Shown: positions 1-64,000 of the stretch, one piece after another
How positions within the stretch are numbered: the stretch's first letter is position 1
How the letters are laid out: every line of letters begins with the position of its first letter
Origin: Loxodes magnus
Lineage: Eukaryota > Ciliophora > Karyorelictea > Loxodida > Loxodidae
DNA length: 64,000 nt
Assembly: GCA_946699065.1 (NCBI GenBank)
Contig: CAMPDV010000081.1
Location: 558,001 to 622,000 of the forward strand
Direction: 5' to 3'
Made by a program: the position numbers and the translations under genes
The notes under the pieces: model-generated
The model's input: only the letters and a program-made list of their open reading frames with translations
Database searches by the model: none
Told to the model about the DNA's origin: nothing

Positions 1-3000
1 TTTATCCTTGATAAGTATTTTGGAAGGACTTTATTGCATTAGTTATGAAATCACAGGAAAACTACCAGCTTGTTAGGAGTTGCTCCTCTTAAAAGAGAAC
101 ACAGTTCTTTACTTATTATAACTAGCGATTTGCTAGAAATATTTCTTCAATTTTACAGCCATTTTATCAACAATCACTTGTAGTTTCTTTTAGTCTTATT
201 TAGAAAACTTGTTTGTAAAATGTTATTTTAGTACCAAATTTTAAATTTTCTTCTTCACTAAATTAATGTCAAAGTCCATTTTTAAGCAATTGTGCTTTCT
301 CTTTTCAGGAGTTATTTAATTTTGGCTTATCTATGATTCTAATGGTGTCAAGCTGATTTTAGAAAAATCAAATTTTAACTTCTCTAAAAATTTCTGTAGA
401 TCAAATTTTTCTTAACCTGTAATCAATATTTTCTACCATTTCCCATTTTCAAATTTTAACATCTTTTTTTAACTTAAGTTAAGCAACTCTTAATACTTAA
501 GTCTAAAATCACAGAACTGCTTAAAGCAACTCTCTTAGTTTTAAAACTAGACTTACTAGCTCTATGGCTAAGTTTGCTTTAAAAGATCATCAATGAACTA
601 GTGAAATGAAAGATCATTAAATATTGGCCTTAGAGAATTTTCCTACTATTTAGGCTAGAATTTACTGGTATAACTCTGATATTTATTCCAGTTTTTGAAT
701 TTCTCTAAAAGTTTAGTTGGTAAATTTAATTCCTTTAAATACTAACTCAGAACCCCATAACTTTTTTCATCTAGTTCATTCAATTTTTCCTAAATAGATT
801 AGATTATGGCATTTCTCTCATGAAAGTAAGTAAATTCACTTAATCGTATTAGTGCTTCTATTGTAACCTAAGAAGATCTGATTTCCAAATACCATAAGAA
901 TATAAAATACTAGCTAAGTATTTTTTTAATTTGCTTGTAAATCAGTTTAAATGTCTCTCCGAAGTTTGATTAGCTTAATTTTTCGAATTCCAATTTGATA
1001 TATTTCTTAGTTTTGTGAAACTAAGACTAACTTTTGTCAAAGTTATATGTGATTATTATTTAGTTAGGAATTATACTTTGAATAAGAGCCAAATTTTCAA
1101 TCCACTGCTATTTCATTTCACCTGCTTTTGAATTACTTAATCTGAGGTTTCCTTTAGAAATTTCAAGGCAATTTTAATGCAGTTTCTTTACCATTTCTTT
1201 CAAAGTAAGAGCATATACTATAGGCATAATTTACTAAGGAGTTAATTAGCAAATTTATACCATTTCTAATGAAGAAATTTCTTTAAATTTATCATTTAGG
1301 AAAACAATTAGCTACTCAACTTGGTTTTACCAATATAATAGACAGAAAGAAGTTTATAAAGAAAGGCAATTTGAATATCTGTATGAGCCAGTTTATCAAT
1401 AGCAGAAACCAGCGAATTCTTTATTACTGAGTTAAACATTCTTATTAGATAAATTATCTATAATTTGATTAAAGTTTTCAATGCTTTTGATTGATTCTCG
1501 CTTTAGATTTATTACCTCTAAAGGACTCATTACTTTCTGGTCATTTAATGCTTTGCCAACTATTGATAATATAGTTCCTAACATTTTTGGCTTTTTTCTA
1601 ATCTGTCTTATAATTTCTTCCACTTTGCTAATGTCTGACTATGATAAGTAATAACAAACTTAAGCATTTAAATCAGTGAAGCTCTGGATATTAAAGGTGT
1701 AAAGGTAGTTTTAGCTTTCTACTATTCATTCATCATAATTATGAGAAAAAATAGGATGATATTCAAATAGGAAAGCACAGTCTTCTTTATTAAAAAAGTT
1801 CTATTGGCTTATAGGAACAGGGTTTTCATCTAGATTCTATATAATTTCTCATACTAGTCTACGAAGGGATTAGATTTCTACTTCATTAATTACATGTAGT
1901 CTACGCTTATTTAGTCATGATGTGTTATTAAGTAGTGTAAACGCAAGAGAGAAGAAGAGTATGTTAATTGCATTGGCTTGGTGATTTTTGAATTATACTA
2001 AACTGTATATAATTAACTAGCTTCTTAGTCGTTAAAGCTTTACTTTACTATATTATAGTTCAAGTAATTTCTCAGTATATGTTAATAAGTTAAAGGCATA
2101 AAAAGGCTCTCCATCTGCAAGAAAGTATTTAAAAACGTTAACTGTTAGTTGCAGAAACCAGTCTATCTAACTAAGATTTAGTTTTTAGCTTCAAAATAAA
2201 GATTAAGAAATATTGATGTAGTTCTTTAGTATATTACAAGGCGAAGTCTTCTTTTATATTATAATTGCATTAGTCAAGCAAGTACTTCCTTCTAATTTTA
2301 GTGCCTTTGCTTGATTTGTAGTATAATTGATTTCGTTGCCTAGCACAGGGGGAAGTAGTTAGTCGATAAGACTATTTAATGTTTGATCTTTATATCCTAA
2401 ACTACTCAAAATTCTTAAGAGTGTTGTTGTATTCTAGATATCTTCTTTATGCTAATCTTCTTTATACTCAGTTGGAATAGGATTTGTTCTATGTGTCATT
2501 GTAATCATGGATAAGTTGACTTAGTTCAATTCAAGATCATTGGCAATAGTTGATATTTTTGGCATATTGATGAACTCATAGATTTCTATATCAAGTCCAT
2601 TTGAAAACAAAATCTGATTCTAAATAGGATGAAAGCGACCTGAATAAATATAGTTATACTAGTTAATTTTAACTTGCGTTTAGTTTAATTCCAAATTTAT
2701 AAATCTTCTCAAATCATTATTCTCTTATATAAAAATCGGCTCTGCTGCTCTGTTAAATATCAAAAAACTTCCACATTTGAGGCTGGTTAAAAGAAGTAAA
2801 TCATCATATGACCAACATATATCATTAACCCATAGACTTAATTGTCCATCTTGCTATGAATGGGGTATATCATCTCTTTACATGAATTTATAAGGTTTGA
2901 TAGCAGTTATTTAAGGATAAGGACCATAATTAATTGATTTTATCTATTATTGTAGCTCATTTATGATAAAGCCTGTCTAAACTACTATTAATTAACACAG

Positions 3001-3906
3001 GAAAATATGAACTGAATTCAAATATATGGCAAGAACCTATCCTGTACTATCAAATTTGCATCTTATATCATGCTTTAATTTATTACTCATATTAAACTCT
3101 ATGGGACTATAATACTAAAATTTAACAATTTAACCGTTTGCAAAATATTTGCTAAATGCTTTATCAACACACTGTAACTCCATTACTGTAAAATTCAGTA
3201 CTAGCTAAGATTAATCTTCTTAAGAATCTGACTAAATATTTATCTGTGCAATTATTAAGAAATCTTCAAGGAAGCAAACTTCAACAGAATTAGTAATTAG
3301 CTAATTTTATACATTTCCCCCAACTTCTTCTGTTGACAACGAGCATTCTGATGTCGTTTACTTTACAACTTCTTGCTCTGAAGTTTCTTCAACTTCTCCT
3401 TTTTCGTTTGCTAAAAGTCTCCAACTACCTAGAATTTCATCTTATTTAACAGATCTCAGAATAAATTTTGATTTTGCTGTTCAGATTCAAAATTAATCGT
3501 TGATATAAAGTAGAATATACTACCCATTATTAGCTACAAAGGTTCTATTTTATTAGTTAGCATTTATCTTTTTAAGCTAAGATGGAGCATGAAAAATCTA
3601 GAGTTTCTAGTTTTTTTTATCCAGCAGAAAACTCTTAAAGCCTTATTAAACTTTAGAAAGACCTCCTATGAATCTCTCATTATTTGAAATCCCAATTGTT
3701 ACGAAATTTTAAGGCAATTTGCTTAGTTAAGCTAAAGTGCGAGTTGTCTATCCTGAATCATTTAGTTCTGCCATTCTATAATAATCTTGAATTAGGTATT
3801 TAGGATCGCTTTCTTCTCCGTAACGATTAAAAAAGACAAAAGTCCAAGGTTTTTTTCTCTAAATTGATATTCTTTTAATTTTCTTAAGACTTGACTATTT
3901 TTGCAT
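1..3906 (-). CDS. CPLANE1: CPLANE1 (JBTS17)-like ciliogenesis protein, 5' part
   Basis: One frame runs uninterrupted off the left edge, about 1300 codons, with TAA/TAG read as Gln and TGA as Trp. I chose the ATG at 3906 because about 15 residues later comes SIQRKKPW, which resembles the start of animal CPLANE1 (SIKRKKPW) as I remember it. A second likeness is VNDICWSYDDLLLLTS followed by a Gly-Ser-(F/L)-(L/V)-(I/L) stretch, at about residue 360. The first ~450 residues look like a degenerate WD/beta-propeller; the rest is helical, Gln- and Lys-rich. In animals CPLANE1 works at the basal body in intraflagellar-transport assembly. An in-frame ATG at 4080 would add 58 residues. The 3' end is outside the window. 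The identification rests on recalled similarity only. Confidence 0.7.
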
Positions 3907-4839
3907 ATTGAAATCAATATAATTTTCCACTCAAATGACAGAAAATCAATTTAATTAAAATAATATCAAGAAAAACCAAAGGGATTCCTAATCTTATGGC
4001 TCTATATCCCTTAACTTTTACTAGTTCATATTTACAGATTTCTTTGGATTCTAACCCAGAAAGCACTTCCATCCTTACATCTTACAATAAAGCACGTAAT
4101 TCTAATCTTATAACTTATCAACTTAATTTAATTTAATAATCCAATAAAAGCTTTTACCACTCAAATAGAATTTATATTCATCTACTTTAATATGTAAATT
4201 AGTAAGTTTATGATATATAAATTCTATTTTACTTAGTTTAAATTAAGTATTTCTAACAAATGATAATCAAACTAAACTTAATTAGGTAAAGTAATTAAGA
4301 TGCTTATACTTTTTACTTAGTACTTCCAGTTTTATTATTATAATTGTAACTTTTATTGCTAGTTGCTAATTGGTGTATTCATTGTTTATTAGATTCTACA
4401 TTTTATATTATTCTATTATATGCTTAGTTTGCTAGGCTTTTGAAGCGCAAAGAGATTATAATATTACTTTAAACTTGCTTAGAGTTTTGCTAATTGTAAG
4501 GTAAGGAATTAACTTATTAGCTTGTATCTACCTTTCCTAGTTTTTAAGTTAGGTTAGATTAACTATCCTGGTAATTTTAAAATTTCTTGGATTTATATAT
4601 TTTCATATTTTATACTAAGTAAATAGCGAAACTGAAAAATAAATAAAAATCTAAGTTTATCAAATAAAAGCAAAATACAATCATAAGAAACTCAATCTTA
4701 AGCACTTTTGATAGTATACAAACAGACTAGTTTAGCAATATACAAATAAAGCATTCTTTAATAAATGGTTGTATGATGGATTAGAGAGGCAAAGTATGAT
4801 ATATAGAAAAGGTTTTAATTGAGTAATAAATAAATTAAA
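3907..4839. other. Divergent intergenic region
   Basis: About 930 bp between the CPLANE1-like gene and the AK7 gene, which point away from each other, so it must hold both promoters. It is AT-rich with no convincing coding frame and no repeat that I could see. The part next to 3906 could be an N-terminal extension if the ATG at 4080 is used. Confidence 0.5.
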
Positions 4840-7044
4840 ATGAAGTGCAGTTTCTTTATAGATAATGCAAATACTTATCTTGGCACTAATTTATATGAAA
4901 AGTTCTCCTAAAATTCAGATAATGTAATATATGGAACTCTTCATCCTTAGCATTCAAATCCTCCTAATCCTAACATACAAGTAGTTGTGAAAGATGAACT
5001 TGGAAAATGGAAGAGTTAAGTGTTATAGTGTGATGTAATTATTTTCGATTTGATGACTTCAGATCTTACGGAGGTTGAGTATTTCATCAAAACTATAAAA
5101 TTTTCTAACTTAGAGAAAGAAATTACTATGATAGCTATCAGTTCTGTTCTAGTTTGGGGGAAAACGCCTGCTAAAAAAGTTGAAAGAGGAACTGAGGAAG
5201 AAGAAGGAGAAGAGGAGGAAGAAATTGCTGAGGAATCTGTAGAAGATCAACTTTAAGAAGGCGAAGAAGATTAGGAAGGTAAAGCTCCTAAGAAAAAATT
5301 TAAAAGAGTAGGATTTTCTGAGGAAGATTATACATGCAGAAAATCTCCTTTGAAATATGAGCCTTAAAAATCTATCGAAACTTTATTGATATCAGCTTCT
5401 TTAGGAAAAAAAAATTTCTTTGGATATGTTATTGCAGCAGGATTACTTTATGGAAAAGGAGAAAATACATTCAATTACCATTTCAAAAGCGCATGGCTAG
5501 AAGATCCTGAAGCACTGCCTTACATAGGAGAAGGAAGTAATATTATACCTACAATCCATGTTAAAGACTTAAGTACACTCCTATAAACAGTTATTGATAA
5601 TAAGCCAGTTATTAAGTACATTTTTGGAGTTGATGAATCTGGAAGATAAACTCAGAAATAAATTATTTAAGCTATATCATTAGGAATAGGAACTGGTAAA
5701 ATCTAGTCAATTCCAAATGGAGAAGAGTACGATTGAAATGAAAATCTCACGATAGATTTATGGTTGCTTCCAAGTCAACTTGTCAAGCCAAAAGAAGTTG
5801 AAGAGGAAGTTGATGAGGAAGTAGAAGTAAAAATAAAAGAGTTCTAATGGCATTGTAGGAAGGGAATTACTTAGAACGTTTCTATATTGGAAGCTGAATT
5901 TAATTAAAATCGCAATTTGAAGCCTATAAAAATATTCATCAGTGGCCCTCCTGCCGCAGGTAAAACATATTATGGGAAAAAACTAGCAGAGAAATATAAT
6001 ATTCCACTTATTTAAGTTAAAGAAATAATTGAATGGATGAATGTTTAAGAAGGTGACTTTAAAGATAGATTGTAAGAAGCTATTGAAGCATTAAGAGAAA
6101 AAAAAGCAGAAGAGCTTGAGGCAAAAGGGCTTGACAAAGACGAGATTGATACAAATGCTATTGAAGTTAGACATCCAGATGATTTAATCGCTTAAGGATT
6201 TTAAATGAGATTATCAAAAAATCATTGCAGAAATCGTGGTTATGTTTTAGATGGATGGCCTAAATCACATACAGCAGCCACTTATTTATTTTTTCACAAA
6301 GTTTCGAAGACAGGAGAAGAAGGAGGAGAAGATGAAGTAGACGAACTTTTTAAAGAAATTTTTCCATAATCCATAATTAGTCTCGATGATACTGATAATT
6401 TTCTTTTATAAAGAGTCAGAGATCTACCTTAGGAATCTGTTAATAACTCACATTATGATGAAGAGAATATGAATAGAAGGTTAAGTGAATGGAGAAAACT
6501 TAATGAGGGTTAGAGTGGAAACCCAACTTTAATGGATTTTTTTGAAGAAAACGGTAGTGAAGTTTTTAAAGAAAATAGTAGCCAAGAAGAATACAGTGCT
6601 TTGTAAAGCATGCTAGTTTATGTTGAAAGAAATGGAAAACCTTTTAACTATCTTACTGGAGAATTAGAGCTTGAAAATCTTAGATAAGAGTAATCGGAAA
6701 AGTTATAAGCTGAAATATTGCATAAGCAAAAATTATTAGAAGCAGAACAAGAAAATTAAGAATAAGAAGATAGAAATAAACTTATATAGTAAACAGAATC
6801 AAAGCTTCAACAAATTTATGCTAGGGAGAGAGAGCTTCTTGAAAACAAAGCATAACCTTTGAAGTAATATTTGCATGAAAATCTTGTTCCAATTCTTGCA
6901 GATGGCTTATTCTATATAAGCAAAACTTAGCCTTAAGATCCTATTGATGAACTCGTAAGTTTTCATATTCAGAGTAAATATTTATTCAAAAATGCTTATA
7001 AAGTTCCCTGTGCTGATCCAGGAAAATACTTTGGAACAATTTGA
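4840..7044 (+). CDS. AK7: Adenylate kinase 7 (AK7), ciliary
   Basis: 734 codons ending in TGA, close to the usual AK7 length (about 720). The order is that of the family: an N-terminal NAD-epimerase-like domain (about 1-330, interrupted by an acidic Glu-rich insert near 95-140), an adenylate kinase domain with the P-loop SGPPAAGKTYYGKKLAEKY at about 368-386 and VLDGWPKS near 469, a long coiled-coil and a C-terminal DPY-30 helix pair (NLVPILADGL...DPIDELV, about 680-707). AK7 balances 2 ADP with ATP plus AMP in motile cilia, and DPY-30 motifs dock onto axonemal partners. One Trp in the N-terminal domain is written TGA (YDWNEN, near 5735). The many Gln codons TAA/TAG would break it under the standard code. 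No intron seen. Confidence 0.94.
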
Positions 7045-7765
7045 GCTAGAACTCTTTGATTAAATTAACAGTTATTTATATTCTTTAAGACTTACTTAAT
7101 AAAATTAGCCCCTTCTACATTCATTAAATGCCTTTTATTTCCAATGCTATATAATATGCAATATCATTATTAACATACTTTAGCATATCTAATTAATCTC
7201 CCTCTAATCTAATTCTATTGCTTTCTAAGTATATAAAGAATTAGAGTAAGTTAAACTATGATTAAAAAGGCTTCTGATTATATTTTCTAATTAATTAAAT
7301 GAAAGGAAAAATAATTAGCTTATATGCTAGTAATTATCCTTACTGAAAAGCCTTTATTCCAATTAATATATTTTATAGTTTAACATTCTCTTTTAATTAA
7401 CTTTAGATAGGAAACTTTTATCTTATGCCAAATATCTCACTCTTTTCTTTAATAACTCACCTTATTTATAATAAAAACTAAGATTAAGCAGTTTTTGATA
7501 TTATGGATTAATAAATAGATATTCTATGAATACTTTAATGCAGAATTTCTTGCTTTAGAAAGAGGTTAAAGGACATTCTAAAAAAGATATAATTAGATTA
7601 GTCAATAAAACAAATAAAAATTGTAAGAATAGATGAACGAATAGTCTAATATAAGTTAGAAGAATAAGCAAATGAAAATGTTCTAACTACATAAATGATA
7701 GGAAATATATAGATAATGGATAAACATTATGATTAATAAAGTATTTTAATTAAATAAATTATTTA
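7045..7765. other. Gap with two weak, unassigned coding stretches
   Basis: Between AK7 and the carrier. On the minus strand about 7121-7470 has a coding-like frame ending in TGA at 7121-7123 (tail with RIRLEGDQLDMLKY), but no ATG in frame upstream. On the plus strand 7503-7740 is purine-rich and reads as a coding-like frame from an ATG (KIVRIDERIVQYKLEEQAN) without a TGA before the carrier. It could be a separate short gene, or a 5' exon joined to the carrier by a 32-nt GT...AG intron that would keep frame. I could not decide. Confidence 0.3.
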
Positions 7766-8650
7766 ATGGTAGATTCCAAAAAAAGAGAGGACACCAAAAA
7801 TTCATTAAAGCATCCTGGCAAGCATCTTATTTCGGGAGGTATTGCAGGGGCGATCTCTCGTACTCTGACACACCCCTTAGAAAGATTAAAAATTTTAAGA
7901 TAGGTTTCTAATGTTGAGTATGGAGATGTTAACATAACTAAAGTTTTCTAATTGATTTATAAGAAAGAAGGATGGAGAGGATTCTTGAAAGGAAATTGGA
8001 CTAATGTTGTTAGAATTACGCCTTATCAAGCAGTTGAATTTTATAGCTTTGAAATATATAAATACTTTTTTGAAATCAATAGTGGAATTCACTTACTTAC
8101 TTGTGGAGCTTTTGCAGGAATTACTGCTTCTTTTGTAACTTATCCTCTTGATTTAATAAGAGGAAGACTCTCAGTTTAAACAACTTCAGTTGTCAAATAT
8201 AATGGAATAACAGATGCTTTTTTCACTATTATAAAAGAAGAAGGGTTTACGGCCCTTTACAAAGGATTGACTGTAACACTTTTTAGTATTGCACCTTACG
8301 TTGCATTTAAAATGGGTTCTTTCCAAGTTCTAAAGAACTTTTGAGATCCTAAAAAAGATGATCCTAAGTTTGTCGTTAAAAATATGGCTTTAGGAGCTGC
8401 AGCAGGAGCAATTGCAGCAACTTTAACACATCCTACTGATCTTGTAAGAAGAAAGTTATAACTAGTAGGTTTCGATCCAGATAAAGAAAGATAATATAGA
8501 GGTTTATAGCATTGCTGTTAGGATATTTGGCAAAGAGAAGGAGTTTATGGATTTTATAGAGGTTTAATACCAAACTATTTGAAAGTGATACCTTCATGCG
8601 CATTAGCTTTCATGGTGAATGAATGGCTTAAAAGGTATTTGAATGTATGA
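7766..8650 (+). CDS. Mitochondrial carrier (SLC25 family), SCaMC/CoA-carrier type
   Basis: 294 residues, the standard length. It has three tandem repeats of about 100 residues, each opening with the family signature: PLERLK (repeat 1), PLDLIRG (repeat 2) and PTDLVRR (repeat 3), each followed by a Gly-rich second half (GFLKGN, ALYKGL, GFYRGL). Six membrane helices are expected in the inner mitochondrial membrane. The repeat-1 and repeat-3 patterns resemble the ATP-Mg/Pi (SLC25A24) and CoA/ADP (SLC25A16/42) group, but no EF-hand domain is present, so the substrate is open. One Trp is TGA (KNFWDP). Stop TGA at 8648-8650. A minus-strand coding-like stretch begins just past its 3' end. Confidence 0.93.
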
Positions 8651-8671
8651 GGATTTTGCTTAAAAATTTTA

Positions 8672-9060
8672 ATTATTTAATTAAAATAATCACTAGCAAT
8701 TCTAATTCTATCGTTCCCATCAAGTACTTGTATTTAGCTTTAGAGTACAATTTAAGATAATACATGCTCATTATCATCTTTTATTACTTCAAATTGTTTA
8801 GTCAATAAATCTTTCCTATCGAACATGTAGTAATTGGAATCTTTTAATTCTTTTAGTATAAATCTCTATATTTTTAAATAGCCTTCTAATATAAAGCTAT
8901 GTGGTATCATTTTATTATGAAACTTATCTTCTATTTTCTAGCTAAAGTGCAATTAGTATAAATCCCTAGTCTTTATATATCTAATTGATATGGTTTGACA
9001 TAAGATATTTTTATATTTAGTTTTAAATGCCCTAAAGCAATCTTTATTTATCCAAAGCCA
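8672..9060 (-). CDS. Possible small gene, unrecognised
   Basis: The minus strand is purine-rich here and gives a charged, coding-like frame (segments KDSNYYMFDRKDLL and VLDGNDRIRI). Start and stop are not settled. No in-frame TGA appears before the carrier gene is entered, and a 21-nt GT...AG candidate intron at about 9075-9095 may extend it upstream. No family recognised. It could be a real short gene convergent with the carrier or chance composition. Confidence 0.28.
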
Positions 9061-9228
9061 TATACATTTAAACTAAAATAAGAATATTATAACTAGACAT
9101 TCAGAAAAATATAATAAAGTATCTCTTTTTAATTATAAAGATAAAAGTAGTGTGGATCGTCTAGTCACAGAGAAGCATACATAAAACAATTTTAGAGATA
9201 TTTACTTTTAAACATATATAGCATAAAA

Positions 9229-11061
9229 ATGGAAAGATCTCATATTCTAGTAAACAGACAGAAATAGAGTTGAGCTTTAATAATATAAAGTTATAAAATA
9301 ATTACCTTTAAAACATAAATTAATATAAATTAACTGAAATACAAAGTTGACAAAAGAAAGCGAAGAAATTTAATTGCCCAGTAACTTTAACTTTAGAAAG
9401 GAAGTCAATTTTTAAAATAATTTTAATTATAATCTCTATAAAATAAGACCAAAGAAATTAGCAAAGTTACTGCTATTAAAATTAAAAAATAAAGTGAAAC
9501 ATTTAGATTTTAAAAGATTTGTATTATTTTACAATTTCTGAATTTTATAGGATTAAAATCTAATAAAAATAAAGAAATATTTATTTAAAAATTATTCAAA
9601 AAGCAGAAGAAGGAAAAAATATGAAATAAATTAGTAACTTCAATTATTTCTAAAATTAAAATAATAAAATAAAGTACAACCTAGCAAATTAAATAGTTTA
9701 TTTTTAGAATATATAAGTAACAAAAATTTCTATTAATTTCTTCATCACATTATATTCATAACAATTAGAATTATAATAGAAAAATCTTTAGATAGAACTA
9801 TAAATAGAAACTAGAAAGAGAAAATATCTTGTAAGCAATAAAATTTAATTTAATTATTTTAAAAAAGAAACTGCATGATATTATGCAACTAAGAAATGTG
9901 ATTCTTCACTTGAAAATTTTTACTCATATAAAAAGTTGGAAAGGTGAACTATCTGATTTAGATTAATACAATTTAATGATAGCTTTAGCATAACTCTATT
10001 AGAATAAAAAAATCACATCCAATATATTTTTGCTTTACTATACTGCCTAATTAAATACATTATACCAAGCATTTAATTAAAAGCATAGGTATTTATTTAA
10101 CCATTACCAGTACAGTGAAAAATAATGAATATATTCATGCGTTTATTAAAATATTAATTAAGCTTTGAAGAGCTGATAAATCTTATTAAATTAAGAAATT
10201 CTTATAATTAAATTAAAATAATTTAGATAAAAACTAAGCAAAAAAGTATCAAAATGATAAAAATATAATTATTAAGATAAAGAATCAAATAAATCCTGGT
10301 GTATTAGAATAAGTATAAGATGTATATAAAATTCTATTTCTAAGTAAGATGAAATTAAACAAATAACAAATATTATGCTTTGGTAAGGTATGAAAGTGTA
10401 AATTAAATTTTGTAATAGTCTTGTTAATAGATGGCTGCATAATATTTATGGTTTTTAAGTTAATATAGATGTTTATCACTAGAACATCTTAATATAAATA
10501 TTTAATAATTGCTATAAAGGTTGAATGATAAAATATTAATTTAATATGCTAATTACTCTAGACTATAATACTGAGAAATATAAATAATATATAGCTATCT
10601 AAAACTTAAGGAATTTAAGCTATTTATAAAATTATTTACATATACTGCTACAATTTTGCTAATGTAATAAGGATTAACTTTTAAATTAAGCATTAACAAC
10701 AGATCAAAAAATTTTCATAATAGATCAATTAGTAACTGATATTTAGCTTCTTCAACACAGTTAACATCAAATATGCTTAAATTAGCAATTAAGAAAATTA
10801 TAAACTCACTAGAGATTATATTAATTATAGAAAAGACTAAAGTTGTTTTTAAATATAGGGAAACATCGAAATGAAAAACAGATGCTATAAAGAAAAATCT
10901 AAAAATATTCTGAAATAAATGTTAACAAATCGAAAATAAGTCTAAGAATAATCTCATAAATAGTAATTATTAAAAATTATCTAGTTAATAACATTAATAT
11001 GCAAAGCTTGTAGTAAAAACTGTATATAAAATAGAAAATAATTTAAGAAAAGGAGGAATGA
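9229..11061 (+). CDS. Unrecognised 610-residue Gln/Lys-rich protein
   Basis: A single frame from ATG 9229 to TGA 11059-11061, 611 codons, entirely hidden under the standard code because dozens of its Gln codons are TAA/TAG. The plus strand is strongly A-rich throughout, as in the recognised plus-strand genes. Composition is basic and rich in Gln, Lys, Asn, Leu and Ile; the last 200 residues (for example IGKHRNEKQMLQRKIQKY) look helical or coiled-coil. In-frame TGAs at 10126 and 10522 are read as Trp, but either could be an earlier stop. The next plus gene starts only 130 bp downstream. No domain or family recognised; function unknown. Confidence 0.5.
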
Positions 11062-11191
11062 TATAAATAATATTTAGATATATCTTCTTAAGTGCAGCAT
11101 CTAATGTATAAAGGATATAAACTTGAAGTCATTGTAGATAAAAGATAAAGATATAAGATATAAGAGAGTATTTTATTTCATTATATATAAA

Positions 11192-12440
11192 ATGGATAAC
11201 GGCCGCGTCAGAAAAACTAGTAAGCAATTTGGTTCAGTGTATACTGCATTACGAGTAATCTTGCACTAGATACCATCATGGGAAAGGGTGGATAAGCTCA
11301 GAAGAGACAAGCTTAACTTGCCCGAGGGTTCTCTCTAGCAGTATGAAAGTTTGACTGACGGACCTGCTAATAACTAATTACTAATTATTATTTGGACCTT
11401 ATTCAATAAGACTGAAGCATTTGATTCAAGATTTAAGAATAATTTTTAATATGAAGATTTGCCATTTGGAGAAGCTGAAGTGACTCTTTGGACGAATAGA
11501 ATGAAATCAAGCTTTTGAGAAAACTTTTTAATATTAAATATTAATTCTGAAAGAGCTGCGCGCAAAAAGAGGCTACGCGCTCTATAATAATCTTTATTTA
11601 TTTATTATTTTTTATGTTAAATTGAAAAAAGAATAATTACATTTCAAACAAACATTAAAAGATGGATTGGAAATAATTAATTATAATAAAACAATAAAAT
11701 TAAACAAATTTTTAATTCAAAATAGATTGAGAATGCAGGATCCAAATTGGTGGTATTTTGAAATCAAACTTCAATGACAAAATGTATTAATTTGGAGAAT
11801 TTTATAAAAATATTATAAAAATAAACAGATTTTACTCTGCTTATAAAATATATGCAATTAAAATAGAATAGCTAAGCTAAGAAAATTTGGCTAGCAAACA
11901 AAGATATTTTAGATCTGATTGAATATAAAAAATAAAAAAACAATACTTCTGCTATAGCAAGAAAATTACAGAATTCTAAATTTTATAGCTATAAAAAATA
12001 CTTAATAGTTCCTTTAAATAAAAGCTTATTATTTTTGGAATCAATTTACTTTATACAAATGTAAAAAAAGTTTGTTAAGAATAAATCATATTAGTTTAAG
12101 CTTATAGGCAAAGAATTAAAAAAAATAGTTTACAAGGAACTCGATTAAATAATTCAGTATAATTCAATAAAACTAATTTATTATGAAAATCATAAAGCTT
12201 ATCTATGATAATTTTTGTATTCATTAATAGCAAGCATATTAAATATATAGTTTATTAAATGTTTAGGAAATTACCAAAAGTAAAGATTTAAGGGAATGAC
12301 TCAGATACATTTTTTACTATTGAGAATACAAGAAGTTTTTTAAGATCTTTCTCAAAATATTTTTTATCTAATTCTGATTTTTAGTTTTGCTTTTGTTTAA
12401 TTAATGTATTATATATTAAACCTAAAGACTCTCAATGTAT
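11192..12440 (+). CDS. Unrecognised protein with GC-rich 5' part; 3' end uncertain
   Basis: ATG at 11192 opens an unusually GC-rich coding stretch (DNGRVRKTSKQFGSVYTALR, then SWERVDKLRRDKLNLPEGSL). The same frame continues through AT-rich sequence (IWLANKDILDLIEYK, KSYQFKLIGKELKKI) to about 12280. A 20-nt GT...AG candidate intron at about 12259-12278 would then switch to a frame containing SDTFFTIENTRSFLRSF. No clean terminal TGA was found. If the TGA at about 11516 is a stop, the product is a 109-residue protein. No family recognised. It is convergent with the Myb gene. Confidence 0.45.
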
Positions 12441-12619
12441 GTAAATTAAATAACTTTTATCATTATAATATTGTCATTTATTATATTTAAATATGTTTTA
12501 TTTATGCTTTAATATTAAAAATAATTAAATAAAGCTCTAAAATAAATTTGGCATTCAATTTAATTAATTTAAACAAAAATAACCTTTATTTGTTTTTTTT
12601 CTTGTAATGCATTTCTACA

Positions 12620-13688
12620 TCAGCTTGCTTTTTTATTTTTGTTAATTAATTTAATGACTGATAATTAATATTTGCATAATGAGGTTGCATATTGTTTGCT
12701 ATCTTAATATTGTCTGTCTTTTTTTTAAGAGGTCAATTCAAAAATTGATTGGTTTTATCCTGTAGATTATTAATATTCCTTGTATTAGTTCTGGTAAAGA
12801 GATTACGCTTAGTTACATTTTTTTGAACTTCTGTAAGCATTAATGGTCTGTTTATCCATTACTCATGAAATCTCTTACTTTATTTCATTTATTGCCATAT
12901 AGAAATACACCTAGGCGAAGCTTATCAACCTCTTCTATCCTTCATTCTTTCTTTTTAATTACATTTGGATCAAGTACGTTAGAATACCTATCTCGTAGCT
13001 GATTTTCAGTGCGTATATTATCTAGAAGCTTGGAAATTTCTCTTCATTTATTTTCAAGATTTTAATAAATTCTAGATCCAAGAATTAAAGTAAAATCTTG
13101 ATATTCGCTCCATCTTAATTTCTTGAAAATAGTAGGATTTTTTACCTTTAGCCATCTCTAAGAGCACTAGTATTAATTCTTTCCATCAACAAAGTTAGCA
13201 ACTTCCCTTCAGCTGGTAAAATTTTTTTCCATAGCAAGTTAAAGCTGCAGATCTTACTCATCTGTTCATCTATTTGATTATTTAAAAATTTTAGATATAT
13301 TAGTCATTTTCTAATTACCTTTTGATTTCTAAATCATATGCAAAACTTGATATACAGAACTAGCCTAAGGATTTCATCTTCCTTCCTTAATATACTTATT
13401 CTTTTTCACAACTCCATTTCAATTCTTTTGCTCATATTTTTAAATTTTGGATATAAGGCTTTAATATCTTTAAGCTTGATCTTCATAATTTAATACTTGC
13501 TACTCCAGCTTGTACAGTTGGTTTTTCACAGTATCCTAAAGTTTAATATTCAGTCTTATAGATTTTTATACCTTCTCTAATAAATAAAAATCCTACTCCA
13601 TTTATTATTTCCAATACTTATTAAATTTTAAATGGTCTACATTTTTCTTAGCCGATGCTTTCTATTCTATTAATTTAATTATTTTCAT
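12620..13688 (-). CDS. R1R2R3-type Myb/SANT DNA-binding protein
   Basis: 350 residues after removing a 16-nt intron (12791-12806, GTAATCTCTTTACCAG). After a coiled-coil-like N-terminal third there are three consecutive Myb repeats. Repeat 1 starts NRWTDEQDLQLQLA and has SWREVANFV and QCSQRWLKV. Repeat 2 has LRWSEYQDFTLIL, WREISKLL and NQLRDRYSNVLDP. Repeat 3 has KEWRIEEVDKLRLGVFLYG, KWNKVRDFM and TDHQCLQKF. This Trp-spaced helix-turn-helix pattern binds DNA. Three repeats fit the animal c-Myb/SNAPC4-like class. The first Trp of repeat 1 is written TGA. The intron is needed to reach the frame ending in TGA at 12620-12622. An ATG at 13736 is an alternative start. Confidence 0.82.
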
Positions 13689-14047
13689 TAATTTAGATAT
13701 AATTAATCGAGTATTTCAAGCTATCAAGCACTCCATTCTTGAATATTTTCGCTAGCAATGTTTATATCAATAGATAAGGTGATGTAACTACATCGTGTTA
13801 TAATTATAAAATAAGCTTAAAAAATAGATGATTTCTTATAATTAACTATAGAGCAAATTTAATTTGCCTAAGTTAATATTAGCAAGTTATTAGTAAATTA
13901 TATGAAAGAGAGAAGTAAATAGATTTTTTGCTTAGGATTAAAGATCTTTAGAAACTCATATTAATTAGAAATGAAACAGAAAGGATAGACTATTTAAAGG
14001 TTTAATGTGATAGATAAAATATAAGATAAATATTAAATGAGAATTAA
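13689..14047. other. Gap between Myb and dCache genes
   Basis: About 360 bp, AT-rich. On the plus strand 13902-14050 gives a short purine-rich, coding-like frame (MKERSKQIFCLGLKIF) with no TGA before it runs antisense into the receptor gene. Otherwise nothing recognisable. It should contain the Myb gene promoter. Confidence 0.3.
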
Positions 14048-15607
14048 TCAGAAATCTCCTTCTGCAACATAAGGAACGGTTTTAATCTTTCTTAACTAGT
14101 TCGCCCATTCCATTCTCTTACCTCTGTAGATATTTAGAGGATATTTTAGTTTCTTCATTCGATCATACACAAACTCATCCTTCATTCCTTTACTTCTCTA
14201 CTCGCAATTAGCTGACATAGTTTCACAGGCTTTTTAGAACTCTTCTACTATTTATCCTATTTCATGCTGCCCTGAAATTAACTCTTGCTCAAGATTTATA
14301 TCTCTTAATAAATTTTTCTAGCAAGCGTTATCCATTATTTTATTACTAACTTACTCAATTTTATTGAGCGGCTTAACAAACTAAACAGAATAAATACAAA
14401 TTATGATAACTTGAGCAATGAAGCAGGCTAGGGCAAAGCTTGTGTCGATAGCTATTGTTAAGTTATATGAGTCCTAAAATTAATCTTCTACGTCTGAAAT
14501 TACGTTATCTCTATTATCAGTTCTCTAAAATAGCATAAAAACGCCTAATTTATTTTTAGGTCTATCTTCTCCTTCGTCTGCATAGATAAAGTTTCTAATA
14601 TACGTGTATTCAGTTTTGTTAAATGTATAGTACGTAAAAGTAGTTCTTTCACTTATATTTTCGTTATATATTTTTTTATTCCATGTATCTTCATTGATTC
14701 CTGTATAATCTTCATCAAAGATTCTGTGGAAGCCAGCCTAAGTTTCCCATATCGGAACATCGTTTGCTATAATACCACCCCATGTCACATAAATAGTGAA
14801 CCCAGTTTCTCCAAGTACGAAATCGTTAGTTCGATTTCTAATAATATCATAAAAAAGATCAACAGAAACAACAGCGAAATTATCTTCTCCTTTTTTGATC
14901 AGTTAGCTAGTTGATAAGTACAGGACTCCATCACCAACATATGGATTTGTCATTACTTATGTTCCATTGTTCAAAAGAGCTGTATAGTACCATTCTCTTG
15001 TGTGAGGCTTATAACCTTCTGATACAACAGTTCCAGGATATTGAATATATATTTAGTCAGTATCAAATCCTAAATATAATCAAATGAAGGGATTTACAAA
15101 CATGGATTTTCAATAATAGTCATATACTCCTGCAGAATTGAATATCTCTGTCCCTTCATCTGTCAGTTCTGTTCCATAATATGAATAAAATGCTGATTTC
15201 TCAAAAGCAACTGGCTAGTTACCGTAAACGGCGATCGTCTCGTTATTATATGTATAATCAGTTTCCTTTAAATCAAAATGTCATGTGCCTAGTACTTATT
15301 ACAAGTTGTGCTTGTGTCCGTTAAGGTCATAAATATCTTCTGTGATTTTCCTCATATTATCCAGCGTTCCGAATGCTATGTTAAAATATTTCCCGATGAG
15401 GTTTGTATTCATTTCATTATATACATACATATGCTTATATGTTGTATCTCTTAGTAAATCTTCAGCCTGATCAGTGCATTCATTTTCTAGTAATCTCAAA
15501 CCTACAGAAATCAATATCAAAAGAACAAAGATTATTAAAGCAGAGATTGAGACAACAACACACACTAGGCGAAGAGCTATAGATCTCTCCTTGAAGTTTA
15601 GCTTCAT
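14048..15607 (-). CDS. dCache-type membrane receptor without output domain
   Basis: 519 residues, no intron, stop TGA. It has a short cytosolic N-terminus (MKLNFKERSIALRL), a transmembrane helix at about 14-36, a ~330-residue extracellular domain, a second helix at about 403-425 (SFALACFIAQVIIICIYSV) and a HAMP-like linker (FVKPLNKIEQVSNKI) followed by ~90 cytosolic residues. The extracellular part carries the Cache hallmark YKPHTREWYYTALLNNG and then NPYVGDG, as in dCache sensors and the VWA-Cache proteins of calcium-channel alpha2delta type. Such domains bind small ligands. No kinase, cyclase or methyl-accepting domain follows, so partner proteins must carry the signal. Four Trp or near-helix positions are TGA. 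Confidence 0.82.
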
Positions 15608-16397
15608 TTATATTATGAAAAAAATATGAAATTAAACATAAAACATTAAACAATTCAATAAATTTCATCTATTCTCTAAAGTTTCTCTTTAGCCTCCATA
15701 CTTCTTAATCTTTCTTCCTTTTTTATTTTAATAAAAACTTTGAGTTATTAATCGTTAAATATTCAGTCATTATAATATCATTAAACTTGCAAGCTAATTA
15801 AAAAATAGCTACCATCCATTAAAAATGTTATGAATGTATTTTAGCATTTGTACCTTAATTTTTAGTTATTAAGTTACAATATATGATGGTAGTTAATATT
15901 GTACAGATATATCTTCATATGATAGTTAAATTCTTTTATACTACTTAATACCTTGCTATTTAAATTAATTATCGCTTTATTTATTCACCTGTTTTAAACT
16001 TGATTAGTTATTATCAATATTGACTCAGATTTGGAAGTAAAAGAAAAATCTACAGCAGAAATAATTGGTATTGTGAAAAGCAAGGTTTGAGAGTTATAAA
16101 AGAATATTAGTTTATTAATAGGGAGACAATTAAAATAGTTCAGCTTAACAATTTTAATATTTACTGTTTAAAATTAAAGTTCTAAATAAAGAATAAATAT
16201 TACTAATTTTATTCTTAAAGTGAACACTGTCTTAACTGTTTTAGTTATTTAGTTTAGCATAAGCTAAAAATTATAATTTTAGTATTATTTCATATCATAT
16301 TTTCAAGCTTTAAGTAATTAGTTTAATATTAAATCAATTAATTTTTTATTGAAAGAAGTAACAACTACAATTATTTTAAAGGGTAAAATTTGATTAA
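15608..16397. other. Intergenic region upstream of dCache gene
   Basis: About 790 bp, AT-rich, mostly T-rich next to the receptor start. From about 16020 the plus strand becomes A-rich and has a weak coding-like frame (LEVKEKSTAEIIGIV), which may belong to the small gene that follows. No repeats or RNA genes seen. Confidence 0.35.
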
Positions 16398-16645
16398 ATG
16401 AGTAAGGTTACTCGTGAAAGTTAGTGTTAAAGAGAGTTAATAAAGTAGGATAGATTTATTTATATGAGAAAGGATTTAAAATTTATACTAAAGCAGCAAA
16501 TCCTAGTAAAGCAGACTACTAGTTATACTGATATCTCTAATTTAAGATAAAGGAAGGGGACTTTCTTATTTAGAGTTTATAAAATTTTACTATTTAGGCA
16601 GAAATAATTTTAAAGAATCAATAAATATTTATCATTAAAAAATGC
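16398..16645 (+). CDS. Possible small basic protein, unrecognised
   Basis: ATG at 16398 starts a purine-rich frame with strongly coding-like composition (MSKVTRESQCQRELIKQDRF, then RKGTFLFRVYKILLFRQKQF). The Arg-rich tail faintly recalls a mitochondrial uS14 ribosomal protein, but this is too weak to name. The 3' end is uncertain. A 23-nt GT...AG candidate intron near 16578-16600 would lead to a TGA at 16645-16647, overlapping the CIAO1 start codon. It ends essentially at the CIAO1 ATG, so the two are either separate transcripts or this frame is spurious. Confidence 0.35.
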
Positions 16646-17688
16646 TGACAGAATTATAGAAACTATCAGACCATTCTGACACTATTTGACAGATAGATTG
16701 GAGATTCGATGATAATTTGCTGATTTCATGTGGTTAGGACAAAATAATTACTATTTACGGAAAAGACTAGCAGAACAAATTCTAAAAGAAGGATAAATTG
16801 GATAAATTCCATTCTAAGACTATAAGATCAGTGGCTTGAAATTCAAATGGCAAGACATTCGCTGCAGCTAGCTTTGATAGCACAATTACTCTTTATCATT
16901 AAGAAAATATAACGGAGTTTGAAAATGTATAGACAATAATTACTAACGCAAAAGAAATTAAATCTGTTTGCTGAGATGAATCTGGTGAATTGTTGGCTTG
17001 CAGCGCTAGAGATTAAACAGTATATATTTACCAAATTCATGAAAACTTCGATTATGATTGTGTTGGAGCCTTAATAGGACATAAGGGAGATGTAAAAATG
17101 GTAAAGTTTATCGAAGAGAACACGATAGTTTCAAGCAGTTATGATAATACAATAAAAATATGACAACAAGATCCTGAAGAAAATTTAGAATATACGTGCT
17201 TTTAAACGTTAGGCGGCCACGAAAGTACTATATGGTGTTTTGATGTCTTTGAAGATTTCCTTATAAGTTGTTGCGAAGATTCTAATATGATTGTATGATA
17301 AAAACAATCTAATTATAGTCCTATTTAATAGTTGACAGGATATCATGATAGACCTGTTTATTTTGTTAGTTTCAATAGCAATGGAAGATTTTTTGCTTCA
17401 GCTGGAGGGGATAATTGCATTTGCATATTTCAAAACATTTAAAAAAATATTTACGAAGAAAAGCAGTAAGATATTGCTTTCGAATTAGTTATTAAAATCC
17501 CTAACGCTCATGAAAGTGATGTAAACTGTGTTAGATGAAGTCATACTGGACAAATATTAGCAAGCTGCTCTGACGATTCAACTATTAAAATATGGAAATT
17601 CACAAGTGGAGAAGAACAATTAGAAGAGAAATAAAAGTAATTTGAATAAGACCAGTTACTTTCACAAGGAAATCATTAAGTAAAATGA
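16642..17688 (+). CDS. CIAO1: Probable cytosolic iron-sulfur assembly WD40 protein CIAO1
   Basis: 348 residues (family about 340) forming a seven-bladed WD40 propeller from end to end; blades carry WDESGELLACSARD, SSSYDNTIKIW and ASCSDDSTIKIW. The stretch LGGHESTIWCFD matches the CIAO1 pattern. CIAO1 joins CIAO2B and MMS19 in the cytosolic targeting complex that inserts Fe-S clusters into polymerases and helicases. The blade Trp codons settle the genetic code: TRSVAW, VCWDES, IKIWQ, MIVWQK and VRWSHTG are all written with TGA. Stop is TGA at 17686-17688; a second TGA follows two codons later. No intron. Confidence 0.93.
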
Positions 17689-17884
17689 GAATGATAATCT
17701 AAAAACATCCTTAAATTTATAATAATTTTGATTCCTTATAAATACTTTTTTCTGGTAATTATTCAACTTTATATAAAATATTTGCAGTAAAAATTAAAAA
17801 ATTTTAGTCTAAAATTTTTTGCTAAAATATTGTTTGAAACAATCATTTGAAAACAGAAAAAAGTTATAGCTAATTAGAAGGAAA

Positions 17885-18784
17885 ATGATAAAAGCTTAAC
17901 TTTCTAGTTAAAGAGGCCTATCTTTCTTTACAACCACTAAAAAGAATTAATTTGATCATACTTAAGAAATACATAAGTTAAAAGTAGAAAATAGGGATTA
18001 TGAATAAAAAAGTGATAATTTACCTTTTTTCAATTTATGATATTTATATAAATAATTGCTAAACTCAAGTCTAATATCTCTCAATTAAATTAAAATCATA
18101 ATACTTAAAATCCTTATCTTAAGAAAATATATTAGAAATTTTCTTATATAGAGTTATAGTTTCCAACTAGAAACCTTCATTTAAAGAAAGCAAAGTGTAA
18201 AAATGGTTAAATTTTCTAGACTTGATTGAAGCTAGAAATTATTTAATCAGACCAAATAAATTCTACATTTTTGTGAGAAAAATAGCTTTTTTTAATTACT
18301 ATAGTTCCAATATATTTTTATCTTATATTCATTTAATAAAATCAAAAGACTAAAAATTTTTTAGGAACTAAAACTAAATAAAAATATTTGATATTTTGTA
18401 TAGTTAATTTTATATAGCGCTCATTCAAAATTTAATTTAAAGAAAAAACTGTATTTAAAAGAAAGGCTAGAATTTATAAAAAAGTGATTAAGGAGATATT
18501 ATTAAATACTACGAATTAAATAGATATTTATGCATAATTAATATATAAATAATTCTAATAGCAATATTAGTATTTCTATTATAACTTTCAATTTTCTAAT
18601 ATTATAAACAAGTAAGTCAATCAAATTTGTTTGAGCTAAGATAAAATAATCGATATAAGGTGTTGTGAGAGTTTATATGTAGAAAACATAAAATCAATAA
18701 ATTAAATGATGGTACTCTCTTAAGAAAGGTTACTTCTGCTATAATTAATTATAAGCTTTAGAGGAAATTTTTATTAATAAATGA
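17885..18784 (+). CDS. Unrecognised 299-residue basic protein
   Basis: ATG 17885 to TGA 18782-18784 in one frame, A-rich coding strand. Early part IHKLKVENRDYEQKSDNL; the C-terminal third is the most protein-like (KFVWAKIKQSIQGVVRVYMQ, IKWWYSLKKGYFCYNQL). TGAs at 18038 and several later positions are read as Trp; stopping at 18038 would leave a 51-residue peptide. Convergent with the next minus gene, with stops only 33 bp apart, the spacing seen at other convergent pairs here. No family recognised. Confidence 0.45.
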
Positions 18785-18817
18785 TGTATAAGAAAATATA
18801 ATTAAATTGCAAATAAC

Positions 18818-20372
18818 TCAACGTCTATTATGCATACTTCCAGGTACAGAAAGAGATTGTCTAAATTTGTCTAATTCCTTTTATAGTCTGTTCAAAGGAG
18901 GTTTTCTTTTCTTTTTTTAAGTTAATTATGCTTCTAAATAAATTTCTTAAGTAGACTTCATACTTCTTGCAGTGCTTGGTATTAATTTTTTGGTTTTACT
19001 GTCATAAACGTGGAGCAAATTGAAATTTAACTATTAAGGACTGAGCTGTCTCTATCAGCTCTAATTTTAAGATTTTGAGAAGCTTCCTTAGTTTGTAGAG
19101 CTATTTTTGGTATGTGTTTGCTTTATAGGAGAATACATTTCTAAATTATTTAGATCTTCCACCTATATACAATACTGTACAGACTGCTCAATTTCTTTTT
19201 CTTATTCCTCTTCCTCAGAAAATTCTGGATTATAAATATCATGAGTAGACTTTTCTCATTCTATACAAGCTTCTTTGCTTGGTTTATACTTTAATGTAAT
19301 CATAGGCTAAAAATCAACTGTTTTAGATAATTATATAGGCATATGGTCTCCTTCTCTTCTAAATTTAACAACAGAATGAGCGACTGAAGGCACACCGTCA
19401 TTTAAATTCTGATTTATAATATCATTTATTTTAATCGTCTAGAACGATTTATGCTTTTATGGCTAAAACCATTAGCAGGGATACAAACAAGAATGAGAAT
19501 TCGCATATCTTTATTTCAAAATTTCTTTGCTTATTTTCTTATTAACTACTATCTCATTAACACAAAGCGCACAATCAAAAACAGGATTAGCGTCTTATTA
19601 CATTATTTATTAAACGTAACTTGAATTAATATTAGTAACCAATAAATTTAAAGCTTAAACAAATATCATTAGTAATACTATTAATTAACTATTCCTTCCT
19701 ATTTAGTATCATGGATATAATCTATATGGGAATTAGTTCATATTAACATGCTAATTTACCAAGTATTCTCCTTTACTTTATCTATCTTTTAACTTCTTTA
19801 TCCTTATTTTACTTTTCAATGCTTTCTATTCTTCTTATTAATTTAAAGCTTTAAAAATTTAGTTTCTTTATATCCTAGATAATCATATTAAGAACAACAA
19901 GTTTGGAGATTGCTATTCGGTAAGGAGTTTCTGTTAGCTAAATTTCTAATCTAAAAATGAAAAGCGAAATTAAAAAATTTTCATTTAATCGACTAACTAA
20001 AGATAGTTATATAGATGAATTTAAATTATGTAAATAAGATTTCCGTTTTTGATAGTGCTATAATCAAAATTAGGTATATATACCTAGATAAATATTAATA
20101 TGCAGGATACTTTTGATAGGCTTTATTTATTCTTCCCTTTAAAAAATCTAATTGTTTATTAATTTCTATATTGATAACTCACTCTTTCTATAAAATAAAG
20201 CCTCTAAAAATGTATTTAAAATATAAAGTTAAATCTTAATAATTCTACACTATATTTATATAGCTATTTGTATAAAGTTAATAAAAACTAAACATTAAAC
20301 TTAAAAGCATTCACTTAGTTTAAAAATAATTAGATGTAAACTTAGTTATTAATCAGATAGTTTATCTTCCAT
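18818..20372 (-). CDS. Unrecognised protein, Cys-rich centre
   Basis: 510 residues if a 22-nt intron (19594-19615) joins two frames; the 3' exon is the safer part. The 5' exon starts MEDKLSDQQLSLHL and is Ile/Leu/Gln-rich. The 3' exon opens with a small Cys/His cluster (DCALCVNE...HSCLYPCQW), which could bind zinc, then an acidic stretch (FSEEEEQEKEIEQ) and a basic, Ser-rich tail ending in KFRQSLSVPGSMHNRR and TGA. If the intron is wrong, the 3' exon alone can start at ATG 19603 (261 residues). A 46-nt alternative intron also keeps frame. Function unknown. Confidence 0.55.
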
Positions 20373-20544
20373 ATTTACGAAGTTATAGTAATTGGCTTTC
20401 CTTTATATAATTTTTTAACATCATATTAGCTATTGTTATAATAGGCATTTTCTTAATAATTATATGCTAATCATATTATCTATTTCATGAGTAATCTTCC
20501 TTTATCTTAAGTATTTCTTTTCATATAGAAATATGAGTATTGAC

Positions 20545-21642
20545 TCAAAGGAAAAAGTTTGATTCTTTGAGGATTAATTTAGTTTTAGTTATTTGCTACT
20601 AAACATACAAATTTTGTTAACTTACTAGCTAGAGTGTACTTCTTTTCTAGAATTATTGATTTTAATGTGTTATTTGCTTATAATTAAAATATTCAATCTT
20701 TCATCCTTATTTTTAAGATCATTTATCGCTAGCAATTTATTTATTGCTTTTTAACCTAGTAACCAAGCTTTGATCGATTTAAATAATATCTCCTAACTTT
20801 AGGTAGAAATCAAGGATTTTAATATGTTTTTTCTGTTAAAGAATTGAAAGCTAGATATTTTCTAGTTGAATTAATAAAGCTGCAAGTATAATTATACTTT
20901 AATTATAATTTACCAAAGATAGTTTTATTATTAATCTTAGTTAAAATTCCTCAATATCCATATATTTTTCCAAATTGTTCAATCTTATAAATTAAAATCT
21001 TTTAATTATTTCATAAATATATATTCATCATTTTTCTCCCCTTAAAACTTTAATTTTTTAGTATCTAACTGTAAAAACTATTTGCTTTACTAGATCCTAT
21101 TTAGATTAAATATCTATTGATTTAATCTTTTTGGTTGCAATATAAATAAAAAATAGCTATTAAAGATTGCTTCTTCTATTAATGTTTAGCAGTCTTTATT
21201 CAAAATCCTAATAATTAGTTAATTTTAAATTAAGAGATAGAGAGAATTAATTAATAGATAGCATGCTTTAAATATACCAAAAGGATTTATTAAGAATAGA
21301 AAATTACTAATTTGAAAGCACTAGCAAAATAGAATTTATCTAGATAGCATAGTATTTAGATTTAAAATATAGAAATAGACTAAATGCTAATAACTATTTC
21401 TCCTAATTAATCATCTTAATACACTTTTCACAAACATTCTAACTTTTTAAGAATAAAGTAATTTAGCATTAATAGTAATAGAGTCCTTTTGAATATAATA
21501 GAGGAACTAATATATTTCCTTTTATTAGTTTAAGTTAAATAATTTGTATTGGCAGACTAATACTAATTGCTTAGTTGTTATATCAAAAGGCTATAGTAAA
21601 AGATACTTAACTGCTAAGCATAGTGATTAATGCTTTCTTCAT
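20545..21642 (-). CDS. Unrecognised 365-residue protein
   Basis: One frame from ATG 21642 to TGA 20545-20547. The C-terminal half is convincing (FYLKLGDIIQIDQSLVTRL, TRLKSNKQIASDKWSQKQGW, QKRSTLQLVSQQNLYVQQQ); the N-terminal half is hydrophobic and AT-rich, with one CEKC motif. The frame can be read further upstream to about 21900 without a better ATG. It is divergent from the coiled-coil gene at 21961 and lies 172 bp upstream of the preceding minus gene. No family recognised. Confidence 0.42.
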
Positions 21643-21960
21643 ATCTATAATATTTTTATATCTATCACTTAAATTATTCCTTAACTAGCTACAAAATGCT
21701 AAAATTAGTAATTCCTTAATTCATTTTAAAAAGATAGTAATAACTGAAATAGTTATTACAGACTTATCTCTAATAAATACAGAGAAACTAGGATGTATTA
21801 AAATGTCAGCATAGTAAGGCCAGTTGGAATGGAAAGCTAAATATGACTAGATAAAAAGAAGGAAAAGTAAATGAAGAGTTGAAGCTAAAGTAACAAAAAT
21901 TAAAGGATATTATATTAAGATTGAAATTTAATTTAGTCTAATTATATTTAAGAAAATATT

Positions 21961-23877
21961 ATGACTTCACCTTATTTCACTTAAGGTATGCTAGAAATTT
22001 CAGAAGGATAAAATTCAGCTAGCAAATATTAATAAAGTTACAAATCTAATTCTAATATATAAGGAAGAGATACTCTGCTGCTCAAATGTAAAGATGCTAT
22101 TACTAGTCTCTAGTAAGAGTTATAAGATGAAAAGTAAATAAGGAAACTAGCAGATGAATAGGTTTAGTAATATTAAGGGTAAGTTCTGCAAATGAAAGAA
22201 GAGATTAATATGTTTAAAGATGCAGTTTTTAAGACCTAGAAAGAGAATAAATAGCTTGTTTATTAAATTTAATGCTTAACTGATTAGCTTAAAGAACATA
22301 TGAACAAAGTGGAAAAAGAATAAGTTACAACTTAGTCTCTTAAAGACGATATGGAATTGCAAGCAAAACTAATGGAATAATGAGAGTAAAGACTTAACTA
22401 TAAAAAAGACGAACTTGAACAGTAGCTGCAAATAAACAAATTATAAAAAGAAGAGAATTTAGCTTTACAAGAGTAAATAAAATAATTAAACTAAAATACC
22501 TAGCAATTAAAGGATTAGATTTAATAAAAGGATTAGATTATTTAATAGCTTAAGAAGAAGAATGAAGACTAAGTAGAAGAAATAAAATAGAGAACATCTG
22601 AAGAAATCTATCAGCAAAAGAAATAGGCTGGAAGCAGTTTGAATGAGTTAAAAGAGCAAAACGAAAACCTTAAATAGTAAGTTTTCAGTCTCAAAAGTTA
22701 ATTAAAGTAAGAACAGTAAGTAGTAGAGGAACTAAAATAGAGATTAGAAAATGCTAGGAAATCTTTAACCGAAAAGTAAGAAGATGAAGAAAAACTAATA
22801 GCCTAGCATCAAGCTAAAATAAAAGAAAAGGATGAATCTCTATAGCAAGAAAAATAGTAATTTAAGCTTAGAGTACAATACTTTTAAGAAGAAAACCAAA
22901 AACTAGCAAATAGATTGGCATCTTTTGATAGTAGAGTGAAATAAAGTACGACTTCATCTGATTAATTCAAATTATAAATATAATAGTTAACTTAACAATG
23001 TTAAGAAGACGTTATTATTATAAAGCAACTTTAAAACGAGAAATAAGTGGCTTCAGATCAATTTGCTTAGCTCAAGGATAAATATTAAAGTTTAGTATAG
23101 ACAAACAAAAATATCAAGTAAAATTTGCAGTAAAAAGACAAAGAAATATAAGAAGCTGTTAAAGGAATATAATAAATGTAAGCTTTAATGTCATAACTCT
23201 AGGAAAAATAGTAAGTAGAAATAAACTTACTTAAGTAGAAAAACTAAGAACTTCAATAATAGTTAAAACATGAGCTGCTGCAGTAAAATGAAATTAGATA
23301 GAATGAAAAAATAAAAGCAAGTGAAGATATTGAAAGAATAACAAGAGAACTTAATCTTGAAAGAGAAAAGAAAAGTAAAGCAGATGAAACTTCCAAGAAG
23401 CTTAGTTAAATGCTTCTAGATTTAGAATAGAAATTATAGAGAGAAAATGATGAATTTAAAAATGAATGCGATAAGAGAGATAAAGAAATTGAAAATTTGA
23501 AACAATAGCAAGAAATGAAAATTTAGTAGATTTAAGCAAATTTTTAATTGAAGTTATAAAAGTAGGCCTAAGGGTTTTAAAAAGAAATATCATAACTAAA
23601 ATAATGAAGCGAAGCTTTAGAAAGTGAAATTCATAAAGAAGAACAAGTTTCCAAATAAGCATCTCAGTAAAAACGACCAAAAGAAATTCCTTTGGATATA
23701 GATTAATAAATAGTAACAGAACTGGATAAAAACGTATTTCTTTTATATAGATAAGCTCTATTTACTCAAACAGAAGTAATTTAAGTGAAAAATATAAATA
23801 GACTAAGCAGAATATTAGCGATATCAATATTTAAAATGACTATTATTTTTAACGAAACAAGTGTTGAATTTAAATGA
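21961..23877 (+). CDS. Long coiled-coil protein, 638 residues
   Basis: ATG 21961 to TGA 23875-23877, no intron. From about residue 40 to 560 it is an almost continuous heptad-like run of Glu, Lys, Gln and Leu (for example KEIENLKQ, LNLEREKKSKADETSKKL), typical of a rod-like structural or scaffold protein. The tail from about 565 is more globular (LDKNVFLLYRQALFTQTEVI). A very large share of its codons are TAA/TAG Gln, which makes it one of the clearest demonstrations of the code. Only two internal TGAs, both within coiled-coil. The precise role cannot be read from a coiled coil; cytoskeletal, basal-body or golgin-like are all possible. Confidence 0.85.
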
Positions 23878-24605
23878 TTTACTAACTTGATAATTTCTTT
23901 TTATAGTATATTTGTTAATTTCAATTTAAAATCATCCATTTATTTGGCTATTTAACATTATGATTACTTTTCTCTTATAAATGCTATTTAAACGTTTATT
24001 TGCTTAATTAGCTTGTCTAATATTTTTTTAACAAGATTTTCTAGTTAGTCAATATAAATGTTATTTAGTAAATTAGATCATATAAAGATAGTAATTATTC
24101 AGAATGTATCTAAACTTAATTTTCTTTACTTTCTAGTATTTTATAAATTTTATCCTTTAAAAATTTATAGCAAGATACTCTTTTTCTTACATCTCAAATT
24201 TCCATAATTAAAATACCAATGTTGATCAAAAATTAAATCTTAGCACTTTTTATTACATAGCAAGTATTTAAAGATAGCCCAGTTTTTCTCTTAAAAGCTT
24301 GGATTAGAAAATATTCAAAATATGAGACTTCTATATATTATCTTATCTATTTATCCAGTAAGAAAGGAATATTTTAATAGTTAAAATACGAATGAACAAA
24401 AGTAAAGACTTTAACACTCTTGGATAAGGCTGTTTAATATTGAAGAATTATATCTCAAAAGAAAATTTTCCTTTAATTAAAAAAATAAAAAGACATCAAA
24501 TCTAAAATAAGAGATATAAATGCTTATACATAGCTTTAGATGGCTTAATTAGAGATTACTTATATTTAAATAAGAATAAAAGCTCAAACTATAAGTTAAT
24601 TTGTT
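23878..24605. other. Gap with a probable but unresolved plus-strand frame
   Basis: After the coiled-coil gene the sequence is T-rich to about 24240. Then 24300-24600 is A-rich on the plus strand and reads as coding-like in two competing frames (KYEWTKVKTLTLLDKAVQYW in one; a frame from ATG 24393 with NKSKDFNTLGQGCLILK in the other). Neither has a clean TGA before running antisense into the membrane-protein gene. A short convergent gene with an unseen intron is likely. Confidence 0.3.
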
Positions 24606-26552
24606 TCAAAAGTTATTGTAATTCTTATGCTATAAGCTTTTTATAACATCATCCCCAAATACTCTAATCCCATTTGCTATATTAAGATGCCATAACGCCC
24701 AAAAAAGTCCTAACATAAATTCAGTTGTCTTTTTTGACCCAAAAGTATCTCTAAAATTTCGGACAGAAGCTGAATAGAATTTATCCCAAATTGTATCAGA
24801 TGTTTTATCGCTTGTCAGATTCAATGTTAAATTCTCAATTTCTCTTTTTTAATAATTTAGGAAAGTATTCAAATTTAATGAATTTGCTTGACTTTCTACA
24901 TTATTATTTTCTTAAGAAAGACTAATATCAATGTGGTTATTAATAACATTATCATCCTGATTTTCCATTAGGAATTAAGAGTTTCAAAATTTTTGGTTTT
25001 TTATCTCTAAATTGTTTTCATTAATTTTTCCTTAGTTTAAAGCTTGATTAGAAAAAGCCCAGGAAGGTACTGGTGATTCTTCGCTTGAGGATGTATTTGT
25101 GATACTTGAGGTTTCACTTGAACTTGATGTAGTTTCGTTCTACTCATATGTAGTTGAAGAGTTTGTAGTTTCCCACGTAGGTTGAGGAGTAGATTCTTAT
25201 TCTGTAGGATATGATACTGGTTCTTCTACAGGTATGACATCTTCTTCAACAATTTATGGCTAGTAATCTTCTTAATCTGGTTTATAGTTAGCATATTTAC
25301 TTGAATTTTCAGAGGCAAATTAAATAAATCCTACCACAATAAAAAATAAATAAATCCAAATTAAACCTTGCAAAAATCCACTATTCGAGTTTACTTTTAC
25401 TTCCATCATTGAGGTGTAGAGGAGGAAGCAAAAGAATAGGTAAAGTAAAATTTATGAAATTAAGAAATCATAAACTCCTCCAATTATTCCTATGTAGCAA
25501 AGCACTGCAAAAAATGTATAAAGATAAAAACACTTTTAAACGAGCCACATAAAGCATTCAGCTGAGCAGCAACAATAGCAAGTTGCCATATTTATAGGAA
25601 TAAAGAAAATTAGATTATCAATTAATTTAAATTCATTTATTAACAACAAAATTTCAATTATTTCACTTTAAAACTGCTCTTCTCTAAACTAAATATCACC
25701 TCAATTATTGATTCATGGTAAGGTAGGGTATTCAGAATCAGAGTCACTTTAAAAACCAAAATATTCTTCTCATAAAAAGATTATAAACATAAACATCATG
25801 CTGTATTATTTAAATAGCTACTATTAATTTTAGTATGATTGTAGGATAATAATGGTTAATATAAGAATTAAATCATTATTAGCTTTATTTTTTATAACTG
25901 ACTATCTATATATAACACTTCTACCAGCTTCCTATATTTCATTTAATCATATGACTTTTTTCTTTTAATTAAATGTCTTACATTTGATGTTTCATACAAA
26001 ACATACTTGAAAATTACGTAGATTTGAACATAATACTTTGCTAACAATAAAATCTATGTTAGTATTGTTATATCCTGATTTAACTATTTACTTTGTTAAA
26101 TATTTATTTAGGCATCTTCAGCGTTTTTTATTTAAGGCCATAAATAAATTTATAAGGTTCGATTTTATAAAGAATATTTAAAGAGATTTATGAAGGCTAG
26201 CATTATGATAATTTAGAAAGATTACTAAATACACCTTTGCTATTAAGTTAAGATATATATTTATAAATTTAAGCTTGTTTTTATTAAAGATAATCTATGA
26301 TAGCTAGTTAATAATAAAAGGCTAATAGCTTCTAATCTTATTTACTTTAGATATAAAGATTGTTTGAAATAGATTATTAAGCCAAATATTTAAATTGAAA
26401 CTAAAATCTTAATTAAGTATTAATTCATATCATTACACATATTAATTAAGGGTAAAATTTTTCTTTTAGATCCTGCAAAAGACTTCCTTATATCTATTTA
26501 TTTTATTTATTTTGCTCTTTAAATAATATTCGTTATTAACAGCATTTGACAT
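24606..26552 (-). CDS. Multi-pass membrane protein with Ser/Thr-rich region, unrecognised
   Basis: A single frame of 648 residues from ATG 26552; the last ~420 residues are the safest. Order: a Cys-bearing region (QVCFVWNIKCKTF, VIWLNEIQEAGRSVIYRQS), a hydrophobic helix near 220, a Cys cluster (ATCYCCCSAECF), two or three membrane helices, then a Ser/Thr/Pro/Glu-rich stretch (TTSSSSETSSITNTSSSEES) likely to be glycosylated or phosphorylated. A C-terminal domain with WDKFYSASVRNFRDTFG and FMLGLFWALWHL ends in TGA. An inner ATG at 25589 would give a 327-residue version. The N-terminal 130 residues are very AT-rich and less certain. No family recognised. Confidence 0.58.
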
Positions 26553-27536
26553 TTTCCAAAGGTTTCTTTAACCTTTTTGAAGAGTTTAAGTTTAGCTAAA
26601 TTTTCTTAAAGTTTAATATATCTTTACCAGATACAGTATAGTAGTTATTGCTATTATATCCCTTTTGTTTAATTAATAAAGCTATAGTAGGAGCTATTTA
26701 TTATATAATCTATTAGTGAGATAAAATTATTATTTATTAAAAGATATTAAATGATAAAGGGAGAAAAGAGCTAAATAAAATATAGACTGATATAAAGTAA
26801 ATTTAGCAAGTACCTATGAATTTAATTAGATAATCAAATATTATACCATGTTTACCGTTATAAGTAGGTATGGTATTTTCTATTATATATACTGTTATAT
26901 GCTTCTTATATTTTTTCAAATTGATTATTAGAATAGCAAGATATTCTAAGTTATTTATGTGAAGTCTTTCATTTAATAAAATTTAGCTTATTTATTGCTA
27001 TAATTTAAGTTTCCTTTATTTAGCATTTATATATAGAACTTACCTTTTTTAATTTAATCAAATTAAGCATTGTTGTTAAAAGCAGCAACTATAATAGATA
27101 AATGATTAGGAAATTATTAAGTAGATACTATTTAATAATCACTCACATATTATACGATTGAATTCTCCTTTCTTTAGACCTTAAATGATGATACTTTATT
27201 TAATTTTATTATTTTGACTATGATATTTAAGCATTTACTTGACTATTAAAGTAAAGCTTATATATGAAGTGTCCCTTATAAGTCTATTTATTATTTTGCT
27301 TTAATCATACAATTAACTAATTTACCCAATTAAATGTATTGATTACACTTATGCTTGCTATTCTTAAATAAATCTATTCTTTTAAAATAATACCCAAAAA
27401 TAAAATAACCTTATATTTATTTTGAATAATAAGTAATAAACTTTCTTAATCTTGAATCAAATTAGTTAAAGATAGTCTGTATATAATTAATAGATAGTAG
27501 CTAATAAGCTAAGGTTAATAACTTTAATCAAATTAT
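26553..27536. other. AT-rich gap with a weak minus-strand frame
   Basis: About 980 bp. On the minus strand about 27139-27480 reads as coding-like (QVQSIHLIGQISQLYDQSK, QGLKKGEFNRIICE) and ends in TGA at 27139-27141, but no in-frame ATG was found before the start of the plus gene at 27537. 26580-27130 shows nothing convincing. Promoters of the flanking divergent genes must lie here. Confidence 0.3.
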
Positions 27537-28034
27537 ATGGCTAAACAGATATAATCTGCTATAAGCACAAAAGAAATAAAGTAGCTAAGTACATAAAAAA
27601 GCTTAAATATGCTTAAATAATATTAATTATCATATGCTTTCTTATTAAAATAGATAGTTACTTAGTATGCAAAACTCTAATTTTTACAGATTTCAAGTTA
27701 GCTATTTGAATGTATCTCTTAAATATAATTTTAAATATAATCTGATAATATTAGCAGACAATTTATTAAACTATAACTTCAGAAAATTTGAGAAAACTAC
27801 TCAGAAACAGAATTTAAATATAATTTATAAAGATTAAAGGCTTTCTAAAGCAGAAAAATGTACTTGCAATTATAGAATAATCATCTTAGATTAGTAAAGA
27901 TTTTACAGTCTACTATCATATTTATAATGGTTCGTGATAAAAGCAAGGGAAAATATAATGCTAAGAGTTGATATAGAGAGATTTATTAAGAGTTAATTTA
28001 TAATATTGAATAATAGTAGAGAAAGTATTTTTGA
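27537..28034 (+). CDS. Unrecognised small protein
   Basis: ATG 27537, A-rich coding strand. Protein-like segments are MAKQIQSAISTKEIKQLS, KIWENYSETEFKYNLQRL, VRDKSKGKYNAKSWYREIYQ and ELIYNIEQQQRKYF. I end it at the TGA 28032-28034 (165 residues), because the next in-frame TGA (28137-28139, 200 residues) would overlap the convergent DHHC gene, whose stop is at 28109. An internal TGA (KSWYRE) is read as Trp. Basic and Gln-rich; no family recognised. Confidence 0.5.
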
Positions 28035-28108
28035 TATCAAGATTTAAGTAACAATGTTTAAAGTAATTGTATTTTACTATATATAAGACTGATATATAAC
28101 AGCTCATA

Positions 28109-29027
28109 TCAATTTTTATCTCCTGTAGATTCATTTTGAAAAGAATGCTAGTCACTATATTTATGCATGCCCGACTGCATTTCAACTACTTTACTTATAT
28201 CAGTAGCTATTGCAGTATTTTCTTAACCTTAAATTAGTTTTTAACTATTATGACTATAAGACGGATCGTTGCTTAGATCTTCCTCTGATTAAATTCTTTC
28301 CTGCATTAAAATTTACAGCAAAAGATGGTCTTTTAGACACAATTCACTAATAAGTAGTAATTCCTTTACATTAAAGCCAAATATGGAGAAGGATCAAATG
28401 AAAATCAGCAGCAAGCACTCAAAACTGTTGAACAGTTATTATCAAAATGATCCAGATTTACGCTTTATTAAAGTTTCATTACTTTATAATTACACTCATT
28501 CCTACACAAAACTAAAAGGCAGAAAGGAATAACAAAAGAATAATAGAAAAAAAGAAATCTTTGTAGTTTAGTTTTCCAATGCAGTTATTAAGTCACTTAC
28601 AATGATGATCAAAGTTTAAAGTGCATCTATTACATTATCCACAGTGCTTGGAAGTATCTAAAACATGAGTTCTGCATATCATACATATATTATTATAAGA
28701 ACTTCCATCAAAGGTTTCACTATAATATATTAAATTTTACCCTCTTTGAATTGTTTTTCTTTCAAGGTATATTGTCGGATCTGAAGGATCGCATTTCGTG
28801 CATCTGACAACAAAGATTAGCATCAAGCTCAGCATTAATACATAAATGCAACTCAATATTATCTAGGATTCGACAGCGAAATAACTAATGAAAAGGACGT
28901 AGAAACTGACTAGATCTATAAAAAACACAATTCAGCTAAATATTTATTAGCTATGAAAAGGCCTGGTAAATCCATTAAGTTTAATTTTTTTATTATTTAT
29001 AGGAGAAACAATAGCTTAATTTCCCAT
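28109..29027 (-). CDS. DHHC palmitoyltransferase (in frame with upstream Rab)
   Basis: 300 residues with a 16-nt intron (28301-28316). It carries the zDHHC layout: NGFTRPFHSQQIFSW before membrane helix 1, helix 2 followed by RCTKCDPSDP, the Cys-rich domain (CRTHVLDTSKHCGQCNRC) ending in the catalytic FDHHCKWLNNCIG, helices 3 and 4, and GITTYQWIV in the place of the TTxE motif. The enzyme transfers palmitate from its DHHC Cys to cytosolic Cys residues of membrane proteins. It begins MGNQ, a possible N-myristoylation site. The intron restores the frame of the acidic tail that ends in TGA. The frame continues upstream into the Rab without any TGA, so this may be the C-terminal half of a fusion. 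Confidence 0.92.
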
Positions 29028-29051
29028 TTTTTAAATCAACCATTTAAATTA

Positions 29052-29631
29052 TTTGCAACACTTGCGAGGCTTTTCAACTTTCACTACACTTTGGATTAAT
29101 ATAGTTTCTCGCATCTCTGGATTCTTAATTAACTTTCTGCCTAAATCTTGAAAAACTTCTTGTATATTATATCCAGTCTTTGCTGAAGTTTCATAAAAAT
29201 TTAGGTCGAGTTAATCTGCAAACGTTTAAGCGGTTTATGTTGGGACTTATCTTTTCTCTTCTAAATCATATTTATTTCCTATCAGTACTTTTATATGCTC
29301 CTACTATGCGTTAGCATCTGCTTAATCAATTCATTCCCTTATTTTATTGAAGCTTTAGATAGAAGTTATGTCATATAGTAGAAAAATAGCACTTGCACCT
29401 TTATAATAGCTTGAAGTAATTATCCTATAGCATTCTTATCCTGCTGTATCCCACTGAATTATAACTTACAATTTAAAGTTTTATTTTTTAACCATCAACA
29501 TCAACTTCCTTTACCCTAAAATCCAATCCTATTGTAGGAACGAAGTTTTCTTTAAAGACATTATCAGCATATCTTAAAAGAAGAGAAGATTTACCCACAG
29601 CGGGTTCTCCCAGAATTACAATCTTTTACAT
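29052..29631 (-). CDS. Rab-family small GTPase (possibly fused to DHHC enzyme)
   Basis: About 188 residues with a 16-nt intron (29454-29469, GTAAGTTATAATTCAG) just before the G3 motif. All five G motifs are intact: GEPAVGKSS, the effector Thr in FVPTIGLDF, WDTAGQE, NKYDLEE and ETSAKTG. IGLDF and the G3 context place it with Rabs, which switch vesicle traffic. The natural C-terminus RKCCK carries the double Cys used for prenylation. The codon after it is TAA (29049-29051), which is Gln here, and no TGA follows; the frame runs 8 codons into the DHHC ATG. Either TAA stops here or the two are one protein of about 496 residues. Confidence 0.9.
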
Positions 29632-30555
29632 TTTATTAAAAATAAACCTTATAGAAACAGTTTAAAAAGCTAGCTAGCTTCAATTATATCTTATTAAGAT
29701 ACAACCATAATCACTTACAATACTACCACTACACCATTAGTTTTCAATCAGCTTTATAACTTACAACTTAGTTATCTTCTTACTCCTTAATTTATTAGAT
29801 AATAATTCTAATATATTATAATATCCCCAAAACATATCCCTTCTCTTACTTATTTATTTACCTAGATATAATTGCCTATTAAATATCTAATATAGAAGTA
29901 ATAATCTAATGACTTCTTAATTAAAAATACTTTAATTTAATAATAAGTAAAATGATAGCCTTATTTATTAGTCTAAATATACAGCTGGACTTAATTTATA
30001 TAGATAATACGGATAAATGTATTAAATTTAAGAAAGTACTTATCTTTTTTATTAACCTTTAGCAGTCTATTTTATTTATATAATAAGAAGTAGTAATAGA
30101 GCATATTAAGAGAAGTATATCATATTTTATTACTATCTAACTTTAGAAACTAACTATTTAATTATTTATCATACTTTTACTTCAGTTCGTTTTTATGCAC
30201 TAATTCTATAAATTTCCTTTATATAATCTATTAAATTCATAAGAAAACTTACATTACAGTCTTATTAAAGCTCTGTATATTAGGAAGGATTTAATTTGAT
30301 TAATGTTTAAAGATGTTTTAGTTCATAATTAAGAGAAAATTTAAAGGCTTGATGCAAATAAATTTAATGTATACTTGTGATTGATGATACTATCACCTAA
30401 GTATATTGCATTATTATTAATTTAAATACTAATAGATATGTTATTAAGTATTTAAACTACCTTTCAACCATTAAATGTTATTTGCTAATATACTAAACTT
30501 CATTTTAGTAAGATAGATAGAGTATTATGTAAATTGAGATAAATTGAACAAAATA
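29632..30555. other. AT-rich gap upstream of the Rab gene
   Basis: About 920 bp. A minus-strand frame near 29720-29840 (MFWGYYNILELLSNKLRSKK) looks coding-like but could not be bounded. The rest, including a T-rich stretch to 30250 and mixed sequence to 30550, shows nothing I can support. No tRNA or repeat seen. Confidence 0.35.
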
Positions 30556-32889
30556 TCAAGAAAAAGGTTTGTTTACTTTGATACTTGGAAGACCCTCAGG
30601 TACTAATTCTCTTCTATACATTTCAGTTGTTTGATGATGAGATTGCAACTAAATGTTCAGGTTATTGCCATCATAGAGTACAACTCTTGGTGCTCTTGCA
30701 TGTCCAGCTTTTGTGTATATCAAATATACTGTTTAACGATCTTTATTTCACATTACAGGATATGGCGTTTCAACAATTTCTGATAAAGGAGGAAGTTCAT
30801 ATATTCTAAAGGCTGTTTCTGAAGTTAATTATAAGTTTGGAGAATAAAATGCATTAACGTCTGGTTCTAGTATTTCAAAAGCAAGAACTGAGGCACTGAA
30901 TCTTCCTCCTAAAATAGCAAATTTCTATTCAGTAATCTCAATAAGTCCACAATTTGCAACTGGGTCAACTAAAGTGATTGCTAGTAATTCTCATTAGTCA
31001 ATATCAACATTATATCGTTCTAAAGTTCTTCCAACTACTTCCAAAGGATGACCTCCTATAATATAAATATAATGTCCACTATGCATACTAATCGATGAAT
31101 GATCATAACGTCCATTGTACATTGGAGATACTCTCTACCAAACGTCATGTTCTAAGTTATATCTTTCGCACTCTCTATAGACATATTTTCCTCCAGTTAC
31201 GTAGACAAAACCATCATTATATGTAGCAGCTAAGCCATCTCTTCTGCAAAGCATGCTTTACTTTTTAATCATAAGTCTTTTTTTAGGAAAGTATTAATAG
31301 CAGTCACTTTTAATTTCTCCAACCTCTCCTCCAATACCACCCAATATTAAAATAGAGCTATCTGGTAAATAGACTATTTTACTTCCTCAATTAAAATACC
31401 AGTTTGAATTTTAAAATCCTTCATCGAAATCCAGCATTTAATCAATATAGCATCTTTTCCATTATTAAGCTACTATATCATATTCATAAATTTATTGCTA
31501 ATATCATTCAATTCAATAAAAAAAACGAAGCTTGTGAAATATTTCTCTCGCTTTCATATGCAAACTCAGTAGCTTTGGCTGCTCCGCTTGCTAATTTTAC
31601 TGTTATTGATTCATTCCTGAATTTGCTCCATTTTAGTTTTAAGAAGCAAATGCAGGCTATTAACTTTGCGTCACGCCAGGTCCCATGCTTAAAGCAATAT
31701 CAATATATCCTTCTTCTAAAAGAGAATCTAACTCTAAATGTCTTAAATTTGGATGCATTTTATTCAATTAGACTTTAATCATATCCATTCTAAGAGCTTA
31801 ATTAAATTTATATTACTAGGTACTTGCATAATGCATCCCTTAAATTTCTCCTGCATCATTAAAAATAGGAGTTCCAACTGGTATAAAGCTACCAGCAGTA
31901 TAAGTAAAGTAATCTTTGTTAATATTTTGTACAATTTTAGGCACTAAATTCGAATTTTAAAATATAATGGTATCTCCAGGCTTTAGTCTAAAATCTACTC
32001 TTATATCAATTGGATTGTAGTATGGATCATCTGTTTTAATAGCAATGATTGTAAAATTATAAACTCTACTTGTTCCATATAAGGCTGCAGGATTAAATTT
32101 TAGCTTATTTCTATTTGGATCTAAAAATTCTCCATAGCAACATAAGGCAGCTTCTTCACTAGGAATTACATAATTAGCAGTTAAAGCTAAGCTTTAGCTA
32201 ATCATAAATCCAATTCCGATACTATTTTTGTAACCGTTATTAGTTGCATATGAATAGCCTGTTCCAAATACTTCAAAGACTGCATAACTTACTCTAGGGT
32301 TTCTTAGTTATATGAAATCTTACTGCCTTGTACTTATTCTAGGACTTTCAGTTATGCTTTTATTAAAATCATTTCTTTAACTTTATAAAACGCTATCGAA
32401 GTCCTGTCTATTGTATGATTTAGTTAGAAAATTTTGGTCCTAAAATGATTATTATCCATATTTACTTAATCCACGACTAGCTTCTCTTGATCTAAGAACT
32501 GCATTATCCCCAAAAGTATTTACTACACTTCCATAAAAATTTCCTGTTTAACTGAGATATTTATCTGTACTCTTATAATCTCCCCTCATTGTTTTGATTT
32601 AATCAAGAGTATCATCAACTTTTCTAATCTATTATTAAAGCGATGGCCCTCCATATGTCAGATTCCCTAGAACTTCTAAATTACGACCTTATCCTAAATG
32701 ATTTTCAACTCTTTATCACTTTTTAGCTGATTTAGAAGCAACAAACTAAGGCCCAGATACAGGATTATGAATCCTAATAGGCTCTCTATAGATTTTATAA
32801 GGTTAGTTATATTTAAAACTTGAGGTTTTAGGTTATAAATTAGGCTAAAACCTTTAAGGATCTATAAATCTACTTCTATTATTATTCAT
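30556..32889 (-). CDS. Kelch-repeat protein with degenerate trypsin-like domain
   Basis: 777 residues, no intron, TGA stop. The first ~210 residues are low complexity. About 212-350 has the fold landmarks of a trypsin/V8-like serine protease (IGIGFMISQSLALTANYVIP, then VYNFTIIAIKTDD, then AGSFIPVGTPIFNDAGEI). In active members these read LTAAHV, (D)ALL and G-S-G-x-P. Here the His, Asp and Ser positions appear to be Tyr, Thr and Val, so it should be inactive. After a Gln-rich linker, at least five kelch repeats fill 470-777 (LILGGIGGE, VYVTGGKY, YIIGGHPLE, FAILGGR). A propeller carrying a dead protease suggests binding rather than cutting; the partner is unknown. Confidence 0.87.
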
Positions 32890-33079
32890 TTTATTAAGTT
32901 AATTACTTTCTAGCTAATTTAACTTTATATACCACTCTTTAAATCCTATTTCCAATCTATTTTATATGCTTTCATTATACTCCTTCTATCTTAAATCTAT
33001 ACTCTGTATTATAAGGCTCAGTATTATGAAATTAAACTAATTAAGCTATTTTGCTCTTCTGAATTAAGAATAAGAGTAA

Positions 33080-33823
33080 ATGAGCAGCATAGAGCTATAT
33101 TGGTATAAATAAGCTACGTATGAAGAGTTTAAGCTAATTACCCAAAGTTAAAATGAGAGTATTAAAAGTTACTCCCTTATTGCTTTCTAAATAAATTAGA
33201 TTCCAAGATATCTAAAACATATGCAAAATATTACATATCAGTAGTTATTCTTAGTATGATTTTTCTAAGTAAAGCATTACAGTGCTATATTGAAACTTAA
33301 TAGAATTACCTAAAAATTAGCAAGTTAGTAGTTAAGTCTTAAGCCAAAGTCTAGTTGTTTTAATCAAAATAAGATAATTATTCTAATATAAAGCGTTTCT
33401 TGTGCTTTCCATTAGATTTAAACTAAAAATCTAGAAACCTATAACTAAATGATTGAATATAATAAAATTAGCATTTTACTAAGTCACTTTGCTAATAATA
33501 AAAGACTAGAAGTTAATTCTAAGCCTAAAGCTTTTTATTAATAGTAAGTTAGTATCTTTAAATCCTAAATAGAGCAAATAAGTAGTATAATTACAAATAA
33601 AACTGGTTCAGATAATAAAATAGAGTATACTAAATAATGCTAAGATACTAAATTATTTAGTTATATTACTTCTAGTAATTAAGTGTACTACTAATAGAAT
33701 TTATCTAGTCTATCTAAATATTATATATTCAATAATATAAACCCTTAAATATCTATTCTATACATATGCTATAGAACTCTTACCCATTTATTACTTAGAT
33801 TTTATTAAGATTTAGCAAGCTGA
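33080..33823 (+). CDS. Unrecognised 247-residue protein
   Basis: ATG 33080 to TGA 33821-33823 in one A-rich frame. Segments MSSIELYWYKQATYEEFKLI, SHFANNKRLEVNSKPKAF and NKTGSDNKIEYTKQCQDTK look coding; composition is Ser/Gln/Lys/Ile-rich without membrane helices. One internal TGA is read as Trp. It starts 190 bp from the divergent kelch-protease gene. No family recognised. Confidence 0.52.
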
Positions 33824-34061
33824 TTTGATTAGAGAATGATATTAGCAGGTAATTTTCTTGATATATATAAAAAAGGAATTTGAAGTATAATAATAAGAAT
33901 GTAAAGTACTGTGCTATTGAATAATGCAGAATAATGGAAATTATAAAATAAAGATTTAAAGGTTTAATGAGAAGATTATTCTAGAATGCCATAGAAGGTT
34001 CTTAATTTTTCTAAATTAATGGAAAGCATATAAATTGTTCCATCCATTCATTTATCTTAAA

Positions 34062-34600
34062 ATGGCTGAACAGATAATAACTCCTTCTGTTAAATGGGCT
34101 TAAAGAAAGAAGTGAATCTACTTAACACTTGAAGCAGCTGATGTAGGTGAAAATAAAGTAAATTTGTCTCCAGAAGGTACGCTTAAATTCTCTGGAAAAG
34201 CTCCTAAAAAGTAGTATGAACTTGAACTTCATCTTAATGGAGAGGTAGACGTTGAGAAGTCAAAGTGGAAAGTTACAGGAAGAATCATTGATTTTAAGAT
34301 TTGGAAAAAGGATGAAAATGCACCTTATTGGAGTAGACTGACTAAATAAAATGAAAAGTTCAAATGAATTTCTGTTGATTGGAATAGATATATTGATGAA
34401 GACGAAGAATAAGAAGAACCTAAATTTAATAACGAAGAAGACTACGTAAGCTTTTATTTTAGGATAATTTGCCTGATGATTCTGATGACGAATAAGAAGC
34501 AGTGCCTGATTTATCAGATTTGGATACAAAAAAAGAAGAATAAGCAGAAGAAAAAAAGACTTCAGAACCAGAGCAGAAGGAAGAATAGAAAGCTGAATGA
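34062..34600 (+). CDS. p23/Sba1 Hsp90 co-chaperone
   Basis: 173 residues with a 17-nt intron (34446-34462, GTAAGCTTTTATTTTAG). A CS domain fills about 1-110: TPSVKWAQRKKWIYLTL, the Hsp90-contact strand LKFSGKA, and the p23 signature PYWSRLTKQNEKFKWISVDW with the conserved WxRL. A long acidic tail rich in Asp/Glu/Lys follows, as in p23. p23 binds the N-domains of ATP-bound Hsp90 and slows ATP hydrolysis. Two invariant-type Trp codons (RKKW, KFKW) are TGA. The intron removes a frame break in the acidic tail. Stop TGA. Confidence 0.94.
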
Positions 34601-34896
34601 TAAACTAACAGCTTTTAAAATTAAAATAATATTCATAGTCTTAAAATCTACTTTCACTCAGTTTTTATAAAAGAATACACAAAAAATGAATAATTAAGCC
34701 CACCATTTACAAAAATATATTTCAGTAATTCATAATTAAACATTTTTACTTCTTAATCCTAACTTTAATATTTACCAATTATATTTACTTTTTTTTAAAT
34801 GCTAATACTCCTTTAATCTTCCCTTAATAGATCTAGAAAAAAATTAAAATAACTTAAAAATGCATTAAACAGCTTAAGATATTATAGTATATTTAG

Positions 34897-36622
34897 ATGA
34901 TTAAAGTTCTTAAATAAAATTTATAGATGTGTTGTACTTGAAATGTTTATTGATATATCGTCAAAGAAATAAGCAATATATGATGACAAAGATAAATGTC
35001 TTTGTAGATTGTAATTAATCTTATAAGGTATTAGTATTATAATCTTTCAAATATATTCATTTTTTCATTATAATCAACTTTATATTTATTTATCTAGTTT
35101 CATTTTTATATAAGCTGATAAAATTAAAATAAATAAATCTCTTTTAGTTTCAATTCATAATATTTATATTATATTTAAATCTACTCCTTTCTACTTAACT
35201 ATTCTGATTCACTTGCTATAATCACTCTTTAAGCAAATTATTTATTTGATCTAGTAAATAGTTTATATTATCCCCTTTATCTTCTAATATTGGTTATAAG
35301 TAAAGTAGATAATCTAATAGAGCTAAAAATATTTATTAATAGATCTATAGATTTCTATGAAGCAATTAAATAGCTTATAATAGAATAACGCTGATGCATA
35401 TACACTTATGATATAAATTTCAAATGTATCTTCTATATTTATCAATATTGATATATAAACAAAAGTAACTAAAAAGCTAAACTTTAAAAATATTATATTG
35501 TTAATATCTTACCTAAATCATTATTGATCATTACTAAATTATATTAGTAATATAAACTTCTATAACAGAAGTAACTTAGATAGATTTCCTCCTAATTAAT
35601 AAAACTTAAGGCTTTTAATTATAGTATCATTAAAAATATATAGAGGGATATTTGTATTAAATGTAGGAATAAAGAAAATAGCAAATAAGCAGTCTCCACA
35701 AGCTAAAAATATTACTAAAACCTATGTAGTTAAGTTATACAATAAGTATAACAAATTAAATCAATAATAAGAATTTATCCTAAATACTCTCCAATAAATA
35801 AATAAAATGGAAAAAAATTGTTCTTTGATAATCAAATCCTCTACTAAATTAAATTAAAGCAGCTTTCTTAAAGCTAATCACTTATTTTCTGTGGCAGATA
35901 ATGCGAAAATATTTAAGTGTAAAACGTAATTTAATAGCAGGAAAAATAGTTAGTCTATGATGTAGACAAATGGCACATTGCAGAATTAAGAAAAAGATAT
36001 GAAATATGGATCATTTGTTTGATAAATTAGCCCAAAAGAAAACTTTGAAGTATTTAAGTAGCCAAGCTTTCAATAGCAAATAAAGATGCTAAGATAACCA
36101 ACCTCTAGAAATTCAAGTTTACTAAGTCTTTAAGGATAATACAGTGAGAGGAATTCGCTTTCAGTATCTCCGATTCCTGAAATTAAGTTAAGAAGAAAAA
36201 AACAAAAAGAATGAAATAAAAGATAAATCGATCTTTGCTACTTTAGAAATATAAACTTCAAATCATTAAAGTAAAAACTTTCCGAATAAGGAAATTCAAA
36301 AAGTACTTAAATGTACTCTATTCCAAAAAAAAAGAAATACAATGAAAATTTTTTTAACATAAAAATAGTAAAAACTCCTAAAAAAATATCCTATCCAAAA
36401 GAATTATATTTCTATAATAATCAGTGCAAAAGAAAAGTAATTAGAATACCAAGTCTAAGATTAAATTTATAAAAAGATATCTATCTAACTAAATTAGACA
36501 CTTAATAATAAAAAAGTGAAAGATTATAGATCATAAATAAATTCCTTAAAGACTGTGGAGAATATCATCATCAGTATAAAAATAAATTTTTACAAAATAC
36601 GAAATCTAGAGATTTTACTTGA
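34897..36622 (+). CDS. Unrecognised 568-residue protein with 19-nt intron
   Basis: Two frames join through a 19-nt intron (35663-35681, GTAGGAATAAAGAAAATAG), which makes the whole an exact multiple of three ending in TGA 36620-36622. After the intron come SPQAKNITKTYVVKLYNKYN and a basic, Ser-rich domain (RNSLSVSPIPEIKLRRKKQK, KIVKTPKKISYPKELY). Before it come FINRSIDFYEAIKQLIIEQ and a Cys pair (CIKCRNKE). The 35040-35290 part is T-rich and less convincing. If the 5' exon is wrong, the 3' exon can start at ATG 35807 (271 residues). Possibly a phospho-regulated basic protein; no family recognised. Confidence 0.55.
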
Positions 36623-37030
36623 ATATTTAATTTTACTTGTTTAGTTTAGAAGAATAACTAGAGCTTATTAACTTTTCATCAATAGCAAATTTACATTTAT
36701 TTACTAATTTAATTAAAGTGTTAGATAAGTAATAATAGATCCATATTATTTATAGAAATAATTAAAATATTAAAATACCAGTTTTTTTAAATATAAACTT
36801 ATAATTATAAATGCTCTTTCAATTTATTAAAATTCAACTATCAAAATCGTTATTAAAGTAATATCAATTTAATTTTCTTAGTTTATATTGCTTCTTTCAT
36901 CTAATCTTTTATCATTCATTTTGTTCGCTAGCTATTTATCACTAAGGTAAGAAAATATTTACTTTTTTTAATTATTTTTAAATCATTGATTAGTTAACGC
37001 TTTTTAATTTAATTTAATAAAGTATCTAAA
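36623..37030. other. AT-rich intergenic gap
   Basis: About 400 bp, T-rich in its second half, no coding frame, repeat or RNA gene that I can support. Confidence 0.4.
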
Positions 37031-37429
37031 ATGTTGAAATTAATCCTTGATGTGAAGAATTTCAGATTGCTAATAAACCTAAACTATTTATAAGAATCAT
37101 TAAGAATATATTGAATTAGAGAAACATCACACTAAAGAAAATAAAATATATAAAGATATAAAATCCTCTCTATCTTGTTATTTTATTACTTATATAATTT
37201 AAAAATTTAGAAATAAATACAAAATGTAGGATAAATTAGAGCTTACTATTATACCATTAATTAGCTTTATTTTAAAATGATCCATTCCTATTTCCTAACT
37301 AATTTTATATGCTTTAAAATCATATTTAAACATATTTGGTCTTTCAATATTAATTTAAATGCCTCGGATGTTTAAAAGACTATGCTAAAAGATATTAAAC
37401 ATAGTTAAGATACAGAGATTTAAGTTTGA
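37031..37429 (+). CDS. Possible small protein, unrecognised
   Basis: ATG 37031 to TGA 37427-37429, 132 residues. The C-terminal part (SFNINLNASDVQKTMLKDIK) and the start (MLKLILDVKNFRLLINLNYL) look protein-like. The middle is AT-rich with a hydrophobic stretch. An in-frame TGA at about 37112 could be the stop instead. Convergent with the RING-kelch gene, stops 47 bp apart. Confidence 0.38.
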
Positions 37430-37475
37430 TTTGAGTTAAGTTAAGAATAAAATAATTGAAGTGATAAGAAAAATT

Positions 37476-39695
37476 TCATTTAAACTCTATTTTCTTCCAT
37501 ACTTTATCTTCTATATTATAAGCCCATAGTTTATTTTCAGCATCAAATTGATAAACAGTATCATTTTCTTCTAAATAATATGGAGCAGTAAAAGTAAAAC
37601 CAGCTGACTAGAAGTTTTCTCCATGCTCCATAATGAAGTTGTTAGATAGTTCCATTATGTAAGATTACTTCAACTAAAATTCGAAAATCAAAACTTTTGA
37701 CTTACTTTCTAGCATAACAGCTTATGTCATTGCTTCTCTTGGAAATAAAAACTTAGGTATTTCTCATATATCCTCATAACGAGAGTAAATTTGAACTTTG
37801 TTAATGTTTTAGTTGAAAGCTTTACCACCTATCACATAAATCTTCTAACTTCAGAAAAATGCTCCAAATACGCAAACAGGTACTGGAATTGGAGCTATAA
37901 GTCTGGACTGCTTCATTTCCATGTCAAACATTTCACATTTATCTAGTCAAAGTTCAACCTCTTCTTCAAGAGATTTAACGTAATATTCCATACCTGATAT
38001 AAAATATAGAATGTTTCCCCCATCATAAACACTTCTATGACAACCTCTACCTTATATTAACTAATAGTCTTGGAATTTGATATTAGGAATATTAATAGCG
38101 TTTAATATACTTAGTCTTCTTGAATTTTTGCCACCTGAAATCACAAGTCTGTCTTCATCTATTTAATGGACATAAGTTAAGTTTCCATAAGTTTAAGGAG
38201 TTGGAATAGCATATAGATCAAACTAATCTTAGCTTATATTGTAAACGATCAATCGATTTGAGTGTCTTTTTAATGTCATATACTTATTTCATTTTCTGGG
38301 TTTACTTTACTAAGATTAATCTTTTTACTAGGGATTTACTTGAGGAATTTAACTGGGAAATTTCTCTTAACTATTTTTAAATTTTTACTAAGGAGACTAT
38401 CTAGCTGATGATATTTTACTTAGTGCTGCCAAAGGTTACTATGAAGATTAAAACCTAGGATCAATCATTTCCTTTTAAATTATATCTGGATTTTTATAAT
38501 TAAATGGGAATTCCGTTTAGGAAATATTTTATCCTTATAGCACTGTTTATGCATTAGGATACATATAAAGGTCACTTTTAAAATGCTATTAACTAACAGT
38601 CTTACAGAATTATATAGCAAATAAGGTTCTTATATGCTACATAAAGTTTTAGTAGTTATCATTAAGCAGCAAGTTAGCACTCATGAATGCTGGGTCGTTA
38701 ATAAAATAGTTTATTTAAGGTACTCATATTTCTAATTCATGAATGGGCATTCTCTCGATTTTGACCAGTAAGTTTTGAATCATCTAGATTTTTTCTGAAT
38801 ATTCCTAATTAATATCTCTTGCATTTTCATTAAGTTGTTGCATTCTTAAATTTTTTTATCTATCTATCTAAAATTTAAATTTGTCAGCTAGTTCTTATAT
38901 TGTCTTGTTTACATATTAGCAACTATCGTTGAAATATTTGGTATTCTAAACATACTTATTTAGTTTTTCTTTCAATAGCAACATTATTCTTTCTAAGTTT
39001 TAAGTAGCTAGGAATTCTTTGGCATCTATTATATCTTCTTAAGAATATTTTTATATAATTTCCTTTCTTGGTAAATTCTGATCTTCTTCATTTTTCTCCT
39101 CCTTAACTACTTTTTTTTCAGGACTTTTACTTTTTACCTCTTCTTAAGATTTATTATTCTCTTTTTCTATAGGTTTAACTCTTTATGGTGGACCATCATA
39201 AACTTCAAAATTTGGAAGTTATGATTGCTATATTTTTTAGTGAATGGAATTGAGATCTGGCTTAGGCATCTATACGTAGCCTTCATTTTCTTCATCTTGA
39301 TTTTGCATATTATATGACTTATTAGCTAACCTACTCTTTACTGTAGGAGCATTAACTATTCATTATCTTTTATTTTACTTAACTTCTTCTCCTTTTGTAA
39401 TAGGCGGTACATCTACAAGTGGAACCTTCAACTAGCCAAACTTAATTTACTCAAGTTCTTCTTCCATCTCTTTTATTTTTTTAAGTATCTCATAATCTAA
39501 AGGTAGCTAATCACTTGTAGCAGTTGTAAGTTTGAAGCAATAAGGACATACAATATTAGCATTGGGCATATATGACCTTCTACAGCATTCCAAGCAGAGT
39601 CTATGCATGCATTTAAGAATTTTAGGGACTCTAGTATTATCATTATATATCTATGAACAATGGCATTCAAGAGGATTTATCCTAGTCTATTGCAT
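37476..39695 (-). CDS. RING finger-coiled coil-kelch protein
   Basis: 739 residues, no intron, TGA stop. A RING-type zinc domain at about 11-58: CHC, then CMHRLCLECC and CPYC give the C-x-H-x2-C-x2-C and C-x2-C spacing. A short helix (YEILKKIKEMEEELEQ), a basic, Glu-rich linker and a coiled-coil region follow. From about residue 465 kelch-type repeats run to the end (DRLVISGGKNSRRL, KIYVIGGKAFN, YQFDAENKLWAYNIEDKVW). The build fits a TRIM/KLHDC-like E3 ubiquitin ligase in which the propeller selects the substrate; that activity is inferred from the RING. A related RING-B-box-kelch gene lies at 61770. Confidence 0.88.
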
Positions 39696-39968
39696 TTTAA
39701 TTAATAACTAATAAATAATTTTAGCAGCAAACCCTTTATTTATATTTAGTTCCTTAATACTAATTCATTTACTTAAATCTTTCCCATTCCCATTTAAGTC
39801 TATTTATACTATCTTCAATTACTATCTCTAAACTTATTCTTAGTTCTCTTTATATTTTATTTTTAAGATCTCTTATATTGCAACTTATGAGTAAAGGAAG
39901 AGTTAATACTTTAAATAAATAAAATCTAAATTATAGCAATAAGAATCTAAAAATAAGAATAAGCATTT

Positions 39969-40424
39969 ATGAGAACTGAATAAGGAAAGCTACTACATTA
40001 AAGTAATTCATACTGGTTTGCTCATTAACTACTTTGGTAAGATATTATGATAGCACGAAAACTAATAAGAAAATCATTATGGAAATTAAATAATTAGATA
40101 GAATTATTAAACTAGCTACTTTAAATAAGCTACAAATTACAACTCTTTAACCATTAGGGAATTAAATAATATAATAAGATTAAAATTAAGAGTTAGTCAA
40201 TAAATAGATACTAAGCTTGAATATATTTGCCAATTGTTATTTTTTATTACTTTTAAAGTGATCAAGTATTTTAATTTTTTTCATATGAACTCAAAAAATA
40301 GTAGCTTCAATCAAAACATTATAGGATTGGCTTTAAACTTAGAATATAGATTTAAATTTAATAAAGATAGATAAATTATATAAGTAAATAATAATTCAAT
40401 AAGTTACTTACTTTCCATAAATGA
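39969..40424 (+). CDS. Unrecognised 151-residue basic protein
   Basis: ATG 39969 to TGA 40422-40424, A-rich coding strand. Segments MRTEQGKLLHQSNSYWFAHQ, QDIMIARKLIRKSLWKL and QSKHYRIGFKLRIQIQIQQR. Strongly basic and Gln-rich, one Trp as TGA. It lies divergent from the RING-kelch gene and convergent with the coiled-coil gene downstream. Could be a small nuclear or ribosome-associated protein by charge, but nothing specific is recognised. Confidence 0.48.
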
Positions 40425-40637
40425 TAACTAAACAATAGAAGATTTGTTTAGTTAAGTCTAATTTAATTTAATGTAGCAATAAAAGTATTATATTTTTGAA
40501 TATTAATGTATCGTTATAATAAATTATAGTATAAGACTAATTTAAAGTATTGAAATATGGATATGTATTAGTCCATTATTAATATGAGAAATACTTATAA
40601 GATAAAATGCCTTATTTATAATTAGCAGTCTATTTAT

Positions 40638-42219
40638 TCATGTTGTTTCCTTTTGTTTAGAACTCTCCAAAGTTTATTTACCTATTGGGGTTTCATAAGA
40701 TTCTGCTTCCTTTTTAGGTTAATTTCGCTTAGATTTCATGATAGAAGCTAATACATTTGCTGTTAAGTCAGCCGTTTTTTTTTTAATTGAAAATTTATCA
40801 ATTTTACTAAAGATTGAAGGGCTATCTTTTTATTCATCTTTATTCGTTTTTATAATGGAAGCTTTTCTAGCACTATTTGATATTCTATTGGTATCAACTT
40901 TAAGTTTTTTATGGGTTTCATCAGTTTTTGATTATGGGTTGGTTTTCTATCAACTAAGGTATTATACTTTCTCATTAAGTTGAAGGAATTTATTCTAAAT
41001 GACTTAAATCAATTGCTTGGTTGTACAATTCTCTTCAAAATCCAGTCCTAATTCGCTAAAAACAGATTTTCATTGAGGTCTTGGAGTAAGTTCGTTAAAA
41101 GAGCAATATGCTCTTTCGCCAAGTTTGTAATTTTCATTTTGAAGTGTTTTTATTTATTCCTATAATTCTTGCTAGCTTAGAACTGAGTTCTGTAGTTTGA
41201 TTATTTAATGTTCAGATTGTACAATAAGATTATGGTTATTAATTGTTAAATCATAATTCTTCTTCTCAAACTCTTAAATATCTTACTACAGATCCTTTAA
41301 CGCTGATTTGTATTGTTTATATTTTACTTTGTTTTCTTTGTATTTCATTTAAAGCTCCGATTTCATTATATCATCTTACTACATTTTTTCTTACAAGTTG
41401 AGTAGTTGATACTTTAGCATTTTAAGCTTGAAAACAGATTGAGTATTTTACACAGCTAATTCATTATAAACAGCTGATTTTTCTTCGATTTCTTTTCGTG
41501 CTTAGATAAGCTAGATATTCAATAGATCCAACTTCCTTTCCAGTATATTTTAAGTAGCTTACTTGTTAGTATTTAAATCTTTGGTATCTAGCTTTAATTT
41601 GTCTATATAGTTCTATTTTTCTTCTAATTATTCTTATTGAACTTATATTATCATAAACAATGGAACGTGGCTTTCTTAGTTCAGATCTAACTCAAATTCT
41701 TATAAGTGTAACTATTCTAGAGTTTTCTTATTTAACTTGGTCTTGCTTATAAACAGTCCATGTCACAAGTCATGCTGTAATGATCTTATAATCTCTGAAA
41801 CGGGAAGAAATGAACTATATAAAGAATTACTTGGCTAACTAATCAAGTGAATCTCATACTAGTTGCAGTCTTTTAAAAGTTGTCCCTCCAGTACATTTAG
41901 GTTTAATAAGCAATTATTGGATTTTTTCAAGAGCAATGTGCTCGAACTGAATAGTGCTACTTTTATAGTTTTAGTCCCACTCTTGAATGGATTTTAGCAC
42001 ACTTGCTCTTTTATTTGAGAGACTAATTGTTTTGGGTCTTGTTACTGATTAACTTCAAATCTACCTCTCTCCTTTATTAGCGCAATCATTTGTCTATGCT
42101 AAAGAGCTATTTATACTAGTTCTCAAAGTTCTACTAGTTAGGCTTTGAAAATCGTTCTATGATTTAAGATTTAAGTTTCTACTATTAGATTTAGCCAATT
42201 TGTACTTCTGCCTACTCAT
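40638..42219 (-). CDS. Coiled-coil protein, 520 residues
   Basis: Two exons joined by a 19-nt intron (42116-42134, GTAGAACTTTGAGAACTAG); the exon lengths then add to exactly 521 codons including the TGA at 40638-40640. N-terminus MSRQKYKLAKSNSRNL is basic. A long coiled coil occupies about 170-370 (LKLDTKDLNTNK, ELQMKYKENKVKYKQYKSAL, EFEKKNYDLTINNHNL). The tail is Ser/Lys-rich (SNSARKASIIKTNKDEQKDS), likely phosphorylated. A mid-region SGTKTIKVALFSSST is of unknown meaning. A structural role is the simplest guess. Second of a run of seven minus-strand genes from the RING-kelch gene to the acyltransferase-3 gene. Confidence 0.8.
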
Positions 42220-42335
42220 TTTTTTACAGAAAGGTAAGAAAATAGCCAAAAAAGGTTTCTAAATAGGATTTTTGATGCTTAAAGAAAGAGTGATTTTATA
42301 AAAATACTTCAATAAATAGTTTATAAAGGCATAAT

Positions 42336-43207
42336 TCAGGTGTATCCTTTCTCGCTTATTATGTTATAAAAATCTTCAAACAAAATTTTGTCCTCAACTT
42401 TATCGACTTTTTCAATAATTGAACTGATAATAAAATCTAATTTCTTATGCTTTTGCTTTTTTCATGGTATCCTTGCTGCTTCTATTATATGATTCAATTA
42501 CTCCATATCAGTTCATCCATTATTTTGATAGTCATAAAATTTGAAGAAAACTGCATTTAAAACTTACAGACTAGTCTCTCAAGTATGAGTTCGTAACTTT
42601 TGTCGTTTATACTATTGAATATCTTAAGCATTCCTCCAGAACTTTGCTGAATTTTTTGGATAACACTATAAAATAAATGAAAGCTTATAAAGTCCTTATT
42701 TTTTAAGGGTTCTATTAGCTGATTGAAGAATTATTAGGAATGAACGAAGCAATCTAAATAGAACTATTTTATATGAGTAATATGGATTCCTTCTTTGGTA
42801 GTACCTCCTTCTTTACTATGTTTATTGAATAAATAAATGTATACATTTTGTATAGTGTTGATTTCTGGTGGTATTATTTTATTATTTGTGTTGGCTATAC
42901 TTAATTCTACCATATCAAAGGGTTCAGTAGTTTCTATTTTTTCTACTTGCTGCTATTTTTCGCTATTAACTTGCTCTTCAGAATCGAAAACTTAAATCTT
43001 TTAGTTTCTTATCACTCTAAGTTTTTGATTGATGGCACTTAATCTCGTAATTGCATCATAAATGTCCGCCTCATTGCATTCATTACTCTCTAATTTATCA
43101 ATTATATCTATAAGTATTTGTTTTTCCTCCTCTTAGTAAAGCACGAAATCTTTATTCCTTCTATTTAATGAAGTGAATAATTCCTACAATTATTGTGCTT
43201 CTTCCAT
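42336..43207 (-). CDS. Unrecognised protein with EF-hand-like C-terminus
   Basis: 284 residues after removing a 17-nt intron (42551-42567, GTAAGTTTTAAATGCAG). The N-terminal half is acidic coiled coil (EEEKQILIDIIDKLESNECN, EKQQQVEKIETTE). The C-terminal half is helical; FFKFYDYQNNGWTDMEQLNHI followed 30 residues later by KILFEDFYNIISEKGYT resembles a degenerate EF-hand pair, but the loops lack the full Asp/Asn/Glu ligand set, so calcium binding is doubtful. The intron falls right before the first EF-like helix and is required for frame. Stop TGA. 116 bp upstream of the next minus gene. Confidence 0.8.
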
Positions 43208-43433
43208 TATTTATTAAGGATAAATGTATTTACAACCTTAAAAATTATTTTTCCTTCTACACTTTAAATTTAATTATTATTCTATTCTTTTAGCTTAAGT
43301 TATTAAACTAGCCTTACTTCTCTTCTTTTATTTTTCCTCTTAAACTAACTTAATACCAATCTTATTTACTCTAAAGCTAAGATATATATCTAGAATATAA
43401 GTATAAAGTAATAATATTAAGTATCTTAATCAA
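43208..43433. other. Short spacer
   Basis: About 225 bp, AT-rich, containing the promoter of the EF-hand-like gene; no features seen. Confidence 0.4.
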
Positions 43434-44344
43434 TCACATGAAATCTAGATCTAACAATTTTGAATGATCTTTGGTGCTTTTCATAAATTATCGCATTATG
43501 TTTGTCCAACTTCCAATTTAATATCCATCGACATATCTGTGATCTCCTATTCCTCCAAATTAAACGGTTGGAACTATTTTATGCTCTTTTGTTTCTTGAT
43601 CAAATTTAACTTTCCTTTTAGTTTTCGAAATTAGAAAAAGCATTGCGTTCTGAATAATATTCTTACCTTTTCAACACAAAGCTTTGGCCAAAATTCTACA
43701 TCTTCTACATCCTAAATAATAAAAACAGCAGTTCCAAAATAATATGGCTTAAAGCCTAAAACACTTCAGCCTAACGACATATTTAGTTAGCCAAAAAGAA
43801 ATGGAATTAGATAGCTTAAGACTTGTACAGGAAGGACTTTGATGATCTTCTAAAAATAGTTTCATTACTTATACTATCCAAGCTTTATCTGATTTCTTAT
43901 AGTTTCTATTTCAAAATAGATTTCAATTAGAGATTTTTTTGCTCCTTCTTACACTGAATAAAATACTACTTAATCATTAATTTTCTCTATTATTAATGCT
44001 GTTATAAATTTATGAGGTACAAATTTACCAATACTAAGAGATCCAGCAAAAGCTTGATAATCAACGGCAGTAGTAGCACTTAGTTTGATAAGCATATGAA
44101 TTATCTGAATGTCTATTTTCTTATCATTAAGAAAATCTGGCTTCATCTAATTGCATTTAGTTTCATAATGGGAATTTCATTTCTTCACTTACTCTTAAAA
44201 TAATTATGTTTCATGCTCTGAATATCCAATTATATTAGGATCTTCATAATCTTTGAAACTACAATTCAATAAATTACTCTACCAACTCATCTTTTTTCGA
44301 TGCTCCTTAGAAACAAATACAAACTTGCTAATTGTATATACCAT
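43434..44344 (-). CDS. Unrecognised membrane-associated protein
   Basis: 297 residues with a 17-nt intron (GTAAGAATATTATTCAG, at about 43656-43672). Coding quality is high: YEDPNIIGYSEHETQ, VDYQAFAGSLSIGKFVPHKF, ISLIEIYFEIETIR-type segments and the tail PTVQFGGIGDHRYVDGYQIG. One strong hydrophobic segment (VLSYLIPFLFGQLNMSLGWS) at about 175-195 is a likely membrane anchor or hairpin, followed by VLGFKPYYFGTAVFIIQDVE. Two Trp are TGA. I do not recognise the family; a lumenal domain with one membrane segment is all that can be said. Confidence 0.8.
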
Positions 44345-44539
44345 TGTTACTCCTATAAATATATAAGCAAAGTTAGCATGATGCAATATTATGTCAACTA
44401 TTATGGAAATTAAAAAAATTCCTTCTAATACCTCCATTTATTAAAGTAAGCAGATATTACTTTATTTATTAGAAATATAATTACAATTATAAGTACATTT
44501 AAGTAACTCTATTGCATATAAGTCATTTATAGTTTATCA

Positions 44540-44930
44540 TCAAACTTCTATTTTTATATGTATAAACTTATTTATGCTATTAAGAGCATCAACAGCATCC
44601 AGAGTTTTAGATGCTTGTAAACCTTTTAAAAAGGTAGATTTTAGTTTATCTTTACTCAATTTATTAACTCTATCTAACCATTCTATTAGAAAATCCTTCT
44701 ATCTTATCCATAATATACTTAGCATTAATGCTACAATCATACTTATAGTTTGAATAAGTACTAAAATAATTGCTATTTTTCAATTCTATTACCATTTGAT
44801 GGAAATATCTAGTAGTAGGAGATATGATAAACTAGAAAGCTTTTATTTGAACTTAATAAACGTCAAACGTAAGAAAAACGAGTATTAGAAAAGTAGAAAT
44901 AAGTAATAGATATTATAGAATAAGCAGCAT
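44540..44930 (-). CDS. Small membrane-anchored protein
   Basis: 124 residues with a 16-nt intron (44703-44718, GTATATTATGGATAAG). It starts MLLILQYLLLISTFLILVFL, a signal peptide or N-terminal anchor, then a short domain (TTRYFHQMVIELKNSNYFS) and, after the intron, an amphipathic helical tail (EWLDRVNKLSKDKLKSTFLK, ASKTLDAVDALNSINKF) before TGA. The intron gives an exact codon count; without it the two well-coded parts are in different frames. No family recognised. Confidence 0.65.
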
Positions 44931-45412
44931 AATAGTTAATATCTTGACTATATAATTACTTTAGATAGCTAGTAGTAGCCATTTATAGCTTAACTATCTT
45001 TATCACTATTTAATTACTTTGCAATTCTTAACTTATATCCTATAAATTAAGAGGCTAAGCTATAATTAATAAGCATTTTATTATTTGTTATCAGTTATGC
45101 TAAATGAAATAGCCTCATTATAAAGTAATTAAGAGCTAAGAAATAATTAAAGCAAGGTAAAATTTAAGAAGTATACTAGATAATCCTTTATATATATATT
45201 AAAATTAAATAGAAGATTATGTAGAAATTAAATAAAGGATACCAAAAGTCTTTTTAACTAGTATAATTAAATTTCTCTATAATCATTCTTACTTAGTATG
45301 CTTTAATGTTTGATAAATAAAGAGATTTATAAAAATTTAAGCTAGTGAAATGCCAATTTATAACTAAAGAAGGATTATGAATTATTGAAGTTAAAGTTTA
45401 AAGTTTAGTTTC
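44931..45412. other. AT-rich gap
   Basis: About 480 bp upstream of the small membrane-protein gene and downstream of the acyltransferase gene, both minus strand. No frame, repeat or RNA gene that I can support. Confidence 0.4.
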
Positions 45413-47485
45413 TCATTTATTAGAGCTTTCGCTACTTACTGACTAGTTTACTCTATAAGGTTGGATTTCTCTGCTTTCTTTTGAATGGCTATTCTCTTAA
45501 CCTTCCATTTCACGATCTTCAATCAGTAATTTTTTCTTTTCTGACTTTTATTCAGTTTTAGGAGGAAACAGAATCAATTTCTCTATTATAAGTAAAGGAG
45601 TTTCACAAAGTAATGAGAAAGGAATGGAGATTAAATAGGCAATAATGATGACAGAAACTATTTACCATACCATATTTTCAGCATTCCAATAAAATGCCGA
45701 TCTTTAAATGCTGTTATACCACATGAATACTAAAAGATGACATAAATATTAGCAATAAGTCAATTTAGCTAGTGGAGACCAAATATTTCCTCCAAGTAAT
45801 GTTTAAAAGATTTTTCCTTAACCAGCTAAAAGAGGCATGTAAAATAAAGCTACTCCTAAAGTAAATCCTACTCGCATAAACATGTTATATAACGCTCTAG
45901 CAGTAAGACTCCAGCAGTCGTTACATTTATAAGCATCATGCTAGATGAAGACAAAGAAAAATGTTAAGCAGAATCCAATCACATGGAAAATTCAGCATTA
46001 TACTTAGTTCTTCTCAAATGATTTCAAGAATCTATCTCCTATTTTAAAGCCTCTTATCTACTTTTCTTGCTTATACTCATAGTAAAGAAAGGCCACTAAT
46101 ACTCCTATCATATAAGCTCCAACTCGAGACCAAGGCTTTGTATATAAAGCATTAGTATAGTCTGGATCAGTAATTTTAATGACACCTATATCATTTACAA
46201 TAGTAGTAGTCATACAGTAGATGACATTACCAACTAGAATTGAAATAGATACAATCCAACCGCTTAAAGTATGTCTACAGTAAATATAGATAATTATAGG
46301 GGTAATATAGAAAAATTGCATATCATTAGGTATATACCAAGTCCAGGCAAGGCAAATATCCATTTCTTCGTTTGGATATAAATTCTAAATAAATAAGAAG
46401 TTTGACCACCAATGCTTTTTACATTTACCTTTCAACTAATTTACTACAAAAGACCATAAGGGTCCATCTCCTAAAAACTCGAACAAGAAATAGAAAAATC
46501 CAACTAATAACATAACAGAAGGAAGTAACCTATAAAACCTATGGAAATAAATCTATACGTAATTAGCTTTTCCTTTTTTTGGGTACAATTATATTAGAAA
46601 TAAGTATGTCGCCAAAAATGCAGATAAGAAGAAAAAGTTATCGACAGCGAAATATCCAGCACCTACAAGAGCAAATAAAAATTGATTCTGTAAATCAAGT
46701 ACGTACTAAGGATTAACCAAAGGAAAGAATATAATTGTTCCATAGCAATGACCAAGATTTACCCAAAACATACTAAGAACACGCATTCCATTAAATGCTC
46801 TTAAGTTCTAATCACCTTCAGCTTTACTGAGAAACAGTTTTTTAATGTTTCTTTGAAAGGAAAAAGCTACAAAGAATAATGCCCATTTCTCTTTGCTTGC
46901 GATAAGTTATTTATCTTCTTACATTTCTTAATCTTCATCGCTCAAGTTATTATCTATTTATTTAAGCTTGAAATCTTTTTTATTTCCAATAGTCGTAAAC
47001 TAAATTATAATTCCAACGACTCCAAAGGAAAGTAACATACATAGAAGGAATATCATAAAAATAACTCCCCCTTCAACTTTATATTTTTCGGTCTCTTCTT
47101 TTGGATATCCATATTAGAAATTTGCTTAAATTCCCTGCGTACTCAAGTAAGCATTGATAAAGTCTTCGAAAGGTTAAAGATCTTTTTCTTCGCAGAATTA
47201 AGGCACACAAAGTCCAACTACTAGATTAGAAGGAAGGGTAGACTTAGGAAGAATCTGCATCATAATAAATTTATGGGTTTTAGACAGTGGCTCTCTCGTG
47301 CAAATATCATAATTTCCAAAATCGTTAATTTTTTCTCCACTATTAAAGTATAAAGTTTCCAACTTTTTAAATGCTTCTGGATCCGTTCTATTAGCAATTA
47401 ATCCTTTTATATAGGACTAGCAATCTTCAGATTAGGATATCAAAATTGATATTAGAACAATAAAAATTTATTTTAATCCAGCCAT
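45413..47485 (-). CDS. NRF6-like acyltransferase-3 family membrane protein
   Basis: 690 residues, no intron, TGA stop. A signal peptide (GLKQIFIVLISILIS) precedes a Cys-containing extracellular NRF (nose resistant to fluoxetine) domain (DICTREPLS, VGLCVPQFCEEKDL). Then come a first membrane helix, an acidic loop and the acyltransferase-3 core: AFNGMRVLSMFWVNLGHCYG is the family's R-x-L-(S/A) opening with the conserved His, followed by FFFLSAFLATYLFL, the HRFYRLLPSVM block and about ten membrane helices. Such proteins move acyl groups or lipids across or at membranes; C. elegans NRF-6 affects lipid and drug transport. The C-terminal cytosolic tail is Ser/Glu-rich. Substrate not predictable. 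Confidence 0.93.
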
Positions 47486-47725
47486 TTAAGTGAATATAGT
47501 TAAAACCTTTCTAGATTATGCTTCCTTATATAGAGTACGTGGTTTAATTCAATTAGCTGTTTCAAGTTAAATTAATAAATAAATTTCTATTTTCCTATCC
47601 AATAATTAAAGTAGATTCTAAGCTATTTTGTATTTAACTGTTAAGAGATTTTTAGATTATCATCTGCTTCATTATATTTATTATCAGTATAACATTTCTA
47701 AGTTTGGTCTTCATATCAAACCCTT
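47486..47725. other. Divergent promoter gap
   Basis: About 240 bp between the acyltransferase gene (minus) and the Myb gene (plus), AT-rich, no features seen. Confidence 0.4.
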
Positions 47726-49012
47726 ATGAAGCTTAATATTAATAACACAAGATTTTCTATTTTATAATATACATTCAACTGGATATCTAAGACTAAATTT
47801 AACTGGCTAAAAATAGCCTTACTAAAGCAAAGCTTCATTTGATTAAGTAGTAAATACTCATCTAAAAACTGTACTCAATAAATAGAAGCAGTTGCTCCTT
47901 TTTTTAAATAAGCAGAGATTATTAACTACAGATTAATAATAAAAGCTACTATTAAATTAGACTCTTATGATATTTACATAAAGCAGCTATTCTATAAGTA
48001 TAAATGCCAATGTTCTAGAATATAAGAGCATTCAATAAGTTTAAGGATAAATAACACATTTAATTAACTTATTTCTTAAATATATGAATACATGAAATAT
48101 TGATAGATTGAAATTATATAAGAAGAACTTAGTAAGATAAGCTAAATCTCCTATTTAATATAACTGCTAATTTAAATTAGGAAAGTCAAATAGATAATTA
48201 TACATTTATAGAGTTAAAGTTTAGATGTAGGAAGTTAAAAGAGGTAAAGAAAGCTCCTCTTTAAGTGGAATATTAAGTAAACCTATAATAGGTTAAAGAT
48301 TTAATTTCATAGCTTTAGTTTATGCTTTATTATCTTAGACTTGAAGTTAGAGACTATTAAAAATAAGAGAAGAGTGAGTTTTTAAAGGTATAAGATGAAG
48401 ATTGAATAATTTGATAGTGAAGCAGATTAGGAAATTAAAGTTTAAAGCATTAGTAGATTTATAGTCAAAATTTAATTTGTTATTTGTAATTGTATAATTT
48501 CATGCTTAATTACGTAATGTACGGGAAAGGGAGTTCGTAAATAGTTGCAAGTGAAGAGGAAAAAGATTAAACATAAACGATTTCATAGTCTCAATAGAGT
48601 GATAAGAAGAACTAGCATTAGCAGAAATTGATATCTGCTTAAAAGAAGAATCTATAGAAGACTTATTCTTAATAGGAGGATTAAGTCATATGAAAAATGA
48701 AAAATGAAGGTTCCAGTTGAATTGATATTGCAAAATCTCTAAATAAAACTTTCCATAATCGATAGCCTATAAGGAATGGAAAGTAAATAAGAGAGAGATT
48801 TAACAATCATTTAGATCCAGCTCTAATAAGTAAGCATTTATTTAGAAACTGAGTGAACATAAGAAGAAGATTAATTTTTGTTGTCTCAATGAAATAAACG
48901 AGGAAAAAAATGGTCTGATATTTCAAAAGCCATTAAAGGTAGAAATGAAAATTAAGTTAGAAATAGGTTTAACAGTCTTTACAAAAAGCACAAATAGAAT
49001 TTCAAATAATGA
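47726..49012 (+). CDS. Two-repeat Myb/SANT DNA-binding protein
   Basis: 417 residues with two introns: 17 nt (about 48432-48448, GTTTAAAGCATTAGTAG, provisional) and 16 nt (48830-48845, GTAAGCATTTATTTAG, firm). The C-terminal half holds two Myb repeats: SQQEDQVIWKMKNEGSSW...IDIAKSL...QIRERFNNHLDPAL, and after the intron EEKKWSDISKAIKGRNENQV with RNRFNSLYKKH, close to the R2R3 consensus GR(T/N)ENxVxNRFNSL. The N-terminal half is basic and helical (KQAEIINYRLIIKATIKLDS). If the first intron is wrong, the Myb part can start on its own at ATG 48517 (159 residues) and the upstream frame is another gene. Likely transcription factor. Confidence 0.68.
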
Positions 49013-49110
49013 GTTTTACAGTTCTTAGAAAACTCACAACGAACTGAAAAAAATTAAATTAATTAAAATAAAGCAAAAAAAAGAACTCATAATAATATAG
49101 TTTAGGTGAA

Positions 49111-49671
49111 ATGCAAAAAAAGTATTCATTCTAAAAATGGAAGTTAAAGCAAAGAAAAGGAGATTAATTAACAGTAATAGCAGCTATAGGATCTTTCAGC
49201 ATATTATGATTGCTTCTCCTAGTTTTTGATGAATTAGTATAGCAACTATTATTAATATCAGCAGGTATCTCTCTTATAAGAGTAATTAGCTTATCCTCAG
49301 TTATTTTAATTATAATTATCAAATAACTTAACCTAAATGTCTGGCTTATCATTTGAGTCAAAAGAATAAGAGTAGTAAGTAAATTCTATCATAAATTCTA
49401 CGCCTCAATATCTAATCTAGTTTATGAACGCAGAGAACTAAGTAGAAATATTCCCACCTACAAAGATATTGAGTTAATATGCTTCGGAAAGAGTAGAAGA
49501 TGGCTTTTAATAATGACCATTAAATTTCTATTTTTAATAAATATGTTATTAGATTAAAGCTTTCGCTTAATACTCAAAAGATAAACTTTACTTTTCATTT
49601 CTAAAATGATATTCAATATTAGCTAAACTTAATAATCAACCTATCATCTTAAAAAGGCTTTTCATATTTGA
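49111..49671 (+). CDS. Possible multi-pass membrane protein, unrecognised
   Basis: ATG 49111 to TGA 49669-49671, 186 residues. After a basic start (MQKKYSFQKWKLKQRKGDQ) there are two or three hydrophobic helices (IAAIGSFSILWLLLLVF, LLLISAGISLIRVISL, SSVILIIIIKQLNL), then a soluble, Arg-rich part (FYASISNLVYERRELSRNIP, TYKDIELICFGKSRRWLL). The opposite strand also gives a coding-like frame around 49164-49361, so the strand is not certain; the basic, terminal-TGA reading on the plus strand is better. 98 bp after the Myb stop. Confidence 0.48.
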
Positions 49672-50681
49672 TATTTAGTGTAAAGAAAATATCATTTAAT
49701 ATAAATATTATTAATTGATTCACGCTACCTTCTATCTGATTTAGTAAGCAGAATTTGCTTTAATTCAACTGAATCCCCTAATTTTAAACTTTGCGTTATA
49801 TAATATTCAATCCATAATATAAACTTAGGCTTTCATCTCTAAATAAATATGTATGAATACACTTAGAGGCGATATTAAGTGCTATATATCTATATATCTA
49901 ATTATATTTAATAAACATATAGTATAATTCACTGTACTAAGGCTATTTTAATAAAGCAATCTTTAAAAAACAATAATCTATCTAATCTACATGATTTATA
50001 AGGTATAGGAGAAAGATACTCAATAATAGCTTAAATAAACTATAGGGGTTTATTACTCAATAAGAGTGATACTAGCAAAAGATTGAGTAAATATGATTAT
50101 TTTTCTTCGACTCTTATTCTATGACTATTAGAGGCTAATGCTCTAATATAATAATATTGCTTAATAAGTATATTACTTTAGTAATCAAGCAGACATATAA
50201 ATAGAGTTATGCTATAGTTTATTATCATTTAAACGTTTATGCATCATCTATTTTAATACCTTTATGGGTATTTAATGGATATATTAGCATTAATTAATTA
50301 GTTGGAACTAGATTCTGTGTATAGGTTTATGAATATAAGTATAGGAGCTTTTATTCTACTGATAGAAGTAGTTATATTTAATAATAGTTCTTAGTTACTA
50401 AGTATGCTTATATTTTCCTTCATTATACACTATTAAAAAGGAAATGAATGATTAAGCGATGTACTATATAGAGAATATTTGTAAAAATAGTTAGTCAGCA
50501 TAAAGTTATATAAAAGTAATAACCTAACTAGTTAATAATAGAAGAGGAGTATAGCGTTAATGATATAGGATTACCTATTAAATGAATTAACAGCAAATTA
50601 CTAAATTGGTATAATTCCCTTAGTTTAAAATAAAGCATTAAAAGGATTTAATTAGATAGAAGAGTATTTCCATTTAATAAA
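49672..50681. other. AT-rich gap with a weak short frame
   Basis: About 1 kb. A plus-strand frame from ATG 50239 to TGA 50449-50451 (70 residues, YGYLMDILALINQLELDSVY, one hydrophobic helix) may be a small membrane protein. It can be read further upstream without a better start. The remainder shows nothing I can support. Confidence 0.3.
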
Positions 50682-51528
50682 ATGGGTAGTACTATATTTT
50701 CAATTTGCACTTAAAGGAAAGAAGTAAAAGAATAGCAGAAAGAAGAAGTTAAGTATCTGATACCTATTTAATATATGCCAACGATAATTGAGAAAGATTC
50801 ATTCAAGTTAATGAAGCCTTCTTAAGATTTTTCTAAATATACTTAAAGAAAAATACATCAAATCATGAATCAAATTCAAGCTAGCAGCTATTCATATGAG
50901 TTTCCTCAAGAGATTAAAAGATATGATATTGCTGAGATCAGAAGATTTTTTGAAGTACATTAAAACTAAACTTTGAAATATATTTTTGAGGATCTGGTAA
51001 TTTTTTTCATTCAGAAATGAAGAATCAAACATTTGCCTTTAGATTCCTTAAGAGTAAAATAAATTTTATCGTCTGGAAATGTGTATGTGCAAGAGTACGA
51101 TAGAGACAGAAATGTGGTTATTGTGGCAAATCTTCAATAAAATTTATAGCTTGCAAATCAGCTTTAAGCAGTCATTGCATATGTTTTCGAGTATTTAACC
51201 TAATCTTTGTAAGGTTTAATTTTAGAATCATGAATAGATACACTGGGAAAGTAACCATCATTTTAAACTGCAAAAATTGCCAGTTTGAATATCTTCATTC
51301 TCTATATTCTTCAACTCTTGACTTCTTTGAGTAGCACTATCCTTAGAGACTTAACCTAATTTTACTGGGGAACTTGCAAATATTAGAAAAAGCCCAAAAG
51401 GAAAAATTGCAGGAGGTAAAGTTGGTAGTGAGAGGATTGGCGAATATTAACGATTTTAGCAAGTTTATAAACCCTTAGAAGCTGTCTTATGAACTAGGTG
51501 GTGTGGCTAAGATTAAGAACCAAATTGA
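50682..51528 (+). CDS. CRAL-TRIO (Sec14-like) lipid-binding protein
   Basis: 264 residues with three introns of 18, 17 and 17 nt (50997-51014, 51209-51225, 51501-51517), after which the codon count is exact and the frame ends in TGA. It starts MGSTIFS, a candidate N-myristoylation signal. The helical N-part (RYDIAEIRRFFEVHQ, WRIKHLPLDSLRVKQILSSG) leads into the Sec14 fold: VYVQEYDRDRNVVIVANL, LIMNRYTGKVTIILNCKN, STLDFFEQHYPQRLNLILLG and INPQKLSYELG, the conserved end of the lipid-binding pocket. The family carries phosphoinositides, tocopherol or retinoids between membranes. The last intron lies inside the usual ELGG end and supplies the stop. Confidence 0.87.
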
Positions 51529-51569
51529 AAATATTGGTCTAATTATTTAATTTTGTTTTTACTTATATA

Positions 51570-52475
51570 ATGTCTAGAGTAGAACCTTAAAAAATTCCTG
51601 TGTTTCCTCATATCATAGGAGCAGGTTGTGCTGGTTCAATTGCCGAAGTTTTTACTCTTCCTACCGATACTGCTAAAGTAAGACTTATGACTATGAGATA
51701 AACTGGATAGATTAATCCAGCATATAAAGGACTCTTCAGTACAATGGCTGCGATCATTAAAGAAGAAGGACCTAAACGTTTATGAGCAGGACTAAATCCA
51801 GCTATTTAAAGATAAACCATAAATGCTGGAATAAGAGTAGCACTTTACGATTATTTACTATAATGTGTATGCTCTGACTAAGAATATAGGAGACCACCTA
51901 TTTATAAAAAAATTGTCTGCTCATTAACTTCAGGAGCAGTAGGTATCTCCTTAGCTAATCCAATGGATGTGGTAAAAGTTAGAATTCAAGCTGATAGGAA
52001 CTTTTCAAAGCCTAGATATACAGGAACAGCAAATGCTTATGTAACGATTTTAAGAGAGGAGAAATTCCTTGCCTTTTGAAAAGGATTAGATATAAATATT
52101 TATAGAGGAGCAATTATTAGCTGTGTTGAGCTAACTGGATTTTTTTAATGCAGATAATGACTTGTTGAAGACTATTAGATTATGAAAGATGGCCTGTTAT
52201 GCCATGCTACTGCTGGAAGTTTCGCTGGCTTTTTAGCTGTGATTGTTGGAAACCCTGTTGATTTCTGCAAAAATAGAGTATAAAATGCTAAAAAGGGAGG
52301 AGAAGGAGATTACAAAGGCTTCTTAGATGTTATTAAAAGGACCATAAAGGATGAAGGATTTCTAGGATTTTACTAAGGGGCCTCTAGTAATTTTGTAAGG
52401 CTGGTTTCTTGGAATTTAGTAATGTTCGTAGCATATGGACAAGTTAAAGAAATCTTGGCAAACTATTATGTATAA
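51570..52475 (+). CDS. Mitochondrial carrier (SLC25), uncoupling-protein-like
   Basis: 301 residues to the natural C-terminus. Three repeats with signatures LPTDTAKVR, NPMDVVKVRIQA and NPVDFCKNRVQNA; repeat 2 and GAVGISLANPMDVVKVR are typical of the UCP / dicarboxylate / oxoglutarate branch. It begins 41 bp after the CRAL-TRIO stop on the same strand. Trp codons RLWAG and AFWKG are TGA. The odd point is the end: after AYGQVKEILANYYV the next codon is TAA (52473-52475), and no in-frame TGA occurs for about 300 bp. Either TAA terminates, a 19-nt intron at 52470-52488 leads to a TGA near 52631, or the protein has a long tail. Transported substrate unknown. Confidence 0.9.
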
Positions 52476-52775
52476 CTGTCAACTTAAGATATATTTAATT
52501 ATTTTCATAGATATTAACATCCTTCACATCTGTTTAAACTCAAGCACTCTACATTTAAATATTTAAAGGTTTAGAACAAAGGAATTCTAAAATAACGAAT
52601 ATAGAAGGTATAATTAACTTATTCTAATTTGACTCTTCTACTATATAGCTATTAAAGTAATAATACTAAAAGAATTAATGAGAAATACTTAAAAGTTCAA
52701 AGAGGAATAGGTTAATAAGGAAGACGATTTAGTTATTAAAGGTGTTTTATTTTATTAGAAAAATAGTTAAATGTT

Positions 52776-53537
52776 TCATGCTAAAGTGTTAAGAATGTCC
52801 TATAATTGCTGCTCAGAATATCTTGTGAATTTCATTTCTCCAGATTTTATAATAGCTACTTCAACGTTTTTGGCATTAATCTTTTCTTCCATAACTTACT
52901 TTAGTATACTAAGACTCATCTTTTCTACTTGAGGAATTGTCATATCTAAATGAAATTACTCTTAGAGTAAGTGTTAAGCACCTTCATGAGCTCCTCCGAT
53001 TGCTTTTGCTTTGTATTAAATAAAAGTTCCTGAAGGATCTGCATACCAAAGACTAGGACCTTTTTAAGCATCAACTCCTGCAATAATAAGGGATACTCCA
53101 TAAGGCCTGGCCATCATTTTCTGTTTTTGTTTCTATTATTATTCTTTGCTTATTTCGCTTCTTTCTCCAAAGTTTATCATTTAATCGCATACTACTTAAG
53201 TGAGCGCCGGGATCTCCATTGCTTCGTCATAAATCATTCTATGATGAAGAGCTTGCTATCTAGCAAAATCAACAAGAGTACGTGCATCTCCCATTATTCC
53301 AGAAATAGCAAATCCAACATGAGAATCTACTTCAAGAAGTTTCTCAACGGAATTAGGTTCCATGAGAAGAGAAGGTAGTCTCCTTTCAACAGCTAGCAGT
53401 ACTCCTTCTGGACAGCAAACACCAATAGCAGTTGAGCCTAATTTTATTGCTTCCATTGCATATTCAATCTAAAAAATTCTTCCTTCTGGAGAAAATGTAT
53501 TTACTCCACGGTCATACTCACTTTTAGCTGAAAACAT
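52776..53537 (-). CDS. PSMA5: 20S proteasome subunit alpha type 5
   Basis: 253 residues, no intron, TGA stop. Begins [20 protein letters not shown], the alpha-subunit N-terminal helix and gate segment; the following [37 protein letters not shown] and [17 protein letters not shown]-type strand matches alpha5 best. Other alpha5 features are SRPFGV-like [33 protein letters not shown] and [20 protein letters not shown]. Alpha subunits form the outer rings that gate the proteolytic chamber and have no catalytic Thr. A Gln/Lys insert (ISKEQQQKQKQK) replaces the usual acidic loop before the MARP segment. Confidence 0.95.
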
Positions 53538-53579
53538 TTTTAATATAATAAAAATAAAATATTCCATCCATTGAACTAT

Positions 53580-54020
53580 TCAATTTTTATATATCATTTC
53601 TTGTTAAATGCCCTTAACTTTATTTCTCTCATAATCTTTAACTTTTCTAAGCAAACCTTTAGCCAACTCCTATTTATTTTAGTAGAGTCTTGGCAATTAT
53701 CTTATTATTTAACACTTCATATTCTAAAGCAAAATTATTTATATACAACTAATGCAAAATATAAGAGTTATTTGGTATTCTTAAATAGATATAGAGATTA
53801 AATAACTAACTAAGTATAAATTATAGCCTTCCTTATTTTTCTTTATAGTAGCTTTAATTTAATTAGATGGCTTATGTGCTTAAGGCTCTTTTATTATTTT
53901 CATAGTTAAATTAGCTATTTTTTCTTATATCTATAGCTCTGAAATTTACCTAATCAAAATAAATCTAGCTATATATTTTTGTTATTCAGACCTAGTTTAT
54001 TATATAGCGATTGTAACCAT
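53580..54020 (-). CDS. Unrecognised small helical protein
   Basis: ATG 54020 to TGA 53580-53582 in one frame, 146 residues; it ends 43 bp before the proteasome gene starts on the same strand. Both ends are convincing (ARFILIRQISELQIQEKIAN, KATIKKNKEGYN; then LPRLYQNKQELAKGLLRKVK, DYERNKVKGIQQEMIYKN), while the middle 30 residues are hydrophobic and AT-rich and may contain an unseen intron. A plus-strand frame over the same bases is pyrimidine-rich and I take it as the shadow. No family recognised. Confidence 0.5.
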
Positions 54021-54133
54021 TTGCCTAAAGGAGGATTAAGGACTGTTATGAAATAATGGTAATGAAAAGGGATAAAGGATATAAAATATGGATGTTAAAT
54101 AAATAAAATAATAGCTATTAAATAAAAACAAAA

Positions 54134-55478
54134 ATGAGTATGGCTTATAGTTAGACTCCTTATAATAAGCTAACCTCAGAAGGTTAGTATGAAACTTTCT
54201 ATAACTCTTTAACTATGGTTCAGTGCTATAAAGCTAATGAGGCTTCTCACATTTTTGGAGAAAAAAGAGGAAATGACATTCCTTTGATTGCAGCTCCTTA
54301 TTATAGAGGATGCTAGCCATGGATAATTGTCCCAGAAGGAGCTTGGGGTATTGGAACTACTCATGGAAAATTTGTTGGAGTTTGGTAGCCAGGTTTTCTG
54401 TGGGCATCTTGCTTTACTAGAATTCAATATCTAGTAACAAAATAGCATTTTCTTTTTAAGGCATAATTTCGTTAGTGTCCTACTTAGGATGATATTCTTA
54501 TAGACATAGATATTTCTCTTGTCATCAAACTGTAAGAGGAATTTCTCTATTAGTTTGTTTATTAAGTAGGAGCTTAGTAGCTTGATGAATAAATAAAGGC
54601 TCATTTAGATGAATCTGTTAGATTGTTGTGCAGAAAGACAAAACACACTGATGCATATGGTATGAGAAAAAATGATACTTATGAGCTGGAAATTTAAAAT
54701 AAAATTAATAAATTTTTCGAAGGAAAAGGCGTTGAAATCACCTAAGTGATGATTTAGGATGTTAGACTTCCTGAATAAATAGCAAAGAATCTTGAAGATA
54801 AAAGTACAACTTATGCTACTATTAGACTGATAAATGAAGAGTAGAAATTAGATATTTTAAAGCAAGGACATGTAAACGATATCAAAATGATTCAGCAGGA
54901 ATCTCTTATGTAGAGATAAATAAGGGAAGAAGAATTCAAAAAGCAATTTGCTGAAAAATCAAAAGTATTGAAATAAGTAGAAGCTAATATTTAAAGATAA
55001 CTTAGCAAGATCAAATAATAAAAGGAGCTAGATGTTGGATAAATCATCGTAAAGGCAGAAGTAGAAGCCACAAAGATCAAAGGATAAGCTGATAAGGAAG
55101 CTTCTAAGATTCTAGCTGAAGGATGTAATTTTTTTATGTTTAGAAAAAGAGGCTGAAATTATTATAGCCAACGCAAAAGCCGAAGCGTTAAAAATTTAAG
55201 CTAAGGCAAAAGCATCTTGCGCTAAAGATTTAACTCAGTGTGCTTAAATTGAAGCAGAAGCCGAGCTCTAAACATAGGATTAACTTGCAGCTAAAAGAGA
55301 ATATGATATAAACTTAAAAAAATTAAACATATTCAAAAGTTTAGGCAACAACAAACATATTCTAATAAGTACTTTCGACTAATCTACTGTCAAAAATACG
55401 GATATGTCTCAATTATACTTCAGTTAGTAGATGGCCAATCAAGTTACGAAAGAAAATTAACAAGTTACTTAAAAATGA
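54134..55478 (+). CDS. SPFH/Band 7 domain protein
   Basis: 441 residues with a 19-nt intron (55125-55143, GTAATTTTTTTATGTTTAG). The SPFH domain spans about 60-250: IIVPEGAWGIGTTHGKFVGV, QPGFLWASC, IQYLVTKQHFLFK, QCPTQDDILIDIDISLVIKL. A long Gln/Lys/Glu/Ala-rich coiled coil then follows (IIVKAEVEATKIKGQADKEA, and after the intron EIIIANAKAEALKIQAKAKA), as in flotillins and stomatins. SPFH proteins assemble into large rings on lipid microdomains. No clear N-terminal membrane helix is present, so membrane contact must be peripheral or through acylation. Under the standard code neither half would be visible. Stop TGA. Confidence 0.9.
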
Positions 55479-55489
55479 TTTAGTTATTA

Positions 55490-55821
55490 AAATATTTTAG
55501 ATTAAATCTGCTATTAATAACTAAGACATCTTCCTTCTTCCTTTTATTTCTACCAAATATCAATCTTCTCAACTTTCTTATAAATATTCAAAATCAAAAT
55601 TTAAATATATTAAAGGTAAAAAGAAAGGAAATATTAAGTAAATAGTGAATTCATATTTTTACATATCTTCAATAAGTATAATCTTCACACTTATTTTCAT
55701 TAACTACTAAATATTCCATCAAAAGTCTTTTTATACTCTCACTCTTTACTCTTATTTTAGACAGTTGCTTATATATTTTTAGTAATAAAAATGATAAAAA
55801 TAATAAAGTTTGATGAGGCAT
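55490..55821 (-). CDS. Possible small secreted or membrane protein
   Basis: ATG 55821, start MPHQTLLFLSFLLLKIYKQL (signal peptide or anchor), then KSESIKRLLMEYLVVNENKC and, after a hydrophobic stretch, RKLRRLIFGRNKRKKEDVLV. TGA codons near 55660, 55640 and 55593 are read as Trp but could be stops; otherwise the frame runs on into the SPFH 3' end. The 3' boundary is therefore a guess. No family recognised. Confidence 0.36.
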
Positions 55822-55940
55822 TTTATAAAACCTTTTTAACAAGAAAGTGTTTAAATATATTATCCATGAATATCCAATTTATTTAAAATTATGACTATAT
55901 ACTCTTTAAGTTTTAAGGCTGAGAATTAAATAAGTTTTGG

Positions 55941-56414
55941 ATGCAAATGCTTAAAAATATTATTTATTTGATGTTTCATAGAAAGTTTCGAAATGATATA
56001 TTATCTATTCAAATAGCATTTAAAATAATAGGCTATAACCGTTTGTTAAAAGAGATTATTGTTAGAAATGATTATTCAAGAAATAAAACTAATGAAGATA
56101 AAGATAAATTGAGGCCAAAATATTGTAAGTTATAACTTTTATTAGTTTACTTTTATTTATTTAATTATGAAAGTTTAAGATATTCATTTACTTTAATTAA
56201 GATAAATAAGTTCCTATTTAAATAATCTTATAATTTTTTAAATGCTCTATTTTTAATATTAATGTCTTTAATAGTTATATTTATAATCTTTTCAAAGGTA
56301 ATTACTTTTATAATTTCCCTTTTTTGTTTATAATTTTTAAGACTAATTTTTAAGTTGATTTACTGTTCTATTTAATAAAAAATTTTCTTTGCTTGGCAAA
56401 CAAAAAATAAATGA
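55941..56414 (+). CDS. Possible membrane protein, unrecognised
   Basis: ATG 55941 to TGA 56412-56414, 157 residues. A basic N-terminal part (FHRKFRNDILSIQIAFKIIG, RNDYSRNKTNEDKDKLRPKY) is well coded and the rest is strongly hydrophobic with two candidate helices. The second half is T-rich and may be untranslated. Divergent from the preceding small gene. Confidence 0.38.
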
Positions 56415-56638
56415 TTAACTTCAAAAATTTTATCCTGTTTTTACTTAAGAAACTCTTATTTTACAGCTAACATTGTCAAGGTTCTAATATTATCTCTAAT
56501 TTAAGCGTCTTCAATTTATTTCCTACATTATAATAGCTTTCTCTTATTATAAAAGGACTAAATAATTAATTTTCATCTAATCTTATATTTCTTATAGCAT
56601 TAATTCTAATCTATGTTCATTTTATTCCTTAATTAGGT

Positions 56639-57187
56639 ATGAAATCGTACAATGTATCTAAGAAGCAGCTTATTAATACTAATAATTTAAATATTTTAAA
56701 CTAAACTCCTTATTAACTATTAAGTGAGTATTAAGCAAAATACCATAGAACCTATTTTATACTAACAAATTAATATATTTACATTTACCTTATTAAACTA
56801 TTTTTTAAATTAATTGTAGTATTTTAATAGATTAACTTACTTAACTAGGTTATTTGCATAGTTAATGATAATAATATTTAGTTTAAACTGATAGATGATT
56901 AGAATAAGATACCATTTAAATATAAACCAATGGAAATAATATAAATACTTATCTCTTTCTATGTCCAATTATTAAAGTACTACATAGGAAAATAGTTGTT
57001 GTAGGTTTCTCCTACAGGAATAAGAAATAGAAAATAAATAGCCGCTCTAGTTATTGTTCATCAACCTTATTTTTAAAGAAAGATAATTAAGGCTTAATAA
57101 TATCAAATATCTTATTAAATTGATGCTATGTAGTTCAATAAGATAAAGAAATTTGATTGCTAGAAATGATGCAAATGTAGTAAATGA
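56639..57187 (+). CDS. Unrecognised 182-residue protein with Cys cluster at its end
   Basis: ATG 56639 to TGA 57185-57187. Well-coded segments are MKSYNVSKKQLINTNNLNIL, LLSEYQAKYHRTYFIL, IDDQNKIPFKYKPMEIIQIL and SPTGIRNRKQIAALVIVHQP. The C-terminus FDCQKWCKCSK has three close Cys residues. A TGA at 57167-57169 is read as Trp here but could be the stop, removing the last two Cys. Convergent with the Gln-rich gene, stops 45 bp apart. No family recognised. Confidence 0.5.
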
Positions 57188-57231
57188 TTCACTTTAAAGA
57201 AAGAATATTAAATATATTAATATAAACTGAT

Positions 57232-58332
57232 TCAAGCTATTAAACCTATGGTTACTTTTGAATGCTTTCCATCTCCTTTTATAAATCGAGTACTCTAATA
57301 TGCATCTTAGTGATATGAAATGGAATTAATTTTATCGCCACTTTCAGGCACATTTAATTTCTTGTAACGCATTTTATTTAGCATTTAATTATCAGGCTGT
57401 CTTCAATCTGCAAAACTAAGGTTCTAGTTAACTTTTACAGGTGTTGGAGGCTTTGCATTATAAAATGAATTGTTTCTCAATTAATTCTAATTTAAGCTAC
57501 TGTAAAAGGCATTTTAATCCAAAGGCGATTGTTGACGCTCTGTATATAATAAATTTCTCTCCAAAGGTGATTGCTACTTAGATCTACTAATTTTCTGTCT
57601 AACTAAAGAAGTAGACTTATCTTTTTCGATATTCAAAGCCAAAGGAACGTATTTTTTATTTCTATAGTTTTCATTTTAAAGATACTTATTAGCAAGTTCT
57701 TACTGATTTTGCTAGAATAATTAATTATCAAGTTGGTTTAATTATGATTTTGGACTAATCTCCTTCTTAAGACTATATGAAGGGTCTTAAAAGTTTTCTT
57801 TTCAAAGTTATTTTTATTAGTTGCTTTCTTATTTAGCCTTTTTATTGATATTTCTAAGTATATGCTCGTTCTCCATTTCCCTTTTAATAATTTTGTCTCT
57901 AATTTATTTATCATATTCTCTCATATCAGTTATTTTCTATCTTTAATCCTCCAGAATTTTAAATTTCTGCTGATGTGGGTTTAGAATCTCTTATTATTAC
58001 TAGCTTTATTGATTATCGTTAGTTTCTTCAGCTTATTAAATATTACTTTATTCTTTCTGCTTTTATGGAAAAAAGTAAGCTTGCTTTCCAGTAAAGACTG
58101 GTGCTGTATCCTATTATAATTATTTTAAAGTTGCAAACTCCTTGTTTTTTTAATTGATAGGCTGGGGAGCTGATTTAAACGCATCCTATAAGTCACTCGA
58201 GGATTTATTAACGAAACCTCGAAACATTTTTTTCCCAATCTGAGCTTTTTTTTTTGATGGATTAATAACCAGATTATTTTCACTGGTTTCCTTATAATCG
58301 GAGTGATTTAATTTTTTAGAATTTTAAGTCAT
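57232..58332 (-). CDS. Gln-rich, largely disordered protein
   Basis: ATG 58332 to TGA 57232-57234, 366 residues, no intron. Low-complexity and hydrophilic: an N-terminal segment with KKMFRGFVNKSSSDLQDAFK, a coiled coil around 130-190 (ILEDQRQKITDMREYDKQIR, DKIIKREMENEHILRNINKK), and Ser-Pro/Gln-rich C-terminal repeats (RSKQQSPLERNLL, TERQQSPLDQNAF), two near copies of a QQSPL(E/D) motif that look like proline-directed kinase sites. An adaptor or structural role is likely; no family recognised. A short frame overlaps its start (see next entry). Confidence 0.8.
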
Positions 58333-58444
58333 TTTTATTATCAAATCTACTTTAATAACTGATGCCAGAATACTTCTTATAGCAACAAATAATAATACGT
58401 GGTCCGCCTTTATGCAATCTACCACGATTTTCATAATTTTTCAT
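58280..58444 (-). CDS. Overlapping short ORF at the start of the Gln-rich gene
   Basis: 54 codons, ATG 58444 to TGA 58280-58282, frame +1 relative to the Gln-rich gene and overlapping its first 50 bases. Its first half is markedly GC-richer than the surroundings and coding-like (KNYENRGRLHKGGPRIIICC, YKKYSGISYQSRF). It could be an upstream regulatory ORF, a 5' exon joined by an intron I cannot place, or a small gene. Bases 58402-58432 also form an inverted repeat (cgtggt...accacg), so a structured RNA element cannot be excluded. Confidence 0.3.
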
Positions 58445-60716
58445 ATTAAGCAAATAAAAAATTATCTGTCTTCTGCTCGCTAATTTCTAGGAAAATATCA
58501 TAGAACTCTCTGATTCTAAAACAAGGTTAATATATATTTAAAATGTTTCAATAACATAGTATTAGATATATCATTCAACTTGGTATATCAAACTTAAAAT
58601 TACTAAATTCTAAACTAGCAGATTAGATTAATAACTGAGGTATATAATAAACTGAGACTAACTGATAAAAATCTATTTTGAAACATATTAAGCTTCATTA
58701 TTAGCTGCAGTTTAATTACCAACTTTTCTTTTTTTTATATTATAGTTCTTTAGTTTGTAATCAAATTGCATCTATTGCTTAAGAATTTTAGGTATAGCTA
58801 TTGTAATAGATTTAAAGCAAAAAGTAATGATAATATAGTAACTGTCTTGCATGAAAGATTATGAGTGATTCATTATAAGTTAATCTATAGTATTTGAATA
58901 CAATTATTTTATATCAGACTAAAAGATAAAAATCTCTAGAAAGTTTAAATCTTTATCTTTGCAACCTAATTAGTTTCTAAAAAAAATAATTTAGAACAAG
59001 TATTATTGCCTTAAGCATAGTAAGTATAAAGAAACGTTTCAAATTAAATAATCACAAGAATAGCATAAGAAAATTAGAAAATTGCAAAGCTTTAAAATAA
59101 ATAAACTCTTACAGCTTTATGGTAAATTCTTAATTTTGTGTTCTTAAAATTAAAAATATTAATCGCTTTTTTTATTTGTTAGTTAATAATTAAAAATATA
59201 ACACTTTCTTAATTATTTCAAACTTAAAGATAACACATTTAGAATATATAATACTGGTGAAAGTCTATGGTTCTAATATTATCATATAATATTCTATTAA
59301 TTAATATTTTCAATCTCTTCTTATTGACAAACTAAAAGTTTCCAAATATTTGTATAAAAAATTAATTTTAACTAGGGAAAGTGTACATTTTATAATATCT
59401 TTTTTACTAATTAATTCAAACAAAAAAAGAATAAAAATGATAATTATAATGAGATTATTAAATTTAAAATAAATATATACATTTGTAAGCTTTTGGAAAT
59501 AAACTAAAACTTAATATTCTTTATATTTAATCATTAGAAATAGGTTTATATTGTGTTACTTTAAATTAATTAAATTTTAAGAAAAAAAAGAAATAAAAAT
59601 TAAAAAGTTTTACAGTAAATAAAATGAAACATCTAAATATAAAGGAAATTAAATTAAAAAATAGAAATTTTTAATTTTAAATTAGAAAAAATAACTATTT
59701 TTTCATTCTTAATTAAAATTAAAAATTTCAAAGATTTTAGAAAATAAAAATATTAAAATAATAATATATGAAAATAGTAAACAATAAGATATTTTAATAA
59801 TTTGAGAAAATATAATACTTAAATGTATTTTAAATCAAATTTGTTAATCCAAAGTTTAATAAAATATCAGATTAAAAAATATTTAAATCTTAATTTAAGA
59901 ATGACTTAAATAACACTTTTCTTTAAATAATAATTTGTAAATATACTATTATTTATATCTAAGTATAAAAATAATTAATAATATAAGCAATCTTATTAAT
60001 TGAGATAGAATAAGTTAATTAAAAATAATATTTTTTATATTAATCTTTAAAGAAAAGAACATTAATCAAAAATATAAAATAAAGAATAAAGAATATAAAA
60101 ATTAAAAAAGCCTTTAATATAATTAAACTTTTTTATAGCTTTTAAATTTTATGTCAACTTTAAATATATTTGAATTAAAAAATTAAAATGATTGCTTATA
60201 AAATTATAATAGTAAATAATTTTAGTTGATTTTACAGTTTTAATCTAATTAAAAAATATATAAATATATAAATATATAAATATATAAATATATAAATATA
60301 TAAATATATAAATATATAAATATATAAATATATAAATATATAAATAAAAGGATTATAATCAATCTAAACTTTCAAATTAGTATGAAATTTATGGTTAAAA
60401 GTTAATTAAAAAGTGAATGCAATAAAAATTAGGGAATTAATCTAAGTTTAAAATAAATTATAGCAATAATTAGAATATCTGGACTACTCTTATTATTTAA
60501 AAAACAATAATTTTAGAATTATAAATATTAAAAATTTCAACCAGTTTCCTAACTTTAATTTTAAATTAGATTAAATAACTTATTAAATTAGAAAAACTAT
60601 ATATAATTAAAATAGAATATGCTAGTATTAACTATTTAATTAGGATATTAATGATACTTAAAAAATAGATTGCTTTAACTCAAAATTGATCAAATTCGCT
60701 TTTACTTTTAGATAAA
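58445..60716. other. 2.3 kb AT-rich gene desert
   Basis: The longest stretch without a supportable gene. 58445-59140 is ordinary intergenic sequence; 59140-60660 is almost pure A/T with poly-A and poly-T runs, unlike any coding segment in the window. It holds one minisatellite (next entry). No RNA gene, ORF with coding composition or transposon end was seen. Candidate functions are a replication origin or a matrix-attachment-like region, but nothing in the sequence proves this. Confidence 0.55.
60254..60346. repeat. AT minisatellite, 8-bp unit x about 11.5
   Basis: Perfect head-to-tail copies of the unit taaatata, read directly from the sequence, in the middle of the AT-rich desert. Repeats of this kind vary in copy number by slippage. 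Confidence 0.97.
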
Positions 60717-61628
60717 ATGGAAGAAAAAGAGAAATAATTCGTAAAATGCATTTTTCTTAGAAAAGTTTTAAAAAAGCAATGCAACCTTTTAGGAAAGATT
60801 CCTTTACTTCTCTTTAAGTACGAAATTCTACCTAATCTCTGCTTTGTTGACTTAACTAATTATATAATAATTCACTATAGAAAATAGCAGGCTTAATTTT
60901 ACAATGCAAGTGCTGATGAAATTTATTATAAAAGTATAAGTAATAACTCTTGTAGTAGCTTAGATCATTTTATTTTTCAATTCAGTAATCATAGTTTTGC
61001 TTTATCTAAAAACAGTTTGTTTTTCTTTTAGGATTAGAATTTCAATCAAGAATACAAGCTTATACATAACTATTATGGAAACAAATTAACCTATGATACA
61101 AGTAATAAGATGCTATATATTATAAATTCTTATAATAACTCTAATACTTTTGGTTAATGTGAGGTTTTTAATAAGAGAAAGAAAGAATCAAAAGCTATTT
61201 AAAATTGTCCTACTGCAGTTTAAGGTAATGGACTTACATATGCAAAGGAAAGTGTTTATAGTATAGGGGGATATTCAGGTATTATGAGTAAAGATATATA
61301 CTAGTATATATGTGCTAAAAATGAATGATTATTAATACCAGATATGCTGAAGCCTCACTCACATGTAATTTAGAGTTTATTTAGTAAATAATTAAGCTCT
61401 ATTGTTTTATTTGATGAGTTTATATACTTCTAAGGAACTGCCTTATATGATTTTAAAAAACTAATAGACCATGGACCTAATTTCCCAGAATAAACAAGTG
61501 GCTATCCCAACTTCTAACCTTTTTTAAATAGAAACAGAGTATTTAGCTATAACGTTAAAAGTCCAGGCTATGGTCTTTTTGTTTATAACTTGATATCAAA
61601 AGATTGGAAGAAATTATTGGAAGCTTGA
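60717..61628 (+). CDS. Degenerate kelch/beta-propeller protein
   Basis: 303 residues, ATG 60717 to TGA 61626-61628, no intron. Propeller-like strands recur: KLTYDTSNKMLYIINSY, GNGLTYAKESVYSIGGYSGI, SIVLFDEFIYFQGTALYDF and FLNRNRVFSYNVKSPGYGLF. Only one clear kelch Gly-Gly (YSIGGY) remains, so it is assigned by pattern rather than strict motif. The N-terminal ~60 residues are Cys/Leu/Lys-rich (KCIFLRKVLKKQCNLLGK). It lies 141 bp upstream of a TRIM-like kelch gene on the same strand and may be a shortened relative of that gene's propeller. Confidence 0.72.
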
Positions 61629-61769
61629 ATTCTTAGACAATTTAATGCTTTTAAATGATTACTTAATTTTATTTAAATCCCTTCTAAAATTAATTTTTAA
61701 ATTGGCAAGAACATACATAAGTATACCCTTTTTCTATGCTTTAGAAAATTGATTTAATATAATTATTTA

Positions 61770-63480
61770 ATGTAAGATATTAATTCATGTGGGAGATGTG
61801 AAAATTCATTTGATAATACTAAATATCAACCTAAAGAACTAGAATGCAGTCATGTCATTTGTTCAACTTGTACTCTGTAGCTTTTTTAAGAAAATCAGTA
61901 GATTATTTGTCCATGGGATGGCAAAATTACAAAGGAACATCCAATGTTTCTTCCTAACTATTTTTACAAACCCTAGCAAATATAAAAATTTAGTATTTGT
62001 GAAAAGCATTCTGCTCCTAATACTTTGTATTGCGAAGAAGATAAGTATACAATTTGCCATTCATGCGCTTCTTTTTCAAAATAACATTAAGGACATAAAA
62101 TTATTGATATTAAAGATGAAGAAGAAAATCTAAAAAAAAATGAAATATCCATGCTAAGAGAAAAAAGGCAGACTATTACTGAGGCACTACAATACCGATA
62201 AAAATAATTAAGCGTCGAAAAGGAAAAAATAACGGAATAGGTAGATGCATCTATCTAATAAATAGAGCAAACTGAAGCTTAAATAATAAAATATTTAAAT
62301 GAATCAAAACAAGAATTAACTATTTCTATCATCAGTAAGCAAAATGATTATCTTCGTTGACACAAGTAAAGTTTATAGTAGATTAATGAATTGTCTAATT
62401 TATTAGAATAAATTTAAATTTAAACTTAAGACAAAGAAAATATAGGAGAGATTTTAGACTAAATATGCAAGATGGAGTAAATTGATGATTAAGTGAAAAA
62501 ATGAAACTGAAAGTAGTTAGAAATTAACTATGATCCTAATAAAAATAAAATAAATGAAATTTAAAAATCGATAACTGAACTTTTGACAATTAGTATTTAA
62601 GAATTAGAAGAAAATAAGAAGTAATAAAATGTTTAAGGTTAATAAAATAATTTATAATTAAGCTAAAATCAAATCTCTACAGTTATTAATAGTTCGTCTA
62701 ATAAGAAGAGTTTCAATGTGAACTTAAAAAATTTTGCAGCTTAATAATTAAATACTTAGAAAGTAGAAAATTTCTATACTTGAATTGAGCAAATAGGAGA
62801 TGAAACGTTAATACTTTCAGGAGGACATACAAACTCATAAACTAAAAAGAGATTTTCAATAGTGAATGGAGAGAATATTAATGAATTTACTATGTAATTC
62901 AGTAGATGCTATCATCGTACTGTATATGACAACGATAAAAGCATATATATTTTGTCTGGTAATTAATTATGATAAAAATGATAAGATGTAAAGAAGTGTG
63001 AAGCTTTCAATTTAGAAAATAATTAATTCACTCAGATTTAGGATATCTTAGAGCCTAGTGAATTGTTTGGAAGTTTTATTGATGAAAAAAGAAATATATA
63101 TGTATTTGGAGGGTATAGCTGTAGTAAACATCAAAACTTAAATAAAATTTAAATTTATGAAGTTTAAAACAATCAATGAAGCTTATTCAATTGCTTATTA
63201 CCAATTTAAGCATACACCACTTCAGCATATATTTAACTAAATCATTCTGGTTTAGTTTATTACAATGGAGATGGGAATATTGATACTCTTATTTTCGATT
63301 TTAAGTAGATAATAAAACATGGAGAGAAGTTCTAAGGAAGTGTTTGAATTTATACTAAACCAACAGTTTTAGAAAGCACCATATATTAGTTTGATAACGC
63401 ATCTGATTTATATACTTACACTTTGAATGAAGCAAGATGGAACAAAACTTCTTTAAACTAAAACTTTAAATAAATATTTA
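61770..63480 (+). CDS. TRIM-like RING-B-box-coiled coil-kelch protein
   Basis: About 570 residues. RING at about 7-52: CGRC, CSHVICSTC, CPWD (Cys-x2-Cys ... Cys-x-His-x2-Cys-x2-Cys ... Cys-x2-Asp). B-box 2 at about 75-111: CEKHSAPNTLYCEEDKYTIC, HSCA, HQGH. A ~200-residue coiled coil follows (QKQLSVEKEKITEQVDA, KQELTISIISKQND), then kelch repeats from about 340 (TLILSGGHTNSQ, SIYILSGNQLW, NIYVFGGYSCSK) to LNEARWNKTSLN. TRIM proteins are E3 ubiquitin ligases, with the C-terminal propeller choosing the target. No in-frame TGA was found after the last blade; the stop may need an intron I cannot place or may lie beyond, so the end is approximate. Confidence 0.86.
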
Positions 63481-64000
63481 ATAATTTATAGATAAAGCGC
63501 CTTATAATTTAAAAAGGTAATTAGATGATTATTATGAAAATAAGCAACAAATAGTTTAAAATTAAATTGGATTAAAAACTCTTTATTTTAAATAAATATT
63601 CCTTTTTAATTTAAGAACTTAGATTTTTACAATTTTAAATGGGCAACGAAAAACTAAATTAATACTGCATATATTTAATTAATATTTTATATAAATAATA
63701 TAAGGAGTTTGTTGTTATAGGAAATACTAACTAAACAAAATAAAAGCATTAATTTAATTTATTTAGTTAACTTTTTTAAATAAATAATATTTTTAATTTA
63801 ATAAGAGCTTAAGATATGCATTTTAGAAATCTAAAGATCATTTAAAATGAGAATGAATAACTAGAAATGTAATTTCTATTAATATACTAGAAGGTTTTTA
63901 ATTTATTAAGTTTAACAAATTTTATATATAAAGAATGTAAAATAAAATAGATTAATTTTAATAAGTTTTTGTTAATAAAAATAATAAAGAATCATTATAA
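63481..64000. other. Right-edge AT-rich sequence
   Basis: Follows the TRIM-like gene. The same frame stays open to the window end without a TGA, but composition becomes AT-poor-quality and only 63635-63660 (MGNEKLNQYC) and 63805-63860 (QDMHFRNLKIIQNENEQLEM) look faintly coding. Probably 3' flank plus the start of another gene. Confidence 0.3.

Follow-up and report, generated by a model that had tools for sequence, protein, structure and literature searches.

An in-frame Rab GTPase and DHHC palmitoyltransferase in Loxodes magnus are probably two neighbouring genes, the first ending at UAA

In the 64,000-nucleotide stretch of the Loxodes magnus genome analysed here (the window), a Rab-family small GTPase and a DHHC palmitoyltransferase follow one another in a single reading frame, with a TAA codon directly behind the cysteine tail of the Rab. 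The sequence argues strongly for two complete neighbouring genes, a Rab that very probably ends at UAA and a DHHC gene with its own ATG and a UGA end. Their separation, which is the most likely reading, rests on a second role of TAA: normally a glutamine codon, it appears to serve as a stop as well where the Rab and a minority of its relatives end. UAA would most likely be a minority stop in L. magnus beside UGA, read as glutamine inside genes.

The original prediction described the Rab and the DHHC as lying in one uninterrupted frame, and this is indeed the arrangement found on the minus strand between 29631 and 28109 (Table 1). The Rab starts with the ATG at 29631 and reaches KPRKCCK at codon 188, and codon 189 (29051-29049) is TAA, as had been predicted for the codon after RKCCK. 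The count of eight sense codons between there and the DHHC methionine has to be corrected to seven, one of which is a second in-frame TAA. The statement that no TGA intervenes holds for the reading frame, in which none is met for 39 codons past the Rab TAA, but not for the spacer as a whole, which contains an out-of-frame TGA at 29038-29036. Likewise, the 21-nt length given for the spacer is correct, but the spacer is not the shortest, as only 19 nt lie between the TAA of a CRAL/TRIO-like gene and the start of the mitochondrial carrier gene behind it (51548-51570). With TAA read as glutamine and four predicted introns removed, the joined Rab-DHHC reading comes to 482 residues instead of the ~496 first proposed, and Pfam places Ras at residues 3-162 and DHHC at residues 301-419 of it. 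The chance of such an in-frame arrangement is 1 in 3.

Table 1. Features at the Rab–DHHC junction and TAA gene ends (positions are those of the window)
Feature	Position	Strand	Basis or remark
Rab-family small GTPase, 188 residues, tail KPRKCCK-TAA	29049..29631	-	Pfam Ras; PDB matches
16-nt intron GTAAGTTATAATTCAG, WDTAGQE region of Rab, predicted	29454..29469	-	removal restores conserved motif
17-nt GT..AG candidate GTTAATTAAGAATCCAG, would yield ...PKCSES-TGA; judged non-intron	29117..29133	-	intron score; tail alignment
TAA directly after KCCK, Rab stop position	29049..29051	-	position matches that of TGA in paralogues with CCK-TGA
Spacer TTTAAATGGTTGATTTAAAAA, 21 nt, from TAA to DHHC ATG	29028..29048	-	GC 0.12 (TAA counted in)
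DHHC palmitoyltransferase, own ATG 29027, TGA end 28111-28109	28109..29027	-	Pfam DHHC; start context; homologue starts
21-nt intron, DHHC gene, predicted	28720..28740	-	frame and family fit
16-nt intron, DHHC gene, predicted	28301..28316	-	frame fit towards TGA end
21-nt intron, DHHC gene, predicted, weak intron score	28207..28227	-	frame fit only
CRAL/TRIO-like and UCP-like carrier genes in tandem, separated by 19 nt, TAA at the expected end of each, no near in-frame TGA in either	50682-52475	+	
TAA end of CRAL/TRIO-like gene, 19 nt before next ATG	51548..51550	+	frame free of TGA over 109 codons
UCP-like mitochondrial carrier, 301 residues, TAA end 52473-52475	51570..52475	+	Mito_carr 6.8e-62
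Ten TAA-ended Rabs elsewhere in the genome (L025, L061, L064, L069, L071, L095, L097, L098, L100, L104)			

Judged by its sequence, each half of the frame looks like a whole protein. The Rab matches Pfam Ras with an E-value of 4.1e-59 (199.2 bits, cut-off 21.6), has Rab1A as its top PDB matches, and contains GEPAVGKS, WDTAGQE, NKYDL and ETSAK, which we take to be the Rab G motifs. Eleven of the 16 glutamine codons before its end, a count that includes the glutamine of WDTAGQE, are TAA, with two TAG and three CAA making up the remainder, so TAA is used as a sense codon within the gene. A run of three consecutive CAA codons at the Rab end was set aside as weak. If TAA stops translation, the prenyl cysteines lie within three residues of the protein end, and if it specifies glutamine they do not; among the listed Rab matches of at most 230 residues (n = 114), 99 have CC at the end, 3 have CCx and 12 have another ending. 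In all 12 of the best matches, the tail is colinear with paralogue tails ending in CC or in CC plus one residue, and CCK-TGA is a common end in the paralogues, which argues that the Rab of the window is complete at its TAA. The gene thus has the Ras domain, the G motifs and the basic tail with CC of other Rab GTPases, and differs in carrying TAA where most paralogues carry TGA. TGA stands at the end of each of the 12 nearest tails, in one case as CC-TAA-TGA, and the TAA would therefore not have been inherited from a near TAA-ended paralogue.

The downstream half matches Pfam DHHC (2.3e-23, 83.2 bits, cut-off 28.7), the DHHC motif itself standing at residue 329 when the two parts are read as one, and its nearest named matches are from Blepharisma stoltei and Stentor coeruleus. 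In a start-context model trained on 22 further predicted genes in the window, the DHHC ATG scores 2.18, a value reached by 6 of 163 internal ATGs, and the starts of 19 of the 22 model genes score no higher. Furthermore, an NGF occurs within the first 120 residues in 20 of the 55 DHHC matches looked at, at residues 4-21 in 16 of them and at residues 44-72 in the other 4; here it stands at residue 18. With its DHHC motif, NGF...P N-terminus and own start, the gene shows no notable difference from other DHHC palmitoyltransferases.

The four introns removed from the joined reading (16, 21, 16 and 21 nt) are predictions, placed by frame and family fit, and the one at 28207..28227 scores below most chance candidates. 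A home-built gene finder was used for guidance only, as its intron choices are crude and, for the DHHC gene, differ from those made manually. With TGA as the only stop it merges Rab and DHHC, because only TGA may end a gene there; with TAA permitted, it picks TAA for one model in the window, the merged CRAL/carrier.

The behaviour of TAA at other gene ends was surveyed in the Ras superfamily across 705,730,643 bases of genome sequence in 7843 contigs. The set consists of 128 genes out of 150 scored matches, themselves drawn from 721 candidates, each read in frame past the end of its domain. A tail counted as carrying a prenyl motif when CC or CxC stood in it no later than the first TGA, and the 0-3 residues past the motif were then read for a stop. 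Sixty of the 128 3' ends have such a motif, and 68 are without one in frame. TGA lies within 0-3 residues of the motif in 50 of the 60; in the remaining 10, TGA is absent from that position and TAA is present in every case, with no end that has TAG only and none that has neither codon. The next in-frame TGA in these ten genes follows 18 to 97 codons past the motif. This count, which rests on one superfamily, on splicing inferred from frames and on ten genes that are not all independent, supports the alternative raised in the original prediction, namely that translation can still end at TAA. The Rab of the window lies outside the 128-gene set and counts as an eleventh case.

Because the motif rule was written after the first 88 tails had been seen (36 TGA, 5 TAA), the fairer test lies in the 40 later ones, which gave 14 TGA, 5 TAA and 21 without motif. 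Varying the range in which the motif was sought left the TAA class unchanged, with 46 TGA, 10 TAA, 1 TAG-only and 1 neither for codons 20-70, and 52 TGA, 10 TAA, 0 TAG and 0 neither for codons 30-110. Against a TAA stop, only 5 of 12 loci run through the gene finder with TAA permitted were given a TAA end at the motif. If UAA were only a glutamine codon, the TAA behind KCCK would have to be chance. TAA occurs in 808 of 5760 random 4-codon stretches of these tails, and its position exactly at the Rab end, here and in ten other genes, is not well explained by chance. Three diverged paralogues, with tails that agree in 29 to 34 of 57 columns, share the end CCKN-TAA. Ends of CaaX type fall outside the rule; four such genes end in TGA (L017, L094, L105 and L110, with CNLL or CNVL) and two in TAA (L116 with CNVL, L021 with CLIF).

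The codons around the ends also differ between the two classes. TAA is missing from the last 20 codons of the TAA-ended genes and the window Rab (0/220), as against 28/1000 in TGA-ended genes, whereas TAG is not reduced (7/220 versus 29/1000), and in the 12 codons that follow the end TAA is commoner in the TAA-ended set (15/132 versus 33/600). The 60 nt behind TAA and TGA ends are similar in GC (0.20 and 0.19). In the other genes of the window, TAA is barely depleted before the end, at 0.41-0.48 of glutamine codons versus 0.51.

Several loci met during the survey merit separate mention. At L133 (G000 C41:359600-364500; also L077 and L071), two Rabs stand in tandem on the same strand, with 36 nt separating the CCN-TGA end of the first from the ATG of the second, and short spacers therefore exist elsewhere in the genome; the downstream Rab of the pair reads CCKL-TAA-TAA. 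Two close Rab copies (L001 and L002) end in CCK-TAG-TGA, where TAG may add a glutamine (CCKQ) or help to stop. Five genes that are presumably Ran-like (L083-L086 and L090) all end in DEDL-TGA. At L123, a Ras-like domain is followed in frame by a second Ras-like domain with no TGA between, a possible fusion or TAA-ended pair. Within the window, a gene that by eye we take to be adenylate-kinase-like ends with two in-frame TGA codons five codons apart (7042 and 7057; 7042-7059, plus strand).

TAA also stands where two further genes of the window are expected to end, and these form a pair with the same anatomy as Rab and DHHC. The UCP-like mitochondrial carrier aligns to UCP1 up to residue 296, five residues short of its TAA, past which the frame meets no TGA for 186 codons, and its start context outscores 162 of 163 internal ATGs. 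The gene before it is the weaker case, because its CRAL_TRIO score of 19.2 bits is under the Pfam cut-off of 22.6, and a 17-nt candidate intron would supply a TGA. As candidate introns could supply TGA in both the CRAL/TRIO-like and the carrier gene, the pair is weaker than the Rab set.

A true fusion, in which UAA is glutamine at the junction and GTPase and palmitoyltransferase form one 482-residue protein, would account for the unbroken, TGA-free frame and for the gap of only 21 nt between the two parts, and it accords with the published code, in which UGA is the sole stop. It would nonetheless turn the cysteine pair of the Rab into an internal one and join two halves that both look complete, and it does not extend to the TAA ends of 10 other Rab-type genes. 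Moreover, no protein with both domains was found among the database matches listed (the best 120 of 1645, 54 of 54, and the best 120 of 7971), and no ciliate Rab-DHHC fusion was named in the titles of the six papers listed by a literature search. The fusion put forward in the original prediction is thus unsupported, the Rab tail matching its paralogues in 12 of 12 cases and the DHHC having a start of its own, and is judged very unlikely. Were it real, peptides would be expected from QFKWLIQK, or from MGNQAIVSPINNK linked to upstream residues. It is unlikely, though conceivable, that a fused product is made by conditional read-through of the Rab UAA.

A hidden short intron such as the 17-nt candidate at 29133-29117 could instead end the Rab upstream at a TGA, with PKCSES as its C-terminus. 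Seventeen nt is the modal intron length reported for L. magnus (PMC11441545), the product would carry a cysteine at position -4, and the score of 2.34 falls inside the range of trusted introns (-0.55 to 7.89). Scores as high are, however, reached by 79 of 245 chance candidates in intronless genes, and 11 of the 22 other predicted genes of the window, taken as controls, hold such a chance candidate near their end. The earlier claim that no short GT...AG intron creates a TGA was too strong, as 5 of the 13 candidates of 16-30 nt tested between Rab codon 136 and the DHHC ATG would make one before that ATG, but all five begin at codon 154 or 161 and shift KPRKCCK out of frame. A hidden-intron rescue of TGA was dropped because the workable candidates lose the frame of the cysteine tail and that tail aligns with those of paralogues; it would also leave unexplained the remaining TAA ends, in which no more than three residues can separate the cysteine motif from the stop. 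An intron of this kind is extremely improbable. The remaining rival is a stop-loss allele or base error, with a true TGA stop and one G-to-A change at this locus. TGA and TAA differ by a single transition, the nearest paralogue tails are TGA-ended, and heterozygosity is given as ~0.6%; against this stand the intact G motifs of the Rab and the same TAA in ten other Rab-type genes, three of them diverged paralogues, and at two other gene ends of the window. We regard such a change as highly unlikely. Two complete genes, the first ending at UAA, is the reading that we favour.

Seah et al. 2022 are reported to allow, in their abstract, for UAA as the stop of a small minority of transcripts in karyorelicts. 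The finding is accordingly of a kind already known or suspected, that of a context-dependent code, to which a clear locus and a count from one superfamily are added. The account of the L. magnus genome, in its passages on the code, names UGA as the only stop, its gene predictor does likewise, and UAA as well as UGA is described as depleted before stops (PMC11441545). The genes described here conform to this karyorelict nuclear code (NCBI table 27; L. magnus, PNAS 2024, PMC11441545) in reading TAA and TAG as glutamine, with TGA as tryptophan or stop and with short introns and 3'-UTRs (introns of 16-25 nt and a median 3'-UTR of 41 nt in the published account), and depart from it in the UAA ends of 10 of 60 prenyl-motif genes. 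In the karyorelict Parduczia, UGA is reported in every inspected transcript (PMC4967479).

Closer parallels are found in organisms with codons of dual meaning. In Condylostoma magnum (Swart et al. 2016, PMC4967479), UAA likewise specifies an amino acid within genes and terminates translation close to the end of the transcript, and a figure legend presents a UAA-stopped gene whose transcript overlaps that of a separate downstream gene. Termination near the poly(A) tail was proposed there. The two systems differ in that all three codons stop in Condylostoma, with proof from ribosome profiling, whereas TAG-only ends number 0 of 60 here and the case is built from genomic DNA. In the nuclear code of Blastocrithidia (mBio 2025, PMC12153298), UAA is also described as having both roles, with few occurrences ahead of the stop and a higher frequency beyond it, much as in the TAA-ended set here (0/220 in the last 20 codons, 15/132 in the next 12). 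UAA is glutamate and a genuine stop in Blastocrithidia, and would be glutamine and a minority stop beside UGA in L. magnus.

By analogy with Condylostoma, UAA in L. magnus would be read as glutamine within genes and as a stop at the ends of a minority of them, terminating translation when it lies near the poly(A) tail. If a UAA stop requires a nearby poly(A) tail, the mRNA of the Rab would have to finish shortly past its coding sequence, at the latest in the opening part of the DHHC coding region. Because the 21-nt spacer is shorter than the median 3'-UTR, overlapping transcripts have to be assumed, which counts against this reading; with a 3'-UTR of the median 41 nt, the Rab mRNA would stop among the first codons of the DHHC gene, and the Rab and DHHC transcripts would overlap or abut.

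Should a sizeable minority of L. magnus genes end at UAA, as 10 of 60 do here, gene models would become too long or be joined to the neighbouring gene, since a predictor that admits UGA as the only stop would produce false fusions at UAA ends. The TAA-ended Rabs and their TGA-ended relatives would also offer a natural set for the sorting of one codon into sense and stop, and pairs such as L013 (NCNC-TGA) and L025 (SCNC-TAA) could test the poly(A)-proximity model.
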